From: Halorubrum coriense DSM 10284
Lineage (GTDB): Archaea > Halobacteriota > Halobacteria > Halobacteriales > Haloferacaceae
Reading direction: 5' to 3'
Length of the DNA: 64,000 nt
NCBI RefSeq assembly: GCF_000337035.1
Contig: NZ_AOJL01000017.1
Location: 1-64,000, forward strand
Notes under the pieces: model-generated
What the model saw: only the letters and a program-made list of their open reading frames with translations
The model's database searches: none
What the model was told of the DNA's origin: nothing
Shown: piece after piece, positions 1 through 64,000 of the stretch
Position numbering within the stretch: the first letter of the stretch is position 1
Layout: the number at the start of each line of letters is the position of its first letter
Translations under genes and position numbers: made by a program

Positions 1-190
1 CGGTGAGCGCTCGAAGAGCGCGAACCGCGAGGCTGGGGAGGCGTAGGGTGTGGTTGCTGGCAGTGTGGGGTGGGACTCGAAGGGGCAGTCGCGAGGACGA
101 AGCACGCCGACGTAAGCACTGGAAGGAGCGAGCAACGTGAGCGACTGAAGCGCGCAACGAGGCGCGCGAGTCCTCGCGACTGGGGCTTTG
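1..190 (+). repeat. Dispersed structured repeat, copy A
   Basis: No gene is supported here. A small hairpin (GCGCT/AGCGC arms, about 7-21) is followed by the core GAGGCTGGGGAGGCGT and then GGGGTGGGACTCGAAGGGGC. Both core blocks recur at 56.9 kb and, reverse-complemented, at 48.7-48.95 kb. Downstream, a 13-bp perfect inverted repeat (86-98 with 170-182) encloses a second hairpin (GCGCGC arms near 151-166), so the segment can fold into a long branched stem. It lies beyond the 3' end of the uridine kinase gene. Whether it is a mobile element, a structured RNA or a terminator-like element cannot be decided from one window. The left end may be cut by the window border. Confidence 0.6.
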
Positions 191-246
191 ACGGTGTTCG
201 CTACCGTTCTCCTTCTGGCCCGGTTAACTGGGACAACGCATCGCGA

Positions 247-945
247 TTAATCGTCGCCGTCGACGTCGAGCGAGCGCTTCTCGCCGAGCTCCTGTTCGAG
301 GCTGCCGCGCTCCCAGCTCCGCACCGCGTCGCCCTCGACCTCGGCGCGCAGCTTCTCCTCTAAGAGGTTCACCGCGACGCTGTTGGCCCCCTCCGGGATG
401 ATCACGTCGGCGTGTTTCTTCGAGGGCTCGATGAACTGCTCGTGCATGGGCTTCACCGTCGAGAGGTACTGGTCGATGACGCCCTCCAGGTCGCGGCCGC
501 GCTCGATCACGTCCCGGCGGATCCGGCGCAAGATTCGCACGTCGGCGTCGGTCTCGACGAAGAGCCGCAGGTCCATCATGTCGTTTATCGCCTCGTCGTA
601 CAGCGCCAGGATTCCCTCTAGGACGATGACGTCCGTCGGCTCGACGGTGACGCGTTCGTCCTTCCGGTTGTGGATCTCGAAGTCGTACTGCGGCATCTCG
701 ACGGACTGACCCTCCAAGAGGGCTTCGAGGTGCTGCCGGAGGAGTTCCCACTCGAACGCCGAGGGGTGGTCGTAGTTGACCTCCTGCCGCTCCTCGAACG
801 CGAGGTGCGAGAGGTCCTCGTAGTAGTTGTCCAGCGGGATCCGGGTGACGCTGTCGCCGAGGTCGCGGGTGACGAGCCGGGAGACCGTCGTCTTCCCCGC
901 GCCCGTCCCCCCCGCGATCCCGATCACGAACGAGGGAATAGCCAT
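247..945 (-). CDS. udk: Uridine kinase
   Basis: This 232-residue cytosolic enzyme phosphorylates uridine and cytidine with a nucleoside triphosphate in pyrimidine salvage. The P-loop GIAGGTGAGKT sits at residues 9-19, followed by the family segment RIPLDNYYEDL and the substrate-region residues YDHPSAFEW, with the usual C-terminal acidic tail. The length matches the uridine kinase/PRK family. The ATG start is chosen because homology begins at once and a TATA-like box lies 27 bases upstream, implying a leaderless transcript. An 18-bp perfect palindrome lies between that box and the start. A longer upstream extension of the frame is antisense shadow of the next genes. Confidence 0.95.
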   Translation of the reverse strand: MAIPSFVIGIAGGTGAGKTTVSRLVTRDLGDSVTRIPLDNYYEDLSHLAFEERQEVNYDHPSAFEWELLRQHLEALLEGQSVEMPQYDFEIHNRKDERVTVEPTDVIVLEGILALYDEAINDMMDLRLFVETDADVRILRRIRRDVIERGRDLEGVIDQYLSTVKPMHEQFIEPSKKHADVIIPEGANSVAVNLLEEKLRAEVEGDAVRSWERGSLEQELGEKRSLDVDGDD

Positions 946-946
946 A

Positions 947-964
947 CCGGCGTTCGAACGCCGG
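947..964. promoter_or_regulatory. Perfect palindrome in the udk promoter
   Basis: CCGGCGTTCGAACGCCGG is a perfect 18-bp palindrome lying between the udk TATA-like box (GTTTGAA on the plus strand at 968-974) and its start codon. This is the position where a dimeric repressor would block the pre-initiation complex. The operator role is inferred. Confidence 0.4.
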
Positions 965-1125
965 AGGGTTTGAACGCTCCCTTTTCCTCGTCGCGTGCGG
1001 CCTCCGATCGCACCGCACACGCGCCGCACGTCGAGTGGCGTGCGAACCGATCTCATGCGTACGTACGGCGCGGTTAAAACCCTACCGGGGGCATCTTTTA
1101 GCCGTTCGGAGCGGATCCGAGTCGT

Positions 1126-1854
1126 ATGCGAACAGATACCACGGTCCGAGACGTGATGCACCGCGAGTTCCTCGGCGCCAGCGAGTCGGACTCGCTCTCG
1201 GAGGCGGCCGCGCTGCTGGTCGACGAGGAGACGAACTGTCTGGTCGTCGTGCGCGGCGGCGAGCCGGTGGGGCGGCTGGAGTCCCGCGACGCGCTCGACG
1301 CGCTGCTCGACGCGACCGGCGTCGCCGGCGAGTCCGAGGCGGACCCCGCCGACCTCACCGTCGGGGACGCGATGGGCCCGCCGCTGCCGGCGGTGTCGCC
1401 GGACGACTCGCTGGCGGCGGTCGAGGAGCGCCTCGTCGCGGAGGGCGCGGACCGGGTGGTCGCGGTCGATGACGGAGCGGCGGTCGGGGTCGTCACGGAC
1501 GGCGACGCGCTCGCCGCGGTCGCGCCGCGGACGGGCACCGGCGCTGACGGGTTCGGCGGCGAGGCGCCCCCGGGCGAGCCGCGAGCGGACGAGGCGGCCC
1601 TGACGGCCGCGGCCGCGGCGGACTCCGGCGCGGGGCACGGCGCGGCGGCGACGATGGACCCTGAGGGCGCGACGGGCCGCGTCGCGGCCGGTCCGGGAGA
1701 CGGAGCGGCGGGGACCGACGGCGGCGGCGATCCGGTCGCGGAGGCCACGAGCGGGGCCTCGACGCAGGGGGTCTGCGAGAACTGCGGCGCGCTGGTCCCC
1801 GACCTCGTAACGTCGAACGGGCAGGCGGTCTGCCCGAACTGCCGCGAGATCTGA
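1126..1854 (+). CDS. CBS-domain protein with C-terminal zinc ribbon
   Basis: This 242-residue protein has two CBS motifs (about residues 1-60 and 65-135; note the starts VRDVMHREF and VGDAMGPPL), which in other proteins form a Bateman module binding adenine nucleotides. An Ala/Gly/Asp-rich linker follows (about 140-215), then a C-terminal zinc ribbon with CENC and CPNC pairs. The fusion suggests a nucleotide-sensing regulator that contacts nucleic acid or another protein, but no target is visible. A T-rich TATA-like box (TCTTTTAG, 1094-1101) lies about 28 bases before the ATG, so the mRNA is probably leaderless. It is transcribed divergently from udk. Confidence 0.85.
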   Translation: MRTDTTVRDVMHREFLGASESDSLSEAAALLVDEETNCLVVVRGGEPVGRLESRDALDALLDATGVAGESEADPADLTVGDAMGPPLPAVSPDDSLAAVEERLVAEGADRVVAVDDGAAVGVVTDGDALAAVAPRTGTGADGFGGEAPPGEPRADEAALTAAAAADSGAGHGAAATMDPEGATGRVAAGPGDGAAGTDGGGDPVAEATSGASTQGVCENCGALVPDLVTSNGQAVCPNCREI

Positions 1855-1920
1855 GCCGACCCCGAGGCGACCGATCCGGCGGCCGGCAGCCTCAACAGGC
1901 AGCGAGCCGAAGGCGAGCGC

Positions 1921-2466
1921 ATGGCCGAGACGGACGCGCGGATCGAGCCGGCGACCGCCGACGACGTCGACGCGGTCACCGACATGTGGGTCTCGCTCGC
2001 CGCGGGGCAGCGCGAGCACGGGGCCACGCTCCGCGCCGAGGCGAACCGGGCGACCGTCCGCGAGTGGGCCGCGCAGTCCGCCGTCACGGGCGAACTGTTC
2101 GTCGCCCGCGGCACGGAGGCGGCACCGGACGGGGCCGACGGAACCGACCTCGTCGGCTTCGTCGGCTTCACGCTCGAACGCGGCGGCTACGAGCGCGACG
2201 CCGTCCGCGGAACCGTCAGCAACCTCTTCGTCGTGCCCGACCGACGCGGAGAGGGGATCGGCGCGGCGCTGCTCGACGCGGCCGAGCGCGCGCTCGCCGA
2301 GCGGGGCGCGGACCGCGTGGCGCTGGAGGCGCTCGCCGACAACGACCGCGCCCGGGCGTTCTACGCGGACCGCGGCTACGACCGCCACCGCGTCGAGCTG
2401 ACGAAGTCGCTCGGCGGCGAGACCCGCGACGACGACGGCGACGGCGCGACGGGAGAAAGCGACTGA
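1921..2466 (+). CDS. GNAT family N-acetyltransferase
   Basis: This 181-residue protein has the GNAT fold. The acetyl-CoA-binding loop is visible as the strand VSNLFVVPDRRGEGIGAALLD (R-x-x-G-x-G/A type, about residues 98-118). It is followed by the ALEALADNDRARAFYADRGY motif typical of the C-terminal half of GNATs. The substrate is unknown; it could be a small molecule or a protein N terminus. The start codon lies 66 bases after the CBS gene and both run in the same direction, so co-transcription is possible. The acidic C-terminal tail is ordinary for this proteome. Confidence 0.88.
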   Translation: MAETDARIEPATADDVDAVTDMWVSLAAGQREHGATLRAEANRATVREWAAQSAVTGELFVARGTEAAPDGADGTDLVGFVGFTLERGGYERDAVRGTVSNLFVVPDRRGEGIGAALLDAAERALAERGADRVALEALADNDRARAFYADRGYDRHRVELTKSLGGETRDDDGDGATGESD

Positions 2467-2527
2467 CGCCGGCCGGGTTCGCGGAAAGCGACACGCACTC
2501 ATAGGAGGACCGAGTACGGCCGCACGC

Positions 2528-2601
2528 GCCAGGGGAGCATGGGTGGTTCATGCACTCGACTTGTAATCGAGACTTCCGGGGTTCAAATCCCTGCCCTGGC
2601 T
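2528..2601 (+). tRNA. tRNA-Thr (anticodon TGT)
   Basis: The acceptor arms GCCAGGG and CCCTGGC pair perfectly. The anticodon stem CTCGA/TCGAG encloses the loop CTTGTAA, giving anticodon TGT (reads ACA, Thr). The T arm carries GTTCAAATC. No CCA is encoded and no intron is seen. Seventy-four bases including the discriminator base. Confidence 0.95.
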
Positions 2602-2702
2602 TGACGCCGCGCGTCCGGTTTTTTCCCAGCGGCGCTCGCAGTGTCGCGCCCGGCGGTCGCGACCACCGATGGTTCTAGACCCGCTCGGTTTCAACGTGTC
2701 GT

Positions 2703-4145
2703 GTGAACGACCACCGAGATCACCGCGCCGGGCTCCGCACGCAACGCGAAGAGATCGACGACGCGCGACTGCCCGTCAGCGGGGCGTTTCCGGACTGGCT
2801 GTCCGGCGACCTGATCGGGAACGGGCCGGGGCAGTTCGAGGCCGGTGACACGGAGCTGCGCCACTGGTTCGACCCGTTCGCCATGCTCCGCCGGTTCCGG
2901 ATCGACGACGGCGAGGTCAGGTACGCGAACCGGTTCGTCCGGAGCCGCGACTACGCGTACGCGCGGGAGCGCGGCGGCGTTCGAACGCCGTTCCCGGGGA
3001 CGCCGCCCGACCGCCCGGTCTGGACGCGGCTCCGGCAGGTCCTCGACGGGACATTCCCGGACAACCCCGTCATCGGCGTCCAGCGGTTCGGCGACGAGTA
3101 CGCGGCGGTCACCGAGTCGCCGACCGCGCTGACGTTCGACCCCGACACGCTCGAAACGACCGGCCGGATCGACCTCACCGCGGGGTTGGACTGCGACCTG
3201 ACCCTCGCGCACGTTCACTACGACCCCGACGCCGAAGAGTTCCTCAATCTGGGGGTCTCGTACGGTCGCGACACCGTGTACACCCTGTTCAAGCGCCCGA
3301 AAGACGGCGGCACGCCGACCGCGCTGACCCGGCTCCGATTCGACGAGGCGCCGTACATCCACTCGTTCGCCGTGACCGACCGACACGTCGTCGTTACCGT
3401 GAACGCGTACGGGTTGGACACCGCTCGCCTCCTCAGGGGCGCGGTGACGGAGGAGACGTTCCTCGACGCGTTCCGACCGCTCTCGGCCCCCCTCCGCTTC
3501 GTCGTCCTCGATCGGTCGACCGGCGAGCGCGTGGCGACCGCGTCGGCACCGCCGGCGTTCGTCTACCACCACGCGAACGCGTTCGAGCGCGACGGCGAGA
3601 TCGTCGTCGACCTCGTCGCGTTCGACGACGAGCGCGCGGTCACCGGACTCGCGCTCTCGAACCTCCGGAGCGACGAGCCCGACCTCCCGCGGGGCGACCT
3701 GTGCCGGTACGCGGTCCCGCTGTCGGGCGGCGAGGCCGAGCGCGAGACGCTTCACCGCGGGCCGGTCGAGTTCCCGGTGATCAACTACCGCGCGGTCAAC
3801 GGCGAACCCCACCGGTACGTCTACCTCGCCGAGACCGACGGCGCGTCGAGCCTGCCGACCGATATCACGAAGGTGGACGTTGAGACCGGCACCGTTCGCC
3901 GCTGGCGCGAGTCGGGGACGCACCCCGGGGAGCCGCTGTTCGTTCCCGCCCCCGACGGAGACGACGAGGACGACGGGGTCCTGCTCTCGGTCGTGTTAGA
4001 CCCCGAGGCGGACCGCTCGCGGTTGGTCTGCCTCGACGCCGGGACGCTCGATGAGGTCGGGCGAGCCGAGCTTCCCCACCGCCTGCCGTTCGGCTTCCAC
4101 GGGCAGTTCTACGGGCTGTCGACCCCGGGACGCAGCATGGCGTGA
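2703..4145 (+). CDS. Carotenoid oxygenase family protein
   Basis: This 480-residue protein belongs to the RPE65/carotenoid cleavage dioxygenase family, non-haem iron enzymes with a seven-bladed propeller that cleave polyene double bases such as those of carotenoids. The four iron-binding histidines can be placed in LTLAHVHYD, PYIHSFAVT, FVYHHANAF and near the C terminus in PFGFHGQFY. The GTG start is followed directly by typical N-terminal sequence (FPDWLSGDLIGNGPGQFE). A retinal-forming or apocarotenoid-forming role is possible, but substrate and cleavage site cannot be read from sequence. It stands alone just downstream of tRNA-Thr, with no bop or crt genes nearby. Confidence 0.88.
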   Translation: MNDHRDHRAGLRTQREEIDDARLPVSGAFPDWLSGDLIGNGPGQFEAGDTELRHWFDPFAMLRRFRIDDGEVRYANRFVRSRDYAYARERGGVRTPFPGTPPDRPVWTRLRQVLDGTFPDNPVIGVQRFGDEYAAVTESPTALTFDPDTLETTGRIDLTAGLDCDLTLAHVHYDPDAEEFLNLGVSYGRDTVYTLFKRPKDGGTPTALTRLRFDEAPYIHSFAVTDRHVVVTVNAYGLDTARLLRGAVTEETFLDAFRPLSAPLRFVVLDRSTGERVATASAPPAFVYHHANAFERDGEIVVDLVAFDDERAVTGLALSNLRSDEPDLPRGDLCRYAVPLSGGEAERETLHRGPVEFPVINYRAVNGEPHRYVYLAETDGASSLPTDITKVDVETGTVRRWRESGTHPGEPLFVPAPDGDDEDDGVLLSVVLDPEADRSRLVCLDAGTLDEVGRAELPHRLPFGFHGQFYGLSTPGRSMA

Positions 4146-4220
4146 CGCCGCCGCCCGTCCCGCGGACCCACGTCGCGGTAATCGACGGAGGAGCGACGAC
4201 GGCTCCCCCCGCGGCCATCG

Positions 4221-4227
4221 CTTAAGT
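4221..4227 (+). promoter_or_regulatory. TATA-like box for the 4250 gene
   Basis: CTTAAGT is centred 26 bases before the ATG at 4250. The spacing predicts a leaderless mRNA and decides this start over the GTG at 4226, which would lie inside the promoter. Confidence 0.5.
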
Positions 4228-4249
4228 GCGCCCGACGCGCACGTCGGGT

Positions 4250-4453
4250 ATGGACTCGTCGGACCGAGCGCTGCTCGGCGCGGCCGGAATCGTCGGGGCG
4301 CTCGTGGTGGCCGTCGCGTTCGCCGGCGGTACCCTCTTCGGCTTCGATGAGTCGGTCGCGCGACCGCTCCGACTGCTCGCGGTCGAGCCGCTCACGTGGA
4401 TCGTGATCGCGGCGCTGCTCGTCGCGGTCGTCGGGAACGCCTACATCGACTGA
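4250..4453 (+). CDS. Small two-helix membrane protein
   Basis: This 67-residue protein has two predicted transmembrane helices: about residues 8-30 (LLGAAGIVGALVVAVAFAGG) and 43-62 (PLTWIVIAALLVAVVGNAY). A short charged loop with FDESVARPLR joins them. No family is recognised and no catalytic motif is seen. It lies convergent to the UspA gene that ends 45 bases away. The start is taken from promoter spacing. Confidence 0.6.
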   Translation: MDSSDRALLGAAGIVGALVVAVAFAGGTLFGFDESVARPLRLLAVEPLTWIVIAALLVAVVGNAYID

Positions 4454-4497
4454 CGGCGGCGGGCCGAACTCGGACCGAGACGGGTCGAGGGCGGGCC

Positions 4498-4917
4498 TCA
4501 CCGAACGACCGTCACCGGCACCGGCGAGCGCTGAAACACCGCCTTCGCCACGTTGCCGACGAGGAGTCGGTCCGCGAGCGACCCGCTGTGAGTACCCAAC
4601 ACGACGACGTCGAACTCCTCGGCGTGATCGAGGATACCCCGCGCGGGCTTTCCTACCTCCACGATCGTGTCGACCGTCGCGTCGCACTCCGCGGCGATCT
4701 CGCGGGCCCGCTCGAAGACGGGTTCGGCGGCCTCGCGGATCCCGTCGTCGCCGGCCTCCGACAGGGCGATCCCCGCGGCCGCCCCCATCATCGGCGACGC
4801 GCCGCCGACGACGTGTATCACGCTCACCTCGGCGTCTCGGTGGGCGTCGAGCGCGTACCGGAGCGCGCGCTCCGAGAGGTCCGAACCGTCCATCGCCACG
4901 AGCACGCGCGATATCAT
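4498..4917 (-). CDS. Universal stress protein (UspA family)
   Basis: This 139-residue single-domain UspA protein has the N-terminal strand VLVAMDGSDLSERALRYA and the C-terminal nucleotide-loop region GTHSGSLADRLLVGNVAKAV followed by SPVPVTVVR. The glycine spacing differs slightly from the canonical G-2X-G-9X-G(S/T) ATP motif, so ATP binding is likely but not certain. The ATG start is preferred over a TTG nine bases upstream. It is one of four UspA genes in this window, and its physiological trigger is unknown. Confidence 0.9.
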   Translation of the reverse strand: MISRVLVAMDGSDLSERALRYALDAHRDAEVSVIHVVGGASPMMGAAAGIALSEAGDDGIREAAEPVFERAREIAAECDATVDTIVEVGKPARGILDHAEEFDVVVLGTHSGSLADRLLVGNVAKAVFQRSPVPVTVVR

Positions 4918-4990
4918 ACCCGGCAAGACGCGCAGCTAGCCCATAAACGCAGGTGGTGATCCGCGCCCGCCTCGCCGGCCGAGCAGCCGC

Positions 4991-5503
4991 TCAGGCGTCG
5001 CCGTCCTCGATCGTCCGGACGAGCGCGTCGAGCGCGCGTTCGGCCGCGCCGCGCTTCACCGCGTCGCGGTCGCCGTTGAGGACGACCCGCTCGGTGCGGA
5101 CGAACGACTCGCCGGTGCCCCACGGGGCGGCGTGCGCGACGCCGACGTAGACGAGCCCAACCGGTTTCTCGTCGGTTCCCCCGGACGGCCCCGCGATCCC
5201 CGTCGTCGCGACCGCCCAGTCGGCGTCCGCCCGGTCGCGCGCGCCGGCCGCCATCTCGCGGACCACGGGCTCGCTCACGGCCCCGTGCGCGTCGAGCGAC
5301 TCGCGGGAGACGCCGAGCAGCTCCCGCTTGGCGTCGTAGGTGTACGTCACGAACCCGCGGTCGAAGTAGGCGCTCGCGCCGGGCACGTCCGTCACCCGCG
5401 ACCCGACCAGCCCGCCCGTGAGCGACTCCGCGGTCGCGAGGGTCTCGTCTCGGTCGCCGAGGAGCGCGTTCAGGCGTTCCGCCGGGGGCGTCGTGTCCTC
5501 CAT
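4991..5503 (-). CDS. CinA C-terminal family amidase (NMN deamidase-like)
   Basis: This 170-residue stand-alone CinA C-terminal domain is the family that in bacteria hydrolyses nicotinamide mononucleotide to nicotinate mononucleotide in pyridine-nucleotide recycling (PncC). Hallmarks are TAESLTGGLVGSRVTDVPG near residue 20 and TTGIAGPSGGTDEKPVGLVY around residue 110. Length and motif order match the family. The N-terminal molybdopterin-binding-like half of full CinA is absent, which is normal for archaeal versions. It is transcribed away from the adjacent methyltransferase gene. Confidence 0.9.
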   Translation of the reverse strand: MEDTTPPAERLNALLGDRDETLATAESLTGGLVGSRVTDVPGASAYFDRGFVTYTYDAKRELLGVSRESLDAHGAVSEPVVREMAAGARDRADADWAVATTGIAGPSGGTDEKPVGLVYVGVAHAAPWGTGESFVRTERVVLNGDRDAVKRGAAERALDALVRTIEDGDA

Positions 5504-5562
5504 ACCGCCGCTCCGGGCGAGACGCCCCTGAGGTTTACGCCCCGTCGCGCCGAAGGCCGACC

Positions 5563-6267
5563 GTGACCGACACCGACTGGGACGACCGCTTCGCGTCGGG
5601 CGAGTACCCGCGCGCCCCCGAGCCGTCCCCCGTGCTCCGCGCCTACGAGCCGTCGCTGCCCGACGGCCGCGCGCTCGACGTCGCGGCGGGGACCGGCCGC
5701 AACGCCGTCTACCTCGCGGCCCGCGGCTACGACGTGGACGCGCTCGACGCGTCGGAGGTGGGACTCCGCGTCGTCCGCGAGCGCGCCGTCGAACGCGGGG
5801 TCGGAGACCGGGTCGAGACGGTCCGCGGCGACGTCTCGACGTACGGCTTCCCGGCGGAGACGTACGCGGTGATCACGATGAGCTACTTCCACGCGCTCGA
5901 CCGGGTCGCCGACATGATCGCGGCGCTCGAACCCGACGGCTACCTCTACGTCGAGGGACACCTGCGGTCCGCGGAGCCGTCGCCGTCGGGGCCGAGCGAC
6001 GACCGCTACCGCTTCGCGGCGAACGAACTGCTTCGGGCGGGACTGGGGCTGAGCGTGCGCTACTACGACGAGACGACGACCGAGCGCCCGGGCGACCGCC
6101 GGCGCGCCGCGGCGCGGTTGCTCGCGCAGAAGTCGACGGGCGGACGGCAGTCGTACCCGACGCGCCCGGACGCCCCGGACCGGTGGCCGGGAGACGCGAC
6201 CGATCGGCCCACCGCGGACGGTTCCGCCACCGGTGCCGAGAGCGCCGCGGACGGGCGAGACGCGTGA
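5563..6267 (+). CDS. Class I SAM-dependent methyltransferase (TehB-like)
   Basis: This 234-residue protein has a Rossmann-type methyltransferase core. Motif I is ALDVAAGTGRNAVYLAARGYDVDALD (about residues 38-63), and the VITMSYFHALDR segment follows motif II. The opening WDDRFASGEYPR resembles tellurite-resistance TehB-like and thiopurine-type methyltransferases. The C-terminal ~45 residues are low-complexity and probably disordered. The substrate is unknown. A GTG start opens the frame, and its TGA stop overlaps the GTG start of the next gene by four bases, indicating translational coupling. Confidence 0.85.
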   Translation: MTDTDWDDRFASGEYPRAPEPSPVLRAYEPSLPDGRALDVAAGTGRNAVYLAARGYDVDALDASEVGLRVVRERAVERGVGDRVETVRGDVSTYGFPAETYAVITMSYFHALDRVADMIAALEPDGYLYVEGHLRSAEPSPSGPSDDRYRFAANELLRAGLGLSVRYYDETTTERPGDRRRAAARLLAQKSTGGRQSYPTRPDAPDRWPGDATDRPTADGSATGAESAADGRDA

Positions 6268-6824
6268 GCGACGACGCGTCCGCGTCGCCCGCGGCGGTCC
6301 TCCGGACGCTGGTGGCGCGCGCGGTCGACGACGACGACCCGGCCGGGCTCGTCGACCGAGTCGAAGTCGCCGAACGCGGGGCGGGGCCGAAAGGCGGCTC
6401 CGGAGGCGGGCGCGACGCCCGGACGCCCGTGGAGCGCCTCGCCGGACTGATCGCCGAGGCCGACGGCGTCGTGGCCGTCGTCCCGCGGTTCGACGCCGAC
6501 CTCGCCCGACGACTGAACGAGTCGGTGGCGGCGGTTCCGCACGAGGTCCGCGTCGTGTTCACCGACGCCGCGGGCGACCGCCTCGCCGGAGCGACGGGGC
6601 CGATCGTCCGGCGCGCGCTGGCCGAGCGCGGCGTCGACGCGTACCGGCACGACGGGGAGTCGCCGGTGGCGGTGGTCCTCGCCGACGACCGCGCCGCGGT
6701 CGGGCTGATCGACGGGGACGGTGTCGCGGCGCTGCTGACGACGGACGACCCGGCGGTCCGGGAGTGGGCGGCCGCGACCTGTGGACGCTACCTCGACGCG
6801 GCCGAACGGGTGACCGAGGGATGA
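6264..6824 (+). CDS. Hypothetical protein coupled to the methyltransferase
   Basis: This 186-residue protein starts at a GTG that overlaps the preceding stop codon (GTGA), which fixes the start better than an upstream ATG buried in the previous gene. After a variable N terminus it shows alternating strand/helix segments (GVVAVVPRFDADLARRLNE, EVRVVFTDAAGDRLAG, SPVAVVLADDRAAVGLIDG). This resembles the effector/sensor half of some haloarchaeal TrmB-type regulators, but no helix-turn-helix is present. Function is not known; a role together with the methyltransferase is suggested only by coupling. Confidence 0.65.
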   Translation: MSDDASASPAAVLRTLVARAVDDDDPAGLVDRVEVAERGAGPKGGSGGGRDARTPVERLAGLIAEADGVVAVVPRFDADLARRLNESVAAVPHEVRVVFTDAAGDRLAGATGPIVRRALAERGVDAYRHDGESPVAVVLADDRAAVGLIDGDGVAALLTTDDPAVREWAAATCGRYLDAAERVTEG

Positions 6825-6913
6825 GCGCGCCGGCCCCGGGTCGGTGACGAGAGACCCGAGTCGGTGACGCGGGGCCCCGGACCGCTTTTCAGGGTCGCCG
6901 TCGAAGGCCGCAT

Positions 6914-7255
6914 ATGAAAGCGCTACTGCTGTTGGTTGCCGGGATCGGCGGACTGCTCGAAGCCGTCGCGCCGCGGCGCGCCGTCGCGCTCTGGACGCGC
7001 GCGCTCTACCGGAACGCCGGCGAGGCGGAGCCGCGCGACTGGGTGTACGCGGCCGCGAAGGTCGAGGGGACCCTGATCGCGGCCGGCGCGCTCGTCGGGC
7101 TGTACCGGCTCGCGACGGCGGACGAAGCGACCGAGGGAGACGACGAGGCGAGCGCGGACGAAGCGACCGAGGGAGACGACGAGGCGAGCGCGGACGAGCG
7201 CGCCGTCGACGCGGGAGGCGACGCGGACGCAGGGCTCCGCGCCGACGCGGCGTGA
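6914..7255 (+). CDS. Small membrane-associated protein with tandem acidic repeat
   Basis: This 113-residue protein starts with a hydrophobic helix (residues 2-15, ALLLLVAGIGGLLE). A second hydrophobic stretch lies around residues 50-66 (VEGTLIAAGALVGLYRL). The C-terminal third is a highly acidic tail made of two exact copies of a 12-residue unit (DEATEGDDEASA) plus the start of a third. At the DNA level this is a perfect 36-base tandem duplication (7118-7153, 7154-7189), probably a recent slippage product. No function is recognised. Confidence 0.7.
   Translation: MKALLLLVAGIGGLLEAVAPRRAVALWTRALYRNAGEAEPRDWVYAAAKVEGTLIAAGALVGLYRLATADEATEGDDEASADEATEGDDEASADERAVDAGGDADAGLRADAA
7118..7198 (+). 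repeat. 36-base tandem repeat inside the coding sequence
   Basis: Two perfect in-frame copies (7118-7153 and 7154-7189) and nine bases of a third encode the acidic tail of the small membrane protein. Exact identity of the copies indicates recent origin and likely copy-number variation between strains. Confidence 0.9.
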
Positions 7256-7361
7256 TCCGATAGACCGTCCGAGGCGTCGGGCGCGGTGACCGGAGAGGTC
7301 GTCCGACGGGTCGGGCGGAGATACCCGAACGTATATGAACGAGGTCGCGGTACGCGTTGAC

Positions 7362-8543
7362 ATGTCGGGGCCTCCCGCAGACCCCAGATCGGCGGACTCG
7401 TCGACGGTCCGCGTCCTCCACGTCGACGACAATCCCGCGTTCCTCGACCTGACGGAGACGTACCTCGAACGGATCGACGAGGCGTTCGAGGTCAGGTCCG
7501 AGACGGACGTCGACGACGCGCTCGACGCGCTGACGACGGCGCCGATCGACTGCGTCGTCTCCGACTACGACATGCCCGAGACGAACGGACTGGCGTTTCT
7601 CCAGCGGGTCCGCGACCGCGGCATCGACGTCCCGTTCGTGCTGTTCACGGGGAAGGGGAGCGAGGAGATCGCGAGCGAGGCCATCTCGGCGGGCGCGACC
7701 GATTACCTACAGAAGCAGCGCGGCAACGACCAGTACGAGGTGCTGGCCAACCGCGTGCGCAACGCCGTCGACCAGCACCGGTCGCGGGCCGCGCTCGCCG
7801 CCAGCGAGGAGCGGCTCTCGCGGTTCATCGACCAGTCGCCGCTGGGGACGATCGAGTACGACGACGCGTTTCGGATCGTCCGGGCGAACCCCGCCGCGGA
7901 GGAGATCCTGGGCTACGACGAGTCGGAACTGCTCGGCGGGACGTGGCTTCCGTTCGTCCCCGAACCCGAGTACCGACACGTGGCGGCGCTCGAACGCGAC
8001 CTGCTCTCCAACAAGGGCGGGTTCCGGAGCGTCAACGAGAACGTCCGGAGCGACGGGACGCGGATCCGGTGCGCGTGGCACAACCAAGTCGTGACCGACG
8101 CGGACGGTGCCGTGATCGGCGTCTTCTCGCAGTTCGAGGACGTGACCGACGAGGTCGCGCGCAAACGCGAGATCGAGCGGTCGAACGCCGTGCTGTCGAC
8201 CGCGCTCGACGCGCTCCCCGTGGGGATGCTCGTCGAGGACACCGATCGGCGGGTACTCCGGGTTAACGAGCGGCTCTACGAACTGCTCGACGTCGACGGC
8301 GACCCGTCGGCCGCGACCGGGCGCGACTGCGAGCGACTCGCCGTCGAGCTGAGCGAACGGTTCGCGGACCCTGAGGGGTTCGTCGCGCGGATCGAGGCGA
8401 TCGTCGAGGAGCGACGTGCGGTCGACGACGAGCGGCTGGCGCTCGCGGACGGGAGCGCGCTGATGCGGACCTACCGGCCGATCGACCTGCCGGACGGAGA
8501 GGGGCACTTGTGGGCCTACCGGCGGGCGCAGCGGGCGGACTGA
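7362..8543 (+). CDS. Response-regulator receiver protein with two PAS domains
   Basis: This 393-residue protein has an N-terminal CheY-like receiver (VLHVDDNPAFLDLTETYLE, phospho-acceptor Asp in CVVSDYDMPE, Lys in FTGKGSEE), followed by a PAS domain (about 150-265) and a second, more divergent PAS domain (about 275-385). It has no HisKA/HATPase module and no output HTH, so it is probably a signalling adaptor that needs a separate kinase. The ATG at 7362 is chosen because a TATA-like GTATATG (7331-7337) lies 28 bases upstream; an ATG at 7335 would overlap that box. No partner kinase is adjacent. Confidence 0.88.
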   Translation: MSGPPADPRSADSSTVRVLHVDDNPAFLDLTETYLERIDEAFEVRSETDVDDALDALTTAPIDCVVSDYDMPETNGLAFLQRVRDRGIDVPFVLFTGKGSEEIASEAISAGATDYLQKQRGNDQYEVLANRVRNAVDQHRSRAALAASEERLSRFIDQSPLGTIEYDDAFRIVRANPAAEEILGYDESELLGGTWLPFVPEPEYRHVAALERDLLSNKGGFRSVNENVRSDGTRIRCAWHNQVVTDADGAVIGVFSQFEDVTDEVARKREIERSNAVLSTALDALPVGMLVEDTDRRVLRVNERLYELLDVDGDPSAATGRDCERLAVELSERFADPEGFVARIEAIVEERRAVDDERLALADGSALMRTYRPIDLPDGEGHLWAYRRAQRAD

Positions 8544-8606
8544 GCCGGCGGGCGCAGCGGGCGGACGGAAACGGCGGTCCGGTCGCGGCGGCGGCCGGCG
8601 ATCGGT

Positions 8607-9248
8607 TCAGTCGTTCGCGTGGTCCGCTTCCGCGCCCTCGAACGGTCGCTCCCCCTCCGGGCGGTCGCCGGTCAACAGGACGTGACAGTCGCGACACCGG
8701 GCCTCGTACGACTCCTCCGCGCCGACGAGGATCGTCGGGTCGTCCGTGTGCGCGGGCTCGCCCTCGATGAGCCGCTGGTTCCGCGAGGCCGGCTCGCCGC
8801 AGACCGAGCAGATGGCCTGGAGCTTGTCGACGTACTCGGCGGTCGCCATGATCCGCGGGAGCGGCTCGAACGGCTCGCCGCGGAACGTCTGGTCGGTGCC
8901 CGAGACGATCACGCGGCTGCCGCGGTCCGCGAGGGTGTTACACACCTCGATGAGCGCCTCGGAGAAGAAGTTCGCCTCGTCGATCGCGACGACCTCTGCG
9001 GGGTCGTCGTCGAGGATGTCGAGCGGCCCGTCCCCCTCGTTGTCGACGACGGTGGCCTCCCACTGCCGGCCGGTGTGGCTCCCGATCGTCGTCTCGCCGT
9101 AGCGGTCGTCGACCGCGGGCTTGTACACCGCGACCGACTGGCCGGCGATCTCGGATCGGCGGAGCCGGCGGAGCAGCTCCTCCGTCTTGCCCGAGAACAT
9201 CGACCCGGAGATGACCTCGATCCAGCCGGATCGAGTGATGGCGTGCAT
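8607..9248 (-). CDS. tdk: Thymidine kinase
   Basis: This 213-residue type II thymidine kinase phosphorylates thymidine in the salvage pathway. The P-loop ISGSMFSGKTEELLRR sits at residues 13-28, the Walker-B-like VVAIDEANFF around residue 88, and the structural zinc site is formed by CSVC and CRDC in the C-terminal lasso region, which also carries the substrate-loop tyrosine in EESYEARC. Length and motif order are standard. The C-terminal tail is acidic. Confidence 0.95.
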   Translation of the reverse strand: MHAITRSGWIEVISGSMFSGKTEELLRRLRRSEIAGQSVAVYKPAVDDRYGETTIGSHTGRQWEATVVDNEGDGPLDILDDDPAEVVAIDEANFFSEALIEVCNTLADRGSRVIVSGTDQTFRGEPFEPLPRIMATAEYVDKLQAICSVCGEPASRNQRLIEGEPAHTDDPTILVGAEESYEARCRDCHVLLTGDRPEGERPFEGAEADHAND

Positions 9249-9327
9249 ACCCGATCGGGCCGGAGCCAGCGACTAAACCGTTTCTCTCCGGGCGGGCGGT
9301 CGGCGTCGAGCCGGCGTCGTCGCGGGG

Positions 9328-9783
9328 TCAGATCCCGGTCGCGACCGCGACGACGACCGCGGCGACGACGACGTACGCGCCCGCGGAGGCGGCCCAGTCG
9401 CGGCGGATCGGGCCGAGCCGCTGGCGCGGGAGGCCGGGAGCGCGCGGCAGCGGGACGAGCGCGAAGAAGCCGACCATCAGCGCGAGTTGGACGACCCCCG
9501 TGACGAGGACCGTGACGGCCGTGCCGCCCCCGAGTATCCGCCCGGTCGCGGCGAACAGACCGACGAACAGCAGCCCGGAGCCCGCGCCGGCGACGTAGTG
9601 GACCCACGTCGCCAGCCGCTCCGGCGCGTCGTCGACCGGCGTGTCCGTGAGCACGCCCGCCGCGACCTTCGGCGCGGTCGCTCCCTCGGGGAGCCGCGCC
9701 ATCACCACGTCCATCGCGAGCGTCGCGACGAGTCCGACGACCGGCCCCAAGGCGAGGCCGGCGAGCAGCGAGAGCGTCGTCAT
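9328..9783 (-). CDS. Four-helix membrane protein of unknown function
   Basis: This 151-residue protein has about four predicted transmembrane helices: residues 5-28 (LLAGLALGPVVGLVATLAMDVV), 64-83, 87-109 and 127-149. A short conserved-looking stretch WVHYVAGAGSG precedes helix two. The loop between helices three and four is rich in Arg/Pro and probably cytoplasmic. No family is recognised. It is transcribed in the same direction as tdk but separated by about 80 bases. Confidence 0.75.
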   Translation of the reverse strand: MTTLSLLAGLALGPVVGLVATLAMDVVMARLPEGATAPKVAAGVLTDTPVDDAPERLATWVHYVAGAGSGLLFVGLFAATGRILGGGTAVTVLVTGVVQLALMVGFFALVPLPRAPGLPRQRLGPIRRDWAASAGAYVVVAAVVVAVATGI

Positions 9784-9881
9784 CGTGAGGCTACACGGTC
9801 GGGAGGGGTTTCACTCCGTCGGCGGCCGAACCCCGCGAGCGAATCGGGGGACGCGCTGGGGTTGGCCGGGCCGAACGCGAC

Positions 9882-10946
9882 TCAGTCGTCTCGCGGGACC
9901 ACGGCCTCGCCGCCGATCACGACCCGCGAGACGTCGGCGCGGCCGGCGCGCCTGACGACCGCGCGGACGAGGTCGCGCGCGCCGGCGAGGTTGTCGGAGT
10001 CGCCGTCGAGGACGAGCAGGTCCGCGTCGGCCCCGGGCTCGATCACGCCGCGGTTCACCCCGGCAACCTCGGCACCGTTGACCGTCGCCATCCGCAGGAC
10101 GTCCCGGGCGGGGAGGTCGGCGAGCTTCGCCGCGAACTCCATCTCGCGGAACATCGACGGCGAGTCGGTCATCACGTTGTCGGTGCCGAGCGCGACGGTC
10201 GTCCGCTCGGCCAGCTCGCGGATCGGCGGCACGCCGACGTTCGTCACGAGGTTCGACCGGGGGCAGACGACGACCGGCGTCCCGCGGTCGTCGAGCCGCT
10301 CCAAGTGGATCCGCTCGGCGTGGACCATGTGGACGAGGAAGTCGGGTTCGAGGTCCATCGCGGCGTTGACGTCGTCGGCGTCGCGCTCGCCGGCGTGGAT
10401 CCCGAACAGCTTGCCGGCGTCGCGGGCCGCCGCTCGGACCGCGTCGAAGTCGGCGTCGCGCGCGCCGGAAGCGCCGTACCCGTCCGCCACGGAGAGCACG
10501 TCGGGGTCGCCGCGGCCGAAGACGACCGCGTCGACCGCGCGCTCGCCGAACTCGACGCCCCGGCCCGCGAGCGCGTCGCGGAGCGCGGCGACGCCGTCGG
10601 CGCCGCCCTCCCGGAACTCGAGGAACGTCCCCGTGCCGGTCGACTCCATGTACCGCAGCGTGCGCGCCATCGCGGCCACCAGCTCCCCCCGGTCGGCCGC
10701 CCGGAGGAGCCGGTGTTTCAGCCCGTCCGGCGGCGCGACCAGCTCGTCGAGCGCGAGCCCCGCGCCCGCCTCCTTGGCGATCGAGTCGCCGACGTGCGTG
10801 TGCGCGTTGACGAACGCCGGGAGGATCACGTCGTCGCTGCCGACCGACGTCTCCTCGACCTCGACGATCTCGCCGTCCGCGACGACGACTCGGCCCTCGA
10901 CCGGCTCGAAGTCGGGACCGACGAGGACCGTCCCTTCGAGGTACAT
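9882..10946 (-). CDS. Amidohydrolase family protein
   Basis: This 354-residue metal-dependent hydrolase belongs to the cytosine-deaminase/TRZ-ATZ-like amidohydrolase superfamily. Metal ligands are visible as the HxH in FVNAHTHVGDS (about residue 48), His in LFGIHAGERDAD, His in LVHMVHAERIHLE and Asp in ALGTDNVMTDSP; the N- and C-terminal beta segments of the composite domain flank the barrel. The exact substrate (deaminated nucleobase or related ring compound) is not readable. The start is placed at the ATG where the domain begins; the frame upstream is antisense shadow of the methyltransferase. Confidence 0.88.
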   Translation of the reverse strand: MYLEGTVLVGPDFEPVEGRVVVADGEIVEVEETSVGSDDVILPAFVNAHTHVGDSIAKEAGAGLALDELVAPPDGLKHRLLRAADRGELVAAMARTLRYMESTGTGTFLEFREGGADGVAALRDALAGRGVEFGERAVDAVVFGRGDPDVLSVADGYGASGARDADFDAVRAAARDAGKLFGIHAGERDADDVNAAMDLEPDFLVHMVHAERIHLERLDDRGTPVVVCPRSNLVTNVGVPPIRELAERTTVALGTDNVMTDSPSMFREMEFAAKLADLPARDVLRMATVNGAEVAGVNRGVIEPGADADLLVLDGDSDNLAGARDLVRAVVRRAGRADVSRVVIGGEAVVPRDD

Positions 10947-11005
10947 ACCGGAGGCTCGACGCGCCGCGGGTAAAACATCGGGGGGAGCGGCTCCGACCGA
11001 CGGCG

Positions 11006-11785
11006 TCACCGCGCGTCGAGTCGCGCCCAGAACCCGAGCGTGTCGGGGAGGAGCGCCCGCGGTTCGGCGGTCGCCGCGGCGTCGCCCTCGCTCGTCGTCT
11101 CGCCGCCGTCGGGCTCCGGCTCGACGACGCGCTCGACGTCGAACCCCGCGTCCGCGAGGGCGCGGTGAAGCTCGGAGACGGACCGGTCGAAGGCGACGAG
11201 GTCCGCGTCGTACGACTCGTCGATCTCGATCTCCCGCCGCGGCGGCGCGTGGTATCCCCTGCCGATCGTTCCGGTCTCGGGGTCGATCAGCTCCCGGAAC
11301 GGGTGCATCACCGACAGGTAGAACGCGCCGCCCGGCCGGAGCACGCGACGCGCCTCGCGCACCGCGGCGTCGAGGTCCGCGACCAGCTGGAACGCCGCCT
11401 CCGAGAACGCGGCGTCGAACGCGTCGTCGGCGAGCGGGACGTCGGTCACGTCGCCTTGGAGGAACCGGGCGTCGACGCCGTAGTAGTCGCGGAGCCGACG
11501 CGCGTGACGGAGCTGTGCCTCCGCGATGTCGACGCCGACCACGCGGTCGGCACCTGCCAGCGCGGTGCCGACGCTCCCCTGTCCGCCGCCGCAGCCGAGT
11601 TCGACGACGGCAGCGCCCGCGACCGGCGGCGGGAACGCGGAGCCGGTCGCCGCGTGGCCGTCCGGGTCGAACGGCGTCGGCGCGGGCGGGACCCCGGACT
11701 CGTCGGTGTCGGCGTTCCACAGCGCTTGGAAGGCGTCGCTCCACTCGTTCCAGAGGCGACGGTTCTCGCGGTGGTCGTCGGTCAC
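11006..11785 (-). CDS. Class I SAM-dependent methyltransferase (type 11)
   Basis: This 259-residue methyltransferase starts at GTG. The opening NRRLWNEWSDAFQALWN is a frequent N-terminal signature in this haloarchaeal group. Motif I is VVELGCGGGQGSVGTAL (about residues 61-77), motif II VVGVDIAEAQL and motif IV DAAFSEAAFQLVADL. The post-core region VMHPFRELIDPETGTIG is typical of methyltransf_11 proteins acting on small molecules. Substrate unknown. It lies 59 bases upstream of the amidohydrolase in the same direction and may share a transcript. Confidence 0.87.
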   Translation of the reverse strand: MTDDHRENRRLWNEWSDAFQALWNADTDESGVPPAPTPFDPDGHAATGSAFPPPVAGAAVVELGCGGGQGSVGTALAGADRVVGVDIAEAQLRHARRLRDYYGVDARFLQGDVTDVPLADDAFDAAFSEAAFQLVADLDAAVREARRVLRPGGAFYLSVMHPFRELIDPETGTIGRGYHAPPRREIEIDESYDADLVAFDRSVSELHRALADAGFDVERVVEPEPDGGETTSEGDAAATAEPRALLPDTLGFWARLDAR

Positions 11786-11816
11786 GGCGGCGGATCGGCC
11801 GGGAGCGACATAAGCG

Positions 11817-13079
11817 TCACTCGAACTCGTCGAGCGTCGTCGGCATCGCCCCGCGCACCTCGGTCACGAGCCCGTCCGGGTCGAGGCCGAGCACGTCCGC
11901 GGCCGCGCGGCCGACCCGGTCGGTCGCCGGCTCGGGGGCGTACACCCCGAGCCGCCACTGGTTCCGCTGCGCGGTTCGGAGGGCGGAGACCAGCGGCGAC
12001 TGGCGTTCGAGCCGCCGGATGTCGCCGTTGACCGTAACGCGCGCGGTCGACTCGCGCATCTCCGGCTCGGGCGGCACGTCGAGGATCACGTGGTCGCGGG
12101 CGACGCCCGCCTCCTCGGCGATCTCGCGTTCGAGCGCGGTCTCGGCCGGGTGGTCGGCCGCGTGGACGCGCTCCGGGACGTCGTCGTACTCCGCCCACAC
12201 CGCCAGCTTGTAGAGGTCGCGCTCGTCGTAGCGCCGCGAGAGCTCCGCGGTCGCCCGGCAGTCGCGGACCGCGGCGAGGAAGTCGTGGTCGTCCATCCGG
12301 CGCAGTTCGGCGGCCGTCGTCGCGGTCGCGTCGAGGAGTTCGCTCGCGGCGCGGCGCAGCATCGCCTTCGAGATGCGGGCGACGTGGTGGGTGTAGACGA
12401 CCGGGTTCATCAGCGCGCGGGCGAGCAGGAGGCTCTCGGCGGTCTGGACGTTGCCCTCGTCCAAGACGAGTTCGGGACCGTCGCGGCCCGACCCGTCGGT
12501 CTCTGCGGCGTCGCCTCGTTCGACGAACGTCAGCTCGCGGACGAACCGCTCCGTGTCGATGGTGCCGTACGGGACGCCCGTGTGGTAGGCGTCGCGCACG
12601 AGGTAGTCCATGCGGTCGACGTCGAGCTCCCCCGAGACGAGCCCCGCGTACCGGCCCTCGCCCGCGACGATCCCGGCGATCCGGTCCGGGTCGAGGTCGT
12701 GGTCGCGCAGGACCTCGCCGACCGCGCCGGTCGCGAGCAGCTCGTCGACGTCGTCGTGGTACTTCCCGGTCCGGCGGTGGGTGAGCGCTTCGAGGTTGTG
12801 GCTGAACGGCCCGTGGCCGACGTCGTGGAGCATCGCCGCCGCCTCGATGCGGTCGGCGCGTTTCCCCTCGATCCCGAGGTGGTCGAGCGCGCGGCTCGCG
12901 AGGTGGTAGACGCCGAGGCTGTGTTCGAACCGCGTGTGGTTCGCGGAGGGGTAGACGAGCCGGACCGTCCCGAGCTGTTTGACGTGGCGGAGCCGCTGGA
13001 CGGCGGGCGTGTCGACGAGGTCCGCGGCGACACCGTCGATCTCGATGTGGTCGTGGACGGTGTCCTTGACCGTGATCAT
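11817..13079 (-). CDS. HD-domain phosphohydrolase (dGTPase-like), paralogue 1
   Basis: This 420-residue protein has an N-terminal HD domain: RFEHSLGVYHLASRAL (first His), AAMLHDVGHGPFSHNLE (the HD pair plus the following His) and a later Asp in GELDVDRMDYLVRDAYHTG. This motif order matches archaeal dGTP triphosphohydrolase/SAMHD1-like enzymes that hydrolyse dNTPs, although the nucleotide specificity is inferred. The C-terminal third is specific to the haloarchaeal family. A closely related paralogue lies immediately upstream at 13682-14884, with a UspA gene on the other strand between them. The start is the ATG at the beginning of the conserved domain. Confidence 0.88.
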   Translation of the reverse strand: MITVKDTVHDHIEIDGVAADLVDTPAVQRLRHVKQLGTVRLVYPSANHTRFEHSLGVYHLASRALDHLGIEGKRADRIEAAAMLHDVGHGPFSHNLEALTHRRTGKYHDDVDELLATGAVGEVLRDHDLDPDRIAGIVAGEGRYAGLVSGELDVDRMDYLVRDAYHTGVPYGTIDTERFVRELTFVERGDAAETDGSGRDGPELVLDEGNVQTAESLLLARALMNPVVYTHHVARISKAMLRRAASELLDATATTAAELRRMDDHDFLAAVRDCRATAELSRRYDERDLYKLAVWAEYDDVPERVHAADHPAETALEREIAEEAGVARDHVILDVPPEPEMRESTARVTVNGDIRRLERQSPLVSALRTAQRNQWRLGVYAPEPATDRVGRAAADVLGLDPDGLVTEVRGAMPTTLDEFE

Positions 13080-13199
13080 GCGTCGGCCTTCGGCGGCACG
13101 AGATAAAAGGCTGGGAGTGGACGGCGCGCCTCGTCGCGGAGTCGGAGAGGCCGAAGGGCGTCGTTCGCCGTCGACGACGCGTGCGAATCCCCGGTGCGA

Positions 13200-13206
13200 T
13201 TTATAA
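13200..13206 (+). promoter_or_regulatory. TATA-like box for the 13230 UspA gene
   Basis: TTTATAA is centred 27 bases before the ATG at 13230, predicting a leaderless transcript and excluding the in-frame ATG-like start upstream, which would lie in the promoter. Confidence 0.6.
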
Positions 13207-13229
13207 CCCGTCTCGCCGAACTCGGAGAC

Positions 13230-13634
13230 ATGTACCACGTGTTGCTCGGTGTCGCGCTCGAAGACGAGCCGCGGGCGATCGCACAGGCGAAGGCGATAGC
13301 CGACCTGCCGGCGGCTCCGGAGGCGGTGACCGCGCACCTCTGTCACGTCTTCCAAGACAACCCGGAAGGCGCGTCGGTCCACCAGCTCGGAACGGTGCGG
13401 CGCGCCCGAGAGGTGCTGGAGGCGGCCGGCGTGAACTGCGCCCACCACGAGGCCAGCGGCGACCCCGGCGAGGAGCTCCTCGCGGCCGGGGACGCCGTCG
13501 ACGCCGACCTCGTCTGCGTCTCGGGGCGGAAGCGGAGCCCGGCCGGGAAGGCCGTCTTCGGCAGCACCACGCAGGCGGTGATTTTGAACGCCGACCGCCC
13601 CGTCCTGACCGTTCCGGTCGCCGACGAGGACTGA
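13230..13634 (+). CDS. Universal stress protein (UspA family)
   Basis: This 134-residue UspA-type protein opens with MYHVLLGVALEDEPRA and ends VLTVPVADED. The nucleotide-loop region SGRKRSPAGKAVFGSTTQAVIL resembles G-2X-G-9X-G(S/T) but begins with SGRKR, so ATP binding is plausible rather than certain. It sits in inverse orientation exactly between two paralogous HD-phosphohydrolase genes. The start is set by the TATA-like box 27 bases upstream. Confidence 0.88.
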   Translation: MYHVLLGVALEDEPRAIAQAKAIADLPAAPEAVTAHLCHVFQDNPEGASVHQLGTVRRAREVLEAAGVNCAHHEASGDPGEELLAAGDAVDADLVCVSGRKRSPAGKAVFGSTTQAVILNADRPVLTVPVADED

Positions 13635-13681
13635 GCCGAGGAGGGTGCGGCGGGGTCCGACGGGACCCGTAATCGACCCCC

Positions 13682-14884
13682 TTAGGCGGGGGGCCGCCCG
13701 GTCGCGCGGAGGCCGAGGACCTCCCGCGCCGCGGTCCCGACCGCGTCGACGTGCTCCGCCGGACAGTAGACCCCGAGCGTCCAGCGGCGGCGCTCGGCGG
13801 CGCGGAGGCCGGTGACGAGCTCCGAGGCGTCCTCCAACCGCTGCGGGACGCCGTCGACGACGACCGCGGAGCCGGACTCCTTGAGGGCCGGGCGCGAGGG
13901 GATGTCGACGATCACCGCGTCGCGGTCGATCCCGACGTCGTCCGCGATCTCGCGTTCCGCCGCGCGCTCCTCCGGCCGGCCCGCGTCGACCGTCCCGGTC
14001 GGCACCTCGTCGAGTTCGGCCCAGACCGCGCGCTTGTAGAGGTCGCGCCGCTCGATGCGCTCGCCGAGCGCCGGCACGCGGTCGCGGAGCTCGACGAGGA
14101 GGTCGTGGTCGGCCATCCGCCGGAACGACTCGGCGTCGGCGTCCGTGCGGTCGAGGTAGCGCTCGCAGGCGCGCTCCAGCATCGCGCCCGCGACCCGGGA
14201 GACGTGGTGACGGTAGACGACGGCGTTCATGAGCGAGCGCGCGACGAGGAGGCTCTCCGCGGTGGCGACGTTCCCCTCGTCCAAGACGAGGTCGGCCGAC
14301 GCCCCCGCCTCGTCGCCGCCGATCAGTCGGAGCTCGGTGACGAGCCGACCGGTGTCGACGGTGCCGTACGGGACGCCCGTGTGGTGCGCGTCGCGCACGA
14401 GGTAGTCCATGCGGTCGACGTCGAGCTCTCCGGAGACGAGGGGGCCGAGCGCGCCCTCGCCGTCGATCAGCGCGGCGACGCGCTCCGGGTCGAGCCCGTT
14501 GCGTTCGAGCACCTGACAGACCTCGCGGTCGGCGTCGGTGAGCAGCCACCCCACGTCGTCGTGGTCGCGGCCGGTCGCCCGCCGGATGATCCCCTCGGTC
14601 TGGTGGCCGTACGGGCCGTGCCCCACGTCGTGGAGCATCGCCGCGGCGCGGACGTGGGCCGCGGTGTCGTCGTCGACGCCGAGCCCGTCGACCGCGCGGC
14701 GCGCGAGGTGGTAGACGCCGAGGCTATGTTCGAACCGCGTGTGGTTCGCGGAGGGGTAGACGAGCCGAACCGTGGACAGCTGTTTGATGTGCCGCAGCCG
14801 CTGGAACGCGGGGGTGTCGACCAGCTCCGCGGCGACGTCGCCGAGCCGGACGTGGCCGTGGACGCTGTCTTTGATCGCCTTCAT
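13682..14884 (-). CDS. HD-domain phosphohydrolase (dGTPase-like), paralogue 2
   Basis: This 400-residue protein is a paralogue of the 11817-13079 product. Long stretches are identical (for example RLVYPSANHTRFEHSLGVYH and SGELDVDRMDYLVRDA). The HD motif AAMLHDVGHGPYGHQTE and the distal Asp are intact, so both copies should be catalytically competent. The C-terminal thirds diverge more, suggesting different regulation or nucleotide preference. It lies 19 bases upstream of, and in the same direction as, no other gene; MBF1 is the next gene upstream on the same strand. Confidence 0.88.
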   Translation of the reverse strand: MKAIKDSVHGHVRLGDVAAELVDTPAFQRLRHIKQLSTVRLVYPSANHTRFEHSLGVYHLARRAVDGLGVDDDTAAHVRAAAMLHDVGHGPYGHQTEGIIRRATGRDHDDVGWLLTDADREVCQVLERNGLDPERVAALIDGEGALGPLVSGELDVDRMDYLVRDAHHTGVPYGTVDTGRLVTELRLIGGDEAGASADLVLDEGNVATAESLLVARSLMNAVVYRHHVSRVAGAMLERACERYLDRTDADAESFRRMADHDLLVELRDRVPALGERIERRDLYKRAVWAELDEVPTGTVDAGRPEERAAEREIADDVGIDRDAVIVDIPSRPALKESGSAVVVDGVPQRLEDASELVTGLRAAERRRWTLGVYCPAEHVDAVGTAAREVLGLRATGRPPA

Positions 14885-14903
14885 CCGCTTCCCTCGGTCC
14901 GGG

Positions 14904-15458
14904 TCACTCGTCGACGACGTCGATCCCGAACCGTTCCTCGAGCGCGCGCACGACCGAGCCGCCGACGCCGGCGGTCGCGGCCCGCCCGTCCTCGACCGCG
15001 AGGAGGTCGTCCTCGTCGACCTCCAGCTCGGCCGCGAGATCCTCGACGGTCAGCCCGGCGTCCTGCCGGGCCTCCGTGACGACGTCGCCGTAGCCGGAGA
15101 CGAGGTACGGGAGGCGGTCCGACTCGTAGCTCGTCCCCTCCTCCTCCCAGCGCTTCGAATCGCCGGTGGCGGAGTCGTACATCTTCGCCTGCTTGCGGGC
15201 GAGCTCCTTGTTCCGGCTCTCCGTCGGCTGCGAGCCGGCCCCGGCACCGCCGGGGCTCCCGCCCGCGCTCCCGCCGCTCGGCCCGCCACGATCGCTCGGG
15301 GCGTTGCCGGCGTCGTCGTGGGGGCGGCAGTTCGAACACACGAGCAGCTTCGCGCCGGCGACCGTCGCCTTGCGGAGGTCCGCGGTCTCGCGGCCGCAGA
15401 GCTCGCACGCGTCCCCGTCGTCGCCGCCGCCGCCGCCGCCCGTCGAATACTTCGGCAT
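14904..15458 (-). CDS. Multiprotein bridging factor 1 (archaeal MBF1)
   Basis: This 184-residue protein is a basal-transcription coactivator homologue. An N-terminal zinc ribbon (CELCGRE and CSNCRPH pairs, about residues 18-46) is joined by a Gly/Ser/Pro linker to a C-terminal cro-like HTH (about 125-180, YGDVVTEARQDAGLTVEDLAAELEVDEDDL). This arrangement is diagnostic of archaeal MBF1. A TATA-like TTTTAAC on the minus strand (plus GTTAAAA at 15482-15488) lies 27 bases before the ATG, so it is probably leaderless. It ends 20 bases before the HD paralogue start and the two may be co-transcribed. Confidence 0.92.
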   Translation of the reverse strand: MPKYSTGGGGGGDDGDACELCGRETADLRKATVAGAKLLVCSNCRPHDDAGNAPSDRGGPSGGSAGGSPGGAGAGSQPTESRNKELARKQAKMYDSATGDSKRWEEEGTSYESDRLPYLVSGYGDVVTEARQDAGLTVEDLAAELEVDEDDLLAVEDGRAATAGVGGSVVRALEERFGIDVVDE

Positions 15459-15518
15459 ACCGCGAGTAGTGGAGCCGGACCGTTAAAAACTCGTGGAGGG
15501 CGTCGCTCGCCCCCGCCG

Positions 15519-15532
15519 GGGACCGCGGTCCC
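15519..15532. terminator. GC palindrome between convergent/tandem genes
   Basis: GGGACCGCGGTCCC is a perfect palindrome extended by imperfect CCGG arms, located after the stop of the 15662 gene and upstream of the MBF1 promoter. A hairpin terminator or operator is possible, but no T-run follows. Confidence 0.3.
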
Positions 15533-15661
15533 GGCTCCGTTCTCGCGGACGAGGTCCGACGAGAGGTCGCCCGTCGACGGCTCGACCGCCACGTCGAGCG
15601 ACGCGACGGGCATCTCGACGGACGCGCGCTCAGGCGTCAGGTTTGACGGGGTTCGGCGCGG

Positions 15662-16045
15662 TCACTCGGTCGAAGTGTACGGCAGGAGAGTCCACACGTT
15701 CGAGAGCAGCGCACTGCGCCGCTGTCCCGTCTCGAAGGTCGCCGTCCAGCCGTCGTCGGTGACCCGAACGGTTCCGGCGTATCGGTCGCCCGGTGTCCGT
15801 CCGACGAATCGCCGTACTTCGAACTCGTACTCGGTCGCCGGCGGGTCGCCTCGCGGCGTCAACCGCTCCAGCCGGAACGACGCGTTCCCGTCGAGCGGGG
15901 TCGTCGTGTGCTCCGCCTCGTATCCGGCCCTGATCGCGTCCAGTATCGCCGCTTTCTCCCCGTCCGAGGGCTCCTCGGCCCGACCGGTCTCGATGATCTG
16001 GTACGGATCGTCCCACTCGTTCGCCGGCTCGTCTCGACCCATCAT
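15662..16045 (-). CDS. Hypothetical protein
   Basis: This 127-residue soluble, acidic protein has an N-terminal helix (EEPSDGEKAAILDAIRAGYEAEH) followed by beta-rich sequence (YEFEVRRFVGRTPGDRYAGTVRVTDDGWTATF, read in shorter strands). No transmembrane segment, cysteine cluster or catalytic motif is visible and no family is recognised. Two adjacent ATG codons start the frame; either may be used. It is transcribed divergently from the FilR1-type regulator gene, which could be functionally linked. Confidence 0.6.
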   Translation of the reverse strand: MMGRDEPANEWDDPYQIIETGRAEEPSDGEKAAILDAIRAGYEAEHTTTPLDGNASFRLERLTPRGDPPATEYEFEVRRFVGRTPGDRYAGTVRVTDDGWTATFETGQRRSALLSNVWTLLPYTSTE

Positions 16046-16184
16046 CTACCGAACCGATCGCGGGGCTTCGACTTACCCCCACTTGCCGAGCGAATTCACG
16101 TTCGCTGACTGGTTTCACACCGCTGAAACGACCGCCGCCACACGGTCAGATATATGATCTCCGGGGCTGTGGTAGTAGTAACGG

Positions 16185-16964
16185 ATGGTAGCAGCGACCG
16201 ACCGCGATCCCCGTCGAGTCCTCTCGAAGCGTCACGACACGATCGAACTGCTCCTCGATGACGCGTACTCGAAGCCGGAGCTCGTGGAGGAACTCGGGTG
16301 CTCGCGTTCGACGGTCGATCGAGCCGTCAACGAACTCCTCGAGACCGGATGTATCGAGCGGACGCGACGCAATGCCAGCCGGTACTCCGCGACGACGCTC
16401 GGCGGACTCATGTTTCAAGCCCATCGAACGTACCGGGAGACCGTCGACGACCTCCAAAGCGCCGCACCGGTCCTGACGACGATGCCGGCCGACGCCCCGA
16501 TCAGCAGCGCTATCATCAGGGACGCCGAGATTCATCGGTCCGTCCGGACGCCGGACATCGCGTTCCGCCCCGCTCAGGAGTTACTTCCTGACGCGACGAG
16601 GATGATCGGCACCGCACCCGTCGTCTACCGCGAATACTTCCAAGTCCTCAACCGGCGGTGCGATCGAGGCTCGTTCGAACTCGAGATCGTGATGGAGTCC
16701 GACCTGTCCGATTCCGTCGCGGAGAACTACAGCGCCGAGTTCGAGACCCTCACCGGGTTCGATAGCACGACCGTCTACCGGACCGACGAGTCCGTTCCCT
16801 ACGGCCTGTGGGTCATGGAACTCCCGGAGTCCGCGGTCGCCGGCATCACCTTTTACAACGAGGGCGGGGTCCCCGGCACGATCGTGAACGAGTCGGCCGA
16901 CGCCGTCGAGTGGGCGACCGAGCGGTACGCGGAGTTCAAGCGGACCGCCGTCGAGAGCACCTAG
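16185..16964 (+). CDS. Winged-helix transcriptional regulator (FilR1-type)
   Basis: This 259-residue protein has an N-terminal winged helix-turn-helix (about residues 18-75, LVEELGCSRSTVDRAVNELLETGCIER) and a C-terminal effector domain of the FilR1/methanogenesis-regulator type, common in haloarchaea. The effector part contains PVVYREYFQVLNRRCDRG and PYGLWVMELPESAVAGI. The signal sensed is unknown. The TATA-like GATATATGA (about 16148-16156) lies slightly more than 30 bases upstream, giving a leader of a few bases. Codon use is somewhat less GC-extreme than its neighbours. Confidence 0.85.
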   Translation: MVAATDRDPRRVLSKRHDTIELLLDDAYSKPELVEELGCSRSTVDRAVNELLETGCIERTRRNASRYSATTLGGLMFQAHRTYRETVDDLQSAAPVLTTMPADAPISSAIIRDAEIHRSVRTPDIAFRPAQELLPDATRMIGTAPVVYREYFQVLNRRCDRGSFELEIVMESDLSDSVAENYSAEFETLTGFDSTTVYRTDESVPYGLWVMELPESAVAGITFYNEGGVPGTIVNESADAVEWATERYAEFKRTAVEST

Positions 16965-17028
16965 CCCGACCGGGGAGACGCCGGCGGGGACGCTTCGGAG
17001 AGCCCTCTCCGTCCGGCCAACGCCGACG

Positions 17029-18339
17029 TTACGGCCCGAGGTACCCCCACGCCTGAAGCCGGTCGCCGTCGCCGTCGACCCAGCGCTCGCCGATATCGTC
17101 GCGGTAGTACATGTTCGGCATCACGATCCGGTCGATGCGGTCGTACGCCTGCTCGCGCGCCGCGCCCATGGTCTCGCCCTTCCCGGTGACGACGATCGGC
17201 ATCCCGCTCTCGCCCGCGACGCGCCACTGACCGTCGACCTGCTTCGCGTCCTCCAAGTGGACGCCGTCGCGCTCCGCCGTCTCGAAGACGACCGCCGCGT
17301 TCCGCGAGTTCTCGTCGTACGTCTCCTCGTCGTCGAAGGGGAACGGCGGGAGGACGACCCTGACGGCGATCTGGTAGCCGCCGTGGAGTTCGGGCTCCGG
17401 CGCGTTCCCGTGCGCGAGGTCGTAGAAGAACTCGGCCGTCGACGACTCGATCGACTCCTCCTGGAGGGCGATGGTCGGGTAGCCGAACCGGGGCGTGAAC
17501 TCCAGCGGGTAGATGCCCGTCTCGTTGACGATACAGTTGACGTCGATGCTGCCGACGTACCCCTCGTCGGCGAGCCACCCCTCCAGCTTCCCGAGCGTCT
17601 CCCGGAACAGCCGGTTCCGCCCCGCCCAGAACATCGAGGTCCCCATCTCGCCCGTCGAGGGGCCGATGTTCCCCGGGAACAGCTTCTTGTGCTCGAAGTT
17701 GAAGTTCACCCGGTCGACGAACTCGTCGCCGTCGAAGAAGCCGCAGACCGCGACCTCGACGCCCTCGACTTTCCGCTGGAGCTGGAACCCCTTCATCCGG
17801 TGGCCCCACGCCTTCTCGTACGCGCTGAGCACGTCGACCACGTCGCTGCCGTCGTCCTCGTCGCCGACGTAGAGGAGTCGCTTGACGTTCTGGACCTCGC
17901 CCAGCGGCTTGATCACGTACGGCGCGGGGTTTTCCCGGACATGCTGTATCCCGGCGTCGAACTCGCGGAACACGTGGTGTTCGACGGTGTTGACCCCGTT
18001 CTCTTCGAGCACCTCCATCGCGTACCCGCGGTCCTCTTCGAGGCGGTCCGTGTTCGGCGTCCCGCCGACGACGGCCTTCCCCGCCTCGCGGAGCTCCCGC
18101 GCGAGCGCCCCGGTCCCGACCTCGGACCCCACCCAGATGTCGTCGAAGACGATCACGTCGGCCCAGTCGACCTCGGCGCGCCAGTCGTCCGTCTTCGGGA
18201 CGAACCCGTCGCCGATCTCCCGGTCGCTCTCGGCCTCGACGTAGTACTTCACGGCGTGGCCCTCGCGGTGTACCTGCCACGCCAGGTCGGCTATCAGCGC
18301 CGCGTCGGCCGAGACGAAGAGGAAGTTCGCGGTATCCAT
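17029..18339 (-). CDS. PurD-like ATP-grasp ligase
   Basis: This 436-residue ATP-grasp protein resembles phosphoribosylamine-glycine ligase, which makes GAR in purine synthesis. Visible features are the ATP-binding Lys in APYVIKPLGEVQN, the PGNIGPSTGEMGTSMFW segment, and the metal/ATP region SIDVNCIVNETGIYPLEFTPRFGYPT. The N-terminal FLFVSADAALIADLAWQVHREGH replaces the usual PurD opening, so it may be a paralogue with another substrate rather than the main PurD. The start is the ATG 22 bases inside a promoter-like region; the long upstream frame is antisense shadow. Confidence 0.75.
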   Translation of the reverse strand: MDTANFLFVSADAALIADLAWQVHREGHAVKYYVEAESDREIGDGFVPKTDDWRAEVDWADVIVFDDIWVGSEVGTGALARELREAGKAVVGGTPNTDRLEEDRGYAMEVLEENGVNTVEHHVFREFDAGIQHVRENPAPYVIKPLGEVQNVKRLLYVGDEDDGSDVVDVLSAYEKAWGHRMKGFQLQRKVEGVEVAVCGFFDGDEFVDRVNFNFEHKKLFPGNIGPSTGEMGTSMFWAGRNRLFRETLGKLEGWLADEGYVGSIDVNCIVNETGIYPLEFTPRFGYPTIALQEESIESSTAEFFYDLAHGNAPEPELHGGYQIAVRVVLPPFPFDDEETYDENSRNAAVVFETAERDGVHLEDAKQVDGQWRVAGESGMPIVVTGKGETMGAAREQAYDRIDRIVMPNMYYRDDIGERWVDGDGDRLQAWGYLGP

Positions 18340-18443
18340 GCGGGGCCGTCTCCGGCGACGAACTTGAGTGTGGGTGCCGACCGACCGCGATGGTTGAAAC
18401 GTTAACGCCCGGGTTGATGAAGGACCGCGTGGTCGATCCGGGT

Positions 18444-19250
18444 ATGCCAAGCGTGACACGGGACGGCGTGACGATCGACTACGCCGTCGACGGGGAGCCC
18501 GGCGAGCCGACCGTGCTGCTGCTCGAGGGACTCGGGTACGGCCGGTGGATGTGGCGGTGGCTCGCCGAGGCGTTGGCCGACGACTACGAGGTGCTCCGGC
18601 CGGACAACCGCGGGACCGGGGACTCCGACGCGCCGGAGGGGCCGTACACCGCGGCCGAGATGGCGGCCGACGCGGCGGCCGTCCTCGACGACCGCGACGC
18701 GGACGCGGCCCACGTCTGCGGCGCGTCGATGGGCGGGATGATCGCGCAGGAACTGGCGCTCGCCGACGACCGCGTCGCCTCGCTGACGCTGCTCTGTACC
18801 TCGCCCGGGGGCGACGACGCGACCCCGACGCCGCCGGACGTCCAGAAGCACATCTCCTCCGCGCCTGAGGACGCGGCCCCGCGCGAGCGGATCCGCTACC
18901 TGATGGAGCCCGCCGTCTCCGACGGCTTCTACGAGCGCGAGCCGGAGCTCGTCGACCGGATCGTCGACTGGCGGCTGGCTGGCGACGCGACCCCGGCGGG
19001 CCGCGAGGCGCAGGCGGCCGCGGTGGCGGCGTTCGACGCGAGCGGCCGGCTCGACGCGGTCGACGTGCCGACGCTCGTCCTCCACGGGACGGCGGACCGG
19101 GTGCTCCCCGCGGAGAACGCGGAGCTGCTCGGCGAGCTCCTCCCGCACGCGGACGTCGACCTGTTCGACGGCGGCCCGCACCTCTTCTTCGTCGAGGAGC
19201 GCGAGCGCGTGAACGACCGGATCCGGGCCTTCCTCGGCGGGGTCGCCTGA
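18444..19250 (+). CDS. Alpha/beta hydrolase
   Basis: This 268-residue alpha/beta-hydrolase fold enzyme has the nucleophile Ser in the elbow CGASMGGMIAQEL (about residue 95), acid Asp in LHGTADRVLPAEN and His in DGGPHLFFVEE. The oxyanion-region strand is LLLEGLGYGRWMW. Substrate is unknown; esterase, lactonase or dehalogenase-like reactions are all possible. The ATG at 18444 is preferred because homology-like sequence (VTRDGVTIDYAVDG) begins there; in-frame starts 27 and 54 bases upstream exist. The stop codon is one base from the acyl-CoA ligase start, so the two form an operon. Confidence 0.87.
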   Translation: MPSVTRDGVTIDYAVDGEPGEPTVLLLEGLGYGRWMWRWLAEALADDYEVLRPDNRGTGDSDAPEGPYTAAEMAADAAAVLDDRDADAAHVCGASMGGMIAQELALADDRVASLTLLCTSPGGDDATPTPPDVQKHISSAPEDAAPRERIRYLMEPAVSDGFYEREPELVDRIVDWRLAGDATPAGREAQAAAVAAFDASGRLDAVDVPTLVLHGTADRVLPAENAELLGELLPHADVDLFDGGPHLFFVEERERVNDRIRAFLGGVA

Positions 19251-19251
19251 G

Positions 19252-20856
19252 ATGGCGACCGGAGACGGTCCGCGGTCGGACGACCGCACGGGGGAGCGCG
19301 AAACCGAGTCGGACCACAGGCCGCACCCGCACGGCGACCGGGGCTACGAGTGGGTCGGGTCGCTGTCCGCTCGCCGCGCGCGGCTCTCGCCGGACCGCGT
19401 CGCGGTCACCGACACGGCCGCGGACGACGAGTTCACGTACGCGGAGTTGGACGAGCGCGCCAACCGCACCGCGCGCTTCCTCCGCGACGCCGGCGTCGAG
19501 GCGGGCGACCGCGTCGCCGTCGTCTCGCGGAACCGCGTCGAGCTCGTCGACCTGTTCTTCGCGACCGGGAAGACCGGGTCGGTGCTGGCCCCGCTCTCGC
19601 ACCGGCTCGCCGAGCGCGACCTCGCGGCCGTGCTGGGAACCGTCGACCCCGAACTGCTCCTCGTCGAGACGCCGTTCTGCGGCGACGTCACCGACGCGTT
19701 GGAGCGGGCGGACGTCGAGCCCGCGGTCCGCTCGATCCCGACCGACGGCGACGACGCCTGGCGGCCGTACACCCGCGACCTGCCGGCGGACGGCTCGCCC
19801 GTCGAGACCGCCGACGTGTCGCTCGCGGACCCGCACCTGTTCTTACACACCGGCGGCTCGACGGGCACGCCGAAGGAGACGGTGATCAGTCACGGCGCGA
19901 TCCGCTGGAACGCGTTCAACACCGTCACCGCCTGGGGGCTCCGCCAGGACGACGTGACGCCGATGGTGTTCCCGATGTTCCACACCGGCGGCTGGAACGT
20001 GCTCACCGTCCCCTTCTTCCAGATGGGGGGCCGAATCCTGTTGAGTCCGGAGGTCGACCCCGGCCGCGTCCTCCGCGACGTCGAGCGCGAGTCGGCGACG
20101 ACGCTGGTCGCGGTCCCCGCCGTGTTGCGGATGATGGCCCAACACGACGAGTGGGACGACGCCGACCTCTCCTCGCTCCGGTTCGTGAAGAGCGGCGGGG
20201 GTCCCTGCCGGGAGAGCGTCATCGCGGCGTGGCGCGACCGCGGCGTCGAGATATCGCAGGGGTACGGGCTCACCGAGTGCGGGCCGAACAACTTCGCGAT
20301 GCCGGACGACTTCCCGCCGGAGAAGACCGGGAGCGTCGGCGTGCCGGCGCTCGCGGTCGACGCGCGCGTCGTCGACGAGGACGGCCCGGTCCCGGACGGG
20401 ACGGTCGGCGAACTCGAACTCGCCGGGCCGGCGGCGGCCGACCGGTACTGGGACGAGCCGGACGAGACCGCCGAGACGTTCGGGGACTGGGTGTCGACCG
20501 GCGACCTCGCGCGCGTCGACGAGGACGGCTACTACCACATCGAGGGGCGCAAGAAGAACATGTTCGTCTCCGGCGGCGAGAACGTCTATCCGCCCCGCGT
20601 CGAGGACGCGCTCACCGACCACCCCGCGATCGAGGAGGCGGTCGTGATCGGCGTCCCGAGCGAGCGGTGGGGGACGGTCGGCAAGGCGATACTCGTCGGC
20701 GACGAGTCGCTCTCGCTCGCCGACGTGGAGTCGCACCTCGCCTCGCGCGTCGCCCGCTTCGCGGTGCCGAAGGAGCTGGCGTTCGTCGACGAGATGCCGA
20801 CCGCCGGCCCCTCGAAGATCGACCGCGCGGCGCTGAAAGACCGGTTCGGCGAGTAG
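19252..20856 (+). CDS. AMP-forming acyl-CoA synthetase
   Basis: This 534-residue ANL-superfamily ligase activates a carboxylic acid as acyl-AMP and then acyl-CoA. The phosphate-binding loop is LFLHTGGSTGTPKETVISHG (about residue 200); the A5 motif appears as QGYGLTECGPNNF, the A7 hinge-preceding motif as WVSTGDLARVDEDGYYHIEGRKKNM (Asp and Arg present) and the catalytic Lys is near the C terminus in AGPSKIDRAAL. Acyl specificity (medium-chain, aromatic) is not readable. It follows the alpha/beta hydrolase with one intervening base, suggesting that the hydrolase feeds it an acid. Confidence 0.92.
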   Translation: MATGDGPRSDDRTGERETESDHRPHPHGDRGYEWVGSLSARRARLSPDRVAVTDTAADDEFTYAELDERANRTARFLRDAGVEAGDRVAVVSRNRVELVDLFFATGKTGSVLAPLSHRLAERDLAAVLGTVDPELLLVETPFCGDVTDALERADVEPAVRSIPTDGDDAWRPYTRDLPADGSPVETADVSLADPHLFLHTGGSTGTPKETVISHGAIRWNAFNTVTAWGLRQDDVTPMVFPMFHTGGWNVLTVPFFQMGGRILLSPEVDPGRVLRDVERESATTLVAVPAVLRMMAQHDEWDDADLSSLRFVKSGGGPCRESVIAAWRDRGVEISQGYGLTECGPNNFAMPDDFPPEKTGSVGVPALAVDARVVDEDGPVPDGTVGELELAGPAAADRYWDEPDETAETFGDWVSTGDLARVDEDGYYHIEGRKKNMFVSGGENVYPPRVEDALTDHPAIEEAVVIGVPSERWGTVGKAILVGDESLSLADVESHLASRVARFAVPKELAFVDEMPTAGPSKIDRAALKDRFGE

Positions 20857-20973
20857 GGCCCGGTCGCGCTCCGACCGTCGAGCGCGGGCTATCTCGCCCG
20901 AGCGGACGGATTTCGACAGATATACGGGTCTAACAGGAACAACCATTATGTATTCGGAGAATAAGGAGGGGGC

Positions 20974-21675
20974 ATGCTCGACGTCACGATGGACATGGAG
21001 CAGTTCGACTGCCCGTTCATCGACACCTCCGCCGACCACGACGTCTCCTTCTCCGCCATGCACTGGCAGTTGGACACGGCGGCGGAGCAGCTGGAGACCC
21101 GGCTGCTCGTCGAGTCGCCGGACCGGTACGAGCTCGGCGACGGGCTCACGGCGCTCCGCGACCACGAGAACATGGCCGAGTACCGGCTGTTCTCGAAGCG
21201 GGACGGGACGGCGATCATCCGGACCGTCATCGAGGAGACGAACGCGATGTCGACGATAACCGACCACGGCGGCTACATCACCGGCCCGTTCCTGATCGAG
21301 GACGGCTCCGAGCGCTGGCAGGTCGGGTTCGACGACGAGGCGACGACGGAGGCGGCGCTCCACGACTTGGCGAAGGGCAACGAGTTCGTCGTCGAGGAGC
21401 GCTCCGAGCTCTCGATGGAGGCCCTGTTCGACACGATGCGGAACGCGAACGCGGCCTCGACGATGCTGGACGCGTGCCGCGACCTGACGGACGTCGAGCG
21501 CGAGACCATCGAGTCCGCGGCCGACGCCGGCTACTTCGAGTCGCCGCGCGAGGCGACGCTGTCGACGCTCGCGGACGAGTTCGACGTCTCCACCGCGGCC
21601 GTCTCGAAGAACATGCGCCGCGGCGAGAAGAAGCTGCTCCGCAGCGTCGTCGCCGCGCTCGACGGGCTGGAGTAG
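20974..21675 (+). CDS. Bat-type helix-turn-helix transcriptional regulator
   Basis: This 233-residue regulator is of the bacterio-opsin-activator HTH_10 class. The N-terminal ~160 residues form the GAF-like/Bat-associated sensor region, and residues ~172-228 are the HTH (LTDVERETIESAADAGYFESP and then STAAVSKNMRRGEKKLLRSV). The ATG is preceded by AAGGAGGGGG, a strong Shine-Dalgarno sequence that is uncommon in this mostly leaderless genome and supports this start. It stands just upstream of the branched-chain-type ABC transporter operon and could regulate it or the upstream acyl-CoA ligase; this is inference from position. Confidence 0.88.
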   Translation: MLDVTMDMEQFDCPFIDTSADHDVSFSAMHWQLDTAAEQLETRLLVESPDRYELGDGLTALRDHENMAEYRLFSKRDGTAIIRTVIEETNAMSTITDHGGYITGPFLIEDGSERWQVGFDDEATTEAALHDLAKGNEFVVEERSELSMEALFDTMRNANAASTMLDACRDLTDVERETIESAADAGYFESPREATLSTLADEFDVSTAAVSKNMRRGEKKLLRSVVAALDGLE

Positions 21676-21808
21676 CCGGCGGCGCGGCGGCGAGCGACGT
21701 TCGAAACCCGGGGTTTGAGGGCGATATCGGACGAAATCCGCCGAATCCGCGTGGACTGTTAACATCTTAACTCGGCCATTGATGATGGTGTCCGTCGTCG
21801 AACAGTGT

Positions 21809-23245
21809 ATGCGAGACGAACACACACGGCGAGCGTATCTGCGAGGAACCGGGGCCGCGGTCGGCGCGGCCGGACTCACGGGACTGGCCGGCTGTTCGGG
21901 CGGCGGGGACGGCTCCGACGGCTCCGACGGCGGCGACGGGATGGACGGCTCGGACGGCTCCGACGGCTCCGACGGCGGGGACGGCTCCGACGGGGGCGAC
22001 CTCTCCGGGGAGACGGTACGGATCGGCGCGCTCCAGCCGACCTCGGGGGACCTCCAGTACTACGGCCAGATCAGCCTCCGCGGGTTCTACTCAGGGCTGG
22101 CGTACAAACACGACCTCGACCCGATCGAGGAGGCCACGCCGGGGACGTACACGATCGAGCCGGAGGGCGGCCCGACCTACGAGATCATCGTCGAGGACAC
22201 CGGCTTCAGTCCGGACACGGCCCAGAGCGTCGCGACGGACCTCGTCTTAGACGAGGAGGTCGACGTCCTGTTCGGGGGGACCTCCTCTGACAGCGCGCGT
22301 CGGCTCATCAACACCGTCGTCGACGAGACCGACGTGCCCTACCTCATCGGTCCCGCGGCCGACGCCGGCATCACGGTGAGCGACGAGTTCTGCCACCCGC
22401 TCGCGTTCCGCGCGAGCGAGCACACCGCGATGGACGCGCGGGCCGGGGGCACGTACGTCGCCGAGAACTTCGACATCGACACGGTCGCGGTGTTCGCGTC
22501 CGACAACGCGTTCGGACAGAGCGTCGCGGAGAACTACACGCAGGTCTTGGAGGACAACGGGGTCGACGTCCTCGAACCCCGGTTCGTCGAGGTCGGCTAC
22601 TCCGAGTTCGACGGGCTCTTCGAGCAGGCGGTCTCGGACGGCGCGACGGGCGTCGTCGGCGGCTTCACGGCGTCGACGCTGCCGCAGTTCCTCACCTCGG
22701 CCATCTCCTTCGACGTCCAGGTGTTCGGCGGGTTCGCCGCCTTGCTGACGACGCAGCTCATCGGCGGCACCATCGAGTCGGCGCTGGGCGAGGGGTTCAC
22801 CGAGCAGGACATCAAGGACGCCGGGCTCGGCCCGTTCACCAGTCGGTACCACTGGAACCAGTACGAGAACCCGATCAACGAGGAGTTCCGGCAGCTGCAC
22901 ATCGACGCGTACGGCATCGTGCCCGACCTGTTCAGCTCGGGGACGTTCACCGCCGCCTCGGCGCTCTCGCAGGCCGTCTCGGAGTCCGGCTCCACCGAGG
23001 GCGCGGACATCGCGGACGCGCTCCGCGGCATGACGGTCGCCGACACCCCGAAGGGCGCGGACGGGTACACGTTCCAAGAGCACAACAACCAGGCGGCCTC
23101 GCAGATGACGGTCGCGTGGCCGGTGCCGACGAGCGACGAGTACGCCGACACGTGGGACGCGCCGATCATGCCCGGCCAGCCCCTCGAACGCCTCGACGCC
23201 GAGGACGTGATGGTCCCCGAAGAGGACGCGAGCTGCTCGCTGTAA
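21809..23245 (+). CDS. ABC transporter substrate-binding lipoprotein (LivK-type)
   Basis: This 478-residue extracellular binding protein is of the branched-chain amino acid family. The signal has a twin-arginine (HTRRAYLRGTG) followed by a lipobox LAGC, so it is probably exported by Tat and lipid-anchored. A long Gly-Ser-Asp linker (about residues 22-65) tethers the periplasmic-binding fold, which begins VRIGALQPTSGDLQYYG. The ATG at 21809 is chosen because it gives the proper Tat signal and fits a TATA-like CTTAAC at 21766-21771; two ATGs just upstream are alternatives. Its stop overlaps the livG start (TAATG). The ligand may be an amino acid or another carboxylate. Confidence 0.9.
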   Translation: MRDEHTRRAYLRGTGAAVGAAGLTGLAGCSGGGDGSDGSDGGDGMDGSDGSDGSDGGDGSDGGDLSGETVRIGALQPTSGDLQYYGQISLRGFYSGLAYKHDLDPIEEATPGTYTIEPEGGPTYEIIVEDTGFSPDTAQSVATDLVLDEEVDVLFGGTSSDSARRLINTVVDETDVPYLIGPAADAGITVSDEFCHPLAFRASEHTAMDARAGGTYVAENFDIDTVAVFASDNAFGQSVAENYTQVLEDNGVDVLEPRFVEVGYSEFDGLFEQAVSDGATGVVGGFTASTLPQFLTSAISFDVQVFGGFAALLTTQLIGGTIESALGEGFTEQDIKDAGLGPFTSRYHWNQYENPINEEFRQLHIDAYGIVPDLFSSGTFTAASALSQAVSESGSTEGADIADALRGMTVADTPKGADGYTFQEHNNQAASQMTVAWPVPTSDEYADTWDAPIMPGQPLERLDAEDVMVPEEDASCSL

Positions 23246-24105
23246 TGCTGCTGGAGACCGAGGGGCTCACGAAGCGTTTCGGCGGCATCACCGCCGTCGA
23301 CGGCGTCGACTTCGCGCTGGAGGCCGGCGAGCTCTGCTCGATCATCGGCCCGAACGGCGCGGGGAAGACGACGTTCTTCAACCTGCTCACGGGCGTGTTG
23401 GAGCCCTCCGACGGGAGCATCCGGTTCGCCCCGTCGGGCGACGGCGGCCCGGAGCCGGCCGTGGACATCACCGCGGCCTCGCCGAACGAGACGGCGCTCG
23501 CGGGGATCCACCGCTCGTACCAGATCACGAACCTGTTCCCGACGCTGTCGGTGCTGGAGAACGTCAGGGTCGCGGCGCAGGCGAGCCGCGGGAGCGACTC
23601 GTGGAAGCTGTGGCGCAACGTCGCCGACTTCGAGGAGCACTACGCGGAGGCGACGGCGATCCTCGAACGGATCGGGCTCGCGGACGAGGCGGAGACGGTC
23701 ACGGAGAACCTGAGCCACGGCGAGAAGCGCAGCCTCGAGATCGGCGTCGCGCTCGCCGGCGACCCGGACCTGCTCCTGCTCGACGAGCCGACCGCCGGCG
23801 TGTCGAGCGAGGGCGTCGACGAGGTCGTCGCGCTGATCGAGGACGTGGCGGCCGACCACTCGGTGATGCTCATCGAGCACAACGTGGAGATGGTGATGGA
23901 TGTCTCCGACCGGATCGCCGTCCTCCACCGCGGCGAGTTGATCGCCGACGGCCCGCCGGAGGACGTCCGCGGCGACGAGGCCGTTCAGGAGGCCTACCTC
24001 GGCGGCTACGGCCGCGAGGAGTCGGCGGAAGGCGGCGAGCACGCCGAGGGCGACGCGGCCGCCGACGGCGGACGACGTGCGAGCGCCGGAGGTGGGCCGC
24101 CGTGA
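23245..24105 (+). CDS. livG: Branched-chain-type ABC transporter ATPase (LivG)
   Basis: This 286-residue cytoplasmic ATPase energises uptake together with LivF, LivH and LivM. It has Walker A IIGPNGAGKTTFFNLL, ABC signature LSHGEKRSLEIGVAL and Walker B LLLLDEPTAGV, plus the LivG-specific region for the longer helical insertion. A 30-residue acidic, low-complexity tail follows the core domain. The ATG shares one base with the stop of the binding-protein gene, and the TGA overlaps the GTG of livF by four bases, so translation is coupled through the operon. Confidence 0.93.
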   Translation: MLLETEGLTKRFGGITAVDGVDFALEAGELCSIIGPNGAGKTTFFNLLTGVLEPSDGSIRFAPSGDGGPEPAVDITAASPNETALAGIHRSYQITNLFPTLSVLENVRVAAQASRGSDSWKLWRNVADFEEHYAEATAILERIGLADEAETVTENLSHGEKRSLEIGVALAGDPDLLLLDEPTAGVSSEGVDEVVALIEDVAADHSVMLIEHNVEMVMDVSDRIAVLHRGELIADGPPEDVRGDEAVQEAYLGGYGREESAEGGEHAEGDAAADGGRRASAGGGPP

Positions 24106-24800
24106 CGACTCTCGAACTCGACGAGGTCCACACCTACTACGGCGAGAGCCACATCCTCCAGGGCCTGTCGCTGTCGGTCGAGGCGGGCGAGATCGTCGCC
24201 CTCGTCGGCCGGAACGGGGTCGGGAAGACGACGACGCTCCGGACCGCGCTCGGGCTGACGCCGCCCCGCGAGGGGACGGTCCGGTTCGACGGGGAGGACG
24301 TCACGGGGATGGAGCCACACGAGATCGCCGCCCGCGGGATGGGATGGGTGCCCGAAGAGCGACGAGTGTTCTCGCACCTCACGGTCGAGGAGAACCTGCG
24401 CGTCGCCGCCCACTCCGCGGCCGACCCGAGCGCGCAGATCGCGGAGGCGTACGAGCTGTTCCCGGCGCTCGACCGCTTCAGCGACAAGGGGGCGGGCGAC
24501 CTGAGCGGCGGCCAACAGCAGATGCTCGCGATCGCCCGCGGGATGGTCGGCGACAACGACCTGCTCCTCGTCGACGAGCCGAGCGAGGGGCTCGCGCCGC
24601 AGATCGTCGAGGACGTGGTCGAGGCGCTGCGCGCGGCCTCGGCCGACACGACGATGGTCCTCGTCGAGCAGAACTTCCGACTGGCGATGGACCTCGCCGA
24701 CCGCTTCTACCTCGTCGACCACGGCGTCGTCGTCGAGGCGGGCGAGACCGCCGGCGTCACGAGCGAGGACGAGCGCATCCGGAGGTACCTGACCGCATGA
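24102..24800 (+). CDS. livF: Branched-chain-type ABC transporter ATPase (LivF)
   Basis: This 232-residue ATPase has Walker A ALVGRNGVGKTTTLRT, signature GDLSGGQQQMLAIARGM and Walker B LLLVDEPSEGLAPQIVEDV, the last being characteristic of LivF. It pairs with LivG as the heterodimeric motor of a branched-chain amino acid or carboxylate importer. Start GTG overlaps the livG stop; its own TGA overlaps the ATG of livH, so no intergenic space exists. Confidence 0.94.
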   Translation: MTTLELDEVHTYYGESHILQGLSLSVEAGEIVALVGRNGVGKTTTLRTALGLTPPREGTVRFDGEDVTGMEPHEIAARGMGWVPEERRVFSHLTVEENLRVAAHSAADPSAQIAEAYELFPALDRFSDKGAGDLSGGQQQMLAIARGMVGDNDLLLVDEPSEGLAPQIVEDVVEALRAASADTTMVLVEQNFRLAMDLADRFYLVDHGVVVEAGETAGVTSEDERIRRYLTA

Positions 24801-25849
24801 GCCTCGCACCGCTCGCGGGGGCCGCCCCGCAGATCGCCTCGCTCGTCGATCCGGGGGCGCTGCTCGCGACCGGCGGCGCGGTCGACGGGCTCCGGACGGC
24901 CGCCCGCGTGCTCGCGGAGGGGATCGGCAAGGGCGCGGTGTACTTCACCATCGCGGTCGGCCTGACGCTCGTCTTCGGGCTGATGGGCGTGCTCAACTTC
25001 GCGCACGGCGCGGTCGCGATGGTCGGCGCGTACCTCGGCGGACTGGTGCTCGTCCTCGTCGTCGGCGCGAACACGGGGACGCTCGCGACGATACTCGTCT
25101 TCTTCGTCGCGCTGGCGCTCGTGTTCGCGGTGACGACCGCCGCCGGCAGCGCGATGGAGGTGGCGCTCATCAGGCCGATCTACGACCGGACGCCGACCTA
25201 CCAGATCCTGTTGACGTTCGGCGTCTCGCTCATCATCGAGGAGGTCGCGCGGATCGTCTTGACGCTCCGCGGGATCCAGCCGAACCCGCAGTGGCAGGCC
25301 CCGATGGGCACCGCGCCCGACGTGCTGCTCGGCCGCACCGAGCTGTTCGGCGTCGGCGTCAGGCGGCTGTACCTCTTCGAGGTCGCGATCGGCGCGCTCG
25401 TCGCGGTCGCGGTCTGGGCCTTCCTGACGAAGACGCTGTACGGGCTCTACATCCGCGCCGGCAGCGAGGACACCGAGATGGTTCAGGCGCTCGGCATCGA
25501 CGTGCGACAGGCGTTCACCGTCGTGTTCGGCGTCGGGACCGGCCTCGCAGCGGTCGGCGGCGTCCTGCTGATGTGGGACCCGATCTGGGGGCCGAGCGTC
25601 CTCCTGAGCATCGACGTGCTGCTGTACGCGTTCGTCGTCGTCATCATCGGCGGCCTCGGGAGCTTCACCGGGACGCTCGTCGCGGCGGGCATCGTCGGCA
25701 TCGCCGACTCGGTGACGACGTGGCTGTTCACCACCGGGATCGTCACCTTCCCCGGCCTCTCCGAGGTGACCATCTTCCTCCTGCTCGTGGTGATGCTGAT
25801 CATCCGCCCGCAGGGGCTCTACGGCGTCGAGGAGGTGGGGGGCCATTAG
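24797..25849 (+). CDS. livH: Branched-chain-type ABC permease (LivH)
   Basis: This 350-residue integral membrane permease has about eight to nine transmembrane helices. Family features are the early GAVYFTIAVGLTLVFGLMGVLNFAHGA region and the EAA-like loop YIRAGSEDTEMVQALGIDV followed by the YAFVVVIIGGLGSFTGTLVA helix. It forms the translocation pore with LivM. The first ~35 residues are an extra hydrophilic/hydrophobic extension before the first conserved helix. Its TAG stop is embedded in ATTAG, the likely initiation site of livM. Confidence 0.92.
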   Translation: MSLAPLAGAAPQIASLVDPGALLATGGAVDGLRTAARVLAEGIGKGAVYFTIAVGLTLVFGLMGVLNFAHGAVAMVGAYLGGLVLVLVVGANTGTLATILVFFVALALVFAVTTAAGSAMEVALIRPIYDRTPTYQILLTFGVSLIIEEVARIVLTLRGIQPNPQWQAPMGTAPDVLLGRTELFGVGVRRLYLFEVAIGALVAVAVWAFLTKTLYGLYIRAGSEDTEMVQALGIDVRQAFTVVFGVGTGLAAVGGVLLMWDPIWGPSVLLSIDVLLYAFVVVIIGGLGSFTGTLVAAGIVGIADSVTTWLFTTGIVTFPGLSEVTIFLLLVVMLIIRPQGLYGVEEVGGH

Positions 25850-26072
25850 CGACCCCGACCCCGGCGTCGACGAGGCGGACGCTCCGGCCGATTCGGACGC
25901 CGCTGTCAACGAAGCGGACACACCGGTCGACGACGCGGACGCCCCGGTCGACGACGCGGACGCCCCGGTCGACGAAGCGGACGCCCCAGTCGACGAAACC
26001 GATCCGATCCCGCCGTCGACCGCGACTGGCGGCCTCCGCGAGTACCTGTGGGACCACGCCGTTCACGCGGCC
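25845..26072 (+). other. Probable N-terminal extension of LivM lacking a canonical start
   Basis: The livM reading frame is open from 25800 to the first GTG at 26073, but contains no ATG, GTG or TTG. The codon ATT at 25845 begins I/M-S-D-P-D-P-G and overlaps the livH stop as ATTAG, mirroring the ATGA overlaps elsewhere in this operon. The frame encodes in-phase heptads of the type V-D-D/E-A-D-A-P and then LREYLWDHAVHAAV, the start of the first transmembrane helix. ATT initiation, or a sequence change from ATG/GTG, is inferred. Confidence 0.6.
25926..25988 (+). repeat. 21-base tandem repeats
   Basis: Three consecutive near-identical 21-base units (25926, 25947, 25968) encode the heptads VDDADAP, VDDADAP and VDEADAP; degenerate units precede them from 25866. 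Period seven codons keeps the frame, supporting that this stretch is translated as part of LivM. Confidence 0.85.
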
Positions 26073-27257
26073 GTGATCGTCGGATTCGCCCTGTACCCGC
26101 TCGCCTACGAGGCGCTGCTCGCGACGCCCGCGGCGCCGTTCGCGGAGGCGTTCCTCCCCGCGATCACGTTCATGGTCGTGGTGTTGTACACGGGCCTGTT
26201 CGCGATGAGCTTCGACTTCATCAGCGGCTACACCGGCTACCTCTCGTTCGGCCACGCCGCGTTCTACGGCACCGGCGCGTACTTCGTCGTCCTCGCCGCG
26301 AACGGGCAGGTGCCGGGGATCCCGGGCGGGACGCCGTTCATGATCACGCTCCTGCTCGGCGCGGTGGTGGCCGGTCTGCTCGCGCTCGTCATCGGGTCGG
26401 TGTCGTTCCGGCTCACGGGGGTCTACTTCGCGATGATCACGCTCGGCTTCGCGCAGGTGATCTACGAGCTGATCCGCTCGTGGGGGTACGTCTCGACGAA
26501 CCCGACCGAGGGCGCGACGGTGAGCGGCGACGCGCTCGCGATCGGCGTCCCCTACGTCGACGCGCTCAGCCTCGACGTGGGGCGGCTCACCGGCGAGAGC
26601 GTCGAGAACCTGCTCGGGCTGGGGATCGACTTATCGACGACGGTGGTCTCGTACTACGCGCTCGGGATCGTCGTCGTCGGCTGCTACTTCGCGATGCAGC
26701 GGATCCTCCACTCGCCGTTCGGGCGCGTGATGATCGCGATCCGCGAGAACGAGGAGCGAGCGCGCGCGGTCGGCTACCCGACCTACCGGTTCAAGCTGGC
26801 CGCGTTCGCCATCAGCGGCTTCTTCGGCGCGGTCGCGGGCGGCGTCTTCGCCGCCTACTCGCGGTCGGTCGCGCCCGACGGGACGTTCTACTTCCTCGTC
26901 ACCGCCGACGCGCTGATCACCACGATCATCGGCGGGTTCGGCACCCTCGCGGGGCCGGTGTTCGGGACCCTGTTCACGCAGGGGTTGGAGGACGTCCTCT
27001 CGACCGAGAGCGGCGGGGTGGCCACCCTGTTGCGCGAGGGGCTCCCGGCGAACGTCCTCGAAGCCGACCTCTTCGGGGTCAGCTTAGAGCTGTTCGTCAA
27101 CACCGCGGTCGACGGGCGCGCCCCGCTGTACCTCGGGATCATCTTCGTGCTGTTCGTGCTGTTCGTCCCGAACGGCATCCTCGGGACGCTGCGCGACCGG
27201 CTCGGCGGCACCGTCGGGAAGCGGCTCCCGGACTACCTGCGACGCTACCGCCGGTAG
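26073..27257 (+). CDS. livM: Branched-chain-type ABC permease (LivM)
   Basis: This is at least 394 residues with about eight to ten transmembrane helices. Hallmarks are FDFISGYTGYLSFGHAAFYG near the N terminus, the LTGVYFAMITLGFAQVIYELI helix, and the cytoplasmic coupling loop AIRENEERARAVGYPTYRFK. It partners LivH. The coordinates use the first canonical start codon (GTG), but that cuts into the first membrane helix; the frame is open back to 25845 and the real protein is probably about 76 residues longer at its N terminus. It is the last gene of the operon and is followed by two strong hairpins. Confidence 0.9.
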   Translation: MIVGFALYPLAYEALLATPAAPFAEAFLPAITFMVVVLYTGLFAMSFDFISGYTGYLSFGHAAFYGTGAYFVVLAANGQVPGIPGGTPFMITLLLGAVVAGLLALVIGSVSFRLTGVYFAMITLGFAQVIYELIRSWGYVSTNPTEGATVSGDALAIGVPYVDALSLDVGRLTGESVENLLGLGIDLSTTVVSYYALGIVVVGCYFAMQRILHSPFGRVMIAIRENEERARAVGYPTYRFKLAAFAISGFFGAVAGGVFAAYSRSVAPDGTFYFLVTADALITTIIGGFGTLAGPVFGTLFTQGLEDVLSTESGGVATLLREGLPANVLEADLFGVSLELFVNTAVDGRAPLYLGIIFVLFVLFVPNGILGTLRDRLGGTVGKRLPDYLRRYRR

Positions 27258-27312
27258 CGTCGCCGGCTCGCGGTTCCGCGGTCCCCGTCGCGCGGCGCGC
27301 GACGGGGACCGC
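27241..27312 (+). terminator. Double hairpin at the end of the liv operon
   Basis: Two inverted repeats follow one another. The first has a 9-bp stem GACGCTACC/GGTAGCGTC (27241-27261), spanning the livM stop codon. The second has a 16-bp perfect stem with a three-base loop (27278-27293 paired with 27297-27312). No T-run follows, so these would act as RNA structure or processing/termination signals rather than a canonical archaeal U-tract terminator. Confidence 0.55.
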
Positions 27313-27386
27313 GACGCTGACATGTAACACATGACCGACACCACACGACACGACGGACCGAATCGAACGCGGCGCGGAGGCGACGG

Positions 27387-28439
27387 ATGACCGTCGGGAT
27401 CACCGGACTCGGGACGTACGTGCCCGACGAGACGATCACGGGCGAGGCCATCGCGGCCGAGAGCGGGATCCCGGAGGACGTCGTCGTCGAGAAGATGGGC
27501 GTCCGCGAGAAGCACGTCTGCCCGCCCGACGACGACCACGCGACCGACATGTCGGTGACGGCGGCCGAGCGCGCGCTCGCGGACGCCGACGTCGACCCGA
27601 CTGACCTCGACGTGGTCCTCTATCACGGCTCCGAGTACAAGGACCACGTCGTCTGGTCGGCCGCGGCGGCGATCACCGACCGGCTCGGCGCGACGAACGC
27701 GTACGCGACGGAGAGCTACACGCTCTGTGCGGGCGCGCCGATCGCGCTCAGACAGGTGACCGCCCAGCTGGAGGCAGAACCGATCGACGCGGCGCTGCTC
27801 GTCGCCGCGAGCCGCGAGGAGGACCTCGTCGACTACGGCAACGAGGACGGCTCCTTCATGTTCAACTTCGGCAGCGGCGCGAGCGCATTCGTCGTCGAGG
27901 CGGCGGACGCGGGATCGGCGGACGACGAGGCTACCCCGTTCGACGGTCGCGCCCGAGCCGTCGTTCACGCGAGCGCGGCCGAGACCGACGGCTCGTTCGC
28001 CGACGACGTGGTGATGCCGGCGGGCGGGTCGAAGCGCCCGCCGAGCGAGGAGACCGTCCGCGAGGGACTTCACACCCTCGACGTCCCCGACCCGGACGGG
28101 ATGAAAGAGCGGCTCGGACCCGTCTCGCTGCCCGCGTACCTCTCGGTCGCCGACACGGCGCTGGAGCGGTCCGGGTTCGACCGCGACGACCTCGACTTCG
28201 TCGCGCTCACCCACATGAAGCGGTCGTTCCACGAGCGCGTCCTCGGCGAGCTCGGGCTCGACCCGGGGAGCGACGGCTACTACCTCGACGAGTACGGCCA
28301 CGTCCAGAGCGTCGACCAGGCGCTCGCGCTGGAGCGGGGCGTCGAGACGGACCGCCTCGAACCGGGCGACCTCGGCTGCCTGCTCGCGGCCGGCACGGGG
28401 TACACGTGGTCCGCGACCGTGATTCGGTGGCGGGGATGA
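27387..28439 (+). CDS. KAS III-like 3-oxoacyl synthase / thiolase-fold enzyme
   Basis: This 350-residue thiolase-fold condensing enzyme resembles FabH/HMG-CoA-synthase-like proteins. The nucleophile Cys is in ESYTLCAGAP (about residue 114), a His in VALTHMKRSF, and where FabH has Asn (GN...) this protein has YGHVQSVDQ, giving an apparent Cys-His-His set. The reaction is probably a decarboxylating or non-decarboxylating Claisen condensation of acyl-CoAs; substrates are unknown. GGAGG lies about ten bases before the ATG. Downstream a convergent MaoC-type hydratase gene supports acyl-CoA chemistry. Confidence 0.8.
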   Translation: MTVGITGLGTYVPDETITGEAIAAESGIPEDVVVEKMGVREKHVCPPDDDHATDMSVTAAERALADADVDPTDLDVVLYHGSEYKDHVVWSAAAAITDRLGATNAYATESYTLCAGAPIALRQVTAQLEAEPIDAALLVAASREEDLVDYGNEDGSFMFNFGSGASAFVVEAADAGSADDEATPFDGRARAVVHASAAETDGSFADDVVMPAGGSKRPPSEETVREGLHTLDVPDPDGMKERLGPVSLPAYLSVADTALERSGFDRDDLDFVALTHMKRSFHERVLGELGLDPGSDGYYLDEYGHVQSVDQALALERGVETDRLEPGDLGCLLAAGTGYTWSATVIRWRG

Positions 28440-28466
28440 CGCGTCCCAGAGAGCGCTCGGCCGTCG

Positions 28467-28874
28467 CTACGCGGAGTCGTGCGGCAGCGAGAGCACCGTC
28501 GCCTCGCCGGAGAGGACGCGCTCGTCGCGTTCGGGGACGGTCGCGCTCGTCTCGACCGCGATCCGGTCGCCGCCGAGGTCGTCGATGACGCTGACGCTCG
28601 CTTCGACCGTCTCGCCCGGATACACCGGCTTCTCGAACGACAGCTCCTGCGAGAGGTAGACGATGTCGCCGGAGAGCCGCGCGAGCGCCGCGGAGACGAC
28701 CGCGGCCGAGAGGATCCCGTGCGCGACGCGCCCCTCGAACATCGTCTCGACGGCGTACTCGTCGTCGAGGTGGATCGGGTTCTCGTCGCCCGAGAGCGCC
28801 GCGAACGCCTCGATCGTCTCCTCGGTGATCGTTACCTCGTGGGTCGCCGTCTCGCCGATCGTCGCGACTGGCAT
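28467..28874 (-). CDS. MaoC-like (R)-enoyl-CoA hydratase
   Basis: This 135-residue single hot-dog domain opens with TITEETIEAFAALSGDENPIH, the MaoC/PhaJ signature containing the catalytic Asp and His (SGDENPIHLD). It is followed by FEGRVAHGILSAAVVSAAL. Such enzymes hydrate trans-2-enoyl-CoA to (R)-3-hydroxyacyl-CoA for polyhydroxyalkanoate or lipid metabolism. The length is standard for a homodimeric single-domain hydratase. Its 3' end faces the KAS III-like gene with a gap of 27 bases. Confidence 0.92.
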   Translation of the reverse strand: MPVATIGETATHEVTITEETIEAFAALSGDENPIHLDDEYAVETMFEGRVAHGILSAAVVSAALARLSGDIVYLSQELSFEKPVYPGETVEASVSVIDDLGGDRIAVETSATVPERDERVLSGEATVLSLPHDSA

Positions 28875-28955
28875 ACCGATCGGACGCGCGCCGGCCGCCT
28901 CAACCCCGCGGTTCAGCCTCGAACCCGCGTCGGCGTCGCCGGGGTGTGACCCATT

Positions 28956-30188
28956 TCAGTCGTCGGCCGGCGCGTCGACCACGTCGACGTCGGTGGGGTT
29001 CGCGCCGCCGTACGCCTCGACCAGTTCGTCCAGCCGCTCTGGGTCGTCGGCGTGGGCCAGCGGCTCGGTCGCCGTCTCACACTCGCTGTCGACGCCGAGG
29101 CGGTCGCAGACCTCGTCGGCGGTCGTCTCGGCCATCTGCCGGTAGGTGGTCAGCTTGCCGCCCACGACGCTGTAGAGGCCGGCCGCGTCGTCGCGCTCGT
29201 GGTCCAGCAGCGTGAAGCCGCGGGAGATACCGCGGCGGTCCGACCCCGCCTCGTCGGGCGAGTACAGGGGACGGACGCCCCACCACGTCCGGACCGTCGG
29301 CGCGTCGGCGACCGCGGGGAGCATCGCGGCGCACTCCTCGACCGAGCGCTCGACCTCCCAGTCGGCGCGCTCGTACTCGTCCGGGTCGGAGACGGGAACG
29401 CTCGTGGTCCCCAGCACGACCTCGCCCTCGTGGGGCACGACGATGTCGCCGTCGTCGGGGTCGCGACATCGGTTCAGCACGGGCGTCGCTCCGTCGTACT
29501 CCACGGAGACCATCACGCCTCGACTCGGGGCCATCCCGACCTCGACGCCGGCCATCTCGGCGACGCCGTCGGCCCACGCCCCGGTGGCGTTGACGACGAT
29601 TTCGGGCGACAGCGTGGCGTCGACCGCGCCGCCGACGCGGACCGTCTCGATCTCGCCGTCGGTGACTGTCACGTCCTCGACGGGCGCGTGCGGGTGGACG
29701 GTCGCGCCGTGGCGCTCGGCGTCCGCGGCGTTGGCCGCGACTAGCCGGGACGGGTAGATGACGCCGTCCGGGACGCGGAACGCCTCCGCGACGTCGTCTG
29801 AGAGGTCCGGCACCGCCTCGCGCGCGGCGTCTGCGTCGAGCCGTTCGGTCTCGATCCCGATCGCCTCGCAGGCCGCGATCTTCTCCTCGAAGTAGTCGGG
29901 GTCGTCGCCGTCGAGTCGGACGAAGAGGCCGCCGGTCTCCCGGACGCACGCGCCGGCGACGTCGCGGAGCGTCCGATTCTCGACGATACACTCCCAGGCC
30001 CCCTCGGCGTCGGCCTCGGCGTAGCGGGCCCCGCTGTGGAGGAGACCGTGCGACCGCCCGGAGGTGCCGCTGCCGAGTCCGCCGCGGTCGACGAGCGTCA
30101 CGTCGACGCCGCGCATGGCGAGGTCGCGGGCGAGTCCCGTTCCCGTCGCGCCGCCGCCGATCACCAAGACGGTCGGGTCGTCGCTCAC
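28956..30188 (-). CDS. GlpA/GlpD-like FAD-dependent oxidoreductase
   Basis: This 410-residue flavoprotein is of the DAO/glycerol-3-phosphate dehydrogenase type. The FAD-binding dinucleotide motif is VLVIGGGATGTGLARDLAMRG at the N terminus; GSGTSGRSHGLLHSGARYAE and the C-terminal GGKLTTYRQMAE match GlpA/GlpD. It is shorter than GlpA, lacking the C-terminal [2Fe-2S]-type domain, and no glpB, glpC or glpK neighbours are present, so the substrate might be glycerol-3-phosphate or another 2-hydroxyacid. Starts at GTG. Confidence 0.8.
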   Translation of the reverse strand: MSDDPTVLVIGGGATGTGLARDLAMRGVDVTLVDRGGLGSGTSGRSHGLLHSGARYAEADAEGAWECIVENRTLRDVAGACVRETGGLFVRLDGDDPDYFEEKIAACEAIGIETERLDADAAREAVPDLSDDVAEAFRVPDGVIYPSRLVAANAADAERHGATVHPHAPVEDVTVTDGEIETVRVGGAVDATLSPEIVVNATGAWADGVAEMAGVEVGMAPSRGVMVSVEYDGATPVLNRCRDPDDGDIVVPHEGEVVLGTTSVPVSDPDEYERADWEVERSVEECAAMLPAVADAPTVRTWWGVRPLYSPDEAGSDRRGISRGFTLLDHERDDAAGLYSVVGGKLTTYRQMAETTADEVCDRLGVDSECETATEPLAHADDPERLDELVEAYGGANPTDVDVVDAPADD

Positions 30189-30369
30189 GCGACGGTCACC
30201 CCGGCTGCCGCGGGAGCGTGCTCCGCCGCGAGACGCCGTCGATTCGGGCCACTGTCGAGCATGGGATAGATACGCATTCTGCGCACTTGAGGCTGCCGTC
30301 GGACTAGTGAAAAACCGGTTTCAAAAGGGGTTTTACCGGCCGAATTCCGCATCCGGCTGCGACGGTCGC

Positions 30370-30603
30370 TCAGCGCGATCCGCCGGCGTCGGCGGGGCAG
30401 GTGTCGACGCCGAGCACGGAGTAGAGACCGCAGGTCCCGGTCGCGGCGGTCGCGAGCATCGCGATCGCGACGACGCCGAGCACCGGGGCCGCGATGTCGG
30501 GGAGGGGCGCGGATCCCGCGAGCGTGGCTAACGAGACGGCACCGGCAACGGCACCGACCGCGGTCCTGACGCGCTTGTCCGTCGAACCGACGTTTTGGTT
30601 CAT
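30370..30603 (-). CDS. DUF2892 (YgaP-like) membrane protein
   Basis: This 77-residue protein has two transmembrane helices: about residues 13-33 (VRTAVGAVAGAVSLATLAG) and 38-58. The start MNQNVGSTDKRVR and the end GTCGLYSVLGVDTCPADAG are diagnostic of the DUF2892/YgaP transmembrane family (CxxYxxxGxxTC pattern). Such domains accompany sulfurtransferases in bacteria; here the closest rhodanese is at 35.5 kb, not adjacent. It begins just beyond the 3' end of the photolyase remnant. Confidence 0.88.
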   Translation of the reverse strand: MNQNVGSTDKRVRTAVGAVAGAVSLATLAGSAPLPDIAAPVLGVVAIAMLATAATGTCGLYSVLGVDTCPADAGGSR

Positions 30604-30606
30604 ACG

Positions 30607-31677
30607 TCACAATACGGCGCACGGCCGTATGAAGCTTTTCACCGCTGACCCGCCCCGTCGCGTTGACCCGAACTCGTCGAGCCCGGTCTGCGAGGTCGCG
30701 TCGGGGTCGTCCCCGTCCGTCCCGACCGGCTCGCCGTGGTCAGCCGCGATCGACCGCGCAGCCCCGAGGCCCCCGACAGCGACGCGCGACGCGCGATATC
30801 CTCGTCGCCGAGCCGCGCCGCGGCCGCGCCGTGGACCGCGCCGTAGCGCTCGCGGAACTCCAGCCGGGCCCGCTCGTAGTCCGCGACCGGGTACGGGTAG
30901 CCCTCGCCGATCCGCACGCCGACCTCACGCTGGACCGCGAGCGGCGTCTTCTCGGGGGCGTCGAGGTGTGCGGCGGGGAGCGGGTCGAGCTCGGGGACCC
31001 ACCGCCCGACGAACTCGCCGTCGGGGTCCTGATCGCGGACCTGCTTGCGGGGATCGTACAAGCGCAGCCCCGGGCGGCCGACCAGCCCGCACTGCGACTG
31101 CCGCTGGGTGTAGTTGATCGCGGGGTCGCCGTCGATCAGGTGTTCGTAGAAGTGGTCGGCACCGATCCGCCACGGCTGCTGGAGGACGTGGAAGTAGACG
31201 CTCGCGCACAGCGCCCGCATCCGGAAGTTCAGCCGCCCCGTCTCGCGCAGGCAGCGCATGCTCGCGTCGCCGTCCGTACCGCCCGCTCGCGGTGGCGGTC
31301 GCGACGACGTCCCAGCCGGCGTCGACGAACCGCGCGAGCACGTCGAGCGGGTCGCCGTGGGCGTACGTCAGCCCAGCCCCGCCAACGTCGCGGTACTGGC
31401 GCTCGAGGTCCCGTAGGCAGTCGTGGCGGAACTCGACCCGAGCGTCGCAGGCCGCCCCGCGCTCGTCGTAGAACGCGGGCTCGAAGACGAACAGCGGGAG
31501 GATCCGCTCGGCGTCCGCCGCAGCCGCCGCGAGCGCGGGGTTGTCCGCGATCCGCAGGTCGTCGCGGTGCCAGACGACGGTGCCCGGTTCGTCGGGAGCG
31601 TCGTCGGACGGGGTGACCGAGCGGATCGCTTCCGGATCCGGAGCCGTCGGAAGCGGCGCGTCCTCGCCCGTGGCCAT
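30607..31677 (-). pseudogene. Decayed deoxyribodipyrimidine photolyase / cryptochrome
   Basis: The 5' part encodes a photolyase N-terminal antenna domain (GTVVWHRDDLRIADNPALA to DVVATATASGRYGRRR). The frame then changes, and from about 31259 the other frame encodes the end of the FAD domain (MRCLRETGRLNFRMRALCAS, DPAINYTQRQSQCG, YDPRKQVRDQDPDGEFV). Around 170-200 central residues expected in the family are missing at the junction. A further frame change near 30770 moves the acidic C-terminal tail into a third frame ending at 30607. An internal deletion plus frameshifts make the gene non-functional unless the assembly is wrong. Confidence 0.85.
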
Positions 31678-31790
31678 GCGTTGCTTCCGTTACGGGTTCC
31701 CGTCGCGTGGGCCTGTCGGCCGGGGGCGGACGCGCGGCGGTTCCGGGCACGGGAAACGTTGAATAGGGTTCCGACACCGTGTGTTCACGG

Positions 31791-33689
31791 ATGTCTGACA
31801 CAGACGAGACCGACGTACTGCGCGAACTCGCCTCGCTGCCGACGATCGCGAGCCCGCGCGTGTCCCCGGACGGCGAGACGGTCGCCCTCTACTACGACGT
31901 CACCGGTCGCAACGAGCTCCACCTCCTCGACGCCGCGGACGGTTCGCTGGAGCAGCTCAGCGACGGCGACGTGCCGCGCTCGGTCCGCGCCGGCTTCGAG
32001 TGGGACCCGAGCGGCGACCGCCTCTTCTACCACCGCGACGAGGACGGCGACGAGCAGCACGACGTGTGGGCGATGTCGCTCGACGGCGAGAGCGAGCCCG
32101 TCGTCGAGATGGACGGCCAGATCCGCCTCCACGACGTGAGCGAGGACGGCGAGACGCTCCTCCTCGGCTCCAGCCGCGGCGGCCAGATGAACCTCTACCG
32201 TCACGACCTCGCGAGCGACGAGACGACGAAGCTCACCGATTACGACCGCGCCGTCGCCGCCGGCGAGCTGTCGCCCGACGGCGACCGCATCGCGTACGCG
32301 ACCAACGAGACGGACACCTACGAGAATATGGACGTCTACGTCGCGGACGCGGACGGCTCGAACCCGCGGAACCTCGACGTCGGCGACCTCGGCGCGGAGG
32401 CCGCCTCGATCGATTGGGGGCCCGACGGCGACCGCCTGCTCATCAACGACAACAGCGCCGACCTCGGACGGGCCGGGATCGTCGACCTCTCGGACGGCGT
32501 CGACGACGCGACGGTGACGTGGTTCGGCGACGGCGAGTTCGAGGAGGGCGCGAGCCACTTCCTCGCGGGCGGCGACCGCTTCGTCGCGAGCCGGACGCGC
32601 GGGGCCGTGACGGTGCCCGTCGTCTACGACGCCGACACCTGCGAGGGGCGGGAGCTCGACTTCCCGGCCGGCGTCGCCAGCGTGACCGAGGGCCGGCTGA
32701 CCGACGACCGTCTGCTCGCGTACCGGACCACGTCGAGCCGGCGACCTGAGCTGGTCGCGTACGACCTCGGCGCGGACGAGACGGAGACGGTGTTCGACGC
32801 GGAGTACGGCCCGTTCGACCCCGACGACTTCGTCGAGCCGGAGACGGTCTCGTTCGCCTCCGACGGCGTCCCCGAGACGCCGGCGCGGGCGGTCGACCAC
32901 GACCCCTACGAGGAGTTCGAGATCGAGGGGCTGCTGTTCGACTCCGGGCGTCGCCCGTCGCCGCTCGTCGTCAACCCGCACGGCGGCCCGCGACACCACG
33001 ACATGCGACGGTTCAGCTACCGCGTCCAGTTCCTGCTCTCGCGTGGCTACTCCGTCCTTCAGGTGAACTACCGCGGCTCCACGGGGCGCGGGCGCGAGTT
33101 CGTCGAAGAGCTGTACGACGACTGGGGCGGCGCCGAGCAGGGCGACGTGGCGACGGGTGCCGAGCACGTCCTCGAGGAGTACGACTGGCTCGACGAGGAC
33201 CGCGTCGCCGTGTACGGCGGCTCCTACGGCGGCTACTCCGCCAACTGGCAGATGGTCCAGTACCCGGACCTGTACGCCGCCGGGGTCGCGTGGGTCGGCG
33301 TGAGCGACCTCTTCGACATGTACGAGAACACCATGCCCCACTTCCGGACGGAGCTCATGGTGAAGAACCTCGGCGAGCCGGACGAGAACGAGGCGACCTA
33401 CCGCGAGCGCAGCCCGGTGAACTACGTCGAGAACGTCGACGCGCCGCTGTTCATCGTCCACGGCGTCAACGACCCGCGGGTCCCCGTCTCGCAGGCCCGG
33501 ATCCTTCGCGACGCGCTCGACGACGCCGGCTTCGAAGAGGGCGACGACTACGAGTACGAGGAACTCGGCGAGGAGGGTCACGGATCGGGCGACATCGACC
33601 AGAAGATCCGATCGCTGGAGCTGCTCGACGACTTCCTCGACCGCCGGATCGGCGCGGAGCGCACCGCCGTGGCCGCGCTGGACGACTGA
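31791..33689 (+). CDS. S9 family prolyl-oligopeptidase-type peptidase
   Basis: This 632-residue serine peptidase has an N-terminal beta-propeller (repeated SPDG/DGD blades, residues ~10-370) and a C-terminal alpha/beta-hydrolase domain. The catalytic triad is Ser in AVYGGSYGGYSANW, Asp in VHGVNDPRVP and His in GEEGHGSGD. No signal peptide is present, so it is cytoplasmic. It would cleave short peptides, possibly with acylaminoacyl- or dipeptidyl-peptidase specificity. The ATG is set by a TATA-like TTGAATA (31759-31765) about 29 bases upstream. Confidence 0.93.
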   Translation: MSDTDETDVLRELASLPTIASPRVSPDGETVALYYDVTGRNELHLLDAADGSLEQLSDGDVPRSVRAGFEWDPSGDRLFYHRDEDGDEQHDVWAMSLDGESEPVVEMDGQIRLHDVSEDGETLLLGSSRGGQMNLYRHDLASDETTKLTDYDRAVAAGELSPDGDRIAYATNETDTYENMDVYVADADGSNPRNLDVGDLGAEAASIDWGPDGDRLLINDNSADLGRAGIVDLSDGVDDATVTWFGDGEFEEGASHFLAGGDRFVASRTRGAVTVPVVYDADTCEGRELDFPAGVASVTEGRLTDDRLLAYRTTSSRRPELVAYDLGADETETVFDAEYGPFDPDDFVEPETVSFASDGVPETPARAVDHDPYEEFEIEGLLFDSGRRPSPLVVNPHGGPRHHDMRRFSYRVQFLLSRGYSVLQVNYRGSTGRGREFVEELYDDWGGAEQGDVATGAEHVLEEYDWLDEDRVAVYGGSYGGYSANWQMVQYPDLYAAGVAWVGVSDLFDMYENTMPHFRTELMVKNLGEPDENEATYRERSPVNYVENVDAPLFIVHGVNDPRVPVSQARILRDALDDAGFEEGDDYEYEELGEEGHGSGDIDQKIRSLELLDDFLDRRIGAERTAVAALDD

Positions 33690-33728
33690 CGAGGCGACCG
33701 CGGGCGGGCGACGCCCGTCCGACGGGGG

Positions 33729-33737
33729 TTATTTAAT
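33729..33737 (+). promoter_or_regulatory. TATA box upstream of the phosphate-transporter transcript
   Basis: TTATTTAAT is centred 28 bases before the ATG at 33761, which begins a ten-codon mini-ORF rather than the transporter itself. Confidence 0.6.
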
Positions 33738-33760
33738 CACCCCCGCCGTCGGGGGGAGAC

Positions 33761-33793
33761 ATGGCTCGATACCTCGTCGGCGGGGGCGGGTGA
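33761..33793 (+). CDS. Ten-residue leaderless mini-ORF coupled to the transporter gene
   Basis: ATG at the expected transcription start begins MARYLVGGGG followed by TGA. That stop overlaps the GTG start of the transporter as GTGA. The spacing from the TATA box makes this the first codon of a leaderless mRNA, so ribosomes entering here would terminate at and reinitiate on the transporter start. It may be a leader peptide or the remnant of an alternative N terminus. Confidence 0.5.
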   Translation: MARYLVGGGG

Positions 33794-35001
33794 CCGTGGC
33801 CGGCGTCGGCTTCTGGGTCCTCGTCGCGCTGGCGACGCTGACCAGTCTCGCCACCGCGTGGGCACTCGGCGCGAACAGCAACTCGCCGCCGTTCGCCCCG
33901 GCGATCGGCGCGAACGCCATCTCGACGATGCGGGCCGCCTTCCTCATCGGGATCCTCGCCGCGCTCGGCGCGCTCACGCAGGGCGGGGCGATCTCCGAGA
34001 CGGTCGGCGCGGGGCTCATAAACGGCGTCCAGATCAGCTCGCTGGCGGCGACGGCGGGGCTGCTCACCGCGACCGGGTTCATGGCCTTCGGCGTCTACAC
34101 CGGATACCCGGTCCCGGCGGCGTTCGCGACGACGGGAGCGATGGTCGGCGTCGGGCTCTCGCTCGGGGGCGATCCCGCCATCGACACCTACCGCCGCATC
34201 GGGCTGTTCTGGGCGCTCGTCCCGCCCGTCTCCGGCGGCCTCGCGTACGTCACCGCCAGCGTGCTCCGGCGCGACGACATCCCGGAGACGGTCGGCGTCC
34301 CGCTGCTCGCCGCCGTCGTCGGCGGGATCGTGGCCAACGTCCGACTGGGAGTCATCCCCTCGCCGCCCGACGCGGCCCAGAGCTCGGTCGCGGGGTTCGT
34401 CGCCCGGCAGGTCGGCGCGCCGACGGTCGCCGGGATCGACCCCGTGACGGTGCTCGTCACGCTGCTCGCGGCCGCGGCGTGGTTCGTCGCCGTCCGCCGG
34501 CGGACGCAGGCGTCGGTCGAGGGGGGAATTCGGTCGTTCCTCCTCGTCCTCGGGAGCGTCGTCGCCTTCTCCAGCGGCGGCAGTCAGGTCGGACTGGCGA
34601 CCGGCCCGCTCGAGAACCTCTACGGGGTCGAACTCGGCTTACCCGGCATCGTGCTGCTCTCGCTCGGTGCCGCGGGCATCCTCATGGGCGCGTGGATGGG
34701 CGCGCCGAAGCTGCTCCAGGCCACCTCGCGCGAGTACGCGCAGCTGGGCGCGCGGCGGTCGATCGCCGCGCTGGTCCCCGGGTTCATCATCGCCCAGCTG
34801 GCGATCGGGCTCGGGATCCCGATCTCGTTCAACAACATCATTATCTCCGGCGTCATCGGCGGGGGACTCGCCGGCGGCTCCGCGGGCGTCTCGCGGCGGA
34901 AGATCGGCGTCACTCTCCTCTTTTGGGGGATCACGCTCGTGGCCTCGATCGCGATCGGCTACGGGCTCTACGCGGCCTTCGCCGCCGTCCTCGGCGGGTG
35001 A
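33790..35001 (+). CDS. PiT-family inorganic phosphate transporter
   Basis: This 403-residue integral membrane protein has two PiT repeat halves and about ten to eleven helices. The signature GANSNSPPFAPAIGANAISTMRAA-type motif near residue 28 and the second-half motif FSSGGSQVGLATGPLENLYG plus SFNNIIISGVIGGGLAGGS are characteristic (cation:phosphate symport). The start GTG is chosen because it overlaps the mini-ORF stop and gives a complete first helix. A UspA gene lies convergent ten bases downstream. Confidence 0.9.
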   Translation: MTVAGVGFWVLVALATLTSLATAWALGANSNSPPFAPAIGANAISTMRAAFLIGILAALGALTQGGAISETVGAGLINGVQISSLAATAGLLTATGFMAFGVYTGYPVPAAFATTGAMVGVGLSLGGDPAIDTYRRIGLFWALVPPVSGGLAYVTASVLRRDDIPETVGVPLLAAVVGGIVANVRLGVIPSPPDAAQSSVAGFVARQVGAPTVAGIDPVTVLVTLLAAAAWFVAVRRRTQASVEGGIRSFLLVLGSVVAFSSGGSQVGLATGPLENLYGVELGLPGIVLLSLGAAGILMGAWMGAPKLLQATSREYAQLGARRSIAALVPGFIIAQLAIGLGIPISFNNIIISGVIGGGLAGGSAGVSRRKIGVTLLFWGITLVASIAIGYGLYAAFAAVLGG

Positions 35002-35011
35002 GCGCCCGAGA

Positions 35012-35440
35012 TCAGCGCACGACCGTCACGGTCACGGGGGCCTCGCCGACCACGCTCGTCGCCACGGTGCCGAGCAGCCGCCGGGCGACGCGTCCCCGCT
35101 CGCCGCCGTGGCCGCCCATGACGACGTGGTCGACGTCGTGGTCGTCGACGTAGTCGAGAATGGTCTCCGCCGGGTCGCCCGTCCGAACCGCCGTCTCGAC
35201 GGGCTGGTCGGTCTCGGCGCGCGCGGTCGCCCGTTCGACGACGCGGTCGGCCCGGTCGCGAGCGCTCTCGCGGCGGTCCTCGTCGGCTCCGAGGATCCCG
35301 CCCTCGCTCATCGGCGCGTCGAGCGGCGTCACCACGTTCAACACCGTCACCCGACAGTCGAAGCGTTCGAGCGCCTCGTCGAGCGCCTCGGCGGCCAGCG
35401 GTGACCCGTCGAGCGGGACGAGTACGTGAGACGTTGCCAT
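35012..35440 (-). CDS. Universal stress protein (UspA family)
   Basis: This 142-residue UspA protein opens VLVPLDGSPLAAEALDEALE and ends APVTVTVVR. The nucleotide loop MGGHGGERGRVARRLLGTVATSV fits the G-2X-G-9X-G(S/T) ATP-binding pattern. The ATG eight codons inside the longer frame is preferred because homology begins there. Its gene converges on the phosphate transporter, which may be fortuitous. Confidence 0.92.
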   Translation of the reverse strand: MATSHVLVPLDGSPLAAEALDEALERFDCRVTVLNVVTPLDAPMSEGGILGADEDRRESARDRADRVVERATARAETDQPVETAVRTGDPAETILDYVDDHDVDHVVMGGHGGERGRVARRLLGTVATSVVGEAPVTVTVVR

Positions 35441-35521
35441 ACAAGTCCTTGCGTCCCCGTACACATATCGACGGTGGTCACGCGCGCGCCGGTCGCGGCG
35501 ACCGGGCGGCGCGTCGGTCGC

Positions 35522-36394
35522 CTACTCTCCCGTCTCGATCGGCGCGCCGACGAGGTTGCCCCACTCGGTCCACGAGCCGTCGTAGTTGCGGACATCGTCG
35601 TAGCCGAGCAGCTCGTGGAGGAGGAACCACTCGATCGACGAGCGCTCGCCGACGCGACAGTAGGTGATCGTCGACTCGTCGCCGTCGACGCCGGCGTCGC
35701 CGTACAGCTCGCGGAGCTCGTCCGCGCTCTTGAACGTCCCGTCCTCGTTCAGCGTCGTGCCGATCGGCACGTTGCTCGCGCCGGGAATGTGGCCGCCGCG
35801 CTGGGCGGTCTCGTTGAGCCCCTCGGGCGCGATGACCTCGCCGGAGAACTCCTCCGGCGAGCGGACGTCGACCATCGGGATCCCCTCCTCGATCGCCTTG
35901 TCGATGTCGTCCTTGTACGCGCGGACGCTCTCGAAGGGGCCGCGGGCCGCGTACTCGCGGGGCGTGAAGTCGGGCTCCTCGGTGGAGAGCGGGTAGTCGT
36001 TCTCGACCCAGTACCCCTTCCCGCCGTCGACCACGCGGATGTCGTCGTGACCGTAGTACTTGTAGATCCAGTAGCCGAACAGCGCGAACCAGTTCGGCAC
36101 GCGGCCGCCGCCGTACACGACGACGGTCGTGTCGGCGTCGATGCCGCCCTCGCCGTTCCGCTCCGCGAACGCCTCCTTCGAGACGATGTCGCGCTCCGTC
36201 TCGTCGGTGAACACCGCGTCCCACTCGAAGTTCAGCGCGCCGGGGATGTGGCCCTCCCCGTAGGGCGTGTACTCCGACTCGTCGGTGACGGTCGGGTTGT
36301 TGATCTCGACGAGTCGGTGGTCGGAGTCGTCGTCCTGAAAGGCGTCGAGGTGTTCTTCGACCCAGTCCGCCGTGACGAGTACGTCTTCAGACAT
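35522..36394 (-). CDS. Thiosulfate sulfurtransferase (two-domain rhodanese)
   Basis: This 290-residue protein has tandem rhodanese domains: an inactive N-terminal one (about residues 5-135) and an active C-terminal one (about 150-285) with catalytic Cys in the loop TYCRVGERSS. Also visible are VEINNPTVTDESEYTPYGEGHIPGA-type and MVDVRSPEEFSGE motifs. It transfers sulfane sulfur from thiosulfate or 3-mercaptopyruvate to cyanide or protein acceptors; CRVGER(S) suggests the haloarchaeal TssA group. Cytoplasmic, no signal peptide. Confidence 0.94.
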   Translation of the reverse strand: MSEDVLVTADWVEEHLDAFQDDDSDHRLVEINNPTVTDESEYTPYGEGHIPGALNFEWDAVFTDETERDIVSKEAFAERNGEGGIDADTTVVVYGGGRVPNWFALFGYWIYKYYGHDDIRVVDGGKGYWVENDYPLSTEEPDFTPREYAARGPFESVRAYKDDIDKAIEEGIPMVDVRSPEEFSGEVIAPEGLNETAQRGGHIPGASNVPIGTTLNEDGTFKSADELRELYGDAGVDGDESTITYCRVGERSSIEWFLLHELLGYDDVRNYDGSWTEWGNLVGAPIETGE

Positions 36395-36532
36395 CAGCCG
36401 TAATAGGGTCTAACGCCGTTTTGAACGTCCGATAATGGCGGTTCTTTCCGGGGCCTGTGACGGCCGGAAAACGAGAGGAACCGCCGAAAACGACCGCTTC
36501 GAGGCCGAACGAACGTTTGGCTGCTCTGACAC

Positions 36533-36958
36533 CTACCGGATCACCGTCACGGGAACGTCGGCCTTGTCGACGACGCTCTTCGCGACGCTGCCGACGACCT
36601 GCTCGCGCTCCGCCGAGAGCCCGCGGTGGCCGACGTAGATGGCGTCGACGGCCTCCTCGGCGGCGTACTCGGTGAGCGCGTCGGCCGGCCGCCCCGTGAG
36701 CAGTTGGGTCTCCACGGTGATCGACTCGTCGCCGACGGCCTCCTCGGCGATGGTGCGGGCGTTCGACAGGACCCCCTGCCCGGCCTCGACGGCCGCGTCC
36801 TCGCCCGGGAGGATGATGGTGCCGTCGACCAGTTCGGAGTCCGGCGTCAGCACGTGGGCGATCTCCAGCGTCTCGTAGAACGCGACCGCCTGACGCGCCG
36901 CGTACCGGACCGCCTCGTCCCCCTCCGTCGATCCGTCGGTCGCAACGAGGTAGCTCAT
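36533..36958 (-). CDS. Universal stress protein (UspA family)
   Basis: This 141-residue UspA protein has N-terminal YLVATDGSTEGDEAVRYAARQ and a C-terminal nucleotide loop VGHRGLSAEREQVVGSVAKSVV, a good G-2X-G-9X-G-S match, so ATP binding is likely. The intervening segment (SELVDGTIILPGEDAAVEAG) is longer than in the 35.0-kb copy, so the two are not recent duplicates. Starts at the ATG where the domain begins. Confidence 0.93.
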   Translation of the reverse strand: MSYLVATDGSTEGDEAVRYAARQAVAFYETLEIAHVLTPDSELVDGTIILPGEDAAVEAGQGVLSNARTIAEEAVGDESITVETQLLTGRPADALTEYAAEEAVDAIYVGHRGLSAEREQVVGSVAKSVVDKADVPVTVIR

Positions 36959-37026
36959 ACGCGGAGATGGGTCCGAGAGACACATAATTCCTGTCGGGCG
37001 TTCCCGGCCCGCGACTCCGCGGCGAG

Positions 37027-38016
37027 TTACCGGCCGCCGGTGTCGGCTCCCGGCCGGACGCGGTCGCCCTCGGAGGCGTGGACCGCGTCGAGAACTTCCT
37101 GAACGCGCGTCGCCTCGCCGAAGGAGACGAGGTCGCCCCCGTCGCCGTCGACCGCGCCCGCGAACTCGGTCAGGAGCGCGCGCACGGTGTCGCCGCGCTC
37201 GTCGACGAGCGTCGCCTCGCCCTCGCGGCCGCGGTCGCGCACGAGCCGGTACCACTCCGTCAGCGACAGCGACGCCTCGTCGCCGACGACGGTGACGCTG
37301 TTCTCCTCCTCGCCCTCGTGGTCGCACAGCAGGTCGATCGTCCCGCGGACCCCGTCGGCCCGGAACGTCCCGACCACGTCGTCCTCGTAGCGCTCGGGGC
37401 CGGCGTAGCCGACGTCGGCGGAGACGGCCTCGATCGGCCCGAACAGCTCCTGAACGCCGAACAGGAAGTGCGTCCCCACCTCGCGCAGGGGGCCGCCCTG
37501 CTCGCGCGACTCCAGCCACGACACGTCCTGCCACTCGCGGGGCCACTCCGGGAACCGGAACCGGAGCTCCGCGCGGCGCGGGTCGCCGACCTCCCCCGAG
37601 TCGACCAGCTCCCGGAGCCGGAAGAACCCGGGCGTGTAGCGGAACGGTAGGTTCACGGCCGTGACGCGGTCGGTCTCCTCGGCGAGCGAGACGAGTTCGC
37701 GGCCCGTCTCGGCGTCGGCCGCGATGGGCTTCTCGCAGATCACGTGCCTGTCGGCCGCGAGCGCGTCGGCCACCACGTCGCGGTGCGCGAGCGGGGGGAC
37801 GCCGACGTAGACGGCGTCGAGGCCGTCGGTGTCGACGAGCGCCTCGTGGTCGGTCGTCGTCGCGGTGCGGTCGGTGCCGTGGTCGGCCGCGAGCGACGCG
37901 GCGCGGTCCGCGTCGAGGTCGCAGGCGGCCGCCAGTTCGAACCGGTCGTGGTCCGCTATCGCGGCCGCGAGGCGGTTCCCGATCACGCCGCAGCCGACGA
38001 TGCCGATCTGTATCAC
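37027..38016 (-). CDS. Gfo/Idh/MocA family oxidoreductase
   Basis: This 329-residue NAD(P)-dependent oxidoreductase has the N-terminal Rossmann motif IGIVGCGVIGNRLAAAI, the conserved CEKPIAAD (catalytic Lys region, about residue 95) and the C-terminal substrate-domain region ESREQGGPLREVGTHFLFGVQ with the conserved His. Substrates of the family are sugars, inositols or dihydrodiols; none can be named here. The GTG start is chosen because a TATA-like CTACAAG on the minus strand (38041-38047) lies 27 bases upstream. Confidence 0.9.
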   Translation of the reverse strand: MIQIGIVGCGVIGNRLAAAIADHDRFELAAACDLDADRAASLAADHGTDRTATTTDHEALVDTDGLDAVYVGVPPLAHRDVVADALAADRHVICEKPIAADAETGRELVSLAEETDRVTAVNLPFRYTPGFFRLRELVDSGEVGDPRRAELRFRFPEWPREWQDVSWLESREQGGPLREVGTHFLFGVQELFGPIEAVSADVGYAGPERYEDDVVGTFRADGVRGTIDLLCDHEGEEENSVTVVGDEASLSLTEWYRLVRDRGREGEATLVDERGDTVRALLTEFAGAVDGDGGDLVSFGEATRVQEVLDAVHASEGDRVRPGADTGGR

Positions 38017-38096
38017 GGCCGAGGGAAGCGGTCGGACGCGCTTGTAGCTTCGGGAGGCGGAACGGCTCCGGGTCGCCTCCGACGGAGACGAGCCTC

Positions 38097-38660
38097 TCAG
38101 GCGTCGTCCAGCGGTCGCGCGACCAGCTCGCCCCACGACTCGAAGCCGTGGCGGTCGTAGAACGCTCGCGCGCGCTCGTTGGCGGCGTCGACGTCCAGTA
38201 CTAGCCGATCGAGCGGGAGGTCCTGATCGCTCGCGAGCGCGAGCGCCGCGTCGATCAGGTCGTCTGCGACGCCGGTCCCGCGGTGGTCGGGCGCGACGTA
38301 CAGCTCGTTCAGCACCGCCGCGTCCCAGATCATCGCCATCCGCGCCGGGAGGACGAAGACGTAGCCGACGACCGAGCCGGCGGTCGCCGGTCCCGCTCCG
38401 GTCTCGTCTCCGGCTTCATCTCCGTCTCCGTCTCCGCTCTCGTCCGCCGCGACGGTCACGCACCGGGGGTCGTCGGTGACGCAGCGGTCGACCCAGTCGA
38501 GCCACCGCTCGCGGTACGCCTCGGTGAGCTTGCCCTCGTAGGCGGCCGCCTTCCCGTCGCCGCCGGTGTTCGCCCCGAGCCCGCGCTCGAAGGCGACCTT
38601 CGCGGCGTAGAGGCCGTCGGCGTCGCGGTCGCGGTCGTACGGACGGAGGTCGACGCTCAT
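38097..38660 (-). CDS. GNAT family N-acetyltransferase
   Basis: This 187-residue GNAT protein has the central strand-loop VLNELYVAPDHRGTGVADDLIDAAL (acetyl-CoA pyrophosphate loop) and the late motif DVDAANERARAFYDRHGFE. A short acidic insert (DESGDGDGDEAGDETG) interrupts the N-terminal half. The substrate is unknown. Its ATG overlaps the TGA of the preceding TIGR00300 gene by four bases, so the two are translationally coupled. Confidence 0.9.
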   Translation of the reverse strand: MSVDLRPYDRDRDADGLYAAKVAFERGLGANTGGDGKAAAYEGKLTEAYRERWLDWVDRCVTDDPRCVTVAADESGDGDGDEAGDETGAGPATAGSVVGYVFVLPARMAMIWDAAVLNELYVAPDHRGTGVADDLIDAALALASDQDLPLDRLVLDVDAANERARAFYDRHGFESWGELVARPLDDA

Positions 38661-39964
38661 TCGTCCGCCACCGCCGTTTCGGCGTCGCCGTCCTCCAGCA
38701 CGAGCTCCGCGAGCGTCGGGACGAACGTCCCGATGTCGGTGACCATGCCGATCGCCTGCGCCGAGCCCCGGTCGAGTAGCTGGGTGACCGTGGCGGGGTT
38801 GATGTCGACGCAGACGGTCTTCGTCGTGGAGGGGAGGCAGTTCCCGACCGCGACGGAGTGGAGCAGCGTGGCGAGCATGATCACGATGTCGGCGTCGTGC
38901 GCCTGCTCGCGGATCGCGTCCTGCGCCTCGACCGCGTCGGTGATCGTGTCCGGGAGCGGCCCGTCGTCCCGGATCGACCCCGCGAGGACGGTGTCGACGC
39001 CGTGCTCGACGCACTCGTACATCACGCCCTCCGTGACGACCCCGTCCTCGACCGCGGCCTCGATCCCGCCGGCGCGGATGATCTCCGAGATGGTCCAGAT
39101 GTGGTGTTTGTGTCCCTTCCGCGGGTGTTCGAGCGTCTCGACGTTCATGCCGAGCGAGGTGCCGTAGATGGAGCGCTCCAGGTCGTGCGTGGCGAAGCCG
39201 TTGCCCGCCGAGAGCGCGTCGACGTAGCCCCCCGCGACGAGGTCGGCGAGCGCGTCGCCCGCGCCGGAGTGGATCACCGCGGGCCCGGCGACGACCATCA
39301 CGTTGCCGCCGTCCGCCTTCACCGCGCGCAGCTCCGCGGCCACCTCCCGGATCGTCGACTCGGAGGGGCGCTCGGCGGAGACGCCGCCCTGCATGAAGCC
39401 GAACGCGCCGCCTCCGCTCCGGGGACGCTCGGGCGGTTTCACGCGGATCCCGGACTGGTCGGTCGCGACGAGGTCGCCCTCCTCGATCGCGTTGAGCGTC
39501 TTGGTGTAGGCGCGCGGGGAGCCGCCCGGGTCCGAGGCGTCCGCTCGGTCCCCCTCGCCGGCGTCCGCTGCCGGCTCGGGTTCCACGACCAGCGCGCAGT
39601 CCATCTCGATCCGCTCGACGCCGATCCACTCGCCGTCGTACAACACCTCGGTCGGGTGGTTCGTGGTCGAGTAGAAGTTCGGCGGGACCACCTTGTCGGC
39701 GGGCGCGGCGACGAGCTCCACGTCGGAGGGGTCCTCGAGCACCGCGCCGTTCTGGTGGAGCTCGTGGAGGATCCCCCGCAGCGTCTCGGGGTCGTCCGCG
39801 GAGACGGTCAGCCGGCAGTACGACTCCTCGGTCTCGTGTTTCCCGACGTCGAACCGCTCGACGTCGAACGAGCCGCCGAGGTCCATCACCGCGCCGAAAC
39901 AGCGCTGCATCGTCCCGCTGTCGATGATGTGGCCCTCGAGTTCGACGGTCCGCGAGTGGGTCAT
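38657..39964 (-). CDS. TIGR00300 family protein (archaeal ornithine cyclodeaminase type)
   Basis: This 435-residue protein belongs to the LOR/SDH-related TIGR00300 family. A methanogen member is an ornithine cyclodeaminase converting ornithine to proline and ammonia. Characteristic stretches are ELEGHIIDSGTMQRCFGAVMD at the N terminus, PPNFYSTTNHPTEVLYDGEW, and the nucleotide-binding C-terminal part with VMVVAGPAVIHSGAG and LLHSVAVGNCLPSTTKTVCVDINPATVTQL. The acidic insert around residue 135 is lineage-specific. Coupled with a GNAT gene. The activity in this organism is inferred from the family. Confidence 0.82.
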   Translation of the reverse strand: MTHSRTVELEGHIIDSGTMQRCFGAVMDLGGSFDVERFDVGKHETEESYCRLTVSADDPETLRGILHELHQNGAVLEDPSDVELVAAPADKVVPPNFYSTTNHPTEVLYDGEWIGVERIEMDCALVVEPEPAADAGEGDRADASDPGGSPRAYTKTLNAIEEGDLVATDQSGIRVKPPERPRSGGGAFGFMQGGVSAERPSESTIREVAAELRAVKADGGNVMVVAGPAVIHSGAGDALADLVAGGYVDALSAGNGFATHDLERSIYGTSLGMNVETLEHPRKGHKHHIWTISEIIRAGGIEAAVEDGVVTEGVMYECVEHGVDTVLAGSIRDDGPLPDTITDAVEAQDAIREQAHDADIVIMLATLLHSVAVGNCLPSTTKTVCVDINPATVTQLLDRGSAQAIGMVTDIGTFVPTLAELVLEDGDAETAVADE

Positions 39965-40233
39965 ACGGAGGCGTCGCGCCCGCCGGGGAAACCCGTTTCC
40001 CTCGCTCCGTTAGCGCTCCCCGACAGCGGATGTATGCTAACTGTGTCGGAATCCTCACAGACCGAGAGGTACTGGTTGCTGAATACTGGGGTTGTAGCCA
40101 GCACGGGAACTGCGTTATCTTCTCTGTCTGAGTCCGGAACCAACCGATAGAACGTGCCTGCCGACCTGTCGCCAGTACCCCTGCCAACTGCCGTTGAGGG
40201 TTGCGGAGTCGATCCGGTAGAGTGTGCGTACAT
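39961..40233 (-). CDS. Possible small hypothetical protein upstream of the TIGR00300 gene
   Basis: An open frame of 90 residues has a reasonable composition in its middle (RLVPDSDREDNAVPVLATT) and its TGA overlaps the next ATG as ATGA. No TATA box is properly placed, the N terminus lies in low-GC sequence and no family is recognised. It may instead be non-coding debris in this 323-base gap, for which no other gene is supported. Confidence 0.25.
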   Translation of the reverse strand: MYAHSTGSTPQPSTAVGRGTGDRSAGTFYRLVPDSDREDNAVPVLATTPVFSNQYLSVCEDSDTVSIHPLSGSANGARETGFPGGRDASV

Positions 40234-40287
40234 TCCGGTAGCCCCCTAATAGCAATACTGCCGTAACACGTATCGCACAATTGAACC

Positions 40288-40455
40288 ATGAATCGACTCG
40301 AGTGCCCCATAGACGGATGTAGCGCGACCATTGAAGCCGAGACTGAAGAAGAGGTTATGTCGCAAGCCGAAGAACACGCGAACAGTTCACACCCCGAACT
40401 CGAAATGGACGACGAGACCGTCGAAACAATCAGGTCGAGTATTATCCAAGTCTAA
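40288..40455 (+). CDS. DUF1059 small zinc-finger-like protein
   Basis: This 55-residue protein begins MNRLECPIDGCSATIEAE and continues EEEVMSQAEEHANSSHPELEM. The paired Cys (CPIDGC) and His (HANSSH) form a C2H2-like metal site, as in the DUF1059 family. The C-terminal helix is DDETVETIRSSII. Codon use is visibly less GC-rich than the surrounding genes, and the flanking ~300 bases share this low GC, so the gene may sit on a recently acquired or eroded islet. Function unknown; DNA or RNA binding is possible. Confidence 0.8.
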   Translation: MNRLECPIDGCSATIEAETEEEVMSQAEEHANSSHPELEMDDETVETIRSSIIQV

Positions 40456-40633
40456 GGATAAGAGCCGTACTGATCGATGTGTCGGTCACCTGTACCGACC
40501 GACCACTCTCTCCCGTAGGTCGGCCTCAGTTCGCAGCGCATTCGCGCGCCGTGCGTAGCAACAAACTCGCGAGCGTCTCCCTCGCGCCTGCGACTCACGC
40601 CGTTCGGCCGGTCGCAGGCACTCGCCCCCGCCC

Positions 40634-42535
40634 TCAGATCAGCCCGAGCGCGGTGAGGATCTGGTTGCCGAAGATCATCGCGACCAGCCCCGCCAGCATC
40701 ACCAGCCCGGAGGAGACCGTGATCGTCCGCACCGCGGCGTGTCGGTCGCTGACCGGGACCCGACTGATCACCGCCTCGGCGGCCATCCGGAGGATGCGGC
40801 CGCCGTCGAGCGGGAACGCGGGCAGGCAGTTGAACAGCGCCAGCTGGATGTTGATCCACCCGGACCAGAAGAGGAGGTTCGCCAGCAGGAAGACCCCGCC
40901 GCCGAGCACCGCGAGCGGCCCTTCGACCACGAAGAAGTTGGTCACCTCACCGGTGAACCCCGCGAAGTTGAACGGGAGCCCGAACAGGCCGCTGAGCGGG
41001 AGGATGAGCGCGACGAAGACGAGCCCGAGCGGCGACTCGGTGATCCCGCCGAGCGGGACGCCGTCCGCCGCCCCCTGCCCGCCGTCGCCGCCGAGCAGTT
41101 CGAGGTACGCGCCGGCGGGGTACTCCGTGACCCCCACGTCGTCGAGCGCGAGCCCGCTCGTGCCGGGGAAGACGCTGACGCCGACGAACCCGCCGTCGCG
41201 GTTCGGGTGCGGGTCGAGTTCCACGTCGTAGGTGTCGCGTTCGCCGTCCGCGTCGTACACCGTGACGGGGACGGTCTCGCCCGCCTCGCGCTCGCCGAGG
41301 ACGGCCGAGAGCGCGTCGTTGTCGACGACGCGCTCGCCGTCGACCGAGACGATCGTCAGCGGCTCGCCGAGCGCCGCGCCCGCGTCGTGGATCGGGCCGT
41401 CCTCTTGGACGCCGACGACGTACGCGCCGATCGGGACGTCTCGGACGGTGACGGCGGCCTCGTCTTCGGCGGTCTCGACGTCGGTGGCGGTCTCGGCACC
41501 GGGCGCGTCGCGGACCTGTTCGACGACGGTCTCGTTGCCCGTCACCGTCAGCGTCGCGCGCTCGTCGTCGCCGACCGCGGCGAAGAGGTCGGACTCGGTC
41601 GCGACCGGTTCGCCGTTCACGCTCGCGATCGTCACGGGCGCGCCCTCGATCGTCACGCCGAGGGGGTTCCCGCCGGCGGAGCCGACCACCTGTAGCTCGC
41701 GGTCGACCCGCACCGTCTCCCTGGCGTCGCCGTCGTCGAGGGTGAGCGCGACGGAGTCGCCGGCGTCGGCGACCGCGGACTCGAATTCGCCCGCGGTCTC
41801 GATCGGCGTGCCGGCGACCTCGACGACCCGGTCGCCCTGCGAGATGTCGGCGGCGGCCGCCGGGGAGCCGGGGTTCACCTCGCCGACCGCGTACCCGGCG
41901 GCGGGCGAGATGGCCCCGACGACGGGGCCGAAGAGGAGCGCGAAGACGACGATCGTCAGCACCGTGTTCGCGGTGACGCCGGCCGCGAACATCCGAGCGC
42001 GCGCCCCGCGGGACGCCTCCTGCGTCGCCTCCTCGTCCGGTTCGACGAACGCGCCGACCGGGAGGAACGCGAAGAAGACGAGCCCCATCGACTCGATGTC
42101 GATGTCCTCGACCCGGCAGAGGAGGCCGTGCGCGCCCTCGTGGATCACCATCGCGCCGGCGAGTCCGGCGACGATCTCGGGCGCGACGGACAGCGGGAGG
42201 AAGTCGTTGACGCCGGGGATGATGAGGAAGTTCTGCGGCTGTTGGATCGCGGAGGGCTGCGCGTTCGTGAACGCCGACGACGCGGACGAGAGGATGAGCG
42301 CGAACGACGCCACCATCGCCACCAAAGCCCCCCCGAGCCCGAGGTTGGCGACCGCGCGCCAGAACCGCTTCGGCGCCGCGAGCCGGCCGAGGAAGGCGCG
42401 CCCCCGGAGCGTCCGGAGGGTCAGTACCGGACCGGAGACCCCGACGCCGTCCGGGAGACTCCCCCGGTTCCGCAGCCACATCGCGACCGCGGAGTACGCG
42501 AGGACCCCCGTGAGCACCCAGAACAACGTGTTCAT
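40634..42535 (-). CDS. Site-2-protease family membrane metalloprotease (M50) with PDZ domains
   Basis: This 633-residue intramembrane zinc protease carries the HEGAH metal motif in AGAMVIHEGAHGLLCRVE (about residue 130) and the distal Asp in NCLPAFPLDGGRILRM near the C terminus. Between them are about two PDZ-like domains (regions with VNPGSPAAAADISQGDRVVEV and GVQEDGPIHDAGAALGEPL). Around six to seven transmembrane helices are predicted. Such proteases cut membrane-bound regulators. The start is the ATG just before the first helix; the longer upstream frame is antisense shadow. Confidence 0.92.
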   Translation of the reverse strand: MNTLFWVLTGVLAYSAVAMWLRNRGSLPDGVGVSGPVLTLRTLRGRAFLGRLAAPKRFWRAVANLGLGGALVAMVASFALILSSASSAFTNAQPSAIQQPQNFLIIPGVNDFLPLSVAPEIVAGLAGAMVIHEGAHGLLCRVEDIDIESMGLVFFAFLPVGAFVEPDEEATQEASRGARARMFAAGVTANTVLTIVVFALLFGPVVGAISPAAGYAVGEVNPGSPAAAADISQGDRVVEVAGTPIETAGEFESAVADAGDSVALTLDDGDARETVRVDRELQVVGSAGGNPLGVTIEGAPVTIASVNGEPVATESDLFAAVGDDERATLTVTGNETVVEQVRDAPGAETATDVETAEDEAAVTVRDVPIGAYVVGVQEDGPIHDAGAALGEPLTIVSVDGERVVDNDALSAVLGEREAGETVPVTVYDADGERDTYDVELDPHPNRDGGFVGVSVFPGTSGLALDDVGVTEYPAGAYLELLGGDGGQGAADGVPLGGITESPLGLVFVALILPLSGLFGLPFNFAGFTGEVTNFFVVEGPLAVLGGGVFLLANLLFWSGWINIQLALFNCLPAFPLDGGRILRMAAEAVISRVPVSDRHAAVRTITVSSGLVMLAGLVAMIFGNQILTALGLI

Positions 42536-42641
42536 TACCACGGCGTTGGGCTCGCCCGCTCGTAAGGGGTTCGGTTCCGGGGACCTCGGCCGTCGACGCG
42601 GCGCGCGTCGGGACGGCTCTCGGCTCCGGTCGGCGAGGACC

Positions 42642-42687
42642 GATAGGCCCCCGCTCGTGTGGCGGGGACTGATAGGCCCCCGCTCGT
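42642..42687 (+). repeat. Tandem duplication in the promoter of the DoxX-like gene
   Basis: GATAGGCCCCCGCTCGT occurs at 42642-42658 and again at 42671-42687, period 29, with related flanks. The second copy places its GATAGG about 27 bases before the ATG at 42698, where a TATA box would sit, so the duplication may have copied a promoter element. Confidence 0.7.
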
Positions 42688-42697
42688 CTGGTGCGAC

Positions 42698-43162
42698 ATG
42701 ACCGACAGAGACCGAACCGGATCGACCGACTCGGAGGGCGGCGAGGCCGACGGCTCCGAGCGGTCGCTCGCGCCGCTCATGGGCGCGACGTACGTCGCCG
42801 CCGGGATCGCTCACTTCCTGGCCCCGAAGCGATTCGCGGCGGCGATCCCGCCGGCGTTCCCGCGCCCGGTCGGGCTCGTGTACCTCTCCGGGATCGCGGA
42901 GATCCTCCTCGGGATCGGCGTCGCGATACCGCGGACGCGACGCCGGTCCGCGTGGGGGATCGCCGCCCTCCTCGTGGCGGTGTTCCCGGCGAACGTCCAC
43001 CTCGCCCGCGGCGACGTGCTGGACGACCTCGTGCCGGACCGACTCGTCGGCCCGGCGCGGCTCGCGGCGCTGATCCGGCTCCCGTTCCAGGGCGTCCTGA
43101 TCGGGTGGGCGCTGCGGTACGCCCGGTCCGACGACGCGCCGGCGTCCGAGCCGGAGCCGTAG
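42698..43162 (+). CDS. DoxX-like four-helix membrane protein
   Basis: This 154-residue integral membrane protein has about four helices and the motif GATYVAAGIAHFLAPKRFAAAIPPAF near its start, followed by LVYLSGIAEILLGIGVAIPRTRR-type sequence, which is the DoxX/DUF6-helix pattern. The first 25 residues are hydrophilic and acidic. Function unknown; DoxX relatives occur in redox or stress contexts. The start is the ATG placed 27 bases after the promoter-like repeat. Confidence 0.8.
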   Translation: MTDRDRTGSTDSEGGEADGSERSLAPLMGATYVAAGIAHFLAPKRFAAAIPPAFPRPVGLVYLSGIAEILLGIGVAIPRTRRRSAWGIAALLVAVFPANVHLARGDVLDDLVPDRLVGPARLAALIRLPFQGVLIGWALRYARSDDAPASEPEP

Positions 43163-43228
43163 CCGCGGCGCGAGCGAGGCCCCGCCGCGAACTCAACACC
43201 CAAGTACCCCCCGGTACAAGCGTGGTCC

Positions 43229-43468
43229 ATGATGGCGCTCATCGACTTCGTCTCGCGGCTGGTCGGCGACGTCGGCCGGTTCGTCGACATCTTCCTGAAC
43301 GACCTCATCCTCGGGGCCGGCGACCCGCTGTCGGCGCTGCTCGTGCTCGTCGGACAGGTCCTGATCGTCGCGTCCGTCGGCGCGCTGGGCTACGCCGCCG
43401 TCGGCGCGCTGCTCACGGAGATCGGCGTGAACCTCCCCGCGCTCGGCGGCCGCGGCCGCTCGGAGTAA
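43229..43468 (+). CDS. Small one- or two-helix membrane protein
   Basis: This 79-residue protein has an amphipathic N terminus (LIDFVSRLVGDVGRFVDIFL) and a strong transmembrane helix around residues 35-62 (LSALLVLVGQVLIVASVGALGYAAVGALL). Ends with a short basic tail GGRGRSE. Two consecutive ATG codons can start it. No family is recognised. The gene ends 45 bases before the convergent transducer gene. Confidence 0.65.
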   Translation: MMALIDFVSRLVGDVGRFVDIFLNDLILGAGDPLSALLVLVGQVLIVASVGALGYAAVGALLTEIGVNLPALGGRGRSE

Positions 43469-43513
43469 CAGACGCCGTCGATGTCGCCGACCGCGCTCGG
43501 TCGTCGTCCGCCC

Positions 43514-45265
43514 TCAGTCGTCGTCCGCGCCGGTCGCCGACAGCGCCCCGACGCCGGTCCGCGGCCCGCCGACCGCGTCCGCGCGCCCGCCGTCCCGGTC
43601 CGGAACCTCGAACTCCTCCAGCCGAGCCAGTAGCTCGTCGGACTGGTCGGAGAGCGTGTGGACCCGTCTCGTCACCTCGGAGACCGTCGCGGTCTGTTCC
43701 TCGGCCGCCGCCGCGACCGTCTCGGCCTCGGTGGCCGTCTGTCCGCTCACGGACGCGACGCCGTCGACCATGTCGACGACCTCCTGCGTCGTGCGCGCCT
43801 GATCGTCGGTCGCGTCGCTGATCTCTTGAACGGTCTCGTCGACGGTCGTCACGTCCTCGACGACCCCCTCGAACTCCCGCAGCGTCGACTCGATCGTCTC
43901 GACGCCGTCGGCGACCTGCGCCTCCATCGCCTCGGCGTCGGCCGCGGTCGACGCGGACGCCTCCTGGACGGCCTCGATCCGCCCGGAGATCTCCGCCGCG
44001 GACTCGCGGGTCTCCTCGGCGAGCGACTTCACCTCGTCGGCGACGACCGCGAACCCGTCGCCCGAGCCGTCGGCGCGCGCCGCCTCGATGGAGGCGTTCA
44101 GCGCGAGCAGGTTGGTCTCCTCGGCGATCTCGTCGATCACGGCCGCGATCTCGTCGATCTCGCCCACGCGATCCGCGAGGTCGGTGACCGCTGCCGCCGT
44201 CTCGCCGATCCGCGCTTCGAGCGTCTCCAGCTCCGCGATCGCCTCCGCGGCCTCCTCCCGGCCGGAGCGGCCGCGCTCGGCCGCGTCGCGGGCGGTCTCG
44301 GCGGCGTCGTCCGCGCTCGCCGCGATCTCCTCGACGGTCGCCGACAGCGTGTTCATCTCGCCGGCGATCGCCTCCAGTTCGTCCGTCTGCTCGGCCGCGC
44401 CGTCGGATATCTCCTGGACCGAGCCGGCGACCTCGCCGCTCGCGTCGTCGACCTCGTCCATGCTCGCGCGCACCTCGTCCGCGGTCCCGGCCACGTCCGC
44501 GGTGAACGCGCCGACGTCGCCGAGCGTCTCGCCGAGCGTCGCGACCAGCCGGTTGTAGTTGTCGACGAGCTCGGCGTACCGCCGCTCGTCCGTCGCCAGC
44601 GCGTCCTCGTCGATCGTCGCCGTCAGGTCGCCGCCCTGCGCCCGCTCCGCGGCGTCGCCGAACGCGTCGACGAGCGCCTCCAGCTCGGTGGTGTAGGCCG
44701 CGAGGTTCCCGGCCATCTCGTCGAGCGACTCGCCGAAGGAGCCCGGGACCTCCTCGTCGAGGGCGGGGTCGTCGAACTCCTGGGCCGCGAGCGCCTCCGC
44801 CTGCGCGGAGACGGTGGTGAGGTAGCCGCGGACCTCGCCGAACGCGCCGACGAGGCTCCCGATCTCGTCGGGCTGAGTCGGGTCGAGGGCGTCCGCGGGG
44901 TCGCCCGCGGACGAGCCGTCGGCGCGGCCGTCGCTCGCGCCGTCGACCTCGCCCGCGGCGATCGCCTCCGCCTGCCGCTCCAGCGCCCGGATCGGTCCGG
45001 CGAAGTCGCGCCGAACGATCAGCAGGGTGTTGTAGATGGCGACGACCGCGCCGAGGAACAGCGCCCCGGAGACGACGTACGCCGCGGTCCCCGAGATCAG
45101 AAACTGAGTGAGGAAGATGCCGACCGTGACGAGGAACTGGATGCCGACCGCCGTGACGACCTTTCGCTCTATCGACTCGGAGACGCCGAGCGCGTCCATC
45201 GTCCGCCACAGGAGGGCCTCGTACCGCCCGCGGACCCCCGGGCGGCGCTGTCGTGTCGTGGACAT
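43514..45265 (-). CDS. Methyl-accepting chemotaxis-type transducer (Htr-like)
   Basis: This 583-residue protein has two adjacent transmembrane helices (about residues 40-60 and 64-84), followed by a HAMP region ([23 protein letters not shown]) and a second HAMP-like segment near 210, and then a long coiled-coil signalling domain with the conserved hairpin tip [30 protein letters not shown]. Only a few residues separate the helices, so there is no sizeable extracellular sensor domain; it may sense membrane state or couple to a partner. No che or sensory-rhodopsin genes lie nearby. Confidence 0.92.
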
Positions 45266-45391
45266 GCTCCGACCTCGACGAGACCGGGTTATGAACCTCC
45301 CGCCGGCGTTATCAGGCCCGATTCTCGATTGTCACCGGGCGGGAATCCGCAGACGGCGCGCACGTCGACGCCGCGAGTCCGTCGGCGCGCC

Positions 45392-46375
45392 TCAGAACAG
45401 CCCGTCGACGGCTTCTGCCGCGAGGTCGACGGCGGCCTCGAGGTCCGGCCCGAGCGGCGAGCCCACGACGAGGCCGTCGGCGTGCTCGGCGACGGCGGCG
45501 GCGCGCTCGCGGACGGTCTCGGGCGTGCCCGCCATACAGAAGGCGTCGACCATCTCGGGCGTCACGCGCTCGAAGGCGGCGGAGAACTCGCCGGCGGAGA
45601 CCCGGTCGCCGATCTCGCTCGCGGCCTCCGGGTCGATCCCGTGGCGCTTCAGGACGGGCGGGGCCGCGCCGGCGGCGATGAACGCGACCGGCGGCCGGGC
45701 GGCCTCGCGGGCGGCGGCCTCGTCCTCGGCGACCGACACCGCGGCGTAGGCGATCAGGTCGAACTCGCCCCGGCGGTCGGGCCGGTCGTCGAGGCCGTCG
45801 TCGACCTGCTCGCGGGCCCACGCGAGGTCCTTCGGATGCGAACCGTTGTACAGGAGGCCGTCGGCGTGCTTGGCGGCCATCCGGCACATGTGCGGCCCCT
45901 CGCCGCCGACGTGGACCGGGATGTCCGCGCCCTGCGGCGGCTCGTAGTTGAGGCCGGCGTCCGACGCGTCGAAGGTGCCCTCGTGGTCGACGCGCTCGCC
46001 GGCCCAGAGCTTCTGCGCGGTCTTGAACGCCTCCAAGACCGAGCGGAGTCCGCGCTCGTCTTCGAGCCCGAGGTTCGCGAGCGTCGAGGGGTCGCCGGGG
46101 CCGAGTCCGAAGACGGCGCGGCCGTCGGAGGCCTCGTCGACCGTGGCGACCTTCGAGGCGAGCGTCACGGGGTGTGTCTCGTAGGGGTTGGCGACGCCCG
46201 GGCCGAGCCGGACCGAGTCGGTGGCGGCCGCGAGCCGCGAGAGGAACGCCCACGGGTCGCGGTTGTTGTAGTGACACGTCGAGTAGACGGCGTCGTAGCC
46301 GGCGTCCTCGGCGCGGACGCCGAGGTCGACGAGGCGGGACAGCTCGTGTTCGGGGGTGAGTTCGATTCCGAGCAT
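45392..46375 (-). CDS. F420-dependent LLM-class oxidoreductase (Mer-like)
   Basis: This 327-residue luciferase-like TIM-barrel protein resembles 5,10-methylenetetrahydromethanopterin reductase. Typical elements are the opening LGIELTPEHELSRLVDLGVRAEDAGYDAVY, STCHYNNRDPWAFLSRLAAAT, RLGPGVANPYETHP and the VGGEGPHMCRMAAKHADGLL region. It starts two bases after the cofE stop, so it is co-transcribed with the last cofactor-building enzyme of F420. The substrate could be methylene-tetrahydrofolate/methanopterin or another metabolite; haloarchaeal Mer-like proteins are not assigned with certainty. Confidence 0.87.
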   Translation of the reverse strand: MLGIELTPEHELSRLVDLGVRAEDAGYDAVYSTCHYNNRDPWAFLSRLAAATDSVRLGPGVANPYETHPVTLASKVATVDEASDGRAVFGLGPGDPSTLANLGLEDERGLRSVLEAFKTAQKLWAGERVDHEGTFDASDAGLNYEPPQGADIPVHVGGEGPHMCRMAAKHADGLLYNGSHPKDLAWAREQVDDGLDDRPDRRGEFDLIAYAAVSVAEDEAAAREAARPPVAFIAAGAAPPVLKRHGIDPEAASEIGDRVSAGEFSAAFERVTPEMVDAFCMAGTPETVRERAAAVAEHADGLVVGSPLGPDLEAAVDLAAEAVDGLF

Positions 46376-46377
46376 GG

Positions 46378-47133
46378 TTACTCCTGAAAGCTCCACTCCC
46401 GCAGGGCCTGCCGGACGAAGTCGCCCTCGACCTCGCGGAAGTGGTTGTCCGAGCCGCCGTGGTCGCCGAACGCCCAGTCCCGGACGACGACGACCGGGGT
46501 GCCGCCCGCGCCCTCGCCGGCGACGAGGTTGGCGGCCGCGGCGAGTTCGTCGATCACGTTCTGGACGGTGACGCCCATCTCGCGGCCGTCGCGGTCGCGC
46601 TCGCCGCGCCAGTCGCGGCTGGCGGGCATCCCGGCCCAGCCGATCGCGACCCCGCGCTGCCCGTGGCGGAAGGGGCGGCCGCAGGTGTCGCTGACGACGA
46701 CGCGGTCGGCCGCGAGCCCGTCGCGGATGCGCGCCGCGCTCTCGGACGGGCGCTCCGGGAGCAGCAGCAGGTCGCCGTCCGGGACGTTCGAGCGGTCGAT
46801 GCCGGCGTTGACGCCGACGTGCCCGAAGCGCGTCGCGGTGAGGAGGAACGGGGCCTCCATGACGAGCTCCGTCGACTCCTCGATGACCGCCTGCGCGAAG
46901 CGCGGGTCCTTCTCCTCGCCCGCTATCTCGGCGAGCCGGTCGGCGACCTCGCGGGCCCGGGGGCCGGCCGGGAAGTCGTCGAGGTCGAAGACGCGCCCCT
47001 CGGCCTTCGAGACGACCGTGCTGGCGACGACGACCACGTCGTCCTCGCGGAGGTCGACGCGCTCGCCGATCATGGCCGCGAGGTCGTCTCCCTCCCGGAT
47101 CTCCGGGAGGTCCGGAACCGCGAACAGCTCCAT
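46378..47133 (-). CDS. cofE: Coenzyme F420-0:L-glutamate ligase
   Basis: This 251-residue enzyme adds gamma-linked glutamate to F420-0 using GTP. Conserved stretches are REDDVVVVASTVVSKAEGRV, RHGHVGVNAGIDRSN-type (here TRFGHVGVNAGIDRSNVPDG), VVVSDTCGRPFRHGQRGVAIGW and AAAANLVAGEGAGGTPVVVVR. Length and motif order match archaeal CofE. It is the upstream gene of a two-gene operon with a Mer-like F420-dependent oxidoreductase, giving a coherent F420 context. Confidence 0.95.
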   Translation of the reverse strand: MELFAVPDLPEIREGDDLAAMIGERVDLREDDVVVVASTVVSKAEGRVFDLDDFPAGPRAREVADRLAEIAGEEKDPRFAQAVIEESTELVMEAPFLLTATRFGHVGVNAGIDRSNVPDGDLLLLPERPSESAARIRDGLAADRVVVSDTCGRPFRHGQRGVAIGWAGMPASRDWRGERDRDGREMGVTVQNVIDELAAAANLVAGEGAGGTPVVVVRDWAFGDHGGSDNHFREVEGDFVRQALREWSFQE

Positions 47134-47353
47134 GGATCACACTGCGCGGCGACGAGGAAAAACCCCGCCGGTACCGGGTCGGTTTGACGGTATCGGGACG
47201 GAGCGACGGAGTCGGGTTCGCGGCGGACTCCCGAATACGCAGTGCGTTCAATCAGGCACGAAAAGAACATTTCATAAAACATTCGTTGGTGCAAATGACA
47301 AAATCCGTGTGAATATAAGGTCAGAGGACGAGTAATAGGCATTTTAGCCAAAA

Positions 47354-47360
47354 TTTTTTA
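47354..47360 (+). promoter_or_regulatory. AT-rich promoter of the 36-residue peptide gene
   Basis: TTTTTTA, preceded by A-rich sequence resembling a BRE, is centred about 31 bases before the ATG at 47388. The 47250-47390 stretch is the most AT-rich non-coding stretch in this part of the window, consistent with a strong promoter. The rest of the 254-base gap from 47134 holds nothing recognisable. Confidence 0.5.
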
Positions 47361-47387
47361 CGTAGCGAGTAAATTCTATAACACGCG

Positions 47388-47498
47388 ATGAACGAACCGA
47401 CAACCGAAGGCGAATCCGCTCCGATCGAGACGCAGACGCGTGTTTCGTCCGAGGAGGACGAACCCGACCCGATGGTGACGCAGACCCGCGCCCCGTGA
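47388..47498 (+). CDS. 36-residue acidic peptide with duplicated TQTR motif
   Basis: The short frame encodes an acidic, probably disordered peptide that contains two related blocks, APIETQTRVS and DPMVTQTRAP, joined by an EEDE linker. It has a strong AT-rich promoter at leaderless distance and haloarchaeal codon use. No family is recognised. The tetrapeptide TQTR and the AP-hydrophobic pattern also occur in the Thr/Asp-rich protein at 62.9-63.2 kb. It could be a regulatory small protein or a precursor peptide; no modification enzyme lies beside it. Confidence 0.5.
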   Translation: MNEPTTEGESAPIETQTRVSSEEDEPDPMVTQTRAP

Positions 47499-47576
47499 GC
47501 GAGCGCGGCCGACAACCCGCCATTTTTTCGCGGCTCCGTCCGCACCGCTTATACCCGGCTCGGACAACCACGTAGC

Positions 47577-48080
47577 GTGGACCTCCACGTCCGGTACGAG
47601 GGCGACGACGACCCCGACAAGTGTACGGCCCGGAAGCTCGCGCGCTTCGACCTCGCGGCGCTCCACCGCTCGGACCGGGCCACGCCGTACGGGGTCGTCC
47701 TCAATCCCCACGCCGAGCGCGCGCTCTCGCCCGCCGACGCCGAGCGGGCCGCCGAGAACGCGCTCGTCGCGCTCGACTGCTCGTGGGAGTCGGCCGGCGA
47801 GAAGATGTTCTCGCTCCCCGGCGAGCACCGCGCGCTGCCCTACCTCGTCGCCGCCAACCCCGTGAACTTCGGCCGGCCGATGCGGCTCACCACCGTCGAG
47901 GCGTTCGCCGCGGCGCTGATCGTTCTCGGCGAGCGCGACCGCGCCGAGCGCGTGCTGTCGAAGTTCACGTGGGGCGAGACGTTCCTCGAACTCAACGCGG
48001 AGCCGCTCCGGCGGTACGCCGACTGCGAGGACTCCGCCGAGGTCGTCGCGATCCAGCAGGAGTACCTCGACCGGGAGTAG
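47577..48080 (+). CDS. tsr3: Tsr3-type 18S/16S rRNA aminocarboxypropyltransferase
   Basis: This 167-residue protein transfers the 3-amino-3-carboxypropyl group of SAM to the hypermodified uridine of small-subunit rRNA (Tsr3/DUF367 family). N-terminal [18 protein letters not shown] and the central [13 protein letters not shown] and [19 protein letters not shown]-type sequence are diagnostic. The GTG start is supported by a TATA-like CTTATAC (47548-47554) 26 bases upstream, giving a leaderless mRNA. Ribosome biogenesis role follows from the family. Confidence 0.92.
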
Positions 48081-48177
48081 CCGGCCGCCCGCTCGGCCCG
48101 GGACGGCGGCGGACCGATACCGGAACCGAACGGGGGCGCGACAAGCCTTTTGCGTGGATCGACCGTATCAAGAGGTG

Positions 48178-48651
48178 ATGGTATCCACAGGCGACTCCGC
48201 ACCAGCGTTCACCGCGACGGTCGGCACGAGCGACCACGAGCCGTTCGACCTCGACGAGGAGATCGGGGACGGACCGGTCGTGCTCGCGTTCTTCCCCGGC
48301 GCGTTCACGCCGCCGTGTACGAACGAGATGGTCGCGTTCCAGGAGCGCGCCGACGCCTTCGCGGAGGCCGGCGCGACGCTGTTCGGGGTCAGCGCCGACT
48401 CCCCGTTCTCGCAGGGCGCGTTCCGCGAGGAGCACGGGATCGAGTTCGACCTCGTGAGCGACATGGGGGGCGACGCGATCCGGGCGTACGACCTCGAGAT
48501 CGACATCGCCGAGCTCGGCCTCCACGGCATCGCGAACCGCGCCGTGTTCGTGATCGACGGCGACGGCGAGGTCGTCTTCGACTGGGTCGCCGACGACCCG
48601 ACCAACGAGCCCGACTACGAGGCGGTCCTCGACGCCGTCGAGAGCGCTTAA
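48178..48651 (+). CDS. Peroxiredoxin (AhpE/Prx5-like)
   Basis: This 157-residue thioredoxin-fold peroxidase has its peroxidatic Cys in AFFPGAFTPPCTNEM (about residue 49, T-x-x-C context) and the conserved Arg in ANRAVFVIDGDGEV. No second conserved resolving Cys is seen near the C terminus, so a 1-Cys mechanism with an external thiol is likely. It would reduce hydrogen peroxide or organic hydroperoxides in the cytoplasm. The ATG is favoured because the product starts directly with the domain and a T-rich element lies about 29 bases upstream. Confidence 0.92.
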   Translation: MVSTGDSAPAFTATVGTSDHEPFDLDEEIGDGPVVLAFFPGAFTPPCTNEMVAFQERADAFAEAGATLFGVSADSPFSQGAFREEHGIEFDLVSDMGGDAIRAYDLEIDIAELGLHGIANRAVFVIDGDGEVVFDWVADDPTNEPDYEAVLDAVESA

Positions 48652-48725
48652 AAGGGAGTCAGTCGAGAGGCGGACGGGTCGCCGCGGTTCGGCCCGCGCT
48701 TTCTCCTCGTCGCGAGTACGCCGCC

Positions 48726-48955
48726 GATCGACGCGAACACCGCTTCGCGACCGCCCCTTCGAGTCCCGCCCCACCGGAAGGCGGTCACGCGGTTTCACCG
48801 CGTGAGCGAGCGAGACCTCCGGTATCGCCCTGTTCCCGCCCGCTTCGCTGCGCGGGCTGCGACTTTCGTACTCCCGCTCGCTTCGCTCGCGGGAACGCAC
48901 CGCACCGCACGCTTCTCCACCCTCGTCGGTCGGCGCTTTTAAGCGCCGACCGCGG
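48726..48955 (-). repeat. Dispersed structured repeat, copy C
   Basis: Read on the minus strand this 230-base segment starts with a 26-bp near-perfect palindrome (48927-48952, arms CGGTCGGCGCTT/AAGCGCCGACCG). It continues with ACGAGGGTGGAGAAGCGTGCGGTGCGGTGC and ends with GGGCGGGACTCGAAGGGGCG, then GCGGTGTTCGCGTCGATC, matching copies A and B. An extra ~120 bases in the middle hold several hairpins, one with perfect 8-bp arms CACGCGGT/ACCGCGTG (48786-48804). It fills the 316-base gap between two convergent genes and no coding sequence is supported. Confidence 0.65.
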
Positions 48956-48967
48956 GGCGAACGCCGA

Positions 48968-49330
48968 TCAGTCGCCCAGAACGCCCCCGATAGCGCCCGC
49001 GAGCGCCGAGTCGACCGCGAACAGCAGCGTCAGGAACAGGCCGACGACGAACACGCCCGCGCCGCCGAGCAGGCTCCCGAGCGGGCCGCCGGCCAGTCCG
49101 ACGAGGCCCCCGAACGTCGCGAGCAGGAGCGTGACGACCACGCCGCTCATCGAGCCCGCCAGCAGGCCGTGCCAGAACCCGGAGAACAGGCCGCCGCCGG
49201 CGACGTAGCCCGCGACGAACCCGCCGATGAGCCCCGCGCCGACGTGGCCCACGACGGGGACGAACGTCGCCAGCAGTCCGGCGACCAGCATCACTACGAA
49301 GCCGTAACCGACGGCGCGCCAATCTGTCAT
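48968..49330 (-). CDS. DUF5518 membrane protein
   Basis: This 120-residue haloarchaeal membrane protein is rich in Gly/Ala with about three to four helices (residues 6-27, 31-55, 60-82, 88-112). GAGLIGGFVAGYVAGGGLFSGFWHG is the family-typical region. Function unknown; the glycine-zipper composition suggests a helical-bundle membrane component. The palindrome of repeat copy C lies 16 bases past its stop codon and may end its transcript. Confidence 0.85.
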   Translation of the reverse strand: MTDWRAVGYGFVVMLVAGLLATFVPVVGHVGAGLIGGFVAGYVAGGGLFSGFWHGLLAGSMSGVVVTLLLATFGGLVGLAGGPLGSLLGGAGVFVVGLFLTLLFAVDSALAGAIGGVLGD

Positions 49331-49436
49331 ACCCGCGGGTAGCCGACCGGGGGGTAAATACTTCGCCGTCGTGATTATTTACTAGCACTCTCGATTTATT
49401 AACCTCTTATAAAAGTTACTCAGTTGATGGCAGCTA

Positions 49437-49458
49437 GATTAATAACGCTCTGGGAGCG
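49437..49458 (+). promoter_or_regulatory. Promoter and operator-like palindrome of the metal ATPase gene
   Basis: A TATA-like GATTAATAACG (49437-49446) lies about 28 bases before the ATG at 49470. It is directly abutted by CGCTC-TGG-GAGCG (49446-49458), a 5-bp-arm inverted repeat located where a repressor would block transcription, as expected for an inducible metal exporter. The operator role is inferred. Confidence 0.4.
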
Positions 49459-49469
49459 ACGATCGGGTA

Positions 49470-51887
49470 ATGGACGAATCGAACTCGGCGGTCGACCTCG
49501 ACGGGCCGGAGGGGTCCGAATCGGCGGGGACGCGGCTCCGGCTCGCCGTGCCGGACATGGACTGCTCGTCGTGCGCGGGGAAGGTCGAGGGGGCGCTCGA
49601 CCGGGAGGGCGTCCGCTCGGTCGACACTCGGCCCACGACGGGCGTCGTCGTCCTCACGTACGACCCGGACGCGACGGACGCGGCGGCGCTGACGGCCGCC
49701 GTCGAGGGCGCGGGGTACGCGGTCGCGGACGCGGAGTCCGACGGCGTCGCCGACGACCTGTTCACGAGCCCCCGGGCGATCGCCACCGCGGTCGGCGGCG
49801 TCTTCCTCGCGGTCGGGCTCTCCTTGGAGTGGCTGCTCCCCGGTCTCGACCCGACGCTCGCGACCGTCGGCGGCGTCGGCTTCCTCGGGCCGTGGGCGGT
49901 CACGGGCGCGTCCGTCGCGTACCTGCTGGCGGTCGCGGTCGCCGGACCGCCGATCCTCCGGAACGGCGTCTACTCGCTGCGCGGACTGAGCCTCGACATC
50001 GACCTGCTGATGAGCGTCGGCGTCGTCGCCGCGCTGCTCGTCGACCTCCCCTTCGAGGCGGCGACGCTCGCGGTGCTGTTCTCGGTCGCGGAGCTGCTCG
50101 AACGCTACTCGATCGACCGGGCGCGCACCTCGCTGCGCGAGCTGATGGAGCTGTCGCCCGACGAGGCGGTGGTGATCCGCGACGGCGGCGAGGAGACCGT
50201 CCCGGCGGAGCGCGTCGCGACCGGCGAGCGCCTCGCGGTGCGACCCGGCGAGCGCGTCCCGCTCGACGGGGTCGTCCGCGAGGGCTCCGGCGCGGTCGAC
50301 GAGTCCCCGATCACCGGCGAGTCCGTCCCCGCGGAGAAGGAGCCCGGCGACGAGGTGTACGCCGGCTCGATCAACGAGGCCGGCTACCTCGAGGTCGAGG
50401 CCACCGCGCCCGCCTCCGAGTCGACCATCGCGCGGGTCGTCGACCTCGTCGAGGCGGCCAACGGCGAGGAGACGCGCGCCGAGCGCTTCGTCGACCGGTT
50501 CGCGGGCGTCTACACGCCGATCGTCGTGGTCGGCGCGGTCGCGACCGCCGCGCTCGGCCCCCTCGTCGTCGGCGGCGGCGCGGAGACGTGGTTCGTCCGC
50601 GGGCTCACGCTCCTCGTCGTCGCGTGCCCGTGCGCGTTCGTCATCTCGACTCCCGTCAGCGTCGTCTCCGGCGTGACTGCGGCCGCCCGGAACGGCGTCC
50701 TGATCAAGGGCGGCGAACACCTGGAGGCCGCCGGCGACGTCGACGCCGTCGCGCTCGACAAGACCGGGACGCTCACGCGCGGCGAGCTGTCGGTGACCGA
50801 CGTGGTCCCCCTCGGCGACCGCGACCCGGCGGACGTGCTCGCGTGCGCGGCCGCCATCGAGCGCCGCAGCGAACACCCCGTCGCGGAGGCGATCGTCGCC
50901 CGAGGGGCGGAGCGCGGCGTCGGGCCCGACGACGCCCCAGCGACGGTCACCGACTTCGAGGCGCTGACCGGCGAGGGCGTCCGCGCCGACCTCGACGGCG
51001 AGACGCACTACGCGGGCAAGCCGTCGCTGTTCGCGGACCTCGGCTTCGACCTGAGCCACGCGCACGTCCGGCCGGACGGGGGAGTGGTCCGAGACGCCGA
51101 GGCGGGACGAGAAAGGGGGTCCGGGGACGCCGACATCGCCGCGGCGGCCGAGTCCTGCGACCACGGGCGGTACCTCGACCTGACGAGCGAGACGATCCCC
51201 CGGCTTCAGGCCGAGGGGAAGACGGTCGTCCTCGTGGGGACCGAGACGGAGCTGGAGGGCGTCGTCGCGGTCGCGGACACGGTCCGCCCGGAGGCGGCGT
51301 GGGTCGTCGACCGGCTCCACGAGCTCGGGATCGACCGCGTCGCGATGCTCACCGGGGACAACGAGCGGACCGCGCGGGCGATCGGCGAGCGCGTCGGCGT
51401 CGACGAGGTCCGCGCCGAGCTGCTCCCCGACGAGAAGGTCGCGGCGGTCCGCGAGCTCGCGGCCGAGACCGAGGGCGGCGTCGCGATGGTCGGCGACGGG
51501 ATCAACGACGCGCCGGCGCTCGCGGCCGCGGACGTCGGGGTCGCGATGGGGGCCGCCGGCACCGACACCGCCATCGAGACCGCGGACGTGACGCTGATGG
51601 CCGACGACCTGACGCGGCTCCCGTACGTCGTCGACCTCGCCTCGCGCGCGAGTTCGACGATCCGCACGAACATCGGAGCCTCCCTCGCCGTGAAGGCGCT
51701 GCTCGCCGCCGGGGCCCCGCTCGGCTACGTGAGCGTCGCGATGGCCGTCGTCGTCGGCGACATGGGCATGAGCCTCGGCGTCACCGGAAACGCGCTCCGG
51801 CTCGGCAACGTCGAACCGACGGAACCCCCGGAATCGACGACAGACGTCGCCGACTCGGACGCGGACGCCGCCGCGTCTGGTCCGTAG
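49470..51887 (+). CDS. Heavy-metal P1B-type ATPase (Zn/Cd/Pb type)
   Basis: This 805-residue metal-exporting ATPase has an N-terminal HMA domain with MDCSSCAGKV (about residue 30), the transmembrane CPC motif in LLVVACPCAFVISTPVS, phosphorylation motif DKTGTLT, SEHPVAEAIV and GDGINDAPALAAADV. The last helices carry a Lys in LAVKALLAAG and an Asp in VVVGDMGMSLG, the pattern of Zn2+/Cd2+/Pb2+ exporters (P1B-2) rather than copper pumps. Two cysteine/histidine-rich insertions include CDHGRY. The frame and start follow a leaderless promoter. Confidence 0.93.
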   Translation: MDESNSAVDLDGPEGSESAGTRLRLAVPDMDCSSCAGKVEGALDREGVRSVDTRPTTGVVVLTYDPDATDAAALTAAVEGAGYAVADAESDGVADDLFTSPRAIATAVGGVFLAVGLSLEWLLPGLDPTLATVGGVGFLGPWAVTGASVAYLLAVAVAGPPILRNGVYSLRGLSLDIDLLMSVGVVAALLVDLPFEAATLAVLFSVAELLERYSIDRARTSLRELMELSPDEAVVIRDGGEETVPAERVATGERLAVRPGERVPLDGVVREGSGAVDESPITGESVPAEKEPGDEVYAGSINEAGYLEVEATAPASESTIARVVDLVEAANGEETRAERFVDRFAGVYTPIVVVGAVATAALGPLVVGGGAETWFVRGLTLLVVACPCAFVISTPVSVVSGVTAAARNGVLIKGGEHLEAAGDVDAVALDKTGTLTRGELSVTDVVPLGDRDPADVLACAAAIERRSEHPVAEAIVARGAERGVGPDDAPATVTDFEALTGEGVRADLDGETHYAGKPSLFADLGFDLSHAHVRPDGGVVRDAEAGRERGSGDADIAAAAESCDHGRYLDLTSETIPRLQAEGKTVVLVGTETELEGVVAVADTVRPEAAWVVDRLHELGIDRVAMLTGDNERTARAIGERVGVDEVRAELLPDEKVAAVRELAAETEGGVAMVGDGINDAPALAAADVGVAMGAAGTDTAIETADVTLMADDLTRLPYVVDLASRASSTIRTNIGASLAVKALLAAGAPLGYVSVAMAVVVGDMGMSLGVTGNALRLGNVEPTEPPESTTDVADSDADAAASGP

Positions 51888-51955
51888 TCGATCGGCTGGC
51901 CGCCCCCGACGGCGACCCGACCCTTTTTGCCGCAGCGCCGGTAGCTACGGCCAGC

Positions 51956-52933
51956 ATGCCCTCCGAGAGCGGGACCTCCTCCACCCCCGAGGAGGCGGTG
52001 GAACTCGTCGATTCCGGCGAGGTACCGGCCGATTCCCACGGCGACCGCGACGCACCCGAGACCGCCGCGGAACGCGACCCGGTCGAGTGGGGCCCGGTCC
52101 GCCACGAGCGACTGCGCTCGCTCGCGACCGGGGCGTCCGTCGCGATCCTCGGCGCGATTCTTGTCCTCGTCACCGGTGCCGCCGCCGGACTGCTCGTGGG
52201 CGTCGCCTCCGGCGACGTCGCGGTCCCGAGCGTCGGGGCCGAGGCGATCGCCGTCGGGGTCGCGCTCCTCCTCGCGTTCCTGATCGGCACCGTGCCGGTG
52301 CTGTACGCCGTGTACCGCGAGAGTTCGGTCGGGGAGCCGTCCGTCGCCCGGCTGCGCGAGGCCGCGAGCGCGCTTCGGCCCGGCTGGACGCTGGCCGGGC
52401 TGGGCGCGGTCGTCGCGGCCGCGGTGGCGCTTCCGACGGACGTCCTGCCGGCCCTCTGGCCGCTGTTCTGGGTCGCCTGGCTCGTACCGGCGGCCGCGGA
52501 GTCGTCGGGCGTCGTCGTCTGCGTCGACCCGGCCGAGCGCACGGTCGCGCGGACGTACCCGTCGCACGACCGGACTCGGAGCGACGACCTCGGGGCCGTC
52601 GTCAGGACGCGCCGGATCGACACTCCGTGGACGACGGTGTTCCTGCTCGCGTATCGGGGGAACGCCTGGTTCCGGTCGACGCCGTGGCTGTTCGCCCCGC
52701 GCGACCGGGCGGACGAGGTCGAGTCCGCGCTCGACGCCGCGCTCGCGGAGGGCGACGGGCCGGACCGAGCGAGCGTCCCGGAGCGGCTCACCCTCGCCGT
52801 GTTGGGGTCGTTCTCGCTCGTCGTCGGCCTCCTCATGGCCGTCGCGGCGGGCGAGGGGGCTGGCGGGGTCGCGTTGGCGCTGCTGACCGCGCCGTTCTCG
52901 CTGCTGTTCCTCGCGCTGGCCGCGCGGCTGTGA
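51956..52933 (+). CDS. Hypothetical membrane protein
   Basis: This 325-residue protein has an acidic N terminus (about 50 residues) and about six transmembrane helices: two near residues 60-105, two near 135-170 and two at the end (AVLGSFSLVVGLLMAVA and GVALALLTAPFSLLFLALA). A soluble segment of ~100 residues in between (VCVDPAERTVARTYPSHDRTR to WLFAPRDRADEVESALD) looks like a PH-like beta domain. No family is recognised. The ATG is selected because the preceding frame is the shadow of the P-ATPase gene. Confidence 0.72.
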   Translation: MPSESGTSSTPEEAVELVDSGEVPADSHGDRDAPETAAERDPVEWGPVRHERLRSLATGASVAILGAILVLVTGAAAGLLVGVASGDVAVPSVGAEAIAVGVALLLAFLIGTVPVLYAVYRESSVGEPSVARLREAASALRPGWTLAGLGAVVAAAVALPTDVLPALWPLFWVAWLVPAAAESSGVVVCVDPAERTVARTYPSHDRTRSDDLGAVVRTRRIDTPWTTVFLLAYRGNAWFRSTPWLFAPRDRADEVESALDAALAEGDGPDRASVPERLTLAVLGSFSLVVGLLMAVAAGEGAGGVALALLTAPFSLLFLALAARL

Positions 52934-53002
52934 AGGGGTCTCGTCACCGGACGTGCCACCCCCTACCACGCGACTCATATACCCGCGGAACCAACGTCGA
53001 GT

Positions 53003-53302
53003 ATGGACAGAAAGCGTCTGGAACGCGCACTCGAGGACGAGTTCGGCGGGACCGAGGCCGAGCGGCGGGCGGTCTCGCGGTCGGCCCGCGACCTCGTCGA
53101 CTCCGGGCGGCCCTCCGAGGACCGCGGCCACGGACTGACCGTGTCGGGGGTGGTAGGACATCTGGGAGACGCCCCGGACGGCTCGTCGCTCGTCGAGCGG
53201 TGGAACTGGTGGATGGGCGCGCTCGACGCCGCCTACGGCGGGTACGACTACTTCAGGGTGCGGTTCGTCGAGGGCGACGAGGCGACCGGCCTCCGCCGGT
53301 AG
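53003..53302 (+). CDS. Hypothetical haloarchaeal protein
   Basis: This 99-residue soluble protein is mostly helical at its N terminus (RLERALEDEFGGTEAERRAVSRSARDL), with an aromatic block VERWNWWMGALDAAYGGYDYFRVRF toward the end. No metal or catalytic motif is seen. A TATA-like CATATAC (52976-52982) lies about 24 bases before the ATG, compatible with a leaderless transcript. Function unknown. Confidence 0.7.
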   Translation: MDRKRLERALEDEFGGTEAERRAVSRSARDLVDSGRPSEDRGHGLTVSGVVGHLGDAPDGSSLVERWNWWMGALDAAYGGYDYFRVRFVEGDEATGLRR

Positions 53303-53454
53303 GGCGACGGGGGCCGCCGCCGGGCGGTCAGGACGATCCGCTGCCATGCGCCCGCGGCGATCCGAATCCCCCGCGAACGGCCCGGAACCGTTCACTTTCA
53401 CTTTCACTCCGCGGATGGCTCGGTTATAGGGGCGTTCCGGCCCGAATTCGGTGT

Positions 53455-53631
53455 ATGAGCGCAGTCACCGCCGACCGGCCCCGGTACGCGACGCCGACGC
53501 GCGTGGACGTCACCGACTGTCGAACCGACCGCCTCCCGGACCGCGTTCGCGCGAACCGCGTCGACGGCAGCGAGGTCCACCTCGAACGGCGGGGCGGGCG
53601 CACGTTCCTCGTCACGCGACCGACCGAGTGA
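53455..53631 (+). CDS. 58-residue hypothetical protein
   Basis: This is a short, charged, probably beta-rich protein (SAVTADRPRYATPTRVDVTD at the start, EVHLERRGGRTFLVTRPTE at the end). It is supported by a TATA-like GTTATAG (53423-53429) 29 bases before its ATG and by haloarchaeal codon use. No family is recognised. Confidence 0.6.
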   Translation: MSAVTADRPRYATPTRVDVTDCRTDRLPDRVRANRVDGSEVHLERRGGRTFLVTRPTE

Positions 53632-53678
53632 GCGTCGCCTCCGGGCGGTAGCGACCGAGAATCGCGCGACCGCGGTCG

Positions 53679-54746
53679 TCAGTCGTCGGCCGTCAACTCC
53701 GCGCGCGCCGGTCCGTCGTCCCCGAGTCGGCTCTCAAGGCCCACCCCGAGCGTCTCGTTCGTCCGCGCCGCCGACTCGGCCGCGTCGACGTCGGTCGTCA
53801 TCGCGCGGATCGCGTCGACGTTCTCCGGGACGACGTCGGCCTCTTGATGGACGTTCTGGAAGAGGTACAGGTCCCGGCCGGTGAGGCTGATCGACTCCTC
53901 CCAGACGCAGTTCTCCCAGAGGTCGCCGCGGGGCCGCCCCGCGTCGGCGGCGTACTCCTTCAGCGCCCCGGCACCGTCGATGCCCGCGGCCTCCGGGACG
54001 AGGAAGATCCGGTCCTCGTCGGCGAGGAGGTCGCGGACGGCCGCCGGGTCGGGGTCGGTCTCCAGCGTGACGTTGACGCTGTGGGTGTGCATCCCCGTGA
54101 CCGGCGCTTTCAGCGCCGCGGTGTCGACCGCGACGTCGGGCAGGATCTCGTTCACGTCCGGGCCGTGGTGGGAGGGGACCGTGGCGGGGTCGGGGACGAT
54201 GTCGTTTATCGGCCCGCGGTTCGTCTCGCTCGGGTCGCCGCCGCGGCGCACGAGCGTGACGCGCGCCTTCTCGACGCCGTAGGTCTCGTCGAGCGGCGCG
54301 AGCAGCCGCGAGAGCGCGGTCGTGTTACAGGAGACGACGCGGACCGCGTCCGCGCCGCGGGCCGCCTCGAACCGGCCGCGGGCGTTGAACGAGGTCTCGG
54401 CGACGGCGGCGTCCTCGCCGCCCTGGAAGATCGCCGGCGTGTCGTGCGCCTCGTAGACGGGCGCGTTGCGCTCGCCGACGCCGGAGGGCGCGCAGTCGAC
54501 GACGACGTCGACGGCGTCGAGCAGGTCGCCGAGCGTTCCGGTCAGGTCCACGCCGGCGGCGGCGAACTCCCCCGCCCGGTCCTCGACCGCCGCGTACAGG
54601 TCGTAGCCGCGGCGGGCCGCCGCCTCGACGCCGTAGTCCGGCGAGGCCTTGGTCACGCCGACGAGTGTCATGTCCGACTGGGCCGCGACGGCGTCCGCGA
54701 CCCGCTTCCCGATCGTGCCGTAGCCGTTGACGCCCACGCGTGTCAT
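53679..54746 (-). CDS. gap2: Type II glyceraldehyde-3-phosphate dehydrogenase
   Basis: This 355-residue archaeal type II GAPDH interconverts glyceraldehyde-3-phosphate and 1,3-bisphosphoglycerate with NAD(P). The Rossmann motif [17 protein letters not shown] opens the chain, and the catalytic Cys is in [11 protein letters not shown] (about residue 140). [19 protein letters not shown] and [12 protein letters not shown] are family-typical. In haloarchaea this isoform is linked to gluconeogenesis (known for relatives; inferred here). A TATA box (plus strand GATATAATC near 54768-54776) lies 26 bases before the ATG. Confidence 0.95.
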
Positions 54747-54805
54747 GTTCGCCTGTCGCTCGGGGACCGATATAATCTTTTCGAGGATCGCTATTTGAAA
54801 TTAAC

Positions 54806-54818
54806 TACCCCACGAGTA
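54806..54818. promoter_or_regulatory. Candidate regulator site upstream of gap2
   Basis: TACCC-CAC-GAGTA is an imperfect inverted repeat containing the half-site GAGTA, located about 60-72 bases before the gap2 start and upstream of its TATA box, as for an activator. The spacing differs from the published TrmB consensus, so assignment is only tentative. Confidence 0.25.
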
Positions 54819-54930
54819 ATCAGTCGGTTAATTCGACGGCGATCGGCACCGGACGTAAATAATTCAATTACGGAATAGAGTAAACGGACCGATGACAAGG
54901 CCTAACGCCCGGCCGGACGGAGGCGGAGGT

Positions 54931-55881
54931 ATGCCAGTCGACCTCTCCGACGCCGCGGCGACCGCGGTCGAACAGTGCCTGGACGTCGCTCCCGACGAGT
55001 CGGTCGCGGTCGTCACCGACGACGAGCGCGAGCCCATCGGCGAGGCGCTCTACGCGGCCGTGAGCGCCGTCACCGACGACGCGACGATCCTGCGGTACCC
55101 GCCGGCCGAGCAGCACGGGACGGAGCCGCCGGCCCCGGTCGCGGCCGCGATGAAGGAAGCGGACGTCTTCCTCGCGCCGACGACGAAGAGCCTGAGCCAC
55201 ACCCGCGCCCGGGGCGCGGCCTGCGACGCCGGCGCGCGCGGGGCGACGCTGCCCGGGATCACCGCCGACGTGTTCACGACCGGCCTCGACGCCGACTACG
55301 CCGCCATCGAGGCCGCCTGCGACGACGTGCTCGGGCAGATCGGCGACGCCGACGAGGTCCGCGTCACCGCGCCTGCCGGCACCGACATCAGTTTCCGGAT
55401 CGGCGACCGCGAGTGGCTCGCCGACACCGGCATGGTGCGCGACCCGGGCGACTTCTCGAACCTCCCGGCCGGGGAGGTGTTCGTCGCGCCCGCGAGCGCG
55501 ACCGGGACCTTCGTCGTCGACGGGACGATGATGCCCCACGGCCTGCTCGACGAGGGACAGGAGCTCGCGTTCGAGGTCGAGGACGGGTTCGTGACCGAGA
55601 TCGGCGACGACGCGATCCGCGCCGACGTGGAGGCCGCGGCCGACGAGGTCGGCGACGCGGCGTACAGCCTCGCGGAGCTGGGAATCGGGACGAACGGCGG
55701 CGTCGAGGAGCTCGTCGGCTCGGTCCTCTTAGACGAGAAGGCGGGCGGGACGGTCCACATCGCGATCGGCGACAACGCCGGGATCGGCGGCGAGACGGAC
55801 GCGCCGCTCCACCTCGACGGGATCGTCCGGAACCCGACCGTCTACGCCGACGGCGACGAGATCGACCTGCCGAGCGCGTAG
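54931..55881 (+). CDS. Aminopeptidase T (M29)-like protein
   Basis: This 316-residue protein resembles thermophilic metalloaminopeptidases of the M29/leucyl aminopeptidase group. Typical stretches are APTTKSLSHTRARGAACDAGARGATLPGI, VRVTAPAGTDISFRIGDR, NLPAGEVFVAPASATGTFVVDG, ELGIGTNGG and GGTVHIAIGDNAGIGGETDAPLHLDGI, where metal ligands E/H/D of the family are expected. The ATG preceded by GGAGGT is chosen; a TATA-like CTAACG lies near 54901. It is transcribed divergently from gap2. Peptidase activity is inferred. Confidence 0.82.
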   Translation: MPVDLSDAAATAVEQCLDVAPDESVAVVTDDEREPIGEALYAAVSAVTDDATILRYPPAEQHGTEPPAPVAAAMKEADVFLAPTTKSLSHTRARGAACDAGARGATLPGITADVFTTGLDADYAAIEAACDDVLGQIGDADEVRVTAPAGTDISFRIGDREWLADTGMVRDPGDFSNLPAGEVFVAPASATGTFVVDGTMMPHGLLDEGQELAFEVEDGFVTEIGDDAIRADVEAAADEVGDAAYSLAELGIGTNGGVEELVGSVLLDEKAGGTVHIAIGDNAGIGGETDAPLHLDGIVRNPTVYADGDEIDLPSA

Positions 55882-56029
55882 GGGGACCGAGGCGGGACCG
55901 ACGGCCGACAGTTGGCCCTGTTGAATTCCTCTTTTTTAGCCGTATCGTCGTTCGAAACGGTCGGTCGGCGAGTCGTGCGAACGGGGCGACGGGTCCGCAG
56001 GCCCAACAGATCGGATAGTTGAAACGAAA

Positions 56030-56671
56030 ATGATTTCCAAAGTGTCAGTTATACGTGATCGTGTAATGCTGGCGTACGCCCCGTTCGCTGCCGGACTGCT
56101 CTGTGCGACGGTCCTCCTCGTCGGATTCGCCGCTACCGCATTCGGAGACGACTACCGGTTCTGGCCGCCGGGCCCGGACGAGCGGAAACGGCGCGTGTAC
56201 CTCCTCTGCTCCAATGGGTTTCTGCTGTGTACGCTCCTGACTGTCGTTCTCGATGCCGGGAGCGTGACGATTCCGCTCTGGTCACGGGCGGTCGGCGGGG
56301 TGGTCGCCGTCCCCGCAGTCGGCCTGCTCACGCGATCGGCGGCCGATCTCGGGGAAGCGGAGTCAGCGGGACGCGCCGGGGAACTTCGGACGGACGGGTT
56401 GTACCGATACACGCGAAACCCGCAGAACCTCGGGGCCATCTTCTTGTGGTGGGCCGTGGCGGTCGCTTCGGCGTCACTCCTCGTCGGCGTACTCGCCGGT
56501 GCCATCACGACCTGGATGGTCGTACAGTCGCTCATCGAGGAGCCGTGGCTCCGAGAGCAATACGACGGATACGCCGAATACGCCGGAAGCGTGCCGCGCT
56601 TCGTCGGGATCCGGTCAGTGCGTCGGGCCGTGGAGACGATTCGATCCGATCGGCCCGACGCCGACTCGTGA
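56030..56671 (+). CDS. Isoprenylcysteine carboxyl methyltransferase-like membrane protein
   Basis: This 213-residue integral membrane protein has about five helices and the C-terminal methyltransferase signature GLYRYTRNPQNLGAIFLWW, followed by EEPWLREQYDGYAEYAGSVPRFVG, found in ICMT/PEMT-family SAM methyltransferases. Substrate unknown (lipid or prenyl-type). The start is uncertain; an ATG 36 bases further in (MLAYAPF) is equally possible. Base composition and codon use are slightly less GC-rich than in the neighbouring genes. Confidence 0.8.
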   Translation: MISKVSVIRDRVMLAYAPFAAGLLCATVLLVGFAATAFGDDYRFWPPGPDERKRRVYLLCSNGFLLCTLLTVVLDAGSVTIPLWSRAVGGVVAVPAVGLLTRSAADLGEAESAGRAGELRTDGLYRYTRNPQNLGAIFLWWAVAVASASLLVGVLAGAITTWMVVQSLIEEPWLREQYDGYAEYAGSVPRFVGIRSVRRAVETIRSDRPDADS

Positions 56672-56758
56672 GCAGAACCACTGTACCGCGTCACTCTGGT
56701 ACACTGGGCACATCGGGGCGGAATATCGCACGTCCTGAGCGTTTGAGCAGACCTGACG

Positions 56759-56768
56759 TTTATAAATA
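56759..56768 (+). promoter_or_regulatory. Strong TATA box upstream of repeat copy B
   Basis: TTTATAAATA is one of the best TATA boxes in the window. Its spacing predicts transcription starting near 56790, where ATG begins a 16-codon frame (56791-56841) that stops inside the hairpin region. The transcript would run through repeat copy B. Confidence 0.55.
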
Positions 56769-56829
56769 AACGATGCGGTGGCGCGTGCCGATGAGCGGCC
56801 GACAGGCCGGGAGGAGCACGGGAGAGGCC

Positions 56830-56990
56830 GCCGGCTCGTAGCGCCGGCTGCCAGAGGGACCTCCGGTCCCTCGCTTGGGTCGCGGCCGTTTTAAATGGCC
56901 GCGACGAGGCTGGGGAGGTGTGAGCCGCTGTGCGGTGCGGGGTGGGACTCGAGGGGGCGGGCGCGAGGCGGTGTTCGTGTCGATCAACGG
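56830..56990 (+). repeat. Dispersed structured repeat, copy B
   Basis: Three consecutive hairpins (arms GCCGGC at 56830-56848; GAGGGACC/GGTCCCTC at 56854-56872; GTCGCGGCC/GGCCGCGAC at 56879-56905, the last around a central TTTTAAA) are followed by GAGGCTGGGGAGGTGTG, TGCGGTGCGGGGTGGGACTCG and GCGGTGTTCGTGTCGATC. The same conserved blocks occur in copies A and C. It lies in the 423-base gap between two convergent genes; no protein-coding gene is supported there. Confidence 0.65.
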
Positions 56991-57094
56991 TTCGTACTGA
57001 CAGGCGAGACGTTTCGGTGGCGCTTCCGTCGATCTGCTCGGATCCAATTATAACCCTCAGACGGAAGTCCCGGACCCGCCTCACACCCGACGAC

Positions 57095-57982
57095 CTATTC
57101 CACGACCGCGAGCGCGACGCCCGCCACGTCGCGAACGCCGACCACCTGGTGTCGCCAGCCGTCGCCGGCGTCGACGCAGAGCGTCCCGGCCTCGGTGACC
57201 GCGACCGAGACGCCGGGCCCGTAGCCGAGCGCGACGGCCGTCTCGTCCACGGGCAGGTCCGCGGGTTCCCACGTCTCGTCGCCCCACTCGCCGCCCCCGC
57301 CGGAGTGAACGAGCAGGTCGCCGTCGACGACCGCCATCGCGTGCCCGTCGCCGTCGGCCGCGACCGCGTCCGCGGCCGCCTCGCGGACCGTCATCCAACC
57401 GTTGCCGAGCCAGTAGAGCCCCGCGCCGGTGGCCGCGAGGGGCATCCCCGACCCGGCCACGTCGCGCGCGTCGTCGAGACCGACGTCCGTGAGCCCGTCC
57501 TCGCCGACCCGGAACACCCCCTCCGCGCCCGCGACGAGCGCGCCGTCGACCGCCCGCGGGTCCGCGACGGAACCGAGCCGCGTCGTCGGCCCGAGCATCG
57601 ATTCGTCGCCTTCGAGTTCGACGCGCTCGATCGCGCCGTCCTCGCGGGCGACGAGGAGCGCGCCGTCGCGAGACGCCGTCGCGCTCACCGCGACCGCCGG
57701 CTCGTCGTCGACTGCCTCGAACGCGGGGTCGTCGCCGACCGGGGCGACCGAGAGCCCGCCCGGCGTGGCCGCGGCGACGAGATCCCTTCCGTCTCCCCGC
57801 GCGAGGACGGCGACGTCGCGGGCGGGATCGCGGGCGACCATGTCGAACGCGCCGACCTTGTCGGCCGACAGCGAGACGCGGACGATCCCGGTCCCCGTCG
57901 CGACGTAGGCGTCGGTGCGGCCGGCGCTGCCCGCGTACACGCGCTTTTCGTCGATCGAGATGTCGTCCTCGGCGGGAGCCAT
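57095..57982 (-). CDS. HVO_0234-type beta-propeller protein
   Basis: This 295-residue protein of repeated short strands (for example TDAYVATGTGIVRVSLSADK, GRDLVAAATPGGLSVAPVGD, AVDGALVAGAEGVFRVGEDG) forms a beta-propeller typical of a small haloarchaeal family. It has no signal peptide and no catalytic motif; it is probably a protein-interaction scaffold. The ATG is chosen by a TATA-like element (plus strand AGTATAAG, 58006-58013) 27 bases upstream; a GTG five codons earlier is less likely. Confidence 0.8.
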   Translation of the reverse strand: MAPAEDDISIDEKRVYAGSAGRTDAYVATGTGIVRVSLSADKVGAFDMVARDPARDVAVLARGDGRDLVAAATPGGLSVAPVGDDPAFEAVDDEPAVAVSATASRDGALLVAREDGAIERVELEGDESMLGPTTRLGSVADPRAVDGALVAGAEGVFRVGEDGLTDVGLDDARDVAGSGMPLAATGAGLYWLGNGWMTVREAAADAVAADGDGHAMAVVDGDLLVHSGGGGEWGDETWEPADLPVDETAVALGYGPGVSVAVTEAGTLCVDAGDGWRHQVVGVRDVAGVALAVVE

Positions 57983-58101
57983 CGCCCGTGGCTTCACCGG
58001 CGGGGAGTATAAGCCCCGCGCGGGGCGGCGCGCGTTCCGACGTTCCGGGAACGCCCGCGCGTTCCGACGGTCATTTGGTCGGCCCCGGCCTAGCCGCGGG
58101 C

Positions 58102-59085
58102 GTGCAATCGGTCGCCGCCGACCTCTCGACGCTGCTCGCGGACGTGGTCCCCCGGCTGGCCCGCATCACGGCGTTCATCGCGGGCGGCGTCTTCGCCGCC
58201 AACGTCGCCGTCGCGTTCGGCTTGGTCCGGTACGTCGCCGGGATCGCGGGGTGGCTCACGCGGCCGGCGAACCTCCCGGACGAGGTGGGCACGGCGATCC
58301 TCACGACCGCGGCGTCGACGACCGCGGGCTACGCGACGCTCGCGGAGTACCGCGAGTCCGGACTGCTCGACGACCGGGCGACGCTCGTCGCCGTGACGAT
58401 GAACACGTTCTTCGGCTTTGTCCAGCACGTGTTCACCTACTACGTCCCGGTGTTGATCCCGATCCTCGGCGTCACCACCGGGGCCGTTTACGTCGGCGCG
58501 CGCGCCGGCATCGCGCTGCTGATCACCGTCACCGGCGTCGTCGCGGGCGGACTCCTCCTCTCCGAGTCGAACGTCGACCGCGCCGCGCTCGCCGACGTCG
58601 ACGCGACCGGGCCCGAGGACGACGACCGCACCGACCGGGAGCGCGTCGGCGAGGCGGCCGGGAAGTCGTGGCGGACCCTCCGGCGGATCGTCCCGCGGCT
58701 CGCGGTCGTGTACACGCTGGTCATCTGGCTCGTCACGACCTACGACGTGGCGGCGGTGACGAGCGTGGCGGAGCCGATCACGGGCGTGCTGGGATTGCCG
58801 GGTGCCGCGGTGCCCGTCGTCGCGGTGTTCACGCTCGACACGACCGCGGGCGCGGCGACGCTCGCCGGGACGGAGGCCGGGATCTTCACGACGCGGACCG
58901 CGGTCGCGTCGCTGCTCATCGGGAGCATCCTCTCGTTCGCCGTCTCCACGTTCCGGCGCTCGATCCCGTTCCAGTACGGGATCTGGGGCGCGTCGTTCGG
59001 GACGAAGGTGATCGTCGTCAACACCGCGCTCAAACTCGTCTTCATCTCGGCGACGGTCGCGTTGCTGCTCGCGCCGGTGTGGTGA
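58102..59085 (+). CDS. Nucleoside-recognition (Gate) domain membrane protein
   Basis: This 327-residue membrane protein has about eight helices organised as two Gate-type repeats. NLPDEVGTAILTTAASTTAGYATLAEYR in the first half is mirrored by LPGAAVPVVAVFTLDTTAGAATLAGTEA in the second. A charged loop (ATGPEDDDRTDRERVGEAAGK) separates them. The family is related to spore-maturation SpmA/B and FeoB Gate domains; transport activity is inferred. The GTG start follows a promoter-like CATTT element about 28 bases upstream. Confidence 0.8.
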   Translation: MQSVAADLSTLLADVVPRLARITAFIAGGVFAANVAVAFGLVRYVAGIAGWLTRPANLPDEVGTAILTTAASTTAGYATLAEYRESGLLDDRATLVAVTMNTFFGFVQHVFTYYVPVLIPILGVTTGAVYVGARAGIALLITVTGVVAGGLLLSESNVDRAALADVDATGPEDDDRTDRERVGEAAGKSWRTLRRIVPRLAVVYTLVIWLVTTYDVAAVTSVAEPITGVLGLPGAAVPVVAVFTLDTTAGAATLAGTEAGIFTTRTAVASLLIGSILSFAVSTFRRSIPFQYGIWGASFGTKVIVVNTALKLVFISATVALLLAPVW

Positions 59086-59139
59086 GCGGTCGGAAACCGA
59101 ATCAGTAGGTTCAACACCGGCCCGGATCGATCGGCGTAC

Positions 59140-59304
59140 ATGGCGCTCGAAAAGGACGTGGACTGTCCCGCGTGCGGCGAGACCCGTTCGTTCTACCGGA
59201 CCGCGGCGATGACGCTCCACCTCGGCGAGAAGACGAAGTGGCGCTGTCCAGACTGCGGCTACGGCTTCGTCGAGATCGACGGCATCGACACGCTCCCGGC
59301 CTGA
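59140..59304 (+). CDS. Small zinc-ribbon protein
   Basis: This 54-residue protein has two CxxC knuckles (DCPACGETRSF and RCPDCGYGFVEI) about 28 residues apart, forming a classical zinc beta-ribbon. It begins with the ATG directly after a promoter-like region and ends with an acidic tail. Such haloarchaeal mini-ribbons probably bind nucleic acid or partner proteins; no specific role can be given. Confidence 0.85.
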   Translation: MALEKDVDCPACGETRSFYRTAAMTLHLGEKTKWRCPDCGYGFVEIDGIDTLPA

Positions 59305-59418
59305 GACGGCCGCCCCTCCGTTTTCCCCGCGCGCGGCGCACCCCAACACTCAGTAGCCCGGCGGCTGAGCCGGATCGCATGAACCGGATACGGCGGCGGT
59401 CCGCGGAGGCGAGACCGC

Positions 59419-60687
59419 GTGGTCGGTGAGGCGCGCGACCCCGAGAGCGACGTCGGACCGCTGGACGGGCTCACCGTGTTGGACCTCTCCCGCGTCCTCG
59501 TGGGACCATTCTGTACCATGCAGCTCGGCGACCTCGGCGCGGAGGTGATCAAAGTCGAGCGCCCCGGTCGGGGCGACCAGACCCGTACCTGGGTCCCGCC
59601 GGCGTTCAGCGCGGACGACGAAGAAGACGGAACTGACGGCGAGGGCGACGCGAGCGCCTACTACGTCAGCGTCAATCGCAACAAGCGGTCGATCCAGCTG
59701 GACCTGACGACCGAGGCGGGGCGCGCGGTCGTCCGCGACCTCGCCCGCGAGGCCGACGTGCTCGTCGAGAACTTCCGTGTCGGCAAGACCGAGGAGTGGG
59801 GGCTCGGCTACGGCGACCTCGTCGAGGCGAACCCCGGGCTCGTCTACTGTGCCATCTCCGGCTACGGGGAATGGGGTCCCGACCGCGACAAACCCGCCTA
59901 CGACATCATGATGCAGGCCCGCGGCGGCTTCATGTCGTTCACCGGCGTCGAGGGCGGACCGCCGGTGCGGATCGGCGTCGCGCTCGCCGACGTCGGAGCG
60001 GGGATGTACGCGACGCAGGCGATCCTCGCGGCGCTCCTCGAACGCGAGCTCGGCGACGGTCGCGGGCAGAAGATCGACGTGAGCCTGTTGGACGGGCAGG
60101 CCGCCTGGACCAGCTACATGGCGACGAACTACTTCGCCAGCGGCGACCCGCCGGGGCGGATGGGGAGCAAACACCCGAACATCGTCCCCTATCAGGCGTT
60201 CGAGACCAGCGACGGGTACGTCGTCGTCGCCTGCTCGTCGGACCGGTTCTGGCCGCCGCTGTGCGAGGCGGTCGATCGCCCGGACCTGCTCGCCGACGAG
60301 CGGCTGGAGACGAACGAGGGCCGCGTCCGGAACCGCGAGTTCCTCGACCGCGAACTGGGCGAGACGTTCGCGGCGATGTCGACGGAAGAGGCGGTCGAGC
60401 GGCTCGAAGCGCACGACGTGCCCGCGAGCCGCGTCCGCGACGTGAGCGAGGTGTTCGCGGACCCGCAGATCGAGGCGCGCGGCATGCTCGCCGAGGCGGA
60501 CCACCCCACCGCGGGCACGGTCCGGTTCCCCGGCTCGCCGATGCACTTCTCGCGGACGCCGACGACCGTCCGCCGCCACCCGCCGGCGCTCGGCGAGCAC
60601 ACGGAGTCGGTGCTGCGGGAGTACGGCTACGGCGCGGGCGACGTCGACGAGTTGCGAAAGATCGGCGCGATTCCGGAGCCGGAGTGA
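59419..60687 (+). CDS. Class III (CaiB/BaiF) CoA-transferase, mesaconate-type
   Basis: This 422-residue family III CoA-transferase opens with DGLTVLDLSRVLVGPFCTMQLGDLGAEVIKVE. The catalytic-Asp region appears as DKPAYDIMMQARGGFMSFTG, and GGPPVRIGVALADVGAGMYATQAILAAL follows. Haloarchaeal relatives include succinyl-CoA:mesaconate CoA-transferase of the methylaspartate cycle; the neighbouring CitE-type lyase and isocitrate-lyase-family genes fit C4/C5 dicarboxylate chemistry, but formyl-, itaconate- or carnitine-type substrates are not excluded. Starts at GTG; its 3' end faces the CitE gene. Confidence 0.83.
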   Translation: MVGEARDPESDVGPLDGLTVLDLSRVLVGPFCTMQLGDLGAEVIKVERPGRGDQTRTWVPPAFSADDEEDGTDGEGDASAYYVSVNRNKRSIQLDLTTEAGRAVVRDLAREADVLVENFRVGKTEEWGLGYGDLVEANPGLVYCAISGYGEWGPDRDKPAYDIMMQARGGFMSFTGVEGGPPVRIGVALADVGAGMYATQAILAALLERELGDGRGQKIDVSLLDGQAAWTSYMATNYFASGDPPGRMGSKHPNIVPYQAFETSDGYVVVACSSDRFWPPLCEAVDRPDLLADERLETNEGRVRNREFLDRELGETFAAMSTEEAVERLEAHDVPASRVRDVSEVFADPQIEARGMLAEADHPTAGTVRFPGSPMHFSRTPTTVRRHPPALGEHTESVLREYGYGAGDVDELRKIGAIPEPE

Positions 60688-60716
60688 TAACAGACGACGG
60701 ACCGCTCGACGCGGCC

Positions 60717-61637
60717 CTACAGGATGCCGGCCCGTTCGGCGCGCGCGACGATGCCGCGGGCCATCTTGTCCGTCGCCTCGTCGACCATCTCGCCGTCGAC
60801 CGAGACGGCGCCCCTGCCCTGTTCTTTCGCCTCCGCGTAGGCGTCGACGATCCGGCGGGCCTTCTCGGCCTCCTCGGGAGAGGGCGCGAACGTCTCGTTC
60901 GCGGGCTCGATCTGGCTCGGGTGGATCGCCCACTTGCCGTCACAGCCCAGCTGGCTCGCCCACCGACAGGAGTCGCGGAACCCCTCCGCGTCCTCGATCT
61001 CGGCGTAGGGGCCGTCTATCACCTGTAAACCCTGCGCCTTCGCCGCGTGGGCGATGCGCGCGAGCTGGTAGTGCCAGTAGTGGCCGGGGTAGCCGCCGCC
61101 GGAGCCGATGGTGAGACCGGCGGCGCCGACGTTCGCGGTGTAGTCGCCGGGGCCGAAGACGAGCGACTCCAAGCGGTCGCTCGCGCGGGCGATGTCGGCG
61201 ACCTTCGTCATCGCCTCCGGCGACTCGATCTGCGCCTGGAGGCCGATCTCGCCGACCGGCAGGTCGTTGTTCGCCTCGACCTGCGTCAGCAGGTTGTCGA
61301 CGGTGGCGACCGTCTCCGGGTTGTTCGCCATCGGCACCATGATCGTGTCGAGGTACTCGCCGGCCCGCCCGACGACCTCGATCACGTCGTCGTAGAACCA
61401 CCGGGTGTCGACGCCGTTCATCCGGTAACAGGGCCGGGTGTCCGACCAGTCGTACTCGATCAGCCCCTCGATGGCGTTCTCGCGGGCCTCGATCTTCTCG
61501 GACGGTGCCACCGAGTCCTCCAGGTCGATGAACGCCTCGTCGGCCCCGGAGTCGGGCGCCCGCTCGATCATCTTCGGGTCGGAGCCCGGCGTCGCCAGCT
61601 GGCTCCGCCGGAGGGTGACGTCGTCCGGCCCGCCCAT
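60717..61637 (-). CDS. HpcH/HpaI-CitE-type lyase
   Basis: This 306-residue CitE-superfamily TIM-barrel lyase has the core motifs ADEAFIDLEDSVAPSEKIEARENA, RMNGVDTRWFYDDVIEVV, LQAQIESPEAMTKVADIARAS and VFGPGDYTANVG with a metal-binding Glu/Asp pair. Such enzymes cleave L-malyl-CoA, beta-methylmalyl-CoA or citramalyl-CoA, or act as malate synthase with an added thioesterase. Its ATG overlaps the aceA stop (TGATG), so the lyase and the isocitrate-lyase-like enzyme are co-translated and probably handle glyoxylate together. Confidence 0.85.
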   Translation of the reverse strand: MGGPDDVTLRRSQLATPGSDPKMIERAPDSGADEAFIDLEDSVAPSEKIEARENAIEGLIEYDWSDTRPCYRMNGVDTRWFYDDVIEVVGRAGEYLDTIMVPMANNPETVATVDNLLTQVEANNDLPVGEIGLQAQIESPEAMTKVADIARASDRLESLVFGPGDYTANVGAAGLTIGSGGGYPGHYWHYQLARIAHAAKAQGLQVIDGPYAEIEDAEGFRDSCRWASQLGCDGKWAIHPSQIEPANETFAPSPEEAEKARRIVDAYAEAKEQGRGAVSVDGEMVDEATDKMARGIVARAERAGIL

Positions 61638-62680
61638 CAGTCGTCACCCCCCTCGGAGGCGGTGATCGGGTCGTTCTCGTCCTCGGTGAAGCCGGCCGAC
61701 TCCTCCTGGCGCTTCCGGGCCTTGGGGTCGAACTCGGCCTCGATGTCCTGATACCGCGGGACGAAGGAGAGCTCGTGGTGGCTCTCGGTCTCGTGGCCGA
61801 TGTAGCGCTCTTCGAGGTCGAACTGCGCCGCCTCGTCGTTCTCGGCGATGTTCGCGAAGTCCTCGTAGGCGGCGTGCGCGCCCGAGTGGAGCCCGTACAG
61901 CGTGATGAAGATGTACTGGTAGCCGAGGTCGCCGAGCTCCTCGAAGGTGAGCGGGTCCTCCTCGGCGCCCCACTCGAACGACGAGGAGTAGTTGAAGGCT
62001 AAGTCGAGGTCCGGGTGGGTCTCGTGGATCGTCTCGGCGTACTCGACCGCGTCCTCGCGGGACGGGTCGGGCATCTCCGGCCAGACGAGGTCGACGCCGG
62101 CGTCGGCGTAGATCCGCCCGCGTTCGAGGTGCTCCTCCCAGTCGCCGTTGGCGGAGCCGTACGCGTCGGTACGGGCGATGATCACCGTGTCCTCGCTCTG
62201 CTTGGCGTCGACGGCGGCCTCGAACCGCGAGCGCGCCTGCTCGCGGGAGACGATCTGCTTGCCGGCGATGTGCCCGCAGCGCTTCGGCGAGGTCTGGTCC
62301 TCGATGTGGACGGCGGCGACGCCGGCCTTCTCGTACTCGCGGACCGCGCGCCGGACGTTGTGGACGCCGCCGTAGCCGGTGTCGCAGTCGGCGATGACGG
62401 GGAGGTTCGTCGCCTCGACCATGCGCTTCGCGTTCTCGACCATCTCGGACATCGTGACCATCTCCAGGTCGGGGAAGCCGAACTGGCCGAGGACGGTCGA
62501 GTAGCCGCTCATGTAGGCCGCGTCGAGCCCGGCCATCTCGGCGAGGCGGGCGTCGAGCGCGTGGTAGATCCCGGGCGCGAACGTGTACTCCTGCTCGTCG
62601 AACAGCTCGCGGAGTCGGCGGCCGGCCGGGTTGTCGATATCTCTGGTGAAGACGTCGTCGTCGAGTTCGTTGGGGTTCAT
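61637..62680 (-). CDS. aceA: Isocitrate lyase family protein
   Basis: This 347-residue isocitrate lyase/PEP-mutase-superfamily enzyme has the active-site loop [14 protein letters not shown] containing the catalytic Cys, metal/substrate residues in [19 protein letters not shown] and VHIEDQT, and NYSSSFEWG near the C terminus. It would cleave isocitrate to succinate and glyoxylate; methylisocitrate or dimethylmalate lyase activity is the main alternative. The start lies four bases after the stop of the repeat-motif frame upstream, and its stop overlaps the CitE-type gene. Confidence 0.9.
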
Positions 62681-62684
62681 CGGG

Positions 62685-62889
62685 TTACTGCGTGGTGGCG
62701 TCGTCTGCGGTGCGGTTCGACGCGGCGGAGCGCCCGCCGGCTCGGCGAGCGGTGGGGGCGAACGCCGTGGCGTCCGGGCGCGGACCGCCGCCGGTCCCGG
62801 TCATCGGGACGGCGCGTCGGAGCGACTCCCCGGAGTTCGCGTCGGTGAGACGGTGCGGGAACGGCGCGTCGCGTTCGCCGTCATCGCGA
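62685..62889 (-). other. Shifted-frame continuation of the repeat-motif protein
   Basis: One base out of frame from the upstream coding sequence, an open frame continues the same composition with DDGERDAPFPHRLTDANSG and ends at TAA four bases before aceA. Removing one G from the run of six G at 62890-62895 (minus strand) would join both parts into a single protein of 179 residues. The third copy of the DAP motif lies in this part. Confidence 0.5.
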
Positions 62890-63225
62890 CCCCCCGTCGG
62901 TCCGCGTCCGCGAAGCGGGGCGGAGGTCGGGGACCAGCGGCGCGTCGCGCTCGTCGTCGGTCGGCGGCCGGGCGGCCGGGCGGGCCTCGGTCGGCTGCGG
63001 CGAGCCTGGCGACCGCGTCTGCGTCGCTCGCCGGGTGGTGATCGTCGGGACCAGCGGCGCGCCGGCCTCCTCGGTCAACGGGGTGCGACCGGGGATCGTC
63101 CGCGGAGAAGTGGTCGTGTCGTCGGTCGCGTCTGACCGGTCGGTCGCGTCCGAATCGGTCGGTCGGTCGGTCGTGGTGTCGGTGCGTCGGGTCGTGTCGT
63201 CGGGCGTGTCGTTAGGTGTCGTCAT
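62881..63225 (-). CDS. Thr/Asp-rich repeat-motif protein upstream of aceA (frame interrupted)
   Basis: This 114-residue disordered protein is rich in Thr, Asp, Arg and Pro. It carries two copies of a short motif, AGAPLVPTITTR and RDAPLVPDLRPAS; a third related motif occurs in the shifted frame that follows. It is the first gene of a likely operon with the isocitrate lyase and CitE-type genes. No family is recognised. The AT-rich region upstream (63336-63400) provides its promoter. It may be a frameshifted larger protein, a slippage-regulated gene or a precursor-like peptide. Confidence 0.5.
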   Translation of the reverse strand: MTTPNDTPDDTTRRTDTTTDRPTDSDATDRSDATDDTTTSPRTIPGRTPLTEEAGAPLVPTITTRRATQTRSPGSPQPTEARPAARPPTDDERDAPLVPDLRPASRTRTDGGSR

Positions 63226-63430
63226 CGGGTCGCGTGGGCGGCTGCGGCGGTCGTCTGGTGATCGCGTCTGTGCGTCGGGCGGCTGCGTGTCCGCGTACGG
63301 ATACTGCCATTGCGACCGAAACAAATCGGAGAAGGGTAATAAACGTAATGATTGATAATGATAATATTCGTTATGTTGTTTTACTCGATTAAATGTTCCA
63401 TGACAACAATAACCACGACCGGAGGGAACG

Positions 63431-63541
63431 ATGTCCGACACGCCGAGACCGAGTCCCGCGAGCGCGTCGGAGCCGCCGGCGGAATCGACGGCGGCGGCCG
63501 CCGGGACCGATCGCTTATTGGCCTCGCCGCGCGGAGCGTAG
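63431..63541 (+). CDS. Possible 36-residue small protein before thiL
   Basis: An Ala/Pro/Ser-rich frame begins at an ATG preceded by GGAGGG four bases upstream; a TATA-like ATTAAAT lies near 63389. It ends four bases before the thiL GTG. The composition is unremarkable and it may simply be untranslated leader. Between 63226 and 63430 only the AT-rich bidirectional promoter region is seen. Confidence 0.3.
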   Translation: MSDTPRPSPASASEPPAESTAAAAGTDRLLASPRGA

Positions 63542-63544
63542 GTA

Positions 63545-64000
63545 GTGAACGAGCGCGACGCCCTCCGGGCCCTCGCGGCCGACCTCCCGCACGCGGGCGA
63601 CGACGCCGCCGTCGTCGACGGGACGGTCATCACGACGGACATGCTCCACGAGCGGACCGACTTCCCGCCCGGGACGACGCGGTACACGGCCGGGTGGCGC
63701 GCGGTCGGCGCGTCGCTCTCGGACGTGGCCGCGACCGGCGCGGCGGCGAGCGCGGCGGTGGCCGTCTACGCCGACGCGGCGTTCGACCGCGAGGCGCTGG
63801 ACCGGTTCGTCGCCGGCGCGGTCGACGTCTGCGAGGCGGTCGACGCCGAGTACGTCGGCGGCGACCTCGACGAGCACGTCGAGTTCACGACCGCGACCAC
63901 CGCTATCGGGCGCGTGACCGACGCCGGCCCGGTGACCCGCGGCGGGGCGCGGCCGGGCGACGCCCTCTGCGTCACCGGCGAGTGGGGCCGGTCCGCGGCG
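63545..64000 (+). CDS. thiL: Thiamine-monophosphate kinase (5' part)
   Basis: The frame runs off the window after 152 codons. The visible part contains DLPHAGDDAAVVDGTVITTDMLHE, WRAVGASLSDVAATGAAASAAVA and VGGDLDEH, the metal- and ATP-binding motifs of ThiL, which phosphorylates thiamine monophosphate to the diphosphate in the last step of thiamine synthesis. A TATA-like CTTATTG (63514-63520) lies 28 bases before the GTG start, indicating a leaderless mRNA. Confidence 0.88.
   Translation, partial: MNERDALRALAADLPHAGDDAAVVDGTVITTDMLHERTDFPPGTTRYTAGWRAVGASLSDVAATGAAASAAVAVYADAAFDREALDRFVAGAVDVCEAVDAEYVGGDLDEHVEFTTATTAIGRVTDAGPVTRGGARPGDALCVTGEWGRSAA

Follow-up and report, generated by a model that had tools for sequence, protein, structure and literature searches.

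According to PMC3119063, the small mobile repeats of Haloquadratum walsbyi, its MITEs and PATEs, are defined by their ends and are mostly near-identical within a type. In PMC3733652, a paper in which a term search returned no word starting with Halo, the GTAG- and CGTC-tagged bacterial REP/BIME families consist of palindromic units of 20-40 bp. Here we analyse an intergenic element of Halorubrum, represented by copy C in a 64,000-nt stretch of Halorubrum coriense DSM 10284 (the window). As described in PMC3119063, the H. walsbyi repeats share with this element the lack of a transposase, many copies, palindromes or terminal repeats, presence or absence between strains and a haloarchaeal host. 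In contrast to them, it has a conserved multi-stem core, covarying stems, swapped hairpins and strongly conserved fixed orthologues. PATEs, which derive from IS200/IS605, have near-terminal IS605-like palindromes and no terminal inverted repeats, and the terminal inverted repeats found in genomes G097 and G109 speak against this assignment for the copies there. With REP/BIMEs, as presented in PMC3733652, the element has in common an extragenic location, a high copy number and palindromes that vary within the family; its unit, however, is ~250-330 nt long with a fixed P1-P4 order rather than a tagged unit of 20-40 bp. Of the systems described, these haloarchaeal repeats and bacterial REP families come closest.

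The IS6 family (PF13610) provides a further point of comparison, since the ends of the G097 elements match those of a 687-bp IS6-type element (TGTTCAGATAAG) and two G109 copies are flanked by 8-bp duplications, but the element is without a transposase and the Halorubrum copies end in other sequences. OLE, ROOL and GOLLD are likewise large multi-stem RNAs; the element differs from them in being multi-copy and archaeal and in giving no match in Rfam scans. Some RNAs of this type sit on mobile elements. At gathering score the Rfam scans of 13 sources returned only RNase P and two tRNAs, all outside the elements, and at E ≤ 0.05 (15 sources) two matches far below gathering; in these scans the element thus matched no known Rfam family, and it is unannotated in Rfam 15. 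No description of it was found in the literature searched, subscription papers and supplements aside. Judged by sequence, we class it as a MITE-like mosaic that probably carries a structured RNA domain. The reading we favour, to which we give an even chance, is that copy C has decayed from an intergenic mosaic, non-autonomous and mobile, which has a structured RNA domain at its heart and whose RNA is under selection.

The intact element and copy C

The intact element measures ~250-330 nt and comprises the stem P1 with a tandem GA/GA internal loop, the hairpin P2, a G-rich joint (GACGAGGCTGGGGAGGYGTGAGG), the core GGGACTCGAAGGGGC, the long stem P4, which is closed by a GGG/GGG loop, and the tail GGGGCTTTGG. 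Twelve of the 14 loci with an exact core gave whole elements (176-332 nt, most of them 250-330) for the seed set, which excludes the cut copy A and the decayed copy C; because these seeds were picked by the exact core, its invariance in alignments A1 and A2 is by construction. Later sets were collected with two covariance models, R1 for the part from P1 to the core and R2 for that from the core to the tail. The core often reads GGGACTCAAAGGGGC in Halorubrum copies of other species and GGGACTGAAAGGGGC in other genera. At the 3' ends of L006, L055, L057 and L059 the tail unit GRCTGGGGCTTYGG...TTTATAA occurs in tandem, two to several times, with ~60-nt spacing. The features in the window are:

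48726-48955, minus strand: copy C, a decayed Halorubrum element with P1 missing, P3 present and P4 collapsed (R1 covariance-model matches and orthologous sites)
48925-48954, minus strand: P2 hairpin of copy C, arms CGGTCGGCGC and GCGCCGACCG with a TTAAAA loop (sequence and fold)
48896-48926, minus strand: G-rich joint of copy C, ACGAGGGTGGAGAAGCGTGCGGTGCGGTGCG, consensus GACGAGGCTGGGGAGGYGTGAGGTGCGGTG (alignment against the copy C sequence)
48771-48895, minus strand: P3 of copy C, an extra multi-hairpin insert, GAAAGTCGCAGC ... GACCGCCTTCC (same-joint module in L055, L069 and L074)
48753-48767, minus strand: core of copy C, GGGACTCGAAGGGGC (pattern matches in the window and its own genome)
48726-48752, minus strand: P4 remnant GGTCGCGA and tail GCGGTGTTCGCGTCGATC (48743-48726) of copy C (tail-block matches; alignments A2 and A4 show P4 intact)
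48154-48651, plus strand: AhpC/TSA peroxiredoxin gene, 3' end toward copy C
48968-49330, minus strand: DUF5518 gene, 3' end toward copy C
56776-56985, plus strand: copy B, with P1, an extra hairpin pair, P2, joint, core variant GGGACTCGAGGGGGC, collapsed P4 and tail (R1, 77.8 bits at 56776-56958)
1-208, plus strand: copy A, truncated at the 5' side where the contig begins, core and P4 complete (R1, 53.1 bits for the 5'-cut match; R2, 131.7 bits at 72-208)

Copies A and B belong to the same repeat family as copy C. The first-pass annotation had described copy C as an inverted repeat copy enlarged by ~120 bases of further hairpins, and both points hold: on the minus strand the palindrome CGGTCGGCGC-TTAAAA-GCGCCGACCG is followed by the ACGAGG joint, the extra hairpins, GGGACTCGAAGGGGC and GCGGTGTTCGCGTCGATC, and the additional bases, ~125 nt, are the optional module P3. 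Since this insert splits the copy, R1 matches it in two halves, at 48872-49005 (26.9 bits) and 48753-48800 (26.7 bits). P3 also lies between joint and core in three further copies, L055 (site S1), L069 (site S3) and L074 (the copy C site); the loosened pattern found four copies and the stricter first pattern none. We regard the insert of copy C as homologous to the module of these copies. Copy C is considered decayed because P1 is absent and P4 is down to a few bases, and old copies of this kind would generally lose both stems.

The conserved blocks exceed chance expectation. The tail block occurs six times in the window with up to three mismatches (0.86 expected; six or more in 0 of 100 shuffles) and the core block three times with up to two mismatches (0.73 expected; three or more in 2 of 100 shuffles), while the own genome holds 14 exact copies of the core 15-mer against none of the reversed control pattern. 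Compared with dinucleotide shuffles (200 for each strand), copy C folds with z-scores of -2.95 and -3.17 on its two strands. The sequence TTTATAAA lies 16-17 nt upstream of copy B. For the neighbour protein the nearest named locus is in H. ezzemoulense (93%). Elsewhere in the window, a repeat scan found 21-nt units repeated in tandem within GC-rich sequence at 25842-26012.

Pairing, strand preference and hairpin exchange

Covariation across copies is in line with a folded structure. Both partners have changed in 20 of the 22 pairs of alignment A3 (111 rows), where 96.4% of cells are paired as compared to 81.1% in shuffled and 22.6-58.0% in slid alignments; in A5, which spans several genera and plasmids (107 rows, 99 distinct), the figures are 18 of 19 pairs and 93.7% against 67.6% shuffled. 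A4 (93 rows) gives a smaller excess, with 10 of 19 pairs changed on both sides, 92.8% against 87.4% shuffled, and a pair count reached by 15 of 500 shuffles. As A3-A5 were fitted to model structures, these counts lean toward structure, and support for the terminal mini-hairpin is poor (71.5% of its cells paired in A4 and 72.2% in A5). G-T pairs outnumber A-C pairs 70:18 in A3, 28:6 in A5 outside the weak terminal hairpin (94 unique rows, with 5 partial matches and 8 duplicates dropped), and only 60:41 in A4. This wobble asymmetry indicates that one strand is folded; G-T pairs are stable in single-stranded DNA too. The unpaired blocks are conserved across genera. With a covarying secondary structure and a preferred strand, and with the caveat of cassette exchange set out below, the element has the properties by which a candidate structured RNA would be recognized.

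The P2 hairpins, which could be extracted from 94 of 111 copies, form a limited repertoire common to loci and species. At site S1 the upstream flanks of L059 and L060 are each ~95% identical to that of L064, but despite these similar flanks P2 and the P4 top are different hairpins. When hairpins from three orthologous sites were compared, the closest relative was located at the same site for 8 of 27 P1, 7 of 27 P2 and 3 of 22 P4 hairpins, with chance fractions of 0.04-0.11. Since hairpins usually match other loci best, they either move between loci as units or the sites were struck repeatedly; movement would presumably proceed via recombination in the conserved joints. In L004 and L009 the P4 top has the opposite orientation to that of other copies, as though it had been turned over between the inverted arms.

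Covariation is inflated by this cassette exchange, which bears on the argument of the first-pass annotation that arms differing in sequence with pairing retained point to selection on structure. Pairing is indeed retained, far above shuffles in A3 and A5 (the comparison by which that proposal could have failed) and above slides in A3, but much of the difference between arms reflects wholesale swapping of ready-made hairpins, as site S1 and the nearest-relative counts indicate. Because hairpins swap between loci as cassettes, arm differences alone are no proof of selection, for which column-wise covariation, wobble asymmetry and the orthologues in genus g25 are better evidence.

Spread, mobility and fixed loci

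The earlier proposal of a dispersed intergenic family with a conserved order of parts is borne out by a genome-wide model search, in which the own genome has ~60 copies (63 R1 rows at E ≤ 1 and 61 at E ≤ 0.01, both halves of copy C being counted separately). All 22 sampled congeners have matches, from 17 to at least 70 each and at least 70 in 12 of them; they are among the 28 of 39 genomes (own included) that match at E ≤ 0.001. R2, the core and P4 half, was found in 124 of 170 genomes and 21 of 28 genera of the family, in 184 of 293 genomes and 62 of 87 genera of the order, and in 34 of 294 genomes of a phylum sample, all 34 from the own genus, family or order; owing to the stricter filters and small per-genome caps applied in these large searches the counts are lower bounds. 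R1 occurs beside R2 in other genera as well, e.g. in G100 and G052.

Presence and absence at orthologous sites are evident at the position of copy C, among others. Among 29 loci examined, 22 including the window have both neighbour genes and seven are without one gene. Of the 21 other complete loci, 11 carry an R1-detectable element on the strand of copy C (L055, L057, L062, L064, L065, L067, L070, L071, L073, L074, L078), two hold remnants (L058, L060) and eight have no element (L054, L059, L061, L069, L072, L075, L076, L080); some of the short sites may have lost an element by deletion and so not be truly empty. As the element is common at this site, copy C is the degenerate descendant, or the successor, of such an element. 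In L055 and L070, just past the tail, lies sequence like the 3' end of a transposon gene, which we take to resemble that of an IS200/IS605-type tnpB.

The element is short and has no transposase ORF (176-332 nt in the seed set, 366-368 bp in G109). In G109 and G097, from two other genera, it takes a MITE form with IS6-like ends, in which the R2 half, in most of the copies inspected, forms a head-to-head inverted pair inside terminal repeats; the left half is absent in L213, L224 and L225. The IS6-type (PF13610) elements of G097 and of the own genome (687-688 bp) have the ends TGTTCAGATAAG, as do the structured elements of G097. IS6 elements make 8-bp duplications. Five near-identical G109 copies of 366-368 bp have both ends by pattern match; perfect 8-bp duplications flank two of them (TCGAACCG, TCAGCGAC) and are absent in the other three. 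For the Halorubrum copies, target-site duplications, a further check suggested at first pass, were not found at the sites examined, and no matching IS or other mobiliser was found; part of these copies have both ends marked by a TATA-like motif of the RCTTATAAATAG type. Viral spread was rejected, as exact 15-mers occur in 16 and 15 viral-contig stretches, none with both P4 stem and tail; phage records gave no match to the element, and a Halorubrum copy matched only three plasmid records.

Genus g25 has only 1-5 R2 copies per genome (E ≤ 0.001, nine genomes searched), and at two of its loci the element is strongly conserved against more divergent flanking sequence. After an M20-like peptidase gene (seven loci in seven genomes; gene names were read from translations), the element is 98.9% identical, the 30 nt before it 69.8% and the 60 nt after it 56.8%, with 94.1% in the mostly coding stretch 300-150 nt before. 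After the glucose-6-phosphate isomerase gene pgi (five loci in five genomes), the element reaches 93.9% and the sequence after it 64.7%; before it, identity is 67.8% at 150-30 nt and 91.3% in the last 30 nt. The contrast is weaker or different in a third group (five loci; element 87.6%, before 84-89%, after 34.5%) and a fourth (four loci; element 91.1%, before 60-62%, after 49.4%). Two more groups, of one and two loci, were left out of these identities. A dead transposon would hardly account for the first two groups.

The R2 of g25 matches 15 plasmid records. In 10 of 11 inspected haloarchaeal plasmids (H13, H16, H17 and H18 lay outside the inspected set, and the exception is H14) the element precedes, in divergent orientation, an 858-900-bp gene whose annotation is DNA-binding or OB-fold protein; it lies upstream at a distance of 468-558 bp in the nine with a measured core pattern (the core of L308 varies). 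Two pairs of records are near-duplicates (L299/L304 and L302/L303). Two of the OB-fold proteins are 56% identical, with Pfam OB-fold matches below cut-off. The link between element and gene is an association alone. Between the OB-fold gene and the core and P4 element lies a non-coding region that is long, well conserved and contains hairpins of its own (L299:2035-2505, L300, L302, L305-L309), on plasmids of several haloarchaeal families.

Gene context and competing explanations

Copies C and B both lie between convergent genes, as first described; for copy C these are the peroxiredoxin and DUF5518 genes listed above and for copy B the genes at 56030-56671 (plus) and 57095-57997 (minus). Genome-wide this placement is the largest class: of 56 own-genome copies 19 lie in convergent, 10 in divergent and, for the two orientations, 10 and 11 in co-directional gaps, with a neighbour uncalled in 6, and set against a window background of 12 convergent gaps in 54 it is a preference, no rule. 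A location mainly inside genes, which would have spoken against the earlier proposal, is not what we see; 8 of the 56 overlap a predicted ORF, and these ORFs are probably over-extended, the gene calls coming from a rough script with over-extended starts. In co-directional gaps antisense is as frequent as sense (10:11), on which ground we rejected a plain 3'-UTR element or terminator; the ratio is also odd for an RNA relying on read-through.

Within the 60 nt upstream, 46 of 111 copies have a TTATAAA-like motif, most often at a distance of 13-23 nt, and a second such motif lies ~46 nt past the tail start. The usual haloarchaeal promoter spacing would put an RNA start from the upstream motif inside P1. 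For this reason, and given that only 46 of 111 copies have the motif, we rejected it as the element's own promoter. The motifs may be the ends of Halorubrum elements, the upstream one because element-less species at site S2 (L069, L074) are without it, but in L072 both motifs are retained on either side of a deleted element. The sites in L063 and L072, which at first sight are empty, contain remnants.

Several explanations compete with the favoured one. That the hairpins are chance GC-rich palindromes is practically inconceivable: haloarchaeal intergenic DNA is GC-rich and hairpin-prone, and copy B alone reaches a z-score of only -1.54 against dinucleotide shuffles, but we rejected this candidate on the exact core copies (14 against 0 for the control), model matches down to 3.4e-28 and covariation far above shuffles and slides. 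Divergent placements, the even orientation ratio, and a size and conserved single-stranded blocks far beyond those of a REP make a BIME/REP-like cis element at gene ends, i.e. a stabiliser of mRNA 3' ends, terminator or gyrase-type site with interchangeable palindromes, quite improbable, all the more as wobble asymmetry implies one folded strand; such an element would account for intergenic location with convergent gaps in first place, for mosaic architecture with module exchange and for the two g25 loci downstream of genes in sense.

An unlikely but more serious contender is a purely selfish MITE-type DNA element whose hairpins serve transposition or replication as (single-stranded) DNA, with no RNA function. 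Dispersal, presence and absence at orthologous sites, terminal repeats with two perfect duplications, IS6-like ends in other genera and the frequency of antisense copies would all follow from it. It fits poorly with the near-identity of the fixed g25 locus amid diverged flanks, with the low g25 copy number and with unpaired blocks conserved across genera.

Under the favoured reading of a mobile element with a selected RNA, the conserved domain would comprise the core, the GGG/GGG internal loop, P4 and the GGGGCTTTS tail. Transcripts of the GGGACTCGAAGGGGC-bearing strand would arise from a promoter not placed or by read-through out of a neighbouring gene, and the folded RNA would be functional and under selection; our guess is a protein-binding role, either in cis or in trans. 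Transposases acting in trans would spread copies between genes, and Halorubrum copies would recombine at the conserved joints, so that hairpins are swapped entire, as are optional modules like P3. More tentatively, a possibility we hold with some reserve is that the element represents a haloarchaea-wide class of structured ncRNA absent from Rfam, with a GGG/GGG-loop stem, fixed and conserved in some genera, kept on plasmids near the OB-fold gene and elsewhere mobile on cassette-swapping IS6-type MITEs.

Haloarchaea appear to have their own abundant structured RNA element, present ~60 times in a single genome. Should the RNA prove to be made, it would allow a tractable study of how an RNA gene spreads in the manner of a DNA transposon and how structure evolves through swaps of whole hairpins; such exchange also warns that recombination can inflate covariation. 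Function would be directly testable at the conserved loci of g25 and at the plasmid loci beside the OB-fold gene. In g25 (L252, L255 and others), short GC-rich tandem repeats of ~25-27 nt (CGCGACGACNCCCGAACA...) lie ahead of the element, in the 100 nt before the core.

Follow-up and report, generated by a model that had tools for sequence, protein, structure and literature searches.

Among the known systems closest to the protein reported here is CP12, the regulator of GAPDH and phosphoribulokinase. According to a review (PMC9406205), it is small, of low complexity and disordered, and is proposed to act on its enzymes through short binding elements. A second related system is found in the translationally coupled subunit pairs of haloarchaea (Huber et al. 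2019, 2023), in which the genes share 4-nt ATGA overlaps; reinitiation studies in Haloferax volcanii link such overlaps to heteromeric complexes (PMC6728339, PMC10666635). In this species, complex subunits account for 45.2% of the gene pairs spaced at -8 to +10 nt and for 5.6% of those spaced more widely (PMC10666635), and growth on acetate depends on the isocitrate lyase gene aceA (PMC7746861). A literature search on HVO_1983-1985 returned no matches, and a companion protein of the kind described below is not mentioned in the H. volcanii ace papers found. The ace operon of H. volcanii was reportedly sequenced by Serrano and Bonete in 2001, and that report may mention the ORF. Other Haloferax genomes carry a companion of 81-96 aa directly before aceA, with the motif MDAPLVPFI and a helix.

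The window analyzed here is the whole stretch of 64,000 nucleotides from Halorubrum coriense DSM 10284 (genome G000), and its named close relatives are Halorubrum species. On the minus strand, three small ORFs precede aceA: ORF1 (63212..63310), whose 3'-end overlaps the start of ORF2; ORF2 (62881..63225), which encodes a disordered companion of 114 aa rich in T, P, D and R; and ORF3 (62685..62884). ORF2 ends normally at the TGA at 62883-62881, as it does in 37 Halorubrum loci, and its stop overlaps the start of ORF3 as ATGA (62881..62884, from alignment with the relatives) in 36 of 37 loci and as GTGA in the remaining one. As judged from these alignments, ORF2 and ORF3 are separate genes with a 4-nt overlap. 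ORF3 ends 4 nt before aceA, just as the initial annotation of this DNA had reported for the last ORF. The aceA gene itself (61637..62680, minus strand) encodes 347 aa; its product scores 108 bits with Pfam ICL (cut-off 26) and 123 bits with PEP_mutase (cut-off 31.5), stays below the cut-off of the NCBIfam equivalog models, and is 81% identical to a Haloferax prahovense protein. Downstream of aceA lies the gene of a CitE-like lyase (60717..61637, minus strand, 306 aa), to which a CaiB-like CoA-transferase gene (59419..60687, plus strand) is convergent.

The ORF2 companion resembles CP12 in being small, disordered and of low complexity with short candidate binding elements beside a central-carbon enzyme. 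However, it has no conserved cysteine pairs and no match to the CP12 family in Pfam or NCBIfam; the enzyme is a different one, no sequence similarity is claimed, and we infer its binding. With the haloarchaeal coupled pairs it shares the 4-nt ATGA overlap, but unlike those pairs the upstream partner is an uncharacterised disordered protein, and the complex here is only putative. A comparable case is WP_266080981.1 of Haladaptatus caseinilyticus (plasmid record), a 62-aa protein with EEEAPIVPIV whose gene overlaps aceA by 4 nt like those of the companions and which RefSeq annotates only as a hypothetical protein.

ORF2 behaves as a protein-coding gene. It was initially noticed for encoding AGAPLVPTI and RDAPLVPDL just upstream of aceA, and such an ORF is indeed present, with the first motif copy, AGAPLVP, at 63046..63066 and the second, ERDAPLVPDLRP (including RDAPLVPDLRP), at 62917..62952, both on the minus strand. 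In alignment with other Halorubrum genomes its frame is open in 37 of 37, at lengths of about 93 to 134 codons, in place of the missing frame or the indel pattern expected of non-coding DNA, while the other two forward frames are interrupted by stops in all 37. Differences per codon position amount to 0.20, 0.15 and 0.37, which is the pattern of a protein gene. Over the Halorubrum loci the region of motif 2 gives pN 0.010, pS 0.327 and dN/dS 0.02, and a 16-codon segment ending in motif 1 gives pN 0.067 and pS 0.330, these segments having been picked after the alignment was seen and with no sequence excluded; at the level of these substitutions motif 2 is under strong purifying selection. In the genus alignment the linker varies freely but the motif does not. 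Antisense coding was considered and rejected: in 26-28 of 37 Halorubrum genomes two of the antisense frames are open as well, which is due to GC content, and the constraint sits on the sense frame.

The motif is also specific to this place in the genome. A degenerate DNA pattern for [DE]APxVP has one match in the 3.6 Mb of G000, at 62924-62946 and adjacent to aceA, and the reversed control has none; by this count the APLVP motifs are not a chance occurrence. Among 89 aligned copies of A-P-L-V-P, V is found in 85 and A in 80, an invariance that is partly by construction, since the pattern used for the search required both prolines and allowed few residues at the rest of the core, with the flanks left free. 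The core is followed mostly by D or F and then by L or I, and acidic residues are common just before it, so that the motif reads [A/L]-P-[L/V]-V-P-[D/F]-[L/I] with acidic residues ahead and occurs in one or two copies. ORF3 has a conserved motif of its own, VPMxGTGxGPRPDxTTF, in about 39 loci of the genus. The companion has no family match in Pfam, NCBIfam or PHROGs; short, low-complexity and GC-rich ORFs with a single conserved motif can evade family models. The reading as an unrecognised disordered motif-repeat protein encoded together with a glyoxylate-shunt enzyme stands, and the idea of short binding motifs was a reasonable guess, but the supposed third repeat copy does not hold. It had also been proposed that the protein is a multi-core precursor peptide, for which no maturation enzyme is found nearby (the neighbours are aceA, the CitE-like lyase, the CaiB-like CoA-transferase and thiL), and a repeat core of APLVP without Cys or Ser is an unlikely RiPP substrate.

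The observation turned out to be real and wider than first stated. ORF2 occurs in 39 of the 40 Halorubrum genomes with aceA and in none of the 12 without an intact one (Fisher p = 6e-11, relatedness ignored); in the single exception, G029, aceA is divergent and belongs to a different type. Outside Halorubrum, with motif variants scored by eye, 60 of 85 aceA loci have an adjacent small disordered ORF bearing [A/L]PxVP, namely 42 of the 45 from the family of Halorubrum and 18 of the 40 from other families, and the companion stop overlaps the aceA start by 4 nt in 36 of the loci outside the genus. Haloferax prahovense, Halobaculum litoreum and Halobellus rarus are examples of species with the companion. 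Its architecture takes several forms (g and f numbers are our own handles): two motifs in a disordered chain in Halorubrum, Halobellus, g18 and f7; one motif with a predicted helix in Haloferax, g10, g19 and g26; one or two motifs with a charged tail or helix in g6, g16 and g21; and short forms of 41-50 aa, with TGLPVVPDL and a VWSHR-like tail, in f12 and f14. The companion is absent beside aceA in many haloarchaea, mostly in f4 and part of f5, and hence it is not needed for the lyase reaction. What is new is a widespread motif-bearing companion of haloarchaeal isocitrate lyase that matches no family model and is probably a partner of the enzyme. Its position ahead of isocitrate lyase in most haloarchaeal aceA loci examined suggests that a way of controlling or assembling the enzyme has been overlooked. 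Textbooks present the glyoxylate shunt as a branch point of carbon flow, and the companion is testable in a genetically tractable archaeon.

Some genomes bear on how the companion and the lyase travel. In G073 the companion is of the f12 type and the neighbouring isocitrate lyase clusters with f12 enzymes, at tree support of 78 or less, which is consistent with joint transfer of the two. G451 has two aceA genes (loci L134/L186 and L135/L187): the first kind, of the local f4 type, lacks a companion, and the other has a two-motif companion and groups weakly with an f3 gene; it is possible that companion and lyase were transferred together here too. The lyase tree as a whole is poorly resolved and has 7 changes of state, from which gains and losses cannot be counted securely. 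The residues separating lyases with a companion from those without it lie mostly in the variable N-terminus and follow lineage. Apart from this, the aceA-negative genome G032 holds leader fragments and an internally deleted aceA at contig edges (L044, G032:C35:1-1500). The deletion is large and in-frame, comes after MNPNEL and stands behind an intact-looking ORF3; it may be either a MAG assembly artefact or decay.

Our preferred reading, to which we give an even chance, is that ORF2 encodes a translationally coupled disordered companion that binds isocitrate lyase through its motif. ORF1 to ORF3 would be read from the ace promoter, and translation would pass by termination-reinitiation through the small ORFs into isocitrate lyase; the overlaps at ORF2/ORF3 and, outside the genus, with aceA itself are those of coupled pairs. 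The companion would then contact the lyase through the short motif. Many lineages have the motif in two copies or combined with a possible oligomerisation helix, and for this reason a role in tethering or regulating lyase tetramers, in the manner of CP12, is suggested; whether the outcome would be inhibition, assembly, stabilisation or channelling is more speculative still. A bolder version takes the companions as an undescribed haloarchaeal family in which doubled motifs, or a motif with a self-associating helix, cross-link lyase tetramers into a regulated scaffold. We regard this version as tentative and rather unlikely; if true, the glyoxylate shunt would have a dedicated disordered scaffold made in step with the lyase by translational coupling.

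Structure prediction bears little on the choice. For AlphaFold2 the companion stop was read as serine, giving pseudo-fusions in one chain with a monomeric lyase, an arrangement that is in-frame in few genomes. In the two runs the lyase folded well (mean pLDDT 81 and 84). The motifs reached a pLDDT of about 34-42 (motif 1) and 50-56 (motif 2) for L285 and of 42-49 for L283, a Haloferax-type companion in which a helix after the motif, residues 49-75, is predicted at 84-92. Neither run gave a confident docking of the motif on the lyase, here a monomer of a tetrameric family and with few paired motif sequences. Since the family is tetrameric and the lyase was modelled as a monomer, the docking result is weak evidence either way.

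Among the alternatives, the one that survives best holds that ORF1 to ORF3 mainly set the expression of aceA by leaderless initiation and coupling, and that the peptides themselves do little. The cassette lies exactly between the ace promoter and aceA. The promoter element, GAATATTATCATTATCAATCATTACGTTTATT (also GAATATTATCATTATCAATCATTATGTTTATT), at 63338..63369 on the minus strand, is an AT-rich stretch of 32 bp with a 31/32 match to the genus consensus, against maxima of about 13-20 for shuffled sequence, and when up to 3 mismatches are allowed its core has a single match in G000. It is nearly invariant before ORF1 in all companion-bearing Halorubrum loci, and over much of the order it is well conserved too, even at aceA operons without companion (homologous sites L003-L162); it is probably an ace-specific operator with a TATA box. 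The start codon of ORF1, which encodes 32 aa (MAVSVRGHAAARRTDAITRRPPQPPTRPDDDT), follows the TATA-like end at about 27-30 nt, and therefore ORF1 is probably leaderless, an arrangement that is common in H. volcanii. ORF1 is conserved in 37 loci of the genus, with differences per codon position of 0.15, 0.11 and 0.16; the third position is thus as conserved as the others, unlike in ORF2, which indicates that the nucleotide sequence is constrained too. In G150 and G151, moreover, the ace promoter stands about 35 nt from aceA and the ORF1-ORF2 stretch is cleanly missing, and so this stretch resembles a cassette that a locus can lack. These features, together with the conserved ATGA couplings, are what leader control would lead one to expect. 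However, in the interior motif of ORF2 the amino acids are constrained and the synonymous sites vary (pS 0.33, pN 0.01), proteins of differing architecture in several families share this motif, and Rfam has no match at the locus. We consider it unlikely that the small ORFs serve mainly for control of this kind. Beside this, ORF1 alone may act at the RNA level or as a leaderless start module, and a small ORF akin to it is found at the equivalent place in many other companion-bearing genera.

It is also conceivable, though in our estimate quite unlikely, that the motif binds malate synthase, another enzyme of the glyoxylate pathway, a chaperone or a regulator, and that co-expression with aceA serves timing. 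The models with no docking on isocitrate lyase fit such a partner, as does the operon of the window, which runs on into the CitE-like gene. Nevertheless, it is usually the start of aceA that the companion gene overlaps, and nearly all Halorubrum genomes with the companion either lack the canonical malate synthase AceB or have one that scores below cut-off. The CitE-like lyase of the window scores 61.7 bits with NCBIfam AceB_Halo against a cut-off of 780, and better, yet also below cut-off, with the citE and RipC_Ccl models; by these scores the gene after aceA is not the canonical haloarchaeal AceB. An AceB that exceeds the family cut-off is present in just 1 of 52 Halorubrum genomes; the lyase is therefore a likelier partner than malate synthase, and malate synthesis in Halorubrum may run via a malyl-CoA-type route.

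An adaptor for proteolysis or quality control, targeting isocitrate lyase for turnover once acetate runs out, would likewise be a small disordered protein made together with the lyase, with a short motif and acidic flanks. This is otherwise speculation, we know of no degron that the motif resembles, and we hold the adaptor to be very unlikely.

The weakest reading, a single ORF split by a frameshift at a G-run through error, phase variation or programmed slippage, has in its favour the run of six G with adjoining frames and an ORF3 that in the window genome is one base out further downstream, but 36 of 37 relatives have ATGA, many relatives have an interrupted run and the start of ORF3 is conserved, which makes it extremely improbable. 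The GGGGGG at 62890..62895 (minus strand) is there as first reported, forming G-G codons near the end of ORF2. It stays G-rich in nearly all Halorubrum relatives, yet is interrupted in many (GGGGGA, GGAGGG, GAGGGG, GGGAGG), and since it is broken while the ATGA overlap is kept, there is no frameshift at 62890-62895. The initial annotation erred on this point: the proposed gene of 179 residues is two genes in the relatives, the third motif RDAPFPHRL had been read one base out of frame with ORF3, and slippage or phase variation finds no homopolymer kept at the junction in many of the 37 relatives. ORF3 starts at its own ATG at 62884 (a conserved start overlapping the ORF2 stop, GTG in one relative) and reads MTANATRR... 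in the relatives. The G-run lies 6-11 nt 5' of this ATG, a spacing that fits a Shine-Dalgarno-like role for ORF3.

The sole anomaly of frame is the deletion of one nucleotide within ORF3, between 62855 and 62854, where the window has CCCGC-ACCG and the nearest relative (L004) has CCCGCGACCG; it is absent from the relatives compared and may be either real or an error of the draft assembly. By this deletion ORF3 is ended early and falls into a 5' piece of 27 residues (62801..62884, starting MTANATRR) and a 3' piece of 39 residues (62685..62804) that carries the conserved ORF3 motif, both on the minus strand, and the two pieces meet in another ATGA (62804-62801).
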